Positions 1-64,000 of a stretch of DNA of 64,000 nucleotides are shown here, one piece after another. A program made the translations under genes and the position numbers. Every line of letters starts with the position of its first letter. Position 1 is the stretch's first letter. Below the pieces are notes generated by a model. It made no database searches and was not told where the DNA came from. It saw only the letters and a list, made by a program, of their open reading frames with translations. The stretch is taken from assembly GCA_037447655.1 (NCBI GenBank), contig JBBHKE010002122.1:1-64000 (forward strand), given 5' to 3'. Source of the DNA: Zygnema cylindricum. Taxonomy: Eukaryota; Streptophyta; Zygnematophyceae; Zygnematales; Zygnemataceae.

Positions 1-153
1 CGGGGAGAGGAGAGAGAGAGGGGAGAGGGAGAGAGAGGGGAGAGGGGAGAGAGAGGGGAGAGGGAGGGGAGAGGGAGGGGAGAGAGAGGGGAGAGAGGGG
101 GGAGAGAGAGATAGAGAGAGAGAGCGAGAGAGCGAGAGAGGGAGAGAGAGAGG

Positions 154-192
<39 letters not shown>
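1..192. repeat. GA-rich microsatellite directly after the lipid-kinase exon 9 donor
   Basis: The tract is (GA)n with GGGGA interruptions. On the gene's sense strand it is CT-rich and begins at the donor itself: the exon ends AAG and the intron starts GTCTCTCTCT at 192. Confidence 0.9.
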
Positions 193-7654
<7,462 letters not shown>

Positions 7655-7873
7655 GGCTTCAGGAGTGATTCAATTTCCAGCCAATCACAGCCAGCCGATA
7701 CACGTGCGAGCTACAATGAATTGTACAAGAAAGAGACCCCGTCAGGAACGATTAAGTTTTGTACTGTTTACGATAACTCCAAAAGAAAAAAACGGTACGA
7801 AAAAATTGATGATCCGATATGAAAAAATTGTCGATTCCGTATGGTGGCGTTCCATCAGACGAAAAGTGAGGTA

Positions 7874-8083
7874 CACCGTGAATCGCTATTAGGGTTAATG
7901 TTTTTTCCTTAAAACATTTTTCTCCGTACACACATGTTCGATTATGAATCTGACGGTTGCGATTGAAATTTAAGTTTCTCAGCTTCCGATTGACGGTTTC
8001 AAATTGAAAATAGGACATGTGTGTACGGGGAAAAGATGTTTTAAGTGGCAAAAAATTATTAACACTAATAGCGATTCGCCGTG
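7874..8083. mobile_element. MITE of the CACCG inverted-repeat family, copy 1 (210 bp)
   Basis: Termini CACCGTGAATCGCTATTAG and CTAATAGCGATTCGCCGTG are inverted repeats, and TA flanks both ends (7872-7873, 8084-8085). Subterminal sequence with GTACACACATGT/ACATGTGTGTAC is also inverted, so much of the element can fold back. It lies just upstream of the lipid-kinase ATG. A TA duplication suggests a Tc1/mariner-like source. No transposase is present. Confidence 0.85.
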
Positions 8084-8245
8084 TAGTTTATAGAAATCCG
8101 CGCCTATCTGTACGAGGCCGTACCGTTTACTTTGTTTTTATAAGTGAAGGACATTACTTAGAATCTTGGCCAAATAATCTCCAAAGATCTGGGGGCTAAC
8201 AATGACCGTCGGATATTCATCGTTCGCTAAAAATAATTCCGTAGA

Positions 8246-8311
8246 TGACAACCCACCTGGCAACCCACGTACCTCAGGTAGGTCAACTGAGGTAGGTCAG
8301 GTGGGTTGTCA
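8246..8311. repeat. Short inverted repeat (hairpin)
   Basis: TGACAACCCACCTG at 8246-8259 is inverted at 8298-8311, with a nested ACCTCAG/CTGAGGT pair. It lies in the divergent intergenic region, and its function is unknown. Confidence 0.8.
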
Positions 8312-9433
8312 GTTTATCACCTACAGATAAAAAAGAGTCGCGACACGCTGGACGATTAGGCTACGTGTCATAATGGACTACCAATGAAATTCCCAAAATT
8401 TGCACATGGTCTGTACTTTACAAAATGCAACCGAATATACAAAAGTAGTCTCTTAACTCCTTTTTGTCACACTATCATCGGAAAAGGACTTTTATCACAC
8501 TATTTTTGGCAAAAGACTTTCGTCACGTTCGATAATACGAAGCTAAAATAATGAGCTGCCAAAGAAGACTGGCGTGTGTAAAGAGTACAAAACTATTGCC
8601 GTACAATGACTTGGTATGTAAATACATGGCACGCATAGATGTCCTATACGCATAAGACGCACGGAGTAAACTAACGATTACTACGTACAGTGCGCATAAA
8701 ACAATTTCAAATTTTTTAAAATTCGTCATAAATTTCGTACTTTTTTTGACTTTCAAATTTCAAAAATTTTAAATATTCAATCCCTAAAAAACTGAAAAGT
8801 GCAACGAACTACAGTAGCGGCGATCGGCGAAATTTACGGCGTCTCCAATGGCGACTTCCTTCTAAAGACGGAGTGGAGGACAGATAAAAATACGCGCACG
8901 CAAATGAAGCAACGTCTCCTTTTATTTTAATGTCCTACAAGATTCCGTACAGTGTGTAACGCACGAAATTTACGAAATTTACGAAACAAACGAATACTAC
9001 GTAGTTTTCGGAAAAAAGTCCAAATCCGTACGAGAAGGACATTTATGATGGCACGCAAATGAAGATTGAAGTTAAAAGTTAAAACTGGTCGGTGTGAAAA
9101 ATCTTTACCGATATTCAATATCGGATCGTATCTTACATACTGCCACTCAATTTCAAACACGTGGTTTACAGGCTCCAAAGGTCGCAAAACGGTCAACCGA
9201 AACCGTGACCAACCGTTAACCGACCGCCCGCGCCGGATCCGGAACGGATTCGGTTACCAAATTTTGAGGGCCATGCGATTACGGTCGGTTGATTCACAAG
9301 AAAAAAAAAACGGTCGGTTACGGTCGGTCAACCAAAAAACCAAAAAAAATGAAAATTCTATACAGTCCATACAATCCAACATTATTGTACTTTGTAATCT
9401 TTGGTATCATGGAAGTACGTGACATCATGATTA

Positions 9434-9647
9434 GCGTCGCAAATCTAACACGGTAGTAATACTATTCATTTCGCAAATCTTAGAAAACGCGACAAAGCGT
9501 CGTAAAATCTGACACGGAACTGTAGTACACTACTCATTTCGCAAAACTTAGGGAACGCGACAAAGCGTCACAAATCTGACACGTTAGTAACACTATTCAT
9601 TTCGCAAATCTAAGGGAACGCGACAAATCCTAATTATTGACTTATTC
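9434..9647. repeat. Three tandem units of about 72 bp
   Basis: Each unit runs GCGTCGCAAATCTRACACGG, a TAGTA segment, TATTCATTTCGCAAATCTTA, then GGGAACGCGACAAA. The units differ by small substitutions and a short insertion in the middle copy. Confidence 0.85.
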
Positions 9648-9996
9648 ATACGTGGTACATTAGTTAATTTTGTACTTTTTCAGTTACGGGCGGGCACGGT
9701 TAGTCGCGAGAAATCGAGTTTCGGTTAACTTTTAATTTCGTAAACGCCGGTCGGTTAACGGTTATCAATTTTGGAGCGTGACATAACACGGTCGGGCGTC
9801 GGTTACTCATATTTTGAAAAAAAAAAAACGCTCGGTTACGGTTATGTAATATTTTGACTTTTGCGACCTCTGACAGGCTCTACGCGATGGAACATTGACT
9901 GAAATAAAACAAAGAGTTGGCCGTACGATTACAGTATTTTCTTGATGGAACACCACTGTTATTAAAGTGAGGCTCCCTGAAAATTGCGATTTTTGA

Positions 9997-10720
9997 GAAA
10001 CGAATTTAAGGTGAAAATAGTTCGCCAATTTAAAATTTTATGCGGCTACCGTAACAGTGAATCTTGCGGCCGCGTGAAATTTTCTGCGTTAGAAATGTTT
10101 GTTCCCTACGCTGTTGTTCAAATCGTGCGATTTTTTCCTTTTTTCCGATTGCTACGTATAATTCGTGACTGTTGAAAAAATCGCAAAAAATAGCGATGTG
10201 CTTTCTGTCCGGTAAACTAAACGGACAATCTACGGGAGTTAGACGGTGTTATACGGTAAATGTACAATTATGTACGAAAAGAGTAAGGACTTTGACGAAA
10301 AGATACGCTGCACTTCGCAGTACTTTTTGTCCGGTAAACTGAACAGAAAATTTTCGGAAACGAATTTAAGGTGAAAATAGTTCGCCAATTTAAAATTTTC
10401 TGCGGTTACCGTAACAGTGAATCTTGCGGCCGCGTGAAATTTTCTGATTTAGAAATGTTTGTTCCCTGCGCTGTTGTTCAAATCATGCGATTTTTTCCTT
10501 TTTTCCGATTGCCACTTATAATTCGTGACTGTTGAAAAAATCGCAAAAATTAGCGATGTGCTACTGAAAGGACGATTTACGGGAACTGTACGGTATTATA
10601 CGGTAAATGTACGGTTATGTACGAAAAGAGTACGAGCTTTAACGAAAAGATACGCTGCACTTCGTAGTACTTTCTGTCCGGTAAAATTTACGGGAAACGT
10701 ACGAATTTGTATCGAAAATG
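9997..10720. repeat. 360-bp tandem duplication
   Basis: GAAACGAATTTAAGGTGAAA begins at 9997 and again at 10357. The two copies remain nearly identical over the first 200 bp (TTGCGGCCGCGTGAAATTTT is present in both) and drift towards the end. No open frame is conserved between the copies. Confidence 0.9.
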
Positions 10721-11075
10721 TACGGAGTATGACGAAAGGACGGGAACTGTACGAAAAATGTACAAACTGCGGTGTATTTAAAATTCATTTTTGTTTACGT
10801 GTACGGAATAGTACGGAATAAAATTCATTAACGATTATTAAGATTTTTTTAAAACGTTCAATGCGTTCGTTACGTATAGTTCGTCACGATTAGATTGTTC
10901 GCACTAAACGGTGTGAACAACTATGGTTCCCTGCATGGACCTTGCACGAAATTTTCGCACGTCTGCACAAAATTCTCGCACGTTTTAACAGAGGATACAT
11001 GCACCAGTTCATATATTTAACAATTTTTACGAAAGATTTAACTGCGACATGGATCCAATTTCAAGGGAGAGTACG

Positions 11076-11099
11076 GTACAGTACAGTACTGTACTGTAC
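11076..11099. repeat. 24-bp perfect GTAC palindrome upstream of eIF3e
   Basis: The half site GTACAGTACAGT is followed by its exact reverse complement, and GTAC-rich sequence continues to 11110. It lies about 250 bp before the eIF3e ATG. Confidence 0.9.
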
Positions 11100-11213
11100 A
11101 GTACTGTACCCTTTTGCCAACTCAAATAATCTCTATTCGCATTCTGATTTTTAGGGTTTGGAAGAGGCGGCTGCATACATTTTTTTACATTATCTCCTTT
11201 ATACTCTTCATCT

Positions 11214-11332
11214 TTTTCTCTTTTCCTCTCTTCCTCTCTTCCTTTCTTCCTCTCTTCCTCTCTTCCTTTCTTCCTTTCTTCCTTTCTTCCTCTCTTTTAT
11301 TTTTGTCGTTACTTTCCTTTCTCTTTTGCTGT
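11214..11332 (+). promoter_or_regulatory. Pyrimidine-rich leader/promoter tract of eIF3e
   Basis: CTTCCTCTCTTCCTTT-type repeats fill about 120 bp shortly before the ATG at 11352. CT-rich tracts are common in plant promoters and 5' leaders of translation genes. A regulatory role is inference. Confidence 0.5.
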
Positions 11333-11351
11333 TTATTTCGCAGCAGCAGCC

Positions 11352-14300
11352 ATGGCGGATGATCTTACTCCCAGAATATCTCCTTTTCTTGATCGACATC
11401 TCGTCTTTCCTTTGTTAGAGTTTCTTCAAGATCGTCAAATATATCCCGAAGACGAGATCTTGAAAGCAAAAATTGAACTTCTTGGAAAGACAAACATGGT
11501 TGACTATGCTATGGACATTCATAAGAGCCTGTATCACACTGAAGATGTACCTCAATGTAATGTTTTACCACCTTTTTTCTTTTATGTTACCTTTTTTCTT
11601 CTAATTGATATGATTTCCTTAAAGATATTCATGATGAAGATGCCAGAATTCATTTCGATTTTGGGGGTTACAGGCAAACTTTTGGTTTTTCCTGTGAGGA
11701 ATGTGACCTCTCTTACCAAGTTTTCTCAGGAAATCGTTTCACATATTCATTCTTTTTAAAAAAAATTGAATGCCACAGAGCCTTAATCAGGGTTTTGAGG
11801 TTTTCTGCAAGGCTTTTACCAAGGTATTTTAGGGTTTTGTTTGAAATACCTCTTTTTCTTTAGATGCTTTCTTTTTCTTTTTCTGTCACAGAGCCTTAAT
11901 CATGATCAATTTTTTCTAGGTTTTCTGCAAAGCCTTTTTCAAAGTTTTTCTCTATGGCAAAATTAGCAAGGGTCCAGGTTTTACTTTACCAATTATTTGT
12001 TTGATAGTTTGAAAGGAGTTAAAACCAATTTTGTTCTGTTTTAACTAAATCGAATGTTCTACCACATCCGACAGAACTTTTCATAAGTAATAGTTTCAAT
12101 AATAGTTTCATTTTTAGTTTTTAAATTTTATTTTTTTTGGCATTAGTTATTTAGATTACAGTATTTTGAGGAAGAGGTTTATGTGAATTCCTCAATACTT
12201 TCAAAAAGAGAAGGAAAAACTGAGGCAAAATTTGCGCTTTTTTAAATATAGATTGTGGTACAAAATTGTTAAAGCGTAGATAATGTTTCTAAACGTCTCT
12301 TGCAAGAATGACTTAGGAAACTTTTATCCAAAATTTAAAATTTTAGTATGACAAACGGCAATCAGTTTTTTAGTTATCTCTTATGTTTTTTAGAAACAGT
12401 TTCTTTTATATGGTTCGTTGGAAAGCCTTTGAATTAGAAATGAACTTTCTGATGTAAATTTTTGCGATCTTTTGCGTACACTTGTTTATCTTGTACTGTA
12501 ATAAAGATTGCTGGTTTTTGCTCAAAATGTTGGGAATTGCTTATGTTTGAAATAGAATTGCTGGATTTTTATTCTGCCGAAATAGAGAGTGTGGGGTTTT
12601 CCTTCTACGGAAATATGGAAATGAGGTTTTTCTTATACTGAAAGATCGAATGCTGGGAATTGCCTATCCTGGAACGTGAAATATTGGTTTTTGTTGTACT
12701 GAAATGTAGAATGTTAGGTTCTGCTCAAAATGTTTGGTTTTGCTAATACTGTAATATTTAATTTTGTGTTTTACTCTAATGTTGGGAATTGCTCGTTCTG
12801 AAATATAGAATGAACTAACTATACATATTCTATATATATTGCTCGTTCTTTTTTTTATTTTTTTTGGGTTTTGGCAGCCATGGTTGACAGGAGAGCGGAG
12901 GTGGTCGGCCGTCTGAAATCGTTAGAAGAGGCGGCCGCCCCTCTCATCAGTTTTTTACAAAATCCCACCCTCGTACAGGAGTTACGGCAAGACAAACAGT
13001 ACAACTTGCACATGCTGCAACACAAGCATCAGGCAGGAACCATACGTTGACTTCTTTTTTTTTCCAAGGTTTTTGCTGTTAACATGGTTTTTATTGAACT
13101 CTGTGTTTGTTTTGTACGGAGAACCTACATATAGCGTTTCCAATTCCTTCGGATTATGCTATGAACCCCTCGTCGGTTTTTTTGATAGGCTTCATTCATA
13201 TGATTAGGGTTTGTGAAAACGGCTTCATGGGTTTTAGGAAAGGTTTGGTTGACTTAAGTGCTTCCTATTCTCTATAGAGAGAGAGATGCAGTGAGTGGGG
13301 TGAGAAAATTGAATTAGTCAGGCAGTGGGAACTGGTCGAGTAAGGATTTGGAGTGGTATATTTGGTTTAGAGAAAAATTGAAGCGGTTATTTTAAAATGT
13401 GATAGCTTTTACTAGCACTGGTTCTGTTTGTGTGAAATTCTTTTGTTTTTCTTGGTTTTTTAGGGTTGTAGGATATGTTTCTTTATCTTATGTGCGTTTA
13501 GAGGTGGGAACTACCTTGGCTGTTGTTTGCACTGGTTACTGCAAGTTTTTTTTATTGACCTTTTTTCCTTTTGAGTAAAAATTCATATAGTGTACATAGC
13601 CCATCTCTACTAGAGTTAGTGAATTTTAAGTGCCCAGACATCATTGGAATTAACTACATGCACGTGGCTCATTATGGACCACTTAATTAGAAAGTGTTAT
13701 CAGGAGAAACAAGCACTTGAATTACAGTTATTAACTCTATTATTAGTGAGGCAGTGTACATCCTATCTAATGCATCTTATGCTGCATTTAACCTTGAAAA
13801 GATGCACCAGAATATTGTTCTCGCCACCAATACCAAAACAAAGAACTGCCCAAAAAACCATGTGGCTGATTTCAATCTACTCTATGGAATTGTGTTGTTA
13901 ACACATTATTTTTGGCCAGAAATAGGCGCGGCCAATTTAGAGTTATAAACACAAATAGCAATAGGCAATGTATAAGTTCTTCATTTTACTTCGTGAATCA
14001 ATTAGTAACATTTGTTATGTGGCTTATAGCGTGAAGTTCCCAGGACATGTTTCTCTTTGGAGTCATTTGAGACACAAATGATGATTTGTTAATCATTTTG
14101 ACAACATTGGTTCCTTTAACAAACTGTTGAATCCTAAATCATAAAAATATTGTTGGATGTGTCTTGGTGTTACCAGATAGGTGAAGAACAAATTGAGGCC
14201 CTTTACCATTATGCTAAGTTCCAATTTGAGTGCGGAAACTATTCTGGAGCTGCCGACTTCTTGTACCAATATCGTACTCTATGCACAAACAGCGAGCGTT

Positions 14301-17300
14301 CGGTATCCGCATTGTGGGGAAAATTGGCGGCAGAAATTTTGATGCAAAATTGGGATGTGGCTGTGGAGGAGCTTAATAAATTGAAGGAGATTATTGACTC
14401 CAAGGTGGGTTAGTATATGGCAACTAAATCAAAAGAGTTTCTTGACTCCCAAGGTGGATTTGTGAAAAGTTAAGAAATTGAAGGAGATTATTGACTCCGA
14501 GATGGGTTAGTGGAAGGTTTTTGTGGTCATCAACACGAAAGGATGAGGGGTTTATTACTCTGCATAGAAATGCTTTGTGGTGGGATAGCTTTGTTGCGGG
14601 ATTACTTTGTGGATTTAGTTTGAGCTTATATGTTGGATTTTAATGCTTGAGAATGTGGTGTCTTTTTTTTATATCGCTATAGAAGTGTTCTTTTCAAACA
14701 CCGGTTTTGATAGCTGTGACGACACATTGTCAACAGATGATTCTAATGGGCCTCTTCGATTGGACGATATCAGTTGTTTAAAATTGTGCATTTAGCTTAA
14801 TGAATCGTTGTATGTGATTTGTGAATGGAGTACAGAACTTTGCGTCACCCTTGGAGCAACTTCAGCAGAGGACATGGCTCCTCCATTGGAGTTTGTTTGT
14901 ATACTATAACACGGACAACGGGAAGAACGGTCTGATTGACCTCTTTTTTCAAGAAAAGTAAGTGCTGCACCGTATATCTGTTTTCTTTCATTTTAATATT
15001 ATGGAATTTCTGATGTTCTTGGAAAGACTCATATACCTGCTGTTGTGTCTACTGTTAATTAACAATTCACATTGAATTTTTTGTCGTTACACTATTTTTT
15101 GTAGGTATTTAAATGCGATTCAAACCAATGCCCAGCACTTGTTACGCTATTTGGCTCAAGCTGTTCTGACCAATAAGAGACGGCGTAATATGATTAAAGA
15201 TCTAGTGAAGGTCATCCAGCAGGAGAATCATTCACACAAGGATGCGATCAGTGAATTTGTAGATTGTCTTTTTATCAAGTTTGACTTGGACGGTGCACAA
15301 GCGAAGCTTCGAGATTGCCAGGAGGTAAGAAGGCTACAAGGAAGTGGGGAGGGAGAGGGAGAGGGAGAGGGATAGAGAGGACTTTCATTCAGCGTGTCTC
15401 TGACTTATAGAGGCAGGTAAAAGCAGAAGAGATTGTCTTTTGTATGTGGCCATCAAATCTCCCTCTCGGCTGTGAGGCCCTCCTGTTTTTAGGCCAAATG
15501 CTCTCAAGGTTGAACTGTAAGATTCAATCATATCTCTATGATTTTTAGAAACGGTGAATAAAATAAGGCCAGATGAATAACGTGTTTTTTTCAACTAGTA
15601 TAACTCTCACTCTTTCACATTTATCGCATTAGCCTGACCAGAGTCCCACGCTTTTGCTAGTGTTTTTTTTTTTTTTTCTTTCAGACAGCTGATATTTTTT
15701 CTGGCGAATTGCTGTTTCTTGTTTGCTGAAGAACAATTATCTAGTGTCCCTGTAGTTTTTCCGTCTTCTTCCATTGGGATCTCAGTTTAGAAACTCTGTT
15801 TTACAACTCTTTTGTCATAAACAAAGAACCTCTAGGAAGGTTTTGTGTGAATGGTGCTCTACACTGCCCACTGCTATTATCGTTAATAACACTAATTTCT
15901 TGTATTTATTGGCTGTAATTCATAAGTGTCAATAACACTATCTAAGGTAGTGGCCTTAAATCAACCACGTCACTCTGCCCTTAATTAGTATTGTTTCTTC
16001 TAATTTCTCGTTAAAACTAATAATTCCTGAATACTAACAGTGATGGGCATCATACTATCGCTGGTTGGCAAGTTAAATCAGAAGCTGTTAATATGATAAT
16101 TCATATCCAATCTTCTTCTTGAGGATTTGGTTGGAGAGATGGCAAACGAAGAACTTTAAATTTTTCTTGGGATGGAAGGAAGATCCTTTCTTAAGATTTT
16201 GTCAGTTTTATGTGGTTTGTGTTGCAGTTATTGGCCAACGATTTCTTTCTAGGAAAGCAAGTTCAGGAAAACGGATACACCGCAATGCCATTCCGAGACG
16301 AGTTTTTGGAGAGTGGACGCCACTTCATTTTTGAAACCTACTGCAGAATTCATCAAGTTATTGACATCAGGTCAGAATATTATATTATATTATATTTGGA
16401 CTGATTCAGAGTTCTTTGCTCATATCATTGTTTTTACTGCTATTGTTTTATTGCCCTACCTCTCGAGAAGAAGATTTGTTTAGTACAGAGTCAGTAGGTT
16501 TTTATGTGGTTGCATCTGTTTACTTGCATGACTTTTCATAAATGAGTGACTGGATATTGACATTCATTAGAGAGGCCTGAATTTTGAGTTTGATGACCTT
16601 GTAAATGGTATTATAAGGGAGTACTAGTATTGGTTGAATAAATACCAGTTATTTTGCATTTGGGGGAGCCCCCGCTGGAAATTTTATGACGATCTGGAAT
16701 ATACAACGAATCTTTATTGAACTGTTAAAAGTGTTAAAAGGGTTATGTTAAAAGTTCAAGCACCTGGCTCATACGGGACACGCCATCATTTTTTAAGTTA
16801 GTGAATTATTAGCGTTAATGCTTTCATAAAATCAACTACACTACATTGCATTTGAAAAGGCTGGCTTATCATGGGCCACTTATTTAAATAGTGTTATCAA
16901 CATTATTTTACAATTTTGGGTCGAGGAAAAAACCACTCACCCAAATTAGAGTGATTAACTCTAATACCGGCCGGCAGTGTACTGTTTTAAAAACAGTAAA
17001 ATATTTAAGCAGTAAACTATTTAAAACATTTTTTGGGTTTTGAGTGGATGCAGGATGTTGGCAGATAAGTTAAACATGATGCAGGATGCTGCCGAAAGAT
17101 GGATCTTAAATTTGATTCGAAACTCGAAACTCGACGCAAAAATTGACTCGAAAGCTGGAACTGTCGTGATGAACACCCAGCATTCCAGCGTGTATGTTTT
17201 TTTTAACCTTTTCCTTTCCTTCTCATTTTCCTTTCCTTTCCTTTTTCTTTTACTTTTCCTTTTTGTTTTCCTTTTCTTTTTTCTTTTCCTTTTCCTTTTC

Positions 17301-18239
17301 CTTTTCCTTTTCCTTTTCCTTTTCCTTTTCACCTGTTTTTTTTGCAACTCTTTTTGATTTTTATAGAACCAAGTGGTTTTGGGATGCCATGAGTGAAACT
17401 GAGGATTGGTGAGTAGAAGTGAAAAATCTATGAAGGTTTTGAAGTTTTTGTGGTTGTTTTTTTGGTGGGTCAACGAATTGTGTTTGAGTGGGAGAAGGAA
17501 AGGAGAATGGGAAAGAGAAAAAGAGGTGGAGAGAGAGAGAGAGTGAGAGAGAGGGAGAGGGAGAGAGAGAGAGGGAGAGAGAGGAAGCGAGCAATACATC
17601 ACGAGTCAAATTCACTTCAACACTAAGCTGCAGGAATGTATGCGGTAGGATATCGATATAATACTATGAAAGTGAAACATTAACCTCGTAACAATTCTAA
17701 AAGAAAAGTCTTGACATGTCTTGAAATCAGTGTTGAAGCATAGTATGCGAGTCAATAGAGAAAATTTATTTTCTTGAGTTTTTTTAAATTGTTTCGTTTT
17801 TTATTCCCAGTTGTAAACTAGTTGGTCTTTTTCCATTAACTCTTGAAACTTTCTCGGGATCACTATAAACTATCCACCTTAATTTTGAGCAGTTTTTGTG
17901 CAGTTTTTCTTTCTGAAAAAACCTAAAAGTTTTGGCTTCTAAATTCCCATTTTATCGTACACTTTCATAACCTGTTTCTGAAAAACCCTGAAATCACCTT
18001 AAAACCCTAACAAACCCTTTTAAACCTAGATAAACCGTAAAAACTTCAAAAAACTCCTGAAAAATCCTTTACAATCCCTCCAAACTAACTTAAAAAACCC
18101 TACAGAACCCTAAACTGAAATATGTTTGTCCACCTGCAGGTACGAAACTACGATTGAAAAAACAAAGAATCTAACCGCGAGAACGTACCAACTTCACAAC
18201 AACATAATGACGATCGCGATGCCTTTGACCACACAGTAG
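11352..18239 (+). CDS. EIF3E: Eukaryotic translation initiation factor 3 subunit E (eIF3e/INT6)
   Basis: This is a subunit of the cytosolic eIF3 complex, which loads mRNA on the 40S ribosome. Its PCI domain docks it in the eIF3 octamer. The nine exons are 11352-11556, 12878-13032, 14177-14404, 14836-14957, 15105-15324, 16228-16370, 17054-17191, 17367-17408 and 18140-18239. They total 1353 nt, or 450 residues plus stop, close to the roughly 440 usual in plants. Hallmarks are [20 protein letters not shown] (residues 15-34), [63 protein letters not shown], and [19 protein letters not shown] in the C-terminal PCI winged helix. The C-terminus ([14 protein letters not shown]) also fits the family. 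The start is the first ATG of exon 1, in CAGCCATGGCG context. Intron 2 has a GC donor. GA- or CT-rich tracts lie in introns 5, 7 and 8. The gene appears intact. Confidence 0.97.
12480..12830. repeat. Degenerate repeats of about 50 bp in eIF3e intron 1
   Basis: Variants of GAAATAGAATTGCTGG, GTTGGGAATTGC and GGTTTTTGCT recur about every 50 bp. They have no coding signal. Confidence 0.55.
15345..15375. repeat. GGGAGA repeat just after the eIF3e exon 5 donor
   Basis: A (GGGAGA)n tract starts about 20 nt after the GTAAGAAGG donor (15325), sense strand purine-rich. Confidence 0.75.
17198..17340. repeat. CTTTTC pyrimidine repeat in eIF3e intron 7
   Basis: (CCTTTT)n starts within about 15 nt of the exon 7 donor and fills most of this short intron. 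Open frames in it are Phe/Leu/Ser repeats and not genes. Confidence 0.85.
17505..17590. repeat. GA-rich tract in eIF3e intron 8
   Basis: GAGAGA/GGGAGA runs lie 100-180 nt after the exon 8 donor. Confidence 0.8.
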
Positions 18240-20117
18240 GATTGGTAATTAGGGTTTTAAGGTGTTAATTTTTGTCTTTTCTCGGGCATCGTTTTGCACG
18301 AGCGTCGTCCGCTTCATATGGGCAATCTGGAAAGATGGAATGTAAGATTTTTGTAAGGTTTTTGAAGTATTATTTTTTTTCTTTTTTTTACTATTTTTTC
18401 AATTGTGGACGTTTGATTGTTGTGACGTTTCCTTGGTGGTGAATTATTTATAATGGATAAAATGTTTTGCAGAGGCTGTTGTTTTTTTAGTATGAATCTG
18501 ATATATACATATATAATAATGGTAAGTCCACAGTTGTCAAAAAACGTTTTTTGATTTTCTGTTTGGTCTTTTAACAGAGTTACGATATTCCCCTTGTAGG
18601 CATTTCTATTCCTGGGATTCGACTGCTGGTGTTTGTGTATAATTTTTTTTTTTATGTTCTTGATTGTGTGATTAGGTTTGCCTGGAGTTGTGGGTTCTCT
18701 TTGATTAGGTGGCAGATATGGATAGTAGGGAAAAATGATTACAAAACGAGATCATGAGGAAACTGTTGACCTCGAACGTGTCTGACGTGTCACTTTTCAA
18801 AATTTTGTTTCCACAATAACTATATCATGCTCAGCCATTTAAATGCTTTTTCGTTTTGACATCAGAGCACAACTCTGATGGATTTATTGGAGAATACTAC
18901 GTTTCGCATATCTCGCTGAATTTTTTGTAGGTTATTCTGTCCAGTCACAAAGTAATTTGTAGATGACCATGCAAAACGGTCATCATAGCTGGTCTCGGAA
19001 CATCAAGCGTCACTTAAATCTACTGCCCATCTCTACCCAGCCAAGCACTCTACATTGTGTGTACGTAAAACATCATTTAGAGTCAATACCAACATTGAGT
19101 GAGAGCTTGGCTGTGATATATATCGCATCTGATGAAACAATTCCCAATGCATTGAAGCAATATTTTCAATGATACACAGAAACAGTTTGTCTTCACTTGA
19201 TGTGCTGATGTCAATCTGCAGACGGGATGCTGTGCAGCACTAATGCGATATAACGTGCGTGCTGATGAAATATTTATTTTGACGAAGCATAATTCTTTCC
19301 AAGGATACGAGGGGGGAAAATGGTTAGGGCGGGGTAGGGAAATAGTTATGGAAGGGGAGAGGAAGGAGGGACAGAGGGAGGGAGGGAGGAAGGGAGTGGG
19401 AGAGAGAAGGGAAGAGAAAGGAATGATGAGACAGTGGCATTTATACCACCATTGTCACTTAATACCACCATTTATACCACCATCAGCCAAGTATTGAGTA
19501 AAATACATAAATACATAATGGTTTACACTGTAACATCAGAGTACTGCAAGTAAATTTAACTGGCGGCCATATAGGGTGAAGATTGAAACCCTCCCTATAC
19601 ACAGTACCAAAACCCACAGGTGGGGACAACTGTACAATGAGGAAATAATTTTATTACACAAATACTACTGTTTACATCACCACTTAATAAAAAAAAATCT
19701 TAATGTCAAATCCATAAAAGATATCCAACAAAAACATAGTGAATTCTATCAATCAGGCAAACAGCTTGTCTTACTGTACCAAATTATACCATTATAACAC
19801 ACATTATGCTCACTAAGATATTTCAACCATGGAGGGCAAAAGCAAATTACTCCATAACACAATCAAATACTAAAAGAAAAAATTATAATTGAATCACGGA
19901 AGATTACATGAACACAAGTCAGCATTTAGAAGAACAAGCAGCGAATAATCAAACCACTAAAAATCTAACCAATAAAAATCGAACGACTGAAATCGAACGC
20001 CTAAGACCGAACGACTAGCCTTGTTTACTACAAAAAGAATGATCCCGGGTGTTTTGAACTAAACCGACTGCGCCAGTTTACGTGCACTCCTATCGCATGT
20101 TGCGGAAGAATCCCTAT
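18240..20117. other. Convergent intergenic region between eIF3e and HPGT-like genes
   Basis: This region should hold both 3' UTRs. A GGGAGGGA-rich patch lies at 19340-19425. A 69-codon open frame at 18963-19172 has no recognisable family. No further gene is supported. Confidence 0.6.
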
Positions 20118-20466
20118 CTATCCACACGCTGCGTGCACTTCTCCCATCCTCTCTATGGAGTTGCAGAGACCGCTGCACCGCCAGTCAAACACGGCAATGC
20201 AGGCGTCTCCAGAGGTTTTTCGTCGGGCACATTCTCCTGCGAATAGTGAAGTACAATCGAATTAGGGAGAGGGAGAGGGAGAAAAAAAGACAGAAAGAGA
20301 GAAAAAAAAAGGGGAGAGAGCAGAGAGAGAGAGAGAGCGGGAGAGAGTGGGAGAGGGAGAGAGGGAAAGAGAGGGAGCAAGAGGGAGTGAGAGGGAGTGA
20401 GGGAGAGGGAGAGGGAGAGAAAAAGAGATAGAGAGAGAACATAAAAAAAGGGGGAGAAAGAGCGAG

Positions 20467-20543
<77 letters not shown>

Positions 20544-23500
20544 NNNNNNNNNNNNNNNNNNNNNGTACTAACCAACAACTAAGGATTAGAGTGCACACCT
20601 CTGTTTTTTAAAACAAAGGAAACTAATTCCACATGTATGAAAGAACAAGGAACCGTGAAACCGGTGTTTCAGCACTCTCATACAATCTGGGAGCTTGTTT
20701 AACACTTACACAAAGGAACTTAAAACAAGCGTGCATGCAAATGACAAACGAAAAAAAAAAATGGATTTTCAAAACTATGTTTAACCACATGTTATTTTGT
20801 TTTTGATGGTGTTTTTAATCCGTGTTTGGTGTCCTCCAACTCTATGTTTACCATCTAAAAGTCTTACACGAAAAAGCAGAACCATGGTACAAACATGCAG
20901 GTAAAAGAGGAAGTAAATAACAAAACAAGTTACTATACATGTTTAAAAGAACTCGATTGTCTCCACACGTGAGATTAGGAATCAACAACCAATCATGTTT
21001 GAATGCTCTCGTACCATCTGGAGGACTTGCACAACATAACCTCCTCTCGTCCTCATGGGCCACATCAAGACCGATCATCCAGGAGCCCAAAGACACGTCT
21101 TCGTTCATATACTCGTGCAGCATCTGCCTGCAGCAGTGGCAGCACAGTCAAAATCGTTGTCGTACAAAAACGACGACAACTATTAGCTTAGAAAAAAACG
21201 CCAAGTGTTGTCGTAGAAAAGGAAAACGATCATTGTTATAGAAAAGGACGACGATCATTGTCATAGAAAAGGACAGACAAAATGTCATAGAGAAAGACCG
21301 ACAACCAGCATTGCAAAGAATATAACTGTGATTGGTGTCTCGGATGACACGGAGACAGTTGGTTAGTAATTTCGTTTTATACACAACTGTTTGTAATTTT
21401 GATATGCGCAGACAAACCCTTGAAACTCCTTGACAAGAAAACCTTGAAACTCAATCTGCATTTGGTGCCTGTCATTGTCAACTAATTACAAAAGCAAATG
21501 ATCCGGAATATTATCTCTCAATTCAGTACTTTTCTTTATGAGTCTAAATTTGGCAAGCATTGTCAAAAGGGTGAACCTATCAGCCAACCCACTTGTTAAG
21601 TGCTAAACATTGTCATTTGAGGAAGCTATACTTCTCAAAGGAAAACGGCCGAAATTGAAAAAAGTGAAACCATAAATGAATAAATTTGAGATACAAGTCT
21701 GGAACAATATACAGTTCTCGAAAAGGTCTTAACACTAGATAGGTTATAGGACCATAGGGAGGTTAGCTTAAAATTATTGAACGAACCTAAGGAAAAAGCC
21801 CAGTTCCAACTGCTTAACCCATCTCTCAATAAAATTATCGGGGATTTAAAGGAACTGTCTTGCGGCACAAACTAGACTAATCATGCTTACTACCTTGAAA
21901 ACTTTTACTAGATTTGGATACTGATGTATACATTAAAATGGTGCGAGGGAGGTGCTGTCCCACTCCGGAGAAATACCTGGGCTATCCAGTCTAAGGAAGG
22001 GGTCGAAAAAGGCAGCTGAGGAAAAGGCAGGATAAGAACGTAGTTGAAAAAGGTCGTATGGGAGGGAGGAAACGAAGTATGTGAGGATAACTACTTAAGA
22101 TCACAAAATTTACGGAATGAGAAATACAAAGCTGTCCTTACTCCGGAACTCATACAGCCTAAGAGCTTTCATATTTGAAAATTCTTTGTGATACATATGA
22201 CTGCAGAATAAAAGGCAAAAACAAAACAATGAAATATGTCGAATAAATCAAACGTGAAAAGACAGGAACAATCCACCACTATGAGAGTGGATTCTGATAG
22301 CATGTTGCATAACCGTGTTACTAATTCAAAAAAGGTCATATGAACAGTTCTACAGAATATGGTCAGGTGGGTTGTGTGCTCCACTTATGTTTAGTATTAA
22401 ATAGACATTAATCTCCTTAGAGCTATCTAAAAACCTAGCACCAAATTTGTTGGAGTGTGACAAAGATTGCTGAGAATTGAACAGCCAGCCTACCTGTTAA
22501 TAGAGATGTATAAAGCGAGTGCCCTGGATAATGCGTATATTTGGCCCGTGGCATGTCGGAAATAGCTGCACAAAAAGACAAAACCAGTCAAGTCAGTCAC
22601 TTTTATCAGCAGCTTTTGTCTGTCATTTTTGTCAATTCCAGTTTTCTGAAACTGGAAGCTTGCATCAGAGGAGAAAGATAATAATTTTCAAGATAGAAGT
22701 CCAAGCAGTTAACTACAGACTATGGGCACGGCTGTGAGTGCCAAATTCCCGCTTCCATTGTGACACTGATAACTGCCATGATTGTGGCTTTCGTTACCAA
22801 AATGGGCATTTCTACAGACCTGATAACATTTTCAGCACATTCTTAAGAAATTTACCTATTTCGTAAATATCTGCACGGATTAGCAATCAGAATGTACTAC
22901 ACATCTACAGTACTGAGCATTTCTAGAAGAACTATGAATGTGCAGAAATCGACACACCTATTCCAATCACTAAAACTTACATGTGACCACATTATATACA
23001 TATTTGCAGCATTCATCGCACAAAATATGTTTTATATCAATTGCTTCCTAATACATCCTTTCACTATGTTTATTGTAGACAGACTACCAGATGAGAAATC
23101 AGTATGGAAACTCGTCCATGCCGTTTCACTTCTGTCATTTAGGGCCTGCATGAATGCTTCTGGTGGCTAATTCGTCGTACATATTACTGCAGTTCACACT
23201 AATATTCAGGTGAACTTCCTAAAAGCAGTCTTTGACACGATATATACAGGCTAATCGTAGTAAGAGGCCACCTCCAATCATGTTTTTGTGTTGTTAAAGA
23301 AATAAGTGGTTTCATTGCAACATATGTACATGATGGGTTTTTGCACTTACTATTTGGCATCGCCAAATTTCCACCACTCCGGCTCATGCCATCTTTGGTT
23401 CCTGAAAGAAAAAACGAATCATCATGTTAGAAGCTATTTCTGGTGATAAACATAAGCAAACACAAAGGTCAGATTTTCAGAATGTGCTAATAGGTGATCA

Positions 23501-24420
23501 GACATGAAAAAAATACTGGAGTTATTGCAATGTCGGATTCCGGCTGTTTGCCGCTTGTACACTAAACGATAAGTAACCCCAAAATAACCGCCGTTTCTCT
23601 ACTGACTCCTTATTTACTTTTTATTACCAGTGAGAAAAAACCAGTAATGCCAGTATCTCAAGTAACGCCAGTGTCCGTACATCAGGATAACTGAAGCTAC
23701 TGTAATAGTCGGTATTTTCTATGTGTAATTACACTATGACTAAAAACAATGTCAAGCTGGACATACATGGACGCATTGGTAGTAGGCCTTCCTGAACCCT
23801 CCAGGGCTGCCAAACTGAACTGATAGTTACAGAACAGTAAGAATCAATCAAAACGTGCTAAACCGGGAAAAGTAATTAAGGGTGAAAAAGCTTATTACTG
23901 GAGGAAAATTTGCCATGGAAAACGGGAATCCAAACAACCTTAATTTACATCTTTTGAATTGGACATCAATACATTAAATATGCCACAATAAGTAGCTGAA
24001 ATAACTTAGTGAAGGCACTCCAATTCAATAGAAAACAACAATAGAAAGTTTTTCTTTCTTGAGCACTGCCCCAAACGATAAAACACTTTTCGAAATGTAG
24101 ATGCCCCTGCAACAAGTATCCTCTGTAGATTCAAAACTTCCATATGAACCACCACTAGCCAAAGGAGATGATATAAGGGAAGCAAATCCTTGAGGCCTAA
24201 AAACAAGAGAGCTTGAAGAACAATAGTCCCACATAAGACATCTTGAGAAGTTGGGCATGGAAAACATACGGTTCAGTGAAGACTTCGCCTGATTTCATGC
24301 ATCCTACATAAACTCTCGGTTTGTCCCTGTGCCTTGTCAACATGAGGATAAGCTTATCTGCACGCCACTGCGTCCCACTCTGTTGCTCAGAGGCTTCACA
24401 AAGAGCTAACTCTTAATTCT

Positions 24421-24451
<31 letters not shown>

Positions 24452-27400
24452 CTTCTCTCTTTTTCTTTTCTTTCTTGCTTCTCTTAGAGCTCTTAGAGCT
24501 TTCTCTTGATTATTGTTTTCACCATCAACATAAACATTAACGGGAAGACTCCTTTACATTCCTCAAAGTTTAATGAACAATCGTAATCGTAATTGTATCC
24601 ACATCTTCTCTTGCCTCTCTCGCCCCTTCCCCTTCCCCTCTCTCCCCCCCCCCCCCCCCCCTCTCTCCCCCCCCCCCCCCCTCTCTCCTCTCTCCTGCTC
24701 TGTGTAGTTTTAAAAGCCCCAGTAAAGCCTCTGACACTTCAGCAAAACATTTGCCAGAGTCTCCAAATACACAATCTCCAATTTCCTGAAACGGAATAAG
24801 TTGACATCTTCATTGCAGATGACTCATACCTATAGAGACCTGGCAATACAACACTAAAAATGACAGTTGTACGACAACATGAAGAAACATGAAGAATTGC
24901 CATAAAAAGGAGGCGTATACAGGGGAGTTTTCCTTCTAAATTGAATTCCATGAAACCAAAATTACCCAAAATTGCCCTCAACAAATCTGGCAATACAACA
25001 CTAATACGACAAGATGAAGAGTTGCCACAAAAAAGAGGTGTATACAGGGGAACATCCCTTCTAAATTTAATTCCATGGACCCAAAATTGCTATCAACAAA
25101 CCAACAAGCTGCAAAACCGGAAGAGCAGCTCACTTAGATTAACATAGACATCGTCATCCACTTTAACATAGAAATCGGCATCCCAAGCGCTGACGGCTTC
25201 GGAAAAAAAATGTTTAGTTTTTTTAGGAAGCTCATCATATCCTTCCACATGATTTTCCTGCAGATGCAAAAACAGATTTCCTCCATCAGAATAAAGACCA
25301 ACATACGGATCATTAACACCAAGAGAATTTGCAAAAGCAGCAGTCAGAATAGAGGAAATTTGCAAGCATTACCAGAATAAGGAAATCTCCAGTCTGTTTC
25401 ATTTCTTCTTCAATTGCTTTATCCAGCGAGTCACCGCGATTTGCACTGCCAGGCGAATGAAGGCCCCATGAAAACAGTAAGTTGTTTCTGCATATGTTAA
25501 TAACAGCTAACCATACAACCTATGTTTTACTTTCAATACAATGATCCCAAGCTTTAATTACAGTTTTCAGACTATGCTACGATTGAATTAAGGAGTATTC
25601 ACTAAGAGCCAGGAAATTTATTTCAACCGTATTGATTACCGTTTTAAAACCCATAACCTTTTACTTAAGCTAAATGACAACTCTCTTGAAAATCAAAGGA
25701 AATGTTTCCCACCTCAAGCTTGCCGATTCTAAATAATAAAAAAAAAGTCAACAAATAATAATAAAATTACCGCCATTACCGACCAATATTTTGAAACTAA
25801 CCTGTGTCCAATCATAAATCGAACAACAATACCATGTTCTTCCTCCATCTTTCTGAAGTTAGCTCCTGGAAAAACATTACCAAGGCTTAGAGAGAAGGAC
25901 TCTTCCTCATAGATCCCCCTTCAAAAAAACTGGGGGGGATGTTCCCACAACACAAATGGAACTACTGCATGGGTTCTAGATGGAAGCAGGAAAAAAGAGA
26001 GTCCCTACGAACATCAAAGGGGTGGGAAGAGAGTGGGGAAACGAAGGGGAAGGGATGGGAAGGGACGGGAAGGGACCTGACAAACTGCAAGTAGCTAACA
26101 GCTCGTGAATGCAATATAAAAACAACAGTTTGAAAAAAGTCTCTGGTGGTCACAGACGAGGAAAATGAACATAAGCATAAATTCTCAAAATTATGACTAC
26201 TGACTACAAACCTTTTGACAACCAAGTATTGCGTATTGATTCTCGTCTTTTCCTCTCCCCAAAGCCAGTATTGATGCCTACAACAGCCAATAGTCGACCC
26301 TTAAAAGTTGTCATCGCGGTACTTGAATTTCTTATGGCTGATACATATCCTTCTGACTTGGCTGCCGCAACTTCCATTTCTAAAAGGGCTATTCGTTTTT
26401 TTTGTTCCCTGCAGGCAATAAAATCCATATTAAAAACCACAATACTTAGATAAAACGACATCTCAAAAAACTCATTCCTATTACAAGACATAATATTACT
26501 GTCGTATGTAACCGACGCCTATTCTTCCAGGCTTTAATAATCAAATGACAAAAGAGGTTAAGTTTAAAAAGTCCATACTAATAATGACCACGATAAGTAG
26601 AATAAAATCCTTGTAAAAAAATAGAATCCATGTTAATAATGACTACAATACTTAAAAGAAGTCAGAAACAACGTCTAGGAAAACTAACTCCAATTGCAAG
26701 TCAAATAAGGTTACTGTCATATTGGAACGATGCCAACTGCTCCAAGATTTAGTAATTAAATGAAACAAAAGACTGTGTTTAAAAATCCATATTTCTAATG
26801 ACCAACAGACGTAGACAAAAGACATCGAGGAAAACTCATTCCTATTACAAGACACACGTAAATGTAGTAATCAAGTGAAAGAAGAGGCTGTGTTTGTCAC
26901 TATACACTAACGAAATACTTCAAAGTACCTAATCCAAAAAATTCTCAATCCCATCTACATCGCAATGTTACAGAGATACACCTGGTTTTACCTCTCTATA
27001 CTTGAAAAGTTCAATTGTAAAGCTAACAAAAGTACAAAATTTACAAGAAAATGTAGGTGTACTTTGTTACATTGAGAACACTCCTGAATGAAACATAAAA
27101 ACATACTTACTTGATATCTATCTGTCTCATAGTTTCTTCATAAGTGACAGATCCACCTTTCTGCAAAATCATGCCAAAAAATTAAAGAAAGATTTGAACA
27201 CGATCACGGAGAGAAAAATTAAAGAAAGAACAAGAATAAAACTGGATAGTAACCGGAATCATGCACTCAGAGAATGCAATCGCTTCAACTAAAGAGCCTA
27301 AAAAAATAGAAACCACTTCAGCCTTTCTGCTACGCTTGGTCGTAGTTATAGCAATTAATAATTCTTTCATAGACCAGTGTTTGCCACGGGATGTGAAACA

Positions 27401-28269
27401 CTAAGGGGTATATAAATGAGAACGAGGGATATGGCTGAATAAGACGGATATAAATGAATAATCGTACCGTTGGTTTTGACGATCGAACAAGTTTCATGAG
27501 CTCTAATCTGATTTGCGCATCTTGCCACAACCTGAAGAAAATAAAATCGGAAGGGAGTAACCAGATTAAACTGGATATTTTTTTAATGGGGAATGCCATT
27601 TCTACAGAATCAAGACGAGTAACATAAAGTCACAACAAAGAAACTAGATTTAACTGCGTTTTTTATTTAGCAATGTCATGTTTACAGAATCCAAGCAAAA
27701 AAATAAGCCCACATGGAGAAGTCAAAACAAACGGTTTTATCTTCTACACAATGTAATTTTAAAGACTCAAAACAAAGATAAAATCCAAAAAAGATAAACA
27801 GAATCAGGCGTATCATTCAGTGACAAAAGCTTTAATAGGTTTTAAGCATTTTCTTAAACAAAAACAAGATTTCTAAACAACAGTATTTATGTAAAACGGG
27901 ATTTCTTAAACAGATTTTCTGTAAGCTTTAACTGAATCATGATTCAACAAACTTTACTAAAATGCCAGCTCTTCAACTAAAAAAGCAACTTCTCAAAATA
28001 CTAACACCGTCATATTTTCATAAATTCGAAATTTTATCACGACCATCATCAGAGCCATACATTTAAAATTTCTGACTGCTTAAGAATTGAAGCTGTTACA
28101 TTCTTCCAACGTGGAAGGAATCAAAGAAAATATTTTTTTCGAAATTTAAAGTTCTTCAAATTTGAAGTTCTTACCTTCCTCCGACGTAGAAGGAAGCCAA
28201 ACAAGATAATAGAATCAATATAAGGTTAGTGTTTCCAGCCCTCCCGGAAGATGCCACACGCCTTTGCAT
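20118..28269 (-). CDS. HPGT: GT31 beta-1,3-galactosyltransferase, hydroxyproline O-galactosyltransferase (HPGT) group
   Basis: This gene is predicted to add galactose to hydroxyproline of arabinogalactan proteins in the Golgi. The twelve exons are 28175-28269, 27468-27531, 27111-27160, 26212-26408, 25802-25865, 25373-25445, 25134-25257, 24270-24357, 23351-23401, 22494-22565, 21015-21127 and 20118-20236. They total 1110 nt, or 369 residues plus stop, with all phases consistent. Residues 13-30 form a signal anchor. [14 protein letters not shown] and [20 protein letters not shown] match HPGT N-termini. [20 protein letters not shown], the DDD metal-binding motif (215-217, in [10 protein letters not shown]), [28 protein letters not shown] and EDVSLGSW (302-309) are the GT31 core. 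The last exon encodes a Cys-rich [11 protein letters not shown] tail typical of the related B3GALT group. Intron 11 holds a CT microsatellite and an assembly gap. HPGT versus B3GALT assignment rests on the N-terminus, so activity is inference. Confidence 0.9.
20250..20543. repeat. GA-rich tract and pure (AG)n in HPGT-like intron 11
   Basis: Interrupted GAGAGG sequence is followed by pure AG from about 20471 up to the gap. On the gene's sense strand it is CT and lies upstream of the last exon (acceptor at 20237). Confidence 0.9.
20544..20564. other. Assembly gap (21 N)
   Basis: Twenty-one N sit at the end of the (AG)n tract inside intron 11 of the HPGT-like gene. The true microsatellite length is unknown. 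Confidence 0.99.
24610..24700. repeat. Poly-C / CTCTCC tract in HPGT-like intron 7
   Basis: Two runs of 15 or more C are separated by CTCTCT. On the gene's sense strand the tract is G-rich, with G-quadruplex potential. Confidence 0.85.
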
Positions 28270-30303
28270 GGCCGATTATTGGTCAACTTCGATTCAAAAG
28301 CTAAACTTAAAAAAATACTTTCAAAGGTTCGACCACAGCCACACATTTCCAGTAACAATTTATTTTATGTTCTAATCCTGCTTCAATCAAAAACAGAAGA
28401 TAACGTGATTTTCAAAACGCCATTCTTCTCCAGCATGGATATTCACAGCTACAGGCAAAAAAAGAGCTTGAAAATGTCATAATTTAGAAAGCAAAACAAG
28501 TTAAACTAAGGGCTGGTTGTTTGTAGCTTCTATAGACCTCAACATCTTGCTAAAAAACTTCAAGAATCTGATTTGAAAAAAAAAACCTAACTTTTTGTAA
28601 GCATACACCTAATCCTTGACTACAAATGCTTGAAGGTTAGACCAAGATCTTGCAGAAAAAAAACAATAATCTGATTGTAGGTTTTTTTTTTCTTCTTTAC
28701 TACTTGTTAACAAGTATCTAAACTCGGAAGTATTGACTGAAATCATGAACATTAGGGCAAAGATCTGCTTGGACTCTGAAAAATTCTGGCTGCAACATAT
28801 TGGAGCTTCTTCTAAGCTTGCAGCAATCTCCTTTGAGCACTGCAAAGATTCAACTTTGAAGGTTCAACTTTGGCAGTTTGACTTCCATTGTAACGTCACT
28901 TCTGCAAGTTACTTGCAATCCGTTCTATGTGAAGCCCGTTAAGTGTCACACTTGCGACCGTTCAGGAAAATTAGTCCTTACTGTCCAGTTAGATTTAGTT
29001 CCTGATTTCCACCAATGAGAATCCATCATTTACAATCACACGTGTGGTTTTTTATACGTGTAACCAACGGGTAAGATTGACCTTTAATTGTCGCGGGTGC
29101 GACGGTTCAGTAAAGCTTTCTGTGTAGCAGGCCGTAGTTACTAGTTAAGCATTTCACCAGTGAGAACCCATCATCTGTAACCGCAAACGTGATTTTCGAT
29201 ATTCGTAACGAACAGGCGAGATTGACCTTTAGGCTGTTAGCAGTTTTGGACACTTGTCGGCAGCATCGCACTTGCAAGAAGTGTCGTTCTATGTATAGTC
29301 CATCAAACACTACGGTAGCGACAGTTAGCCTAGCGATTAAGCCCTGGGTCTGCTTCCATTCTTTAAAGCAATTACCGTAGAACAGGAATACGATCGTACA
29401 GAAGTACAGAACGAATCATGTTGGTGATTCGTATGAACAATTTATTTCGTACATAATTTCGTGCAACTGTATATTTTACATTAGGTGGACAATTTAATGG
29501 TTTCATGTGTTTGTTAATAATTGACGATTTCCTAACCACCGTTTTGAGCTAAATGGCCGGTTATTGGGAAGTTTCAAAAATTATTGCGACGAATCGGCAG
29601 AGCCAGCTCATCATGGAAAACGGCAATTACAGGATTTTGTCCTTTTGCTGAGTACTTTTACTAAGGCCGTATACCCCATGTGCCAAAATAAGGATTTTTT
29701 CTGTCGCTTTCCTAAAAAATTATCGCCGTACCGCTAAGTTACATCCGTACGACAAAAATGAAAAAGTAAAATTAAAATTTGCGTCGTTGTCAAACTTCGA
29801 ATGTACTACAATTTGTCGTCTTCTGTTTTTTCACCCACGGCCACGTCAAGAAACGTCATCTTCGAACTTTACATTAAAACACATATCCTTTTAATTAAAG
29901 TATCACCTCTCCACAAATATGAAACAAATTCACAGGTGTCAAAACTTTTCAATATTTTCATACGATTTCAGACGACGAGGAAAAGTACACGATTTGTTAT
30001 GTTTTGCAGTTTTGTCCTTTTGCATCCAGTACGGTTCTTTTTTTGGAGGGGTAACAACTAACAAGATTCAGATGCGATTAAAATAACTATTGTTGTGTTT
30101 TTAGTCCTTTAGGATTTTGGTCTTTTACCTTTGTTGGTCATCAATTCTTTTTAGTGACAATCATGTTTTATACTTCGATGGTATTACCGGACAGGAGACG
30201 CAAAGGCAAAGGCATCCACAGTATTTCAAAGGGGTAAGGTAAAGGGCTGGAAGGTCATACGTCTACAATGTCACGCAAAGACATGCAACGTCACAAGCAG
30301 CTA
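28270..30303. other. Upstream region of the HPGT-like gene
   Basis: No exon is supported here. The region contains a diverged 145-bp direct duplicate (28954-29240). GTACG words become frequent after 29390. It presumably includes the HPGT promoter. Confidence 0.55.
28954..29240. repeat. Diverged 145-bp direct duplicate
   Basis: GCGACCGTTCAG at 28954 and GCGACGGTTCAG at 29099 open two copies. Both contain CCA(A/G)TGAGAA(T/C)CCATCAT and GATTGACCTTTA, so the period is 145 bp. Confidence 0.75.
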
Positions 30304-30311
30304 CAAAATAT

Positions 30312-31009
30312 TAGTGTTGTGTATCGGGTAAAAACTTATCGCGATAAATTCAATATTCGATATAATATCGAATAGCGAACGGTCAGAGGGCTCTATATAG
30401 CGCTCCGGGACCAACAAAAATTATGGTTGTATATTTGGTGGTAGGTGTCCGTACGGAAATAAATGTATGGTAAATCGTACTGATCACCCCCCCCCCCCCC
30501 CACGGCGGGGGGGGGGAGAGGAGGGAGAGAGGGGGGGGAGAGGGGGGGGGGGGGAGAGGGGGGGGGGAGAGGGGGGGGAGAAAGGAGGGGGGGAGAGGGG
30601 GGGAGAGGGGGGGGAGAGGGGGGGGGGGGGAGGGGAGGGGGGAGGGGGGGGGGGAGAGGGGGGGGGAGGGGGGGGGGAGAGGGGAGGGGAGGGGGGGGGG
30701 GAGAGGGGGGGGAGAGGGGGGGGAGAGGGGGGGGGGAGAGGAGGGGGGGAGAGGGGGGGGGGAGGGGGGGGGGGGGAGGGGGGGAGTGAGGGGAGTGAGG
30801 GGAGTGAGGGGGTTTTGAGAAAATTTTGGGACCCAACGTCCCTTCGATAAATCACGATGTAAACGCATTTAAAATATCGAACAAATACACTGGTCAAAAC
30901 CTTCGCGATATTGAGCTTATCAACGTATCGATGTGATATATCAATTATCGCGTACCCAAAAGTAAGTACATATTGAATATCGACGAGAGGCCTCCGATAC
31001 ACAACACTA
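30312..31009. mobile_element. hAT-type MITE with poly-G/C core, copy 1 (698 bp)
   Basis: TAGTGTTGTGTATCGG (30312-30327) is perfectly inverted at 30994-31009. Flanking 8-mers CAAAATAT and CAAAAAAT are a target duplication with one mismatch, as expected for hAT. The interior has ATCGATAT-type palindromes and a C14...CGGCGG...G-rich core. No transposase is present. Confidence 0.85.
30487..30811. repeat. Poly-C/poly-G inverted core and GGGGGAGA tract
   Basis: A C-run (30487-30500) faces over 300 bp of G-runs broken by AGA, inside the hAT-type MITE. Long Pro/Ser or Gly/Arg open frames across it are low-complexity artefacts. Confidence 0.9.
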
Positions 31010-31986
31010 CAAAAAATACGTGCGACAACACGGATTGCAAACGTTGACAATTGTAACAAACATTGTCGTCGTATACAAATGTCACAAACATAAGTTACGA
31101 TTTCGTTTTTACGCGTTTGGACATTAAAATACCAAGTACGTAGAATCATCACTACAATACAAACTAAGTTCGCCAAGTTACAACTTTATTAGGACACGAC
31201 CTAATTGTTTTTTGAAATCAAACTTTGAAAAAAAAAATCAACAAATTAACGTACACAATGAAAGTTCAAACTACACTATAAACTACGCACACAATTCATA
31301 CATTACGTTCTCTAGTCGATGTTTTTCTAGTAAGTTTTGTCATACGGAAGTATTGACATTCCATCTGTCCGCTTATGGTAAATTGATAAATGACCAAGGT
31401 AAAATTGGAAAGCGCTCTCGGTCTACTTCTTAAAACAATGATTGGAAAAATTAAGAAAGTTTACATCCAATAAAATAGTTAACAAAAATTCAACTACTAA
31501 TTTATTTTTAGTAAAAAATAAGTTGGACAAATAAGAATTAAATGTTGAAAGTATTAGTAGAACGAAATCCATCCACAACTTAATGGGCTTTGAGCAATGA
31601 TTTTTTTTTAAATACTTACTTTACAGGTGTGAAAGTTAAACCTAAAAAAAAATGGGTGGCGTTGTTTTTAGCGTTAATCAATGTTAAAATTGTCCCCGTA
31701 ATTTTTTTTCTTATTTATCAAGTGTGAGCTATACTCACATTACATTACAATTCACATGTAATGCTTCTACTAACGACCTAAGCCAATGGTTAGTGGCCAC
31801 AACCACCTCGCGTCACAATTACACACTTCAAAAACATAGCTAATAGAACCTCATTTTTGGTTCCATGACAAGAAAAATGTGTGCATCTAAAAAATATACT
31901 CGATTAAAGATCACCACTACCCAAATTCGAAGTCCACCATTTATCTTTCCAGTACCCTAATTTTGTTAGAAGTGATGATTTGCGAG
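31010..31986. other. AT-rich spacer left of the retrotransposon nest
   Basis: I see no gene or repeat structure of note here. The sequence is AT-rich with scattered GTACG words up to about 31250. Confidence 0.5.
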
Positions 31987-31991
31987 TAGCT

Positions 31992-33060
31992 TGCAACTCT
32001 GGAACCTCCATAGGTCCTCAGAGTAAGCAGCTCACACGAAGCCACTGGGATAACCATGACCCATTTGTGTTTCAGCAAGAATAACTCTCACCCTCACAGA
32101 CAAAAACTCTAACCACCTTCACCCCTGTGAAGGCAAGACTCCTCTAAGTCCATAGCAAAAAGAATCTGTGAATTTGCTCCCCTAAGCAGTAAGTTATGAC
32201 TGGTAAGAAATGACCTTTATATTTACAAGCTCTCTTAGAGAGAGGTACCTAAATATCACTAAGTCTTGGTCTGCCTACTCACGACTACCTACTACTAAAC
32301 CCTAGTCCAATAGGAACATTATATAGTACAAGAAGGTATAATGGGCGATGTACTTATTGTACGTCTATTGTACGACATAGTCTACAAGGTAACACCTCTC
32401 AAATTGGGAGCCATGGTTCTTCCTCCCATCTTCTCCGGTATCAAATAATGCAGCGCCACTTGGCACCGCGTGACGTTATCTTTGAATACCGCCAAAAGCT
32501 TACTTCGGGTGGCGGCTACAATGTTGGCCGTCCGATCGAAAAACATATTTTACACGGTCCAAATTCGCGTACATGTAAGAATTGTTCTTCTTCGTTAGTT
32601 TGGTGCTAATTAGCTGTTGCGTTTATGTTTATATATCTTTGAAATCTGTTACATATATCGTTTCGTAGCGCCTTAATCGTTAAGGCTCCCGGCTATATAG
32701 AATATAGAGGTCGCATGTTCAAATCCCAACTGAGGCAAAATTAAGGTAAAATATCATCTACATCAAAATCTACCACTTTCTAAATATGGCGGCAGCCATG
32801 GCGTGCCTTTGATCCTCACTCTCTCTCTTTAAAGTATAACTAAGATATAGAAGTGAACTGTTAATTACCTATTTTCAACAACCACTGCATGTCTCTCTCT
32901 GGAAAGCAAAGGCAGCCATGGCTCTAGCTCCATGTTCAACCTTCAGTGACTGCGACAAGTGAGGGAGTTGAAGATAAAAGTTAGAGGTAGACTGTCTCGG
33001 CTTCTTTTCTACATTTCATTTTAGACCTAGAAAATACTAAAAGAACCAATAATTTTTACA
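31992..33060 (-). repeat. 3' LTR of copia element A
   Basis: 1069 bp, opening TGCAACTCTGG and closing TTTTTACA in plus-strand view. It matches the right LTR with many substitutions, as expected for an old insertion. It contains a tRNA-like antisense segment at 32665-32730. Confidence 0.93.
32665..32730 (+). other. tRNA-like segment in the 3' LTR of A (antisense to element)
   Basis: CTTAATCGTTAAG resembles a D arm and ATGTTCAAATCCC a T arm (B-box). Spacing suggests a class II (Ser/Leu-like) tRNA origin. There is no complete acceptor stem, so it is not a functional tRNA gene. Confidence 0.55.
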
Positions 33061-34298
33061 CGGCCATATACTCAGCTTTTATGGTGGACTGAGCAATAAC
33101 CTTGGATGTTTGCCTCCATCACCCACATACAATACATATCCAGAAGTACATCTCCTCATCAGAGCATCACCATAACTGGCATCACTCCAAGTAGTGATGT
33201 CAGTATTCCCTCCACATAAATGCAACCATAGATCCCAAATTCCTATCAAATATCTAAGGACGCTCTTAGCTGCCTCCTAATCTCTCTTAGTGGGAGCATT
33301 AAGACTTCTACTCAGCACTCCTACAGCAGCACCGAAATCCAGTCGGGTACAATTTATAAAATGGATTAGGCTTCCCACTACTTGCCTGTAAGGAACAGTC
33401 TGCATGAACTTTTGTTCTTCGAGACCTAATTCCTCATCTAAAATTATGACACCTTCTTCCACACTCCCCTCATTTCCATTCTTCATCTCCATTGGAGTTG
33501 TACAACTATTAGCGTTATCCATCTAAAACTTTTCCAACATGTTCCCTATTGCTTTTTTTTTAAGTTAATCTTATAATCTTTCTTCTACTTAAATTCCCAA
33601 AATATATCTTGCCTCCCCCATATCCTTCATCTCAAACCTCCCATTAAGATCCGTTTTCAGTTTTTTAATTTTGTCCATTGATATATTTAGAACAAGCAAA
33701 TCATCAACATAAATTGCAATAAAAATAACGTTTTCCTCATATTCAAAAACATAGATCAAGTGACCTGAGCTGATCCGAATACATCCCAGACTAGTGAGAA
33801 ACTCATCAAGCTTTTTATTCCACTTCGGGGCGCGTGTTTAAAACCATAAAGAGATTTAATCAGTCGGCGTACCTTACTCTCCTCTCCTTGCTCCACAAAT
33901 CCTTCTGGTTGTCGCATGAAGATCTCATTTTCCAATTTTCCATGCAAAAAGGTTGTCTTGATGTCCATTTGGTGCACCTCCATATCTTCCGCTGCTGCCA
34001 AACTGAGAAGTATACGGACATAGGGAAATATGACGATTGGGGCAAAGGTTTCCTCGTAGTCAATTCCTTTTTTCTGTGTGAATCCTTTAACAACTAAACG
34101 GGCCTTGTAGCGCTCAATGGTGTTATTTGGAATCACTTTTGATTTGAACACCCACTTACAACCTATTATTTTTCGGTTAGGTGGACAATCCACCAGCTCC
34201 CTAGTATCAGCTACCATAATTGAGGCCATCTCCTCATTTATGGTTGTCTTCAACCAGTTCCTTTCTGGACAATTTATCGCCTCTCCATAAGTCTGAGG
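33061..34298 (-). pseudogene. Element A: reverse transcriptase and partial RNase H remnant
   Basis: Minus-strand reading gives IGCKWVFKSKV, ERYKARLVVKGFTQ, QMDIKTTFLHGKLE, SLYGFKHAPR, IAIYVDDL (catalytic pair intact) and VVGSLIHFINCTR, with stops and frameshifts between. The remnant ends abruptly at AEYMA next to the LTR, so the last part of RNase H and the polypurine tract are deleted. The 5' boundary is the B insertion point. Confidence 0.9.
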
Positions 34299-35340
34299 TG
34301 TAGAAATTAATGGTTTTTAAAGTATTTTCTAGGTCAGAAATAAGAAAGAAGCCGAGGCAGTCTACCTCTAACTTCTCTCTCCAACTCTCAAACTTGTCGC
34401 AGTCACTGAGAAATTGGAGAGGAAGCTAGAGCCATGGCTACCTAGGCTATCCTGAGGTTTACGGGAAATATATATTTGGGGTTTATTAAGTAAAAATATA
34501 TGCGGCGGCCACAGGATTTGAACCTGGTACCTGCCGGACGGCAAGTTGTCGGTAGCCGGTAACCTTAGCCGTTAAGTCTTGAAGTAGTGTTACGTACTAT
34601 ATAGTTTGATAACAATTTAAACATTAATACGTAGGATAAATCATTTAACTATAATTGTTTACGGGATACATAGAACCGGTAGTGTAAAAGTACGAATTGC
34701 GGTACGGATAAGAAATCAATACCGCGCGTTGATTTCGTAAGCGAAACAAATACCGCGCATGTATTTATTACGGCTCCGATCAAAAGTGAATTTAATCGGA
34801 CGGCCAGATTAGCGCCGAGAACTCGGAAGAAGAATTCGCCGGTTTGTGGGCATCGCCACATCGGATGACACGTGGCGAAATTACATTGGATCGTGGTATC
34901 TCCGGAGATTACGGCACCGAATCCGGATATGAGATATGTCGACATTTAGGCCATGTTGTACAATTTCCGTACATAAAGTACACCGGCGACTGTACTTTTG
35001 TGTACAAAGGAGAAATCTGATTGGTTCCGTACATCAGTAGATAGAGTGTGTGAAAGAGATAGGACTTAGAAAAATTAGGAGATAGGATCCTCTCTCCCAG
35101 AGAGCTTCGGTACAAAAGGTCAACTTTGACCCTCATAACTTACTGCTCAAGGGAGCAAATTCACATATTCTTTTTGCTATCGACTCAAGAGAGTCTTGTC
35201 TTCACAGTGGTGAAGTTGGTCAGAGTTTTTGTCTGCCAGGGTGGCAGTTAATTTTGCTGAAACACAAAAGGGTCAGGATTATCCTAGAGGCTTCTTGGAA
35301 GCTGTCCACTGTGAGGACTTATGGAGGTCTTAGAGTTTCA
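34299..35340 (+). repeat. 5' LTR of copia element B
   Basis: 1042 bp, from TGTAGAAATT to GAGTTTCA. It differs from the 3' LTR by a few percent by eye. The ATG at 35321 opens a frame that leaves the LTR into gag. Confidence 0.95.
34501..34580 (-). other. tRNA-like segment in the 5' LTR of B (antisense to element)
   Basis: Minus strand: CTTAACGGCTAAG (D-arm like), then a variable-arm hairpin TTGCCG-TC-CGGCAG, then CAGGTTCAAATCCTG (T arm with consensus B-box GGTTCAAATCC) and GGCCGCC. The long variable arm suggests tRNA-Ser/Leu ancestry. The 5' acceptor half is missing. Confidence 0.6.
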
Positions 35341-38300
35341 GGTTATGGGCCCACCCTCTAGGGTACCAATCTTTAATGGAACTGGCTTCATATACTTGGA
35401 AAGTATGATGATAGGAGCTCTATGCGGAAAAAAGGTTTTGGGGGATAATGAGTGGACGGTTGGGGCGTCCATCAAGTCTTAGAATTCCTCCAGGGTTTGG
35501 AGGAAACAGATTCACCAAGAAAGATGATCCACCTTCAACGGAGAATATAAAGGAAAGGAGAAGGAGACGATCACACCAATACCAACTGGTTCGGCATTCA
35601 TGTCACGTATTCCAAGGAACGAGGAGAATGATACTGAAACCTGGGACTTCAACAATATGGCGGCAAAGCACTTCATCCTACGCAATCTCACTCAAGGACT
35701 TGCATGTCCTCATTTGCAGGTAGAAAGGGCATCCGATCTTTGGATGGCTCTCATAGAGATGTACCGAAGTGGTACGATTGAACAACAACAGTTGGCTGAT
35801 CAGAAAGTTAAGGAGTATGTATACAAAGGGGGAAATATGTTGGATTTTTGCAATGAGCTTGCTACACTCTTCATGGAGCTAGAGAGTGCGGGAAAAGATT
35901 TTAGTGAAAAAGAAAAGGTTAACTGTTTACTGATGAAGTTACCTGATGAGTTCGAGAACATAGTCGACCGTGTGTAGGACTTGCCGGACTCAAGGTGGAT
36001 ATGGAACTCAGTGGTAGGGATGATTCTCGTTCGAGAGAATACGATTGAGATCCGAAGGGGAGGAAAGAGTGGCCAAGCCTTGGCAACAGCAACTGATTGG
36101 AGGAACAAGGATTCTCGAAAACCGGTCGGAAACTATGGGGTAAAGAGTAGAAAAAACAGGCCGACGAGTTTGAACCAAGGGCTCCCAAAGGTTTATGTCA
36201 TTTTTGTAAGAAACCGGGGAACTATATGGCAGAGTGCACTAAGCTAACCGAGCTTTGCTTAAAGGAGGGGCAGACCGGTGATACCCCGAGAGGAAAGAAA
36301 AAGGCCCTTGCCACACAAGTACTTGAGGCGGATTCCGAGGACGAGGACGATGAGCTCTTTTTGGATGAGGAGTTGGAGGCGAAAAATGAGGTCGAAATTC
36401 CACGAAGGCAGAAATGTGCTTACGGTGGATTGAAAGGTGAAGCACGCTGGATTATAGATTCAGGTGCCTCCATGCACATGTGTAAGGATAGGCATCTGTT
36501 CACTAAGATAAGAAAGATTCCCACCGTAGAGATAGAGTACGGGGATGGGAGGATAGTCACCACTACTCTTGTTGGATCGGTAGATATGAAAGTGTTAGTA
36601 GAAGGAAAGACATCCATATTAACATTCTCCGATGTATTGTTTATTATGGAGCTGAACAAAAACCTTATCTCTACATCTGTATTAGATGATAAGGGTTTTT
36701 TTACTAGCACTAGGGAAGGAGTCTTTACTGGTAGTTTTGAGGAGGATGTCTATTTCATTGTTGAGAAAGGTAGCCATGGGATGTTTAGGCTGATTTTAAG
36801 TAATGAAACGAAGAAACTTTATTATGCTGGTGTTCATGATATTATGATGTGGCATAAGAGGCTTGGGCATGTGAATCTAGATAAGTTAAGAGAGATGAAA
36901 AAGATGGGAGTGGTGGGAGGGATTCAGTTCAGTGAGAGTAATGATATAAGTGATTGTAGTGGATGTGCTCAAGGTAAAGCACACAGGTTACCCTTTCCTA
37001 AAACAACCACCTATAAGGGAGAAAATATTGTAGATCTAGTACACACAGATATTTGGGGACCGGCTAAAGTGCCCTCACCGGGGGGGAAGAGATTTATGAT
37101 GACTATAACTGATGATTGGTCTCAGTATTCCCGTGTGTATTTTTTGAAAAACAAGTCAGAAGCTCAGGATTGTTTTAGACAGTATAAAACGTGGAGCGAA
37201 AAACTCCATGAAAATCCAATCAAGAGAGTAAGGAGTGACAATGGTGGAGAGTATACTTCTAACCAGTTTGAGGATTTTCTGAGGGAAGATGGGATCCAAC
37301 ACCAAAAGACAGTTCCAGAAAATCCGGAACACAATAGGGTAGTTGAAAGGTTAAATGGAACACTAAGTGATAATGCTAGAACTATGTTGTCACATAAAAA
37401 GAAAGGAAAAAGGTTTTGGGCAGAAGCAATGAACTGTGCTAATTACCTCAAAAATAGAGTTCTTACTTCAGCTATAAAAGATCAAACTCCTTATGAGAGA
37501 TGGACAGGCCGAAAACCAGAAATATCTCACTTAAAGGTTTTCGGCACTTAAGTATTCAGTCTAGATACAGATCGGTCTAATTGGAAGCTAGATCCTAAAG
37601 GAAAACCGGGATACTTATTAGGATATGATGAGGATGTTAAAGGATATAGAGTTTATGGTCTAAAAAGGGAAGATATAAACTTAGTAAAGCATCTAGTAGT
37701 TATGGATGAAGGAAAGTCTGTGGATCCCTTCAAATATACGAAGTCAGTAAAAATCAGATTTGAGTCAGAAAATTATGATGACTTTGAGCTTCCTAACTAT
37801 CCAGGTTTTAGAGAAGATGACATTTTTGCAGGTACAAATCAGACCGAAAACGACTCGGCTGTTGAAACTCCAGTGACAACTCTACCCGAATCGAAAGACG
37901 TGGTGGAAATTGATTCGGAATCAAGGATAGGGGAGAAGCCGAGTTTGTTCGAAAGAATCCACGAGAACCATCTATTCCGGCCTCAGATTTTGAGGGGGGA
38001 AGGAGAAGTAGCAAAAGATTGCAAGAAAAACAGGTTAATAACAAGGTAACTAAACTATCTCATCAAGATGAACCTCAAACTTATGGAGAGGCGATGACTT
38101 GTCCAGAAAGAAATCGGTGGAAGACAGCCATCAATGAAGAGATGGCCTCAATTATGGCAGCCGATACTTCAGAGCTGGTGGATTGTCCACCTAACCGAAA
38201 ACTAATCGGTTGTAAGTGGGTTTTCAAGTTAAAACTGAACCCAGATAACACAATCGAGCGCTACAAGGCCCGACTAGTGGCAAAGGGATTTACACAAAAG

Positions 38301-39655
38301 GAGGGAATTGACTACGAGGAAACCTTTGCCCCGGTGGTCAAATTTCCCTCCGTCCGCATACTTCTTAGCCTGGCAGCAGCGGAAGACATGGAAGTGCACC
38401 AGATGGACATCAAAACAGCCTTTTTGCATGGAGAATTGGAAGAGGAGATCTTCATGCGACAACCCGAAGGGTTTGTGGAGGAAGGAGAGGAGAGTAAGGT
38501 ATGTCGGCAGATTAAATCTCTTTATGGTTTGAAACAGGCGCCTCGACAGTTGAATAAGAAGCTTGATGAGTTTCTTACCGGTCAAGGATATATCCGGATC
38601 AACTCAGATCACTCAATCTATGTTTTAGAAGATGAGGAAGGTTTTATATTTATTGCAATTTATGTTGATAATTTGCTTGTTTTAAGTAAATCAATCGAAA
38701 AAATTAATAAACTGAAAACCTATCTTAAGGGGAGATTTGAAATGAAGGATATGGGAGAAGCAAAATATATTTTGGGAATTCAAGTAGAGAGAGACTGAAA
38801 AAGAAAAATTATAAGATTGACTCAAAAAGAAGCAATAGGGAACATGCTTGAAAAAATTCAAATGGATAAAGCTAATAGTTGTACAACTCCAATGGAGTTG
38901 AAGAAGGGAAGTGAGGGGAGTGAGGAAGAAGGAGTCATAGTCTTAGACGAGGAATTATCTCTTGAAGAACTGAATTTCATGCAGACTATTCCTTACAGAC
39001 AAGTAGTGGGAAGTCTAATCTATTTTATGAATAGTACCCGGCCGGATTTAGCTGCAGCTGTAGGAGTGCTGAGTAGAAGTCTAAATGCTCCCACTAAGAG
39101 GGATTGGGAGGCAGCTAAGAGAGTCCATAGATATTTGATAAGAACTAGGGATCTATGGTTGCATATGGGTGGGGAGAATACTGACATCACTACTTGGAGT
39201 GATTCCAGTTATGGTGATGCTCCGATGAGGAGATGCACTTCTGGATATGTATTATATGTGGGTATGGGGCTTGCTGTTGGAGTAGCAAACAACAAAAGGT
39301 TATTGCTCAGTCCACCATGGAGGCTGAGTATATGGCCTCGTGCTCTGCTGTAAAAGAATTGATGTGGGTCAAGTCTTTGCTTGGTGAGCTTGGTCACCTT
39401 AAGAGTGGTGTGCAGAAAATATTTTGTGATAATCAGGCAGCAATTGCTATTTATGCCAATCCTAAACATCATTTTAAAGCCAAACACATGGATATTAGAC
39501 TCAGCTTTGTTAGAGAGAAAGTAGAAAATAAAATAATCAGTTTAGAGTACCGACCAGATAGTGAGATGGTAGCAGATATGATGACCAAACCTGTGCCTTC
39601 CCCTAAGCTAATTTTCTGCAGGGAGAAGTGTGGTCTGAAATTAAAGATTGACTAG
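35321..39655 (+). pseudogene. Element B gag-pol polyprotein, decayed
   Basis: Gag fragments (35321-35977) are broken by a stop and a frameshift. The zinc knuckle near 36195-36235 reads CHFCKKPGNYMAEC, with Asn for the usual His. The open frame at 36226-37551 has protease DSGAS, the integrase zinc site HKRLGH...CSGC, and catalytic HTDIWGP, RSDNGGEY and NRVVER, ending at a TAA where KVF should follow. RT (38019-38798) has IGCKWVFKLKLN, QMDIKTAFLHGELE and SLYGLKQAPRQ, but YVDN instead of YVDD at 38661-38672. RNase H lies at 38817-39655 with a frameshift (WSDSSYGD, STMEAEYMAS, CDNQAAI). The element is not autonomous. Confidence 0.93.
35341..35355 (+). other. Primer binding site of B: half-tRNA type
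   Basis: GGTTATGGGCCCACC is complementary to the anticodon arm of plant initiator tRNA-Met (GGUGGGCCCAUAACC). It begins at the first base after the LTR. The usual plant copia site, TGGTATCAGAGC, is absent here. Confidence 0.85.
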
Positions 39656-39668
39656 AAAATAACGGGAG

Positions 39669-40173
39669 TGTAGAAATTAATGGTTTTTAAAGTATTTTAT
39701 AGGTCAAAAATAAGAAGAGAAGCCGAGGCAGTCTACCTCTAACTTCTCTCTCCAACTCTCAAACTTGTCGCAGTCACTAAGAAATTGGAGAGGAAGCTTG
39801 AGCCATGGCTACCTAGGCTATCCTGAGGTTTACGGGAAATATATATTTGGGGTATATTAAGTAAAAATATATGCGGCGGCCACAAGATTTGAACCTGGTA
39901 CCTGTTGGACGGCAAGTTGTCGTTAGCCGGTAACCTTAGCCGTTAAGTCTTGAAGTAGTGTTACGTATTATATAGTTTGATAACAATTTAAACATTAATA
40001 CGTAGGATAAATCATTTAACTATAATTGTTTACGGGATACATAGAACCGGTAGTGTAAAAGTACGAATTGCGATACGGATAAGAAATCAATACCGCGCGT
40101 TGATTTCGTAAGCGAAACAAATACCGCGCATGTATTTATTACGGCTCCGATCAAAAGTGAATTTAATTGGACG
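39669..40173 (+). repeat. 3' LTR of B, left part
   Basis: Opens TGTAGAAATT right after the purine-rich AACGGGAG and is cut at GGACG by element C. It contains a second copy of the tRNA-like segment (39872-39951, minus strand). Confidence 0.93.
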
Positions 40174-40862
40174 TGTTGAGGGTCATGGGCATTAAGACTC
40201 GGTTGTGATCCACTCCCACTAGGAGCCACACTTGCACCAGCAAGAGCAGGTGGAGCACTAGGGCTAATAGGAGCACTTGCAATAGGAGCTGAGCCATTAT
40301 CAGACATGTTAGCGGAAGCAAACCCAAAGAGAAATGCCTAAAAGACTAGATCTATATTGTAAGATATGTAAATCCAAACGAAAAAGGTATTTCAACCAAA
40401 CAAACATGTACTACAAGCAAATTATAGACAATAGAGCATAAAACACCTTAAACTGCACTCAATGCTCTCATTTCCTTAATTCTTGTGTAGAATGTACATT
40501 CTGTGTTGAAATGATCAATCCTAATTGAACTAAATACTCAAACGATCTAAAAAACATCTAAAATATCTAGAAAACATCTAAAACGTGTGTACATGGTTCA
40601 CCAGACACTGTACTAACAAAAATCTAAGTGTTTGGACCAGAATTGTCCACTAACAATATCTATACCCTAAAAATCCGGGTGATTCTTATCACGTCTACAT
40701 TCATTGGCGGCCCTACACACTAATTAACTTAAAGATATCAATTCGTGTAGATACTACAAAAATCCACACTAAATTTGGTCAATATTGAACAGTTGGTATT
40801 CCAAAAATATTCTAAGTCCTAGACTCAAATTTCTAAGACTTACTAAAGCTTACTTTTCAATA
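40174..40862 (-). repeat. 3' LTR of copia element C
   Basis: 689 bp. It carries a second copy of the gag start (ATG at 40307 on the minus strand), which here reads out into flanking B sequence. Confidence 0.95.
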
Positions 40863-40924
40863 CTCCCCTTAAGCTTTAGAAGGCTTACTCACTTAGACCA
40901 CATGCTTTTCTGCAGTACTCCAAT

Positions 40925-43900
40925 TTAGGAGCGGGAAGGGTTTGTCAACATGTCCGCAACCATTTTCTCATCAGGCAAATAACAAAGTTTTACCACCTTT
41001 GCAAAGACTTTCTCACGTACCAAATGTAGCTGAATGTCCATATGTTTACTCTTAAAATGGTGACTTGGGTTTGTAGCCACAGAAATGGCTGCTTGATTGT
41101 CGCACCACATTATTTGTGTCCCGTGTTGCGTAAAACCCAATTCTTGAAGAAATGCCTTAATCCATAGCAACTCTTTCAAGGCTGCGCTCGCAGCCATGTA
41201 TTCGGCTTCCATAGTAGATTGAGCCGTGACTTTTTGAAGTTTACTACTCCAACTACAAGTTCCACTTCCAATCTGAATGACATACCCAGTCGTAGACTTC
41301 CTACTAGGCACATCACCATAGCTAGCATCACTCCAAGTATTAATACTAACCTTGTCCCCTCCCAAAGTAAGCCAAAGATTTCTAGTCCCAACAAGATATC
41401 TTAAGACCCTTTTTGCTGCCTCCCAATCTCTCTTTCGTGGATTTTGTAGACTTCTACTGAACACACCAACAGCTGCAGATATATCAGGCCTAGTGCAATT
41501 CATGAAGTAAATCAAACTTCCTACTACTTGCCTGTAGGGTACTTGGGATATAATTTTTTGCTCTTCTGCACTGAGTTCCTCATCTATTATGACTCCAAAC
41601 TCATGCTCCATCCTTCAAGTTTTTGCTTATACTCCATAGGAGTTGCACAACCTTTGGCATCAGCCAAGCCAAATTTTTCCAACATGTTTCCTATCGCTTC
41701 TTTTTGAGTTAGTCTAATTATTTTCTTTTCTCTATCTCTTTCAACTTGTATTCCAAGGATATATTTTGCCTCACCCAAATCTTTCATTTCAAATTTTGAA
41801 TTAAGAGCCTGTTTTACCCTAGCAATTCCCTCTTTGTTCCTACTAATTAGCAGCAAATCATCAACATACACGGCAATGAATATCACCTCATCAGGATTAT
41901 CACCACACATCACATATACTGAATGATCTGAGCTAATTCTAGTAAACCCTAATCCTGTCAAGAACTCATCTAATTTTCGGTTCCACTGCCTAGGGGCCTG
42001 TTTTAGGCCATACAATGATTTTAAAAGTCTGCACACAAGATTTTCTTTTCCTACTTCCTCATAACCCTCAGGCTGCTTCATATAAATGACCTCATCTAAA
42101 TCACCATGCAAAAAGGCAGTTTTGACATCCATTTGGTGGATGTCAAAATCCTCTATAGCAGCTAATGTAAGTAAGATGCGGACAGATGGAAACCTTACAA
42201 CTGGTGAAAATGTTTCTTCATAATCTATCCCCTCCTTTTGATTATATCCCTTAGCAACCAAGCGAGCCTTATACCTGTCTATGGTATTATCTGGGTTCAA
42301 TTTTAACTTAAACACCCATTTACTTCCAATAGCCTTTCTTCCTGGAGGAAGTTCCACCAGATCCCAAGTTTGGGCCTCCATGATGGACTTCATTTCCTCA
42401 TTGACGGCTTCCACCCAATGTTCCCTTTCATTACTCGAAAAAGCTTCTTTCAATGTTAAAGGCTCTTCTATGTGTGCAGAATGAGCAAAGGCTGCATTTT
42501 CTCCCCTGAGTCGTGCACTTCGCCTCACTCCACCTGGAAATTCTGTCGCTGGTATAGATGGTTGGGTCCTCCTCCTTGATACATGTGATTCTTCTTGTGA
42601 TTCAGTTTCAGCTTGAGGTAGAGGAGATTCTACAACTCTTTCGGGCATAACACTTCCTGTTTCTGGTGGAGAAGATGATTCCAAGTCATTTTGACTTAAA
42701 CTAGATGCATTTTCTACATTTTTCTTGAAAAATAAAGGATTTTCCTCTAAAAAGATATAATCAACACTTTTATCTTTCTTTTCATTGCTACATTGACTAA
42801 ATACATCTACTCCTCTTCCCTCATCCTTCACTATGATGTTTCTGGCTACCACAACTCTATTTCTCTTAATGTCATATACTTTATAACCCTTGGCATGATC
42901 ATCATACCCTAAAAATATACCTGGTATGCCTTTTGGCTCTAATTTCCATTTTTGTGGATCATTATCTAGCAAAAATACCTTACTTCCAAACACTTTGAAG
43001 TGACTTACATCTGGTTTGTGTCCTGTCCACATTTCATAAGGAGTTTTATCTTTTATTGCCCTTGTTTCTAGCCTATTTCTCACATAAGCTGCACAATGCA
43101 TAGCCTCTGCCCAAAATTTGTAATCTATGTCCATATCAGCCATCATTGTCCTAGCACACTCTGATATGGTCCTATTCATCCTTTCTGAAACACCGTTTTG
43201 TTCCGGAGAATAAGGAACGGTTAGTTGACGTGAGATTCCATGCAATTTTAGGAATTCTGCAAACTCATTAGAAATGTACTCCCCTCCATTATCAGATCTG
43301 AATCCCGCTATCTTTCTCTCATGTAGATTCTCAACCCAAGCCTTATACTCTTTAAATTTTGAAAAAACTTCATCCTTACTTCTCAAAAAATAAACTGTAG
43401 TAAATCTACTATAGTCATCAGTAAAGGTAAGCATAAACTTAGCACCTCCCACAGATGGATACCTAGATGGCCCCCATACATCTGAATAAATTAGTTCTAG
43501 CACCCTGCTACTTCTATGATCAGTTTGCGAAGGGAAAGGCAACTTATGAATTTTTCCCATTGCACAACCATCACATACATTTGATGCTGGTTTTTGACTA
43601 ATTTTTACACCTTCCACCATTTTTTGATTTACCATCTTTTCTAATCTATCATAATTCACATGTCCTAAACGTTTATGCCATAAATCACAATCACTGATTA
43701 CACTTGAGTACATAACATCATTGTCATTATCATTTGCAAGACTCAACCGATACAAATTGTTTCCTCCAGCAAATCCTTCTGCAACTATTTTCCCATTCTT
43801 ACTCACTGTTTTCTTTCCATTCTCAGATATAGTTTTAAAACCTTTCTTTTCTACCACTGACGTAGAGAAAAAGTTTCTTTTAAAAGCTGGGACATGCAAC

Positions 43901-45118
43901 ACATCTTCCAAAACCCTTTTCACAGGTTTTCCCTCTACGTTCAACATAAGTGACACCCTCCCCTTTGCTTTTGACTCAACAAAGGTATCATCACTAAAAT
44001 AAATTTTGATGGGTGAAATAGATTGAATACTCTCATATAGATGGCGATTGCGGCACATGTGGGCAGATGCACCGGAGTCCATTATCCATTCGTCTTCCTC
44101 CACGCCTTCCGTTGCTTGTGCCATCGCAAAGTATTTCTTTTCGCTGTTGATAGGATAGCTGCTCACATCCTCCTCCTTTAGTTCGTTGAATAGAGAAGTT
44201 GGCCGTCCACCAGATTGAGAAGGAACCCGGCTTTCGTCCCAACCAGAGCGAAAATTTCCTGTAGCTTTCGCTCTCTTGTAGGCATTACACAATCTGAAAA
44301 CATGGCCTTTTTCATCACAATAATAGCATGTCAAAGGTGTCCTTCTAGGACCACTACCTCTGCCACTGCCATTGCCAATCTTAGAGTCTGAAAACTGGTT
44401 AGCTAGTGCCTGAACAGACTTACTACTACCTCTTTGTGACATTTGGTTAGCTTCTTCACTCAAAATAAGTTGAATTGCTAATGCTATGTTCCATTGACGC
44501 TGTGGAATAGCCCTAAGCCTATCCATGGCTCCCTTATATTCATCGGGCAAAGTTCTCATCAACAACATAGCCTGCTGAGGTGGTGAAAAGTCCCCACCTG
44601 CACTAGTACTCTGAAGAAACAACCTTTTCATAGCATGACAATGATCTGACATACTACCTCCAGAATACTTAAATTCAAAAATCTGAGTGGCTATGTTTGT
44701 CTGGACGGTAACATCTAGCTGAACATACATAGCACGTACACTAAACCAAACATCAGATGCTTTCTTCATCCAAGATACGACATTAGCAAATCTTTGTCAT
44801 AGACTGCTTCAAGACGTTGAGGCAATGGAGATTATTCTTTCTCCAATCCGGCGCAGTCACATTCGCTGATCCTTCCACAATGGATGACAAGTCCCTCTCC
44901 TCGAAATATGAGCTCAACATATCTTCCCAGTATAAGTAGTCAGTTACGTCAAAAATAGGCAATTTGGGCGGTGGGCCCATAACCTGTTGAGGGTCATGGG
45001 CATTAAGACTCGGCTGTGATCCACTCCCACTAGGAGCCACACTTGCACCAGCAGGAGCAGGTGGAGCACTAGGGCTAATAGGAGCACTTGCAATAGGAGC
45101 TGAGCCATTATCAGACAT
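40925..45118 (-). pseudogene. Element C gag-pol polyprotein, nearly intact (two frameshifts)
   Basis: Gag starts at 45118 inside the 5' LTR (MSDNGSAPIASAP), crosses the primer binding site as VMGPP, and meets a one-base frameshift near 44783. The main frame, 44769-41587 (1060 codons), holds the zinc knuckle CYYCDEKGHVFRLC (148-161), protease DSGAS (231), integrase HX4H and CX2C (365-402) with D430, D493 and E529 (DD35E), a GKGY-like segment at about 620, and RT with YVDD at 968-971. A second one-base shift near 41611 moves RNase H to 41611-40925 (WSDASYGD, EAEYMAAS, CDNQAAI). All catalytic residues seen are present. The shifts may be mutations or sequence errors. Confidence 0.95.
44970..44984 (-). 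other. Primer binding site of C: half-tRNA type
   Basis: The plus strand reads GGTGGGCCCATAACC, identical to the anticodon arm of initiator tRNA-Met. On the element sense strand it abuts the 5' LTR end CAACA. Confidence 0.85.
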
Positions 45119-45673
45119 ATTAGTTGAAGCAAACCCAAAGAGAAATGCCTAAAAGACTAGATCTATAGTGTAAGATATGTAACTCCAAACGAAAGAGGTA
45201 TTTCAACCAAACAAACATGTACTACAAGCAAATTATAGACAATAGAGCATAAAACACCTTAAACTGCACTCAATGCTCTCATTTCCTTAATTCTTGTGTA
45301 GAATGTACATTCTGTGTTGAAATGATCAATCCTAATTGAACTAAATACTCAAACGATCTAAAAAACATCTAAAATATCTAGAAAACATCTAAAACGTATG
45401 TACATGGTTCACCAGACACTGTACTAACAAAAATCTAAGTGTTTGGACCAGAATTGTCCACTAACAATATCTATACCATAAAAATCCAGGTGATTCTTAT
45501 CACGTCTACATTCATTGGCGGCCCTACACACTAATTAACTTAAAGATATCAATTCGTGTAGATACTACAAAAATCCACACAAAATTTGGTCAATATTGAA
45601 CAGTTGGTATTCCAAAAATATTCTAAGTCCTAGACTCAGATTTCTAAGACTTACTAAAGCTTACTTTTCAATA
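44985..45673 (-). repeat. 5' LTR of copia element C
   Basis: 689 bp. The last 134 nt (sense) code for the gag N-terminus. Confidence 0.95.
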
Positions 45674-45678
45674 GGACG

Positions 45679-46217
45679 GCCAAAATTAGCGCCGAGATCT
45701 CAAAAGAAGAATTCGGCGGTTTGTGGGCATCGCCACATCGGATGACACGTGGCAAAATTACATTGGATCGTGGTATCTCCGGAGATTACGGCACCGAATC
45801 CGGATATGAGATGTGTCGACATTTAGGCCATGTTGTACAATTTCCGTACATAAAGTACACCGGCGATTGTACTTTTGTGTACGGAGGAGAAATCTGATTG
45901 GTTCCGTACATCAGTAGATAGAGTCTGTGAGAGAGATAGGACTTAGAAAAATTAGGAGATAGGATCCTCTCTCCCAGAGAGCTTTTGTAGAAAGGTCAAC
46001 TTTGACCCTCCATAACTTACTACTCAGGGGAGCAAATTCAAAGATTATTTTTGCTATCGACTCAGGGGAGTCTTTTCTTCACAGGAGTGAAGTTGGTCAG
46101 AGTTTTTGTTTGCCAAGGTGGCAGTTATTTTTGCTGAAACACAAAGGGGTCACGATTATCCTAGAGAATTCTTGGAAGCTGTCCACTCTGAGGACTTATG
46201 GAGGTCTCAGAGTTTCA
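45679..46217 (+). repeat. 3' LTR of B, right part
   Basis: Resumes GCCAAAATTAGCG after the element C duplication and ends GAGTTTCA. Joined length with the left part is 1044 bp, against 1042 for the 5' LTR. Confidence 0.93.
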
Positions 46218-46222
46218 TGAGG

Positions 46223-47943
46223 TTCATCCGGATGAGATAGTTTTGTTACTTTGTTATTAACATTTTTTTCTTGCAACCTTCTGCTACTTCTCCTTCCTCC
46301 CTCAAAATCTCTAGCCGGAATAGAAGGTTCCAGTGGGTTCTTTATAACAATCTCGGCTTCTCCCCTATCCCTCGATTCCGAATCAATTTCCACCACGTCT
46401 TTCTCTTCGGGAAGAGTTGTCACTGGAATTTCCATGGTCGAGTCCTTCTCTGTCAGATTTGTACCTGTAAGAATATCATCTTTTTTTAAACCAGGCTAGT
46501 TAGGAAACTCAAACTGATCAGAATTTTCTGACTCATATATGATTTTTACTCACTTTGTATACTTGAAGGGATCCACCGACTTTCCTTCATCTATAACTAC
46601 TAGATGCTTGACTAAGATTATATCTATCATTTTTAGATCATAAAATATGTATCCTTTTACATCCTCATCATATCCTTATAAGTACCACGTTTTCCTTTAG
46701 GATGTAGCTTCCAATTAGACTGATCTGTATCTAGAGTGAACACTTTACTACCAAAAACCTTTAAGTGATATATGTCTAGTTTCAGGCTGCTCCATCTCTC
46801 ATAAGGTGTTTGGCCTTTTACCGCTGAAGTAAGAACTCTATTTTTTATGTTATTTGCAGAGTTCATTGTTTCGATCAAAACCTTTTTCCTATCTTCTTAT
46901 CCGACAACATACTTCGAGCACTATCACTTAGTGTTCTATTTAATCTTTCAGCCACCCCATTATGTTACGGGTTTTCTGGAACTTTGTTGTGGTGTTGTAC
47001 TCCATCTTCCTTGAGGAAATCCTCAAAATGCTTAGAGGTATACTATACACCATTGTCACTCCTTACTCGCTTGATTGGGGTTTCATGGAGTTTTTTACTC
47101 CATGCTTTATATTATCTAAAACATTCTTGTGCCTTTGACTTATTTTTCAAAAAAATACCCCCTAGAATACCGAGACCAATCATCAGTGATAATCATTATA
47201 AATCTCTTCCCCCCGGGTGAAGGCAGATTGGCCGGTCCCCAAATATCTATGTGTACTAAATCTAAATTTTTTTCTCCAGGATAGGTGGTTGTTTTTAGGA
47301 AGGTTAACTTGTGTGCTTTACCTTGAGCTCATCCACTAAAATCACTTAGATTCTCACTCTCACCGAACTAAATAGCTTCTACTACTCTCATCTTTTTCAT
47401 CTCTCTAAACTTATCTGGATTCACATGCCCAAGCCTCTTATGCCACAACATTATATCACGAACACCAGCATAATGAAGTTTCTTCTTTTCATTGTTTAAA
47501 ATCAGCCTAAACATCCCTTGGCTACCTTTTTTAGGAGTGAAATAAACTTCATCCTCAAAACTAGCAGTAAAGACTCCTTTCCTAGTGGTACTTTCAAAAC
47601 CCTTATCATCTAATACAGACATAGTGATGAGGTTTTTGTTCAACTCCGGAATAAACAATACATCGGAGAATATAACTATGGATGTCTTTCTTTATCCCAA
47701 CACTTTCAAATCTATTGATCATACAAGAGTAGTAGTGACTATCCTCCCATCCCCGTACTCTATCTCTACGTTGGGAATCTTTCTTATCTTAGTGAACAGG
47801 TGTTTATCTTTACACATGTGCATGGAGGCACTTGAATCTACAATCCAGCCTGCTACACCTTTCAATCCACCGTAAGCACATTTATGCTTTTGTGGAATTT
47901 CGACCTCGTTTTTCGTCTCCAACTCCTCATCCAATTAGAGCTA
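46223..47943 (-). pseudogene. Element A: protease and integrase remnant
   Basis: Minus-strand fragments show YGGLKGVAGWIVDSSASMH (DSSAS where DSGAS is expected), LNKNLITMSVLDDKGF, MLWHKRLGHVNPDKFREMKK, then broken integrase core and TSAVKGQTPYERW. Many stops and shifts are present. It is interrupted on the right by the solo LTR. Confidence 0.88.
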
Positions 47944-49392
47944 TGTCAAGCATGACTGATGACTGTGAGGGAAGGGCCCACAGCCCGGAGTCGTCAGCAT
48001 TGAAGTCCTGCAAATAAACCCCAAATGCGAATGCTTCCCAAAATGATGATCATACCAACTGCTGCCCGCATCCCTCCCACGGATATGCATGCAAAATAGG
48101 AGAAACGCGTGGGCAGGAATAGGGATGAGGGCAGGGGGAAGGGATTAAGGTCTCGGTAAATCGGGCTGATATCCCAATTTGGTGCGTTGTCTACGGGAAG
48201 TCTATCGCATTTGTTCCCTGAAAACCAACTGTCTCGATCCAGGGGATTTCAGTTTACTCCGGAACCGTAACTCCAAAGCAAAGAGAACTCCAGATGAAAA
48301 CATTAATGCACTATCACGTAGATATATATATATAGAAATATGATTAGATTTCCAGATTTAACAATATCACCTTGCCCCAGAAAAGAGAATAAAAGATAGA
48401 AAATGTGAAAAGTATCGAAGTAAGTTTAACATACCCCAACAATCAACGATGACAATTTGAGAAAGGAGAACCCTCTCCCAAGAGTATCGTTAAACGTATG
48501 GTACTCTTGCAACCTTCGGTGTCCGCAGCTCGGAACCGACAAGACTCTTCCCGGTTCCAAACAGCAAAAAAAGTCCAAAATCACCCAAAAAGGAAGATAG
48601 TGCCAACTACCCGCCGGACTATGATTTCCACACAAGACAAATCCCAAAACTAAAATGGCACTAGAGTCGAAAACAACACCAAGATTCTCCAAAAGAAAGG
48701 TTGTTGAAATTTCTGAGGGTTTTCGCGAAGACAGTACTGAAAAGCAACCTGTCTCCTTCGACCCCAAGTGTCTTATACATCAAAGTTTGCCAATATTGCA
48801 AGTCCAAAAGTCAAAGCTACGCTATTAACCAATGAGCAACAAGCAAGTGTAATTGAACTGACACAAGACAAATTAATCCATTCTACACTTGGGGCAAAAA
48901 GTTCTGCCCCGGACTGCGGCTAGATCCGCGGCCGGAAGTACTTATTTGTTCCACAATTATAAGACAAAATCCTGAAAATGACACTAACTTCCCAGACTTT
49001 GACCTAACGTAATCTAACTTGCCAGACTTTGACCTAACGTAATTAATGGGCAAAAAGTCAGTTGAGGCTGAACTAAATTCCTATAGGCGGCTACCAACAT
49101 AATCTAAATGCAAATCCGGAAAGTTACGTGGCAATCCACAATGTACCCCCCAAGGGGGCTGGTGGCAAATGGTTCCCTATAACGAAATTGCAATCTTTGA
49201 GACGGTAGAACTTTGTCGTTCGGGCTCCGTTTAGCGCCAAATAAAGTGCGTTCCGCTCAGTTTAGGAAATACAAGGATTTAATCCAGTTTGGTGCACTCG
49301 CTCCTACGTACTCTGAAGACCGTGCAGGTTAACAAGGGCCCGGAAATCCTTGGTGATATAAAGGTGTGTCTGAAAAGCACATGAGCTTAACA
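47944..49392. mobile_element. Probable solo LTR inserted in element A
   Basis: About 1.45 kb, absent from the homologous place in B, splits the A frame between DDEDNELL and DEELETKNE. Ends TGTCAAGC and GCTTAACA are near-perfect inverted repeats of TG...CA type. The flanks (AGCTA, GCTCA) fit a damaged 5-bp duplication. It has no coding capacity and is unrelated to the other LTRs here. Confidence 0.65.
48987..49043. repeat. Short tandem duplicate inside the solo LTR
   Basis: CCAGACTTTGACCTAACGTA occurs twice, about 27 bp apart. Confidence 0.8.
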
Positions 49393-50414
49393 GCTCATTG
49401 TCCTCATCGTCGGATTCCGCCTCATGTACCTCTGTCACAAGTGCCTTTTTCTTTCCTCTCGGGGGTCCACCTGTCTGCCCCTCTTTTAACCGCAACTCGG
49501 TTAACTTGGTGGACTCCGCTATATAAGCCGTAGTTTCTTACAAAAGTGGCACAAATCCTTGGGAGGCTTTGGTCCGAACTCGTCCGTGTGATTTTTCTCC
49601 CCCCCTCCCCCACCATAATTTCCGACCGGTTTCCTATAATCATTGTTTCTCCAATCAGTCCCAACTGCCAAGGCTTGCACACTCTTTCCTCCCCTTTAGA
49701 TCTCAATTGTATTCTACCAAACGAGAATCATCTCGACCACTGAATTCCATATCCTCTTGAGTCCGGCAAGTCATGCACACGGCTGACTATGTTCTATAAC
49801 TCATATGGTAACTTCATGAGCAAGCAAATAACCTTCATCTTTTCAGTTTCAACCTGTCGAACACTCTCTAGCTCCTTGAAAAGTGTTGCAAGCTCATTAG
49901 AAAAATCGAACATGTTCCCCCCCTTGTATACATATGCGTTATTGTTCTGATCAGCCAAGTGCTATTGCTGAATTATACCAATTCGGTACATTTCTATGTG
50001 AGCCACCTAAAGATCGGATGCCCTCTCTACATGCAAGTGAGGAGATGGAAGCCCTTGAGTGAGATGGCACAGGATGAAGTGCTTTGCCGCCATATTGTTG
50101 TAGTTCATGTATCAGTATTATTCTCTTAGTTCCTCGGAATAGATGACATGAATGCCAAACCGGTTGCTATTGCTGTGGCCGTTTCCTTCTCTTTTCCTAT
50201 GCCCGACACTTCACCTTCAATTGTCTCCTCCGTTGAAGATGGATCTGCATCTCTGGTGAATCTGCTTTCTGTAAACCTTGGAGGGATCCCAAGACTGGAT
50301 GGACACCTCACCTGTCCACTCACTATTCCCCAAAACCTTTTCTCACATAGAGCTGCTGTCATCATACTTTCCTAGTATACAAAGCCAGTTCCATTGAAGA
50401 TGGGTACCCTAGAG
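49393..50414 (-). pseudogene. Element A: gag remnant
   Basis: Minus-strand fragments MGPPSRVPIFNGTGF, TAALCEKRFWGIVSGQ and RLKEGQTGGPPRGKKKA match the gag of B. Several stops are present, including one at the LTR/primer-site junction. Confidence 0.85.
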
Positions 50415-50429
50415 GGTGGGCCCATAACC
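50415..50429 (-). other. Primer binding site of A: half-tRNA type
   Basis: The plus strand GGTGGGCCCATAACC is identical to the site of C and complementary to that of B. It abuts the 5' LTR. Confidence 0.85.
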
Positions 50430-51501
50430 TACAACTCTGAGACCTCCATAGGTCCTCAGAGTAGGTAGCTCACACGAATCCTCTGAGATAACCATGACCC
50501 CTTTGTGTTTCAACAAGAATAAATGACAACGTCACAGACAAAAACTCTGACCACCTTCACCCCTGTGAAGGCAAGACTCTCGTGAGTGTATAGCAAAAAG
50601 AATATCTTAATTTGCTCCCCTAAGCAGTGAGTTATGACTGGTAAGAAATGACCTTTATATTTACAAGCTCTCTTAGAGAGAGGTACCTAAATATCACTAA
50701 GTCTTGGTCTGCCTACTCACGATTAATTACTACTAAAATCTAGTCTAATAGGAACACTATATAGTACAAGAAGGTACAATGGGCGATGTACTTATTGTAC
50801 GTCTATTGTACAACATAGTCTACAAGGTAACACCTCTCAAATTGGGAGCTATGGTTCCTCCTCCCATCTTCTCCGATATCAAATAATGCGGCGCCACGTG
50901 GCATCGCCTGACGCTATTTTTGAATGCAGCCAAAAGCTTACTTCGGGTGGCGGCTACAATGTTGGCCGTCCGATCGAAAAACATATTTTACACGGTCCAA
51001 ATTCGCGTACATGTAAGAATTGTTCTTCTTCGTTAGTTTGGTGCTAATTAGCTGTTGCGTTTATGTTTATATATCTTTGAAATCTGTTACATATATCGTT
51101 TCGTAGCGCCTTAATCGTTAAGTCTCCCGGCTATATAGAATCCAAAGGTCGGAGGTTCGAATCCCAACTTAGGCAAAATTAAGGTAAATTATCATCTACT
51201 TCAAAATTTGCCACTTTCTAAATATGGCGGCAGCCATGGCGTGCCTTTGATCCTCACTCCCTCTCCTTATTAAAGTATAACTAAAATAGATAAGTGAACT
51301 ATGAATTACCTCTTTTCAACAACAACTGACTGTCTCTCTCTAAACATCACACGTAGCCATGGCTGTGGCTCCCTCTTCAACCTTTAATGACTGCGACAAG
51401 TGTGGGAGTTGAATATAGGAGTTAGAGGCAAAAGGCCTCAGCTTCTTTTCTACATTTCATTTTAGACTTAGAAAATACTAAAAGAACCATTAATTTCTAC
51501 A
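50430..51501 (-). repeat. 5' LTR of copia element A
   Basis: 1072 bp. The sense end reads GTTGTA where the other LTR has GTTGCA, so the terminal CA has mutated. A tRNA-like antisense segment lies at 51103-51168, with the B-box GGTTCGAATCC preserved. Confidence 0.93.
51103..51168 (+). other. tRNA-like segment in the 5' LTR of A
   Basis: CTTAATCGTTAAG (D-arm like) and GGAGGTTCGAATCCC (canonical T arm) appear in tRNA order. The corresponding copy at 32665 is more decayed. Confidence 0.55.
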
Positions 51502-51506
51502 TAGCT

Positions 51507-52436
51507 TTATCGACCCATATCTTATTCAAACCATCACTTTCCTAATGATATATTATACCCTAAATTGTACTTGTGAAGATGTTCCAAGTTTGTTCTTTTG
51601 CCTCACACCTACCTAACCAATTTTTTTCGCCCTTTTAATAGATGAGGTAGTTAAGGACTTCATCGGTATCTTATGACAACACTTTTGGCGAATGTGTCAA
51701 CGACTTTCTCGGAAGGCACCTCACATTAAAAACAAAAGTTTTTAGATGGTATTTTTATGAGGGAATGTATATTAAACTGGTTTTATACCACTCTTTATTG
51801 GACTTCGGTCAAAAAGTGAGGGTAGATGGACAAACTCATGTTTTAAGATTTCAATTTTAATATATATGGTGCGAGGGGATCACGCGTCACAACAAATTCA
51901 CAAATGTCCGTGTTTGTCAAAGGTTGTTACAACGCAAAGTTTTAACAATCTTTTGCAAACATGGCAATCACGAATGGCTTAATTATTGAAAAAGTATGAG
52001 ATAAGTCCGCCAAGTTGACTAAGTGGATAACCCGCTACAGTTTTACCATGGAGCTAACTAACGGGCCGTGACGTCGAGCGAGGTGGCTTAGTTGTGAAAC
52101 TCTAAAATCTCCCTCTTTCCAATTTGTAATATTTTGGAAAGGTTTGAATATCCGCAATTTAACATAGATATAGGTAATGGCAACACAGTTGAAGTGCCAA
52201 AATTTGCCACCCTGACATGCTAGAGTAGCCATTACCCTGACTTTGCTTATGCTCCCACAATTTGGCAGCCTCTTCAACCAAAGTTATGTGAAGAAAAGTG
52301 GAAGGTATTGTAGAGTCTGTCGAAACTTGCGGATCTAATCAGTGCGGGAATGGTGAAGAAAATAAATTTAAATTTGTTTGAAAATGATTCTTTGTGAAAG
52401 TGTTCGCACGCTAATTGTACGCTAATTCGAAGACTA
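51507..52436. other. Spacer right of the retrotransposon nest
   Basis: AT-rich with no supported gene. It is followed directly by a cluster of inverted-repeat elements. Confidence 0.5.
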
Positions 52437-52667
52437 CATCGTGTATCGCTTTTAGTGTTAATATTTTTTTCGCCACTTAAAACATCTTTTCTTCGTACAC
52501 ACTTGTCTGATTTTCTATTTGACACCGCCAATCGGAAGTTGAGAATCTTACCTTTCAAATATTACCTTTCAATTGCAACCGTCAGATCCACAATCTGACA
52601 TGTGTGTACGGAGAAAAAATGTTTTAAGAGACTAAAAAAACATTAACCTTAATAGCGATACACGGTG
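52437..52667. mobile_element. MITE of the CACCG family, copy 2 (decayed)
   Basis: TACATCGTGTATCGCTTTTAG faces TTAATAGCGATACACGGTG. The interior shares TTAAAACATC...CGTACACAC with copy 1. One flanking TA has mutated to CA. Confidence 0.75.
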
Positions 52668-52722
52668 CACAGAACAGTAGAAACAAAAACACAAATAATG
52701 AAAAACCCTAAGTATGTTTATA

Positions 52723-53180
52723 CCATAGTTCAAAAGTAGGTGAAAGTATGCCCATACAATATGCCTATCGTACGCAAAACATACAATATGACCTTAAGAC
52801 CCATATTGTATTGGTCGCAAAATGAAAAAAAATAGTAACACGGTTGAGTTGCACATTGTTTGATAGTTAATTGAACGTCATGTCTAAATTTTGAAAAATA
52901 TTTGGACAGAAAAATATATTTTTGTGAGTTTTGAGGTATTTTTTATTTAAACCGTCAGATTCGGACGATCGGACGGTCGCTGATAAAAGTAGCGATCTAA
53001 GAAGATCACATGAAAAGCCCATAACACAACTTACGATAAGACTATCGTCAGATCTGGACGATCGGACGGTCTCTCATCAAAGTAGCGATTTAAGAAGATC
53101 ACGTGAAAAACCCATAACACAACTTACCATAAAGGCGCCTACAGAAGGCCTACAATAGAAACGCTACTTTTGAACTATGG
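52723..53180. mobile_element. Inverted-repeat element with TTTATA duplication (458 bp)
   Basis: CCATAGTTCAAAAGTAG (52723) is inverted at the other end (53164-53180). TTTATA flanks it at 52717-52722 and 53181-53186. Inside, a 93-bp unit (GTCAGATTCGGACGATCGGA) is duplicated at 52954 and 53047. The superfamily is uncertain. Confidence 0.75.
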
Positions 53181-53196
53181 TTTATACACACGACGG

Positions 53197-53222
53197 GCTG
53201 CGCGGCGCGGCGCGGCGCGTCG
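53197..53222. repeat. GCGCG pentanucleotide repeat
   Basis: GCTGCGCGGCGCGGCGCGG is the only CpG-dense patch in this AT-rich region. Confidence 0.8.
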
Positions 53223-53682
53223 TCAAACGAAATGAAAGGGTGGTGACGTGGACGCGTCCGGTTCCATCTCACACACTCCCACACGGCGTCCGTACTCCGT
53301 AGTGCGAAAATTGCAAGGTCAAGGTCCGTACAGGACTGTACTGTAGTCGAGACAGAAAAACAAGAACAAAGTAAGAAAATGGAGGCAGCCGAATCTGACG
53401 GACTAAACGAGCGAACTAAACGCGCTGAACTTAGAAAGTTGTTCGAAAATAATTTATTTTGACTAGCCGTACGGGATATTTGGCGACAAAAAGAAAAATA
53501 GGCCGAAAATTGAGATTATGAGGCGATGGCCGAAGATTCGAGAAGCATTGCCGAAGGTTGCTTTTAGAGTTTTAGGTGCAAGACTGCAATCAATATGCAC
53601 ACCATCCGGAAATCTTGACCGTCGATAAAAATGTTCGCATGTATAATCTAAAGCGTCCGATTTACTAGTCGACAAATCTGTA

Positions 53683-54222
53683 CACCGCGCATCGTTATTA
53701 GTGTCAAAGTTTAAATAGTGTGGAAGTAAATATACCGTCATTGACGCTAATTAATAATTTTTTTGTTTTTTTTTAAAAGGTGTATTCTAATTTCGGCGTT
53801 TATGCTAATTTGGGAACAGCAAAAATGGAATATTCGTTGTACTATTATATACATTAATATATGTGTCCGTACGAAATATTAAAAATCGTACGCCGTCGTG
53901 AAATTTAAATATCCGTACATGTAAGACTAATTTACGTGTCAGAACAATCCCGTTTTTTTTAGCGCACGATCCTATGCGTGCGCGTCTGATTCAACTCATT
54001 TTTTGTAAAATTTTCACTTGAAAAGGTACATTTATGTACGGTCTGGCATAGACCGCACACCACACTATTTAGATATTATTGTAATTCGTCCTTTACGCTA
54101 TTTTGTAAAGTACCTTAATTAACGTCAAGGAAAAATTAAAATCATGTATCCTATTTGAGGAAAAAAATCAAAATTTTAAGAACCCAAATTAGTGTCGTTG
54201 ACACTAATAACGATGCGCGGTG
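53683..54222. mobile_element. MITE of the CACCG family, copy 3 (540 bp)
   Basis: Perfect 25-bp terminal inverted repeats begin CACCGCGCATCGTTATTAG, with TA on both sides. It is the best preserved copy. Confidence 0.9.
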
Positions 54223-54840
54223 TACTGAAATTTCAGAACCATCCGGTCGACATACCGACAAATGGAAATCTTGACTGCTTGTCCCGTCGTTCATGCCTTC
54301 ATGGCTACCATAATGAAGTTTCCGCAAATCGAAGTCGGGCCAAAATTCCGTACCGAGACGTTCTCGAAGCCAAAGATTTGTACGACCATACAGATCGTAT
54401 GACTGTTTGACACGTCTAGGTCCTACAAAAGACCCATTTAAGCGTGGACAATTGTCGAATTTGTAGGCGATACCTGGATTCTTCGTCGCTTAATAGATGA
54501 CGTGGGCCACTCATATCTATCTTTTTTATGCGAAACGGGTATTTTGATTCGGTACGGCTGCTGCACCATCTACGCGTCAGCCGCCAGGCTATCTACAATT
54601 CTACATCGTTACATGTTGCGTGACCGTACAGAACTTTATGCTACATCATTTATTTGTTCATAAAAAAGTACAAAACGCCAGGTCCAATTTGCAACATCAT
54701 TAAATGGATGGAATAACTATGATGTTTGATAAACGCTACATCCACGTTGCTGTGATCGGAGCCACATAATTACGAGCTGACCGTGTTTATTTTATTTCTT
54801 CGTAAGTACAATGAAAATTGAAAAATATTAAAATACAGTA

Positions 54841-55033
54841 CACCGTGAATCGTTATTAGCCTTATGTACTCTATATCGGCACCCCAAAATTTTGACATTG
54901 ATACCTTAAATAGAACAAATTACCCTATTTAAGAACGTGGACTATAATCTGCCACGTCTCCTGGCATTAAATTAGAATGAATGACGCTAATTTTACTCTA
55001 ATAATTTCTATAGTCTAATAACGATTCGCGGTG
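54841..55033. mobile_element. MITE of the CACCG family, copy 4 (193 bp)
   Basis: CACCGTGAATCGTTATTAG is inverted at 55015-55033 with one mismatch. TA is on both sides. Confidence 0.88.
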
Positions 55034-55936
55034 TACCTTATGTACCTTCTGTGGCGTTGCGCATCGAGCCACCGCCTATTTTCAATTATTAATATCGAGG
55101 CAGCTTCCGATGTTTGTCATTGGAGGAATATCGCTTTGCGTGGACGATGTTTTAGGGACAGACATCACATAACTTGTTTATTTTTTATTTTTTTCGTTCC
55201 ATATGATTAAGTTTTTTGTCGTTCCATATGGTCCTCTCAAAAGGTATCTTAATTTCCATTCAGATTCGGAAAAGTGTACGAAGCCAGTAAATTTTTGTAT
55301 GTTTTTATTTATTCGTCCACAAGATTATGGATAAAATCATGACAATCGAAAGTTGCCGCCACCCCGCTAATTGTGATTAGTGAGGTACTTTCGCATGTAA
55401 CCGAGACTTAGTCTTGTTACTTTGTTTTTTAGCAAAGATTCTCCGTACAACTTTCAGAGCATTCGGATGAAAACGCAAATAACTTGTTACTTAAAAATGT
55501 GACTTACGTAGACGTGTACGAAACAATGTGACAGATGAAGTGGTACACAAAATGAGGCGAAACTTTCACTCGACTTCAATTTGAGGCGTCTCTCCGCACG
55601 CTGTACAGTTTTTGTGACTTCGTAATGTCCATACGCCACGTTGTGGACGTGTCGAAACTCTAAATTACCTTTCGTTGTTGCACATAAATGCGGTTTCGTT
55701 TTTCGTTTTCCCACTTGCTGACAAGTGCCCAATGTTTTTCCTCCGTCGTATTTGTGAAGACACGTGTGTTTGAGAGAGACGCCCCCTGTACGGAAATCAT
55801 CGCACGGAAAACAGTACGCACAGGCTGGAAACGTGCAGTGAGATTTTTTGTTGGTACTCCACGCACAAAAAAATTAAAAAACTTTTGACACGTGCGACAG
55901 CGTCTGCCTATTCGCTCACCTAATTGGACTTTATTT

Positions 55937-55960
55937 CAAATCACCTCGCGAGGTGATTTG
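55937..55960. repeat. 24-bp perfect palindrome
   Basis: The half site CAAATCACCTCG is followed by its exact reverse complement, with no spacer. Confidence 0.9.
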
Positions 55961-56332
55961 ATGTAAAGTTTGAACATGTGCTGAAAGGACGCGAAAGTGG
56001 GTCCAAATGCGCTAGATGACAAATTGCATCGCGGTAGACGACAAACTACTGTACGTATAAAGTTTAAAGGTAACGCAATTTGTACGGTGGTAATTTCTAT
56101 TTTTTGGTACGGTTGCAGATTTTCTCGTTTTTTTCTAAGTTATGGAGGAAAACGAGAGAGAATAACTGAAACTTTAACACATGCGAAAGTACCCTTTGTG
56201 TTATTTGCGACATTTAAAACACATTTCATTTCGTGCACACCGGTCGGAATGTCAATATGATGGCTGTTATTGGAAGGCATGGAATTGATAAAATCGAGAC
56301 CATTCTTCATACGAGTACTGTACAGTACTTTA

Positions 56333-56972
56333 CACCGCCAATCGCTATTAGCGTAGTGTACGCTAATTCCGCCCTGCTTTTTATTATTATTATTCTCCAA
56401 TAGCGTAGCTGATTCTATTTTTTTTTACGCCATTTAGGGTTATTTTTCAAGTACCGTACAAAACGAAAGTACGTTGTCGTTTAAATAGTGTGGTGTACGG
56501 TAAGTGTCATACCGTATGTAACAGCAATAGCGGATCGAACTTGTTTATAAAGGGATATTTAGGTGTTATGATTATAGAGTACTAAATTTGGTAGACGTCC
56601 GCAAAAGAATCACGCTATTTGGAGTTATATTTAAAAAGTTATAGCGATGGGTGCATTTAGGTGACAGCGTGGGGTCTAAATAACAAGTGGGTATCATTGA
56701 AACGGGTTAAGGGTCAGATTAGTACCGAAATTACGTGTGTACGTTTCATAAAGTTCTAATGCAATACCTACATTAGTGTAAGCATGTTTGCGACCGACAT
56801 TTATTTTTCAAAGACCCAAATTAGCATTAGTAAACAATTAGAATGTATGTTTTTTTTCAAAATTTTCAAATTCTTAATTAGCGTAAACCACGCTAGTTAT
56901 TCGTATACGCTAAAGAAACTTCTACGGTAATTGACGCTATTTAATCCTTGACTCTAATAGCGATTGGCGGTG
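56333..56972. mobile_element. MITE of the CACCG family, copy 5 (640 bp)
   Basis: CACCGCCAATCGCTATTAG is perfectly inverted at 56954-56972, with TA on both sides. The insertion site is GTAC-rich. Confidence 0.88.
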
Positions 56973-56974
56973 TA

Positions 56975-57540
56975 CTGTACTATTCAACATTGTACACCTA
57001 AGAAAAAATTAGTACGATGCCCAACACAGCAATTTACTCCGCTGCTGACAAAAAAAACAGGCCATATGTTGCTTCAAGCATTGAACTTTTAACATATCTC
57101 TCGTTGAAAGGATGTCGAACATCACTGTACGATAAATCCGAGTTACCGTAGAGCTTAATCCGTATGAATATCCCTAAATTGACTACATCACTTTTTGTTT
57201 TTAACAGCTTGCTTATAGCATCATTTTCAGGAATAGCTTTCTTGGCACTCCAAAATTCAATATGCTGCTGCCATCACAGTTACATACTTTAGTTCATGTA
57301 AATACTGCAGTAAATTTAGTACAAGACTGTACTTCTGCAGGAGCTCAAGGTTCATTTGAAAACATCTTTGCTTGATCTCAAGCTTCTTTATTTGCTTTAA
57401 AAAAAATTAAAAAAAATACACGGCGTATGGTTCTACTTATGTGTTTTACAGCTTGCTAAGATTAGGGTTTGGAATGCTATTCTTCTGCTCAGGAATTTAG
57501 GTTTTGACAATCAATTAGGGTTTCTGGTTTTAACAACAAT
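56975..57540 (+). other. Upstream region of the lipase gene
   Basis: No gene is visible between the MITE and the ATG at 57541. It presumably contains the lipase promoter and 5' leader. Confidence 0.5.
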
Positions 57541-58748
57541 ATGCAACGTGTTGTGGATAGCGTTGTCGGTGTTGCAAAAGAGTAAGTAGTTTTTTTCTTC
57601 TTTTCTTGCTATTTTTTTTCCTTACTTTTTACTTGTTGTTTTTTTCTGTTTTTCTGTGTACTGTATTGTGTATTTATTTTTTGGATTGCATTTTTTTTTT
57701 AGTGTGAATATACTGTTTTTAGTCAGGCTACACTGGAATATAATTTTTTTGTAAAATAATTGCAAGTCTGACTTTCAGTGAAGAGCAGAAAACTGTTGTT
57801 TCTAATGGAACTTAATGAAAAATGGCACAAAATTGACAAACTTTGTAAGTTCAATATTCAAATTGTAAAATATGTGGTTTCAAATTTGTTTTTTGCGATG
57901 GAGGTAAACAATTTGCATGCATGGCGGTTTTCTTTCTGAAACTAGCCCAATTTGATTATATTTTTTTCAATCTTGTAAAAGAAAAAATTAAAAAAAGGAA
58001 ACAAGCAGAATGATTAACAATATTGTGCACTGCCTCTCAAACCTGCCCTTTTCCATACAATGCCGCCAAAAACCTCTTAAACAGTAATTTTTAGTATTAT
58101 TATTATTATTATATATTTTTTTCCTGCTCATAACTTTTTTAAAGGTTTTGCTAAATCGTTTTTAGCTTTTTTCGATAGTTTTTTTTTTTGTTGTTGCTGT
58201 TTCTTTTTTTCAGGTTTTGCTACTTCTGAAATTTTTCTTGTCCTTGCTATCTTGTCTGTCGCTGACGTCGAAACCGTGTCCAGAAAGATATTTTAATAAT
58301 GTATTCAACACCATTTTTTTTTCTTGTTAATTTTGGTAATTTACTTATAGGCTTTGTTAAGTTTATTTTTAGGTTTTGTTTCTCTCCTCCATCTTGTATG
58401 TTGCTCATACCACAGGAGGGAGGGCTTTAATAATGTATTCAACCCATTTTTTTTTGTTTTTCTGTTTATTTGTGTTTTTTTGGCCTCAAGGCTGTGAAAA
58501 CTGTTATCAGAGACCCCTACAAAATTTTATTAACACCATTTTTTTTTTCTTTTGGGCCACAGGGCTGTCAAAACTGTTACTAGAGAGGCCTTTAATAACG
58601 TGATCAACACTGTGAATGGAGCCTCGGCCCTTGCTCTCGATCTCGTGCCGGGCAAAGCCAGCATTGTGGAAGGCCTCAAAGGATGGGAGCTCCGCCCGAC
58701 TTTTAAAGCTCCTCGCCTGCCACGGTGGATGGAAGAGTGAGCTTGCCC

Positions 58749-58805
<57 letters not shown>

Positions 58806-59106
58806 CGTGGATGGAAGAGTGACCTCACTTGCCTCTCTTTCCCTCTCTATCTCCACCCCTTTCTCTATCCCTCTCTAGCTTGCCACGGTGGATTGAAGAG
58901 TGAGCTCGCTCTTCTCTCTCTCTCTCTCTCGCTCTCTCGCTTGCCAAGGTGGATGGAAGATTGAGCTCGGTTTTCTCTCTTTCTCTCTCTCTCCCTCTAT
59001 TGCCACAGTGGATGGAAGAGTGAGCTAGCTCGCCTCTCTCTTTCTCTCTCTCCCTCTTTCTCTCTCCTCTCTCTCTCTATTGCCACGGTGGACGGAAGAG
59101 TGAGCT

Positions 59107-59166
<60 letters not shown>

Positions 59167-62100
59167 CCTATTGCCACGATGGATGGATGAGTGAGTTTGC
59201 TCGCCTCTCTCTCTCTCTCTTTCCCTCTCCCTCTCTCTCTTTTCCTCTCTCCTCTCTTTGTTTGCACCTTCTCTTCTCCCTCTCCCTCTCACCTTCGCGC
59301 CAGGTGGATGGACGGTGAGCCTCTTCTCCTCTCTCCCTCCCTCTCTTTCTCCTCCCCTCTCTCTCTTGCCACAGTGGATGGAAGAGTGAGCTTGCTCGCC
59401 TCTCTCCCTCCCTCTCCCTCTCCCTCTCCCTCCCCCTACCTCCCCCTCTCCCCTCCCTCCCCTCCCTCCCCCTCTCCCCCTCTCCCCCTCTCCTCTGCCC
59501 CCGAATAACCCAGAAACAAGTGATTGGTTTATGAAGTGAGCAAAAATAGCCTATCTATTAGAGCAAAGAATGACTGACTATTGTACCAAATTGCCTGTGG
59601 ATGAGATTTCTGGCGTGGTGATATGTATGTGTTTTGTTCTTTAGTGTCATATTTACATCACAAGCATAATCAATAAAGTTATGCAGTACCCGATGTGCTT
59701 TTCTTCAGTGAACATGGAAAGGATTAATCTTTTTAAAAACTATATTTGTAGAAGTGACATAGGTTGATGGCTTCTTAAGTAAGTCCCGTTCTTAGTCAAA
59801 CTTATCAGTATATTTCCTAACTATGTACTCTTTGTGTGCACTGTTCTTTTTTTTTCGCTACCGGAGCAGTTTACATTTTTTTTTTTTGTAAAGATCTGTT
59901 TTAGTCAGTCTTTTATTCTCTGCCCTTTTTCTGTTTTTCTGACTAGTAAACGTCTCAGTTTGACCTAAACTTGGCAAGAGGAGAGAGTAGCTTTTACTGT
60001 CAGAAATAACTTTGATCTGAAAATTTTGTTTGCAGTGGGGTTTCTTCTCTGAACTTCATTTACGATGACTCAGATTCAGACGTGGATTCAGCGTCAGGAT
60101 ATGAATCAGGAAAAGAAGAGTACTTATCTATGCCTCCCTCTCCCTCTTCCACAATGTCTTACCACTCTGGTGGTAGTCACTACTCTCCTGCCAGTTTGAG
60201 ATCACGACATCATCATCCGAGAGGATCCACTTGGTTACAATTTGTGCGACGTGTTTTTTGGTTTTTTTTCTGGCCTCTGGCCTTTCTGTTCCCTCGAAGA
60301 AATTCTCACCGACGACGTTTTTCTCATAACAGTGAGGGAGCTCCTCAAGAATACTTTCCAGCAAGTAGTGTCCCTCTCAGTCGCTCGAGTAGTAATACAA
60401 GTTTGAGTCGACACTTCTCCATAGCGAGTCACGAGTTGAGTAAGCGGGTGACAGACGTTTTGGAGTATGTCAATCATTTGAATGATAACCGAAGGAGAGG
60501 CATTATTGAGGTAAATGGCCTTTTTTTTCTTTTTGTTTTTGGTGTATGGTATGGTTGATGCTCCACTCTCTCCACACTCTCCACTCTCCCCACTCTCTCC
60601 ACTCTCTCCACTCTCTCCACCCTCTCCACCCTCTCCACCCTCTCCAACCCTCTCCACCCTCTCGAGGCTATTGTACAAAGCACGTGTTTTAGCAGTTGTT
60701 TATAAACAGTAAAATAAGGGCTACTACTTCACTTAAACCTTCCTTAAACTTTCCTTGATGCTGTCCTTTTTCACCCTTCACATTCTCCATCATATTATCT
60801 GATTCACGGTTTTTACCGAGATTTTACAGGACTTACAACTTCTCATGGAACTGTCTATTGATCGAGTATTTGAGACTGTCCGAGGGATTTTACATTCCCC
60901 TTTTAACAGTATGGGAGCTCTAGTAGATACTGTACTGGGAAGATCACCTCCAACACCGGTTCAAAATACAGTTGTGGAAACAACAACTTTGGGAGATAGT
61001 CGTTCGAGCCCAAAACAGAGAGTCATGAGACTCTCGGAGGCTCTCAATATGGATGCTCGTACATGTGAAGACATCGTCACAGATGCAGGGTGAGTCGGGA
61101 GAGGGAGAGGAAGGGAGAGGGAGAGAAAGGGAGGAGGAGAGTGAGAGGGAGAGGGCACGGATGCAGGGTGAGTGGGGAGAGGGAGAGGAAGGGAGAAGGA
61201 GAGTGAGGGGAGAGAGAAAAGATGTTTGGAGGCTCTCAATGCCTGTACATGTGAAGACATTGTCACAGATGCAGGGTGAGTGGGGAGAGGGAGAGGAAGG
61301 GAGAAGGAGAGGGAGAGGAAGGGAGAAGGGGATGGAGAGGGAGAGGGAGAGGGAAAAGATGTTTGGGTATTGCTGTCTAGCTTTGGTTTTTGCATGCCGT
61401 TACAATGCTTTATTTCTTTAATTTTTCAACTAGTCTAGTGAGAACAGAATAGTTGTCATGGATGCAGACATGTAAGTGTTTACATTCTAGCAATTTGACT
61501 TTACCATATTTTATGAGAGAAGTCAATTTTTTTCTATTTCAGCAGAAAATAAATTGTAGTTGTAATCAACTTTGTTGTATGAGAGATTTTTTTTTTTTTC
61601 GATTTCAGGGGAAATAAATTTGTAGTGTAATCAACATTGTACGGGTTTGCTCTCCTGACAGATATCCGTTTGAGGCAATTAAGGTGACAACTAAGGATGG
61701 TTATGTGCTTACACTCGAACGAATTCCGAGGTAAAGCCCATTCTGAAAGTCCTATCTTTGATGAGCTGAGATTTAGAGCTGGTTGGAATAATATAAAAGT
61801 AAAGCAAATAGGGTTCCAATTGCCTTTTTATGTTTGCAAAGGGAACCAAGCGGGTGGGAGAAAATATGTTGGCTGGTATAGAAGTGAATGTATGTAAAAA
61901 AAGTGGAATAAACGTGTTGTTGAATGGAGTCTGATTAGAATAAGTGGTTGGGTTGGGATGATTTCTAAACAGGCGTGATTCGAGAAAGGTGGTTTTGTTA
62001 CAACACGGAATTCTGGACAGTTCTATTGGGTGAGATTCTTTCCTTCTTTGAACAGAGTTCAAAAGAGGTTTGATAACACGTGCTGCGATTTTATTAAAAC

Positions 62101-63766
62101 AAGATTTAATTTCCATTAAAAAAATGAAGATTGTTTTTTGTAATGTTGGGTATTGAGGGCCCCTTGCCGATATTCGATATGTACTTAAATTTGGGTACCC
62201 GATGATCGATATATCGAGGAACTTAATATCGCGATATTTCTGCGATATATCTGCCGATATATCGCTATATTTCAATCGCGATATATCGAAGTGACGCTAG
62301 GTCAATTTTTTTTCCCAAACCCAACACACACCCCCCCCCCCGGGCGCACGCTCAGTGGGGGGGGGGGGGAGGGGGGGCAAAATTTTCCGTATTGGATCTG
62401 TACGGACACCCACCTTGTACCAAATATATCGCGTATCGAGGCCTCTGACCGATCGATATATCGAATATCGAACTTATCGCGATATGATTTTACCCGATAC
62501 CCAACATTAGTTTTTTGAATCCACTTAATTGATAATGACTTTCTAGAAAACAGACGCTCTCTAGAGCTTATTTGGTACTATTGCGAGAGTTTTTTTGCAG
62601 TGGAATAATAATGATAAGCATATGGACTCTATAGCAACAATAACAAAAACCCTATGGACCTTATAGCATGTACCTAAGGGAAAGGAAAGGGTGTCAGTGA
62701 CAAAAACTCTCTGGACTTTATAGTATGTACCTAAGGGAAAGGAAAGGGTGTCAATAACGGAAACTCTATGGACTTTATAGTATGTACCTAAGGGAAAGGA
62801 AAGGGTGTTGGCGTGGTACTGCAGTTGGGTTTCTAATGGAGTGGTGGGATCGCAAGCTTTTGCCGCTTATGATCAAGGTAAGCAATGGTTTTAATGACAG
62901 CGATTTTCTTGGGATACAAGAAAAAAACAAAAAAAGAAACGGTTGAAGTGAAGTGTTTTTTTTTTTTCTTTTTCTTGGCTTTTTTGTTTCGTGGAGCTTC
63001 AAATGGATCGTTGTCTCTTTTCAGAATTTAATTGCACTTGTAAAAGCGATGTGGATTTCATTGTTTATAGTTAAGTTTTAAGCGTTCAATCGGATTTTGT
63101 TTTATTTTTGGTTAGCAGTATAACGAGGAACTTTCTGTGATTCTGTTTTCTCCTCTGATGTCTGTTTGAGTCTCAATTGTTTGATCGGCGATTTTGGAAA
63201 ATGTTTTTCTCCTTTTTATTTTTTATCTTTTCCCCCCCGGTTGTAGTTGAACTTATAACTGAGTTCTTTTAGTAGAACAGATTTATGAAATTTGTTTTCC
63301 AGACGCCTGTGCTGTTTCGTTCCAATGCTGTACCTGTCTGAAATTGAGTTATGTGACTGCTAGAAATAGTGAGAGTAGATTACCAGATTTTGTTATTTTC
63401 GGTTTGCTTGGCGACACTGTTGTGTTTCCTTTTCATGTTTCCATTTTTTGATGGTTTTTTTGTTCTGTAGAGAGGGACTTTTTGCAAGTTATAGGAGCAC
63501 ATGCAGAGCATTTAAAAACACTAATTTAGTTTGGTGTTTTCTTGACCCTGGAATTGGGAATATTGTCACAAATGCTATTTGATGTTAATAGTCATGTTAA
63601 TGGTAGTAGGCTTAATTCGACCTCGTCACTATTGATTCCTCCATATATATCGGTGTTTCTGACTCGAGGAATGCTGTATGTCGGATACAGGATTTGATGT
63701 TTGGTTGGGAAATATGCGAGGATACGTGTCTCGGGAGCATGTAAACAAAAAAGTTTCTGCACAAGA
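57541..63766 (+). CDS. Plant lipase, alpha/beta hydrolase (At1g73920/At1g18460 type), 3'-truncated by window edge
   Basis: This gene is predicted to be an acid-lipase-like ester hydrolase with a long plant-specific N-terminal region. The eight exons are 57541-57581, 58563-58736, 60036-60510, 60830-61089, 61662-61730, 61973-62029, 62825-62877 and 63691-63766. They give 401 residues in frame. The N-terminus MQRVVDSVVGVAKE, VPGKASIVEGLKGWELRPTF and LPRWMEDGVSS match the family. A Ser-rich linker and the hydrophobic segment VFWFFFWPLAFLF (145-157) follow. CEDIVTDAGYPFEAIKVTTK (about 309-328) opens the lipase-associated domain. LLQHGILDSS (348-357) is the oxyanion-hole motif, followed by NGVVGSQAFAAYDQGFDVWLGNMRG. 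The nucleophile GxSxG and the rest of the triad must lie beyond 63766; the family is near 700 residues. Introns 2 and 4 carry duplicated splice donors, and intron 6 holds a hAT-type MITE. Confidence 0.93.
58718..59505 (+). repeat. Minisatellite of exon 2 end + splice donor + CT tract, about nine copies
   Basis: The end of exon 2 and its donor (CCACGGTGGATGGAAGAGTG, then AGC) recurs near 58801, 58880, 58941, 59000, 59080, 59171, 59299 and 59366. Copies are separated by (CT)n. Most copies keep GTGAGC or GTGAGT. Spacing is about 60-130 bp. A pure CCCTCC tail follows to about 59505. Confidence 0.92.
59506..60035 (+). other. Rest of lipase intron 2
   Basis: AT-rich intron sequence ending TTTGTTTGCAG at the exon 3 acceptor. 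No further structure is seen. Confidence 0.7.
60562..60664. repeat. CTCTCCAC minisatellite in lipase intron 3
   Basis: (ACTCTCTCC)n changes to (ACCCTCTCC)n, starting about 50 nt after the exon 3 donor. Confidence 0.85.
61036..61355 (+). repeat. Duplicated exon 4 end + splice donor with GA tract
   Basis: The exon 4 end (GGAGGCTCTCAAT...GTGAAGACAT...CACAGATGCAGG then GTGAGT) recurs as a short copy (ACGGATGCAGGGTGAGT, about 61157) and a long copy (61228-61275). Each is followed by GGGGAGAGGGAGAGGAAGGG. Confidence 0.93.
62141..62509. mobile_element. hAT-type MITE with poly-C/G core, copy 2 (369 bp), in lipase intron 6
   Basis: TAATGTTGGGTATTG faces CGATACCCAACATTA. The 8-bp duplication GTTTTTTG is exact at 62133-62140 and 62510-62517. 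The interior has CGATATATCG palindromes and a C12...G14 inverted core. It is related to 30312-31009. Confidence 0.92.
62646..62810. repeat. 57-bp tandem repeat, three units
   Basis: ATGTACCTAAGGGAAAGGAA at 62668, 62725 and 62782. It lies just before the exon 7 acceptor in lipase intron 6. Confidence 0.9.
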
Positions 63767-64000
63767 GTAAGATGTTATTCCTTTATTTTTCTTTGTACAG
63801 TTTTTTTTTGGAAATCCCTTTTGATTCTTAAAAAATAGCATGTGTTGTGATGGAGATGGCACGTGCAATGGAAGGAATGAGGGCTTGTTCGAGGTACGAG
63901 TCTAAAATAGGTGTTATGTCACATATGTGGTCGACTCATTTGGAAGTAAATCTTTATTTTGTATCACAGATCTGATGGAGAATGATGGCCTTTCCCTTTT

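Follow-up and report, generated by a model that had tools for sequence, protein, structure and literature searches.

What does a splice donor do when it has been copied many times down its own intron? This question is raised by intron 2 of a lipase gene, where the sequence-only reading had proposed that the copies act as a series of donor decoys, or that their number tunes productive versus non-productive splicing. The gene lies at the end of the analysed window, a stretch of 64 kb with a GC content of 39%. Its predicted product of 401 residues is truncated by the window end and matches the Pfam family Abhydro_lipase (PF04083, E = 1.3e-17). We take the locus to be plant-like because Arabidopsis-type lipases have a similar N-terminus. 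One scan of viral contigs with the lipase gave nine pattern matches and no relative. The gene model and the features around exon 2 are as follows.

57541-57581, 58563-58736, 60036-60510, 60830-61089, 61662-61730, 61973-62029, 62825-62877 and 63691-63766, forward strand: lipase gene model with eight exons, a spliced open frame
58482-58513, forward strand: diverged copy of the exon 2 start, in intron 1 on the acceptor side, found by alignment (junction match 22 versus 8.5 +/- 1.1 in shuffles)
58563-58736, forward strand: lipase exon 2 (original), ending in CGGTGGATGGAAGA, with an open frame spliced into Abhydro_lipase PF04083
58737-58742, forward strand: intron 2 donor GTGAGC, taken as functional; it belongs to copy 1, the original, which starts at 58717
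58750-58801, forward strand: pure (TC)26 tract found by TRF, from position 14 of intron 2
58799-58832, forward strand: copy 2, donor position 58819, GTGACC (weakened)
58880-58913, forward strand: copy 3, donor position 58900, GTGAGC
58941-58974, forward strand: copy 4, donor position 58961, TTGAGC (GT lost)
59000-59033, forward strand: copy 5, donor position 59020, GTGAGC; by eye, an acceptor-like CACAG behind a CT tract
59080-59113, forward strand: copy 6, donor position 59100, GTGAGC
59171-59204, forward strand: copy 7, donor position 59191, GTGAGT
59297-59330, forward strand: copy 8, with small deletions, donor position 59315, GTGAGC
59366-59399, forward strand: copy 9, donor position 59386, GTGAGC; by eye, an acceptor-like CACAG behind a CT tract

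The copied unit joins the final ~20 nt of exon 2 to ~10 nt of intron 2. Repeat search, TRF and direct comparison recovered eight further copies of ~30 nt up to about 59400, with CT-rich spacers between them. This agrees with the earlier description of an exon end and its GTGAGC donor copied about eight times together with CT repeats. The distance between copy starts ranged from 59 to 126 nt, and the CT-rich tracts differed in length and purity. When the donor junction of exon 2 was compared with the first 900 nt of intron 2, its top score was 28, versus 7.9 +/- 1.0 in dinucleotide shuffles, and no shuffle scored as high (0/200). GTGAG is intact in six of the eight downstream copies, in line with the earlier count of at least six; of the other two, one differs at the +5 base but retains GT, and one has lost GT.

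The start of exon 2 is also copied upstream in intron 1, so exon 2 has seemingly been copied outward on both sides. Degenerate copies of the exon 2 start were seen by alignment at 58240-58562 in intron 1. By eye, an AG placed like an acceptor stands ahead of the copied exon tail in three copies (59000-59019, 59297-59314 and 59366-59385). Each of these copies is a possible exon of 11 nt with its own donor, and by a hand count the three together would add 33 nt in frame. The open frame of the lipase requires no extra intron between the array copies.

Misassembly over the CT repeats could have inflated or scrambled the array. CT tracts are difficult to assemble; the exact CT tract lengths are less reliable, and 21 N at 20544-20564 end another GA tract. 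However, the copies have substitutions of their own, and three separate junctions in the window look alike, one of them without a microsatellite. The mutual divergence of the array copies makes a simple assembly collapse or expansion less likely. Overall, we regard an assembly artefact as very improbable.

Nineteen GT sites were tested between 58737 and 59500, and the frame stays open into exons 3 and 4 from the first of them alone. Reading through this donor confirmed the in-frame GAG-TGA that had been pointed out. It had also been claimed that the use of any later copy would bring a stop; a stop after residue 72 was found for all 18 alternative GT sites in this range. Use of a downstream donor is therefore predicted to yield no protein isoforms at the sites tested. 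These stops would suit a decoy or tuning array, in which later donors compete for U1 and the copy number sets the productive fraction through the products that end at residue 72.

Donor strength was scored with a position weight matrix trained on the remaining 28 modelled donors, so that every one of these 28 sat in its own training set. The first donor of lipase intron 2 scored 5.79, the eighth lowest among the 29 modelled donors. Five array copies scored 5.79 to 5.92, the GTGAGT copy 5.30 and copy 2 only 0.23; copy 4 has no GT. All six GTGAG copies are thus close to the first donor, which also speaks for competition. Because five later copies are as strong as a low-ranking first donor and a sixth comes close, leakage to later copies is plausible. 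Against the idea of an array built for competition, the GT at 59779, outside the array, scored 8.56 and beats all array donors; another outside GT in intron 2, at 59536 (5.92), also beats the first donor. Since array copies and outside GTs match or exceed the score of the first donor, intrinsic strength does not single it out. Presumably, it is singled out by its position and by the upstream exon sequence.

An immediate stop is common among the donors of this window. A total of 21 donors of the lipase, eIF3e and DAGK-like genes were read through, with the eight donors of the partial GT31 model excluded. At seven of the 21, the first in-frame stop ended at most 4 nt into the readthrough, and all seven were at phase-2 junctions. 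There, the donor itself (GTGAG or GTAA type) forms G/TGA or G/TAA. This indicates that GAG-TGA is a trait usual for donors of this type rather than something designed into the array.

The eight downstream copies were then compared with their majority sequence. Changed sites numbered 3/48 in the donor hexamer, 15/160 in the exon tail and 9/32 after the donor. In this small test of 48 donor sites, the donor hexamer was not detectably better kept than the exon tail (Fisher P = 0.77). Intact GTGAG was observed in 6/8 copies versus 4.9/8 expected at the exonic rate. There is no sign that the copies are under constraint, though the test was small. The higher variation after the donor would also fit a decaying copied unit with ragged ends. 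In addition, GT was lost in 1/8 copies of lipase exon 2 and in 1/2 later copies of another array, in the eIF3e gene. Given the unexceptional conservation of the donor bases, the frequency of early stops and the stronger GT at 59779, the proposal of a decoy series or of tuning by copy number found no support, and we consider it quite unlikely.

Donor duplication is not unique to lipase exon 2; it also occurred at lipase exon 4 and at eIF3e exon 3. The comparison covered 29 modelled introns from four genes, seven each in the lipase, eIF3e and DAGK-like genes and eight in a GT31 galactosyltransferase. The junction models were based on the open frame, GT-AG ends (GC-AG in one case) and matches in Pfam or the PDB. 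Three of the gene models (lipase, GT31 and DAGK-like) are partial, and DAGK-like exon 3 has a weak acceptor. The eIF3e model matched eIF3_N in Pfam (E = 1.1e-51) and five solved eIF3e sequences, four of them with E about 1e-141 and the fifth with E = 1.2e-28. The DAGK-like gene matched DAGK_cat (E = 1.7e-27) and the GT31 gene Galactosyl_T (E = 2.8e-37). A candidate eIF3e exon of 42 nt (17367-17408) was dropped; it fell in a gap in three alignments with solved eIF3e, and the frame closes without it.

Intronic copies scoring at least 20 were found for 3 of the 29 donor junctions, namely lipase exon 2 (28), lipase exon 4 (30) and eIF3e exon 3 (30). At the acceptor junctions, the only such case (1/29) was the start of lipase exon 2 (22). 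Matches below this cut-off were found at the acceptor of GT31 intron 8 (13; 0/200 shuffles as high), the donor of GT31 intron 5 (12; P = 0.02) and the acceptor of DAGK-like intron 2 (10.5; P = 0.015). The two further donor arrays are as follows.

61053-61370, forward strand: lipase exon 4 donor array, exon end and GTGAGT in three copies with the original, GA-rich spacers; GGTGAGT starts at 61089, 61167 and 61275
14373-14520, forward strand: eIF3e exon 3 donor array, exon end and GTGGGT (14405), with copies GTGGAT (14454) and ATGGGT (14502, GT lost)

GTGAGT was kept in both later copies of the lipase exon 4 array. No microsatellite was found in the intron of the eIF3e array. The alignment with solved eIF3e sequences is ungapped over the exon 3-4 junction, and hence homology indicates that eIF3e also splices from its first donor. 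Taken alone, TRF put just two junctions inside arrays, the donor of eIF3e exon 3 and the acceptor of DAGK-like intron 4; the lipase donor arrays were detected by direct comparison. GT31 intron 6 contains a tandem duplication that excludes the donor.

To place these counts against a background, local copies scoring at least 20 were found for 72 of 927 complex intron 34-mers (taken every 11 nt) and for 39 of 1155 outside genes (taken every 23 nt). The background is somewhat generous because the lipase arrays are counted in the intron figure, neighbouring samples are non-independent, and the samples were searched on both sides but the junctions only into their own intron. The probability of at least 3 of 29 donors was 0.07, 0.21 and 0.40 at assumed rates of 3.4, 5.5 and 7.8%, respectively, 5.5% being a chosen value. 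With 3/29 donors in four genes, donor duplication was not significantly above the intronic background of local duplication. At these probabilities, donors are not shown to be more duplicated than other intronic sequence.

We believe that the exon 2 array is probably a passive minisatellite in a genome rich in repeats. A segment with the final ~20 nt of exon 2, the donor and the adjoining CT tract would have gone through several rounds of tandem duplication, which the CT repeats most likely seeded through slippage or unequal exchange. We propose that duplications starting at the donor are tolerated because the original donor stays in use and the extra copies are intronic. The extra copies would then decay inside the intron. 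The mRNA would use only, or mostly, the first donor, and any mis-spliced product would be cleared by nonsense-mediated decay. The like events at the donors of lipase exon 4 and eIF3e exon 3 agree with this, and so does the open frame, which among the tested sites is left by the first donor only. Two findings count against it: the near-equal scores of the six later GTGAG copies (five of them at or above that of the first donor), and a skew of short-period repeats towards donors, which is unexpected from a process blind to splice sites alone. If the array is only passive, it provides a clear natural case of near-equal serial donors with an open frame from the first alone, and it could be used to probe spliceosomal choice among equal donors.

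To measure this skew, TRF repeats with a period of 2-12 were counted in the 60 nt at the start of each intron (leaving out the first 6) and in the 60 nt at its end (leaving out the final 6), with the introns of 115 and 147 nt excluded. Such repeats were present on the donor side in 12/27 introns and on the acceptor side in 2/27. Randomly shifted repeats gave a mean of 6.3 (P = 0.001 for the donor excess and P = 0.008 for the acceptor deficit). When any one of the four genes was dropped, the P value of the donor excess ranged from 0.0002 to 0.037. With slightly different limits, the counts were 12 on the donor side versus 1 on the acceptor side of 28 introns.

These data raise the possibility that donors are hot spots of repeat growth in this genome, so that introns lengthen from the 5' end and the donor is sometimes copied along; this would be compatible with a passive array. 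Three strong donor copies versus one acceptor copy point in the same direction as the skew. However, the skew is a post hoc observation on four genes of one window, and in GT31 no repeat of period 2-12 was found within 60 nt of any of the eight donors. It was also weaker at period 2-500 (12 versus 5, P = 0.037) and at period of at least 19 (6 versus 3, P = 0.16). Constraint on the branch point and acceptor could instead clear repeats from the acceptor side. According to a survey of 31 plants and green algae, tandem repeats concentrate at intron ends in a U shape over both (PMC3887541). Our data share with that survey the repeats near splice junctions, but differ in the skew to the donor side, seen here in four genes only. 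We consider growth at donors possible but rather unlikely. If it does take place, a route of intron growth could be counted genome-wide.

The readings may also be combined. The 5' splice sites of this lineage would then be foci of repeat growth that give rise to donor arrays of equal strength, leakage from them would be harmless through the immediate stop, and the copy number in the lipase would set a measurable unproductive fraction. We regard this combination as improbable.

A minisatellite that provides multiple splice donors has reportedly been described by Turri et al. in 1995 for the human 6-16 (IFI6) gene. The kind of array is already on record, and IFI6 is its closest precedent. The earlier remark that such an expansion is not known as described, made for this gene family, can stand at most for that family, given IFI6. 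Two downstream repeat units of IFI6 act as splice donors (PMC4526556). As in IFI6, the units of the lipase array carry splice donors for the adjoining exon, the array starts at and includes the functional donor (functional by the open frame), and most units keep the donor consensus. Unlike in the lipase, where the tested downstream donors would lead to an immediate stop, the downstream copies in IFI6 are used and encode different isoforms; such isoforms are a trait of IFI6 rather than of minisatellites at large. The lipase case also differs in its plant-like gene, as we take it to be, and in its larger, CT-spaced units.

In potato, a tandem duplication over an exon-intron boundary is reported to have made a new intron (PMC4974935). 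The two cases are alike in that a tandem duplication in a plant gene, or a plant-like one, spans an exon-intron boundary and splice signals are copied along. In contrast to the acceptor-side junction in potato, which gave a new intron, the lipase array points only to a longer intron, with no new intron or exon indicated. Among the matches listed, judged by title and abstract opening and with only one query naming lipase, no report of a donor array in a lipase gene was found.

Several minor observations were made in the window. Many donors in the DAGK-like, eIF3e and lipase genes are soon followed by CT, GA and other short repeats (1-4400, 15349-15372, 17207-17330 and 60561-60663). By eye, the DAGK-like gene, on the minus strand, has a possible exon end near 193 that is directly followed by GT(CT)n. 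At 12878-13032, exon 2 of eIF3e has an apparent GC donor (CAG/GCAGGA), which would make the intron GC-AG. Between 33700 and 48000 there are several reading frames that we take, from their translations, to be Copia-type retrotransposon polyproteins.
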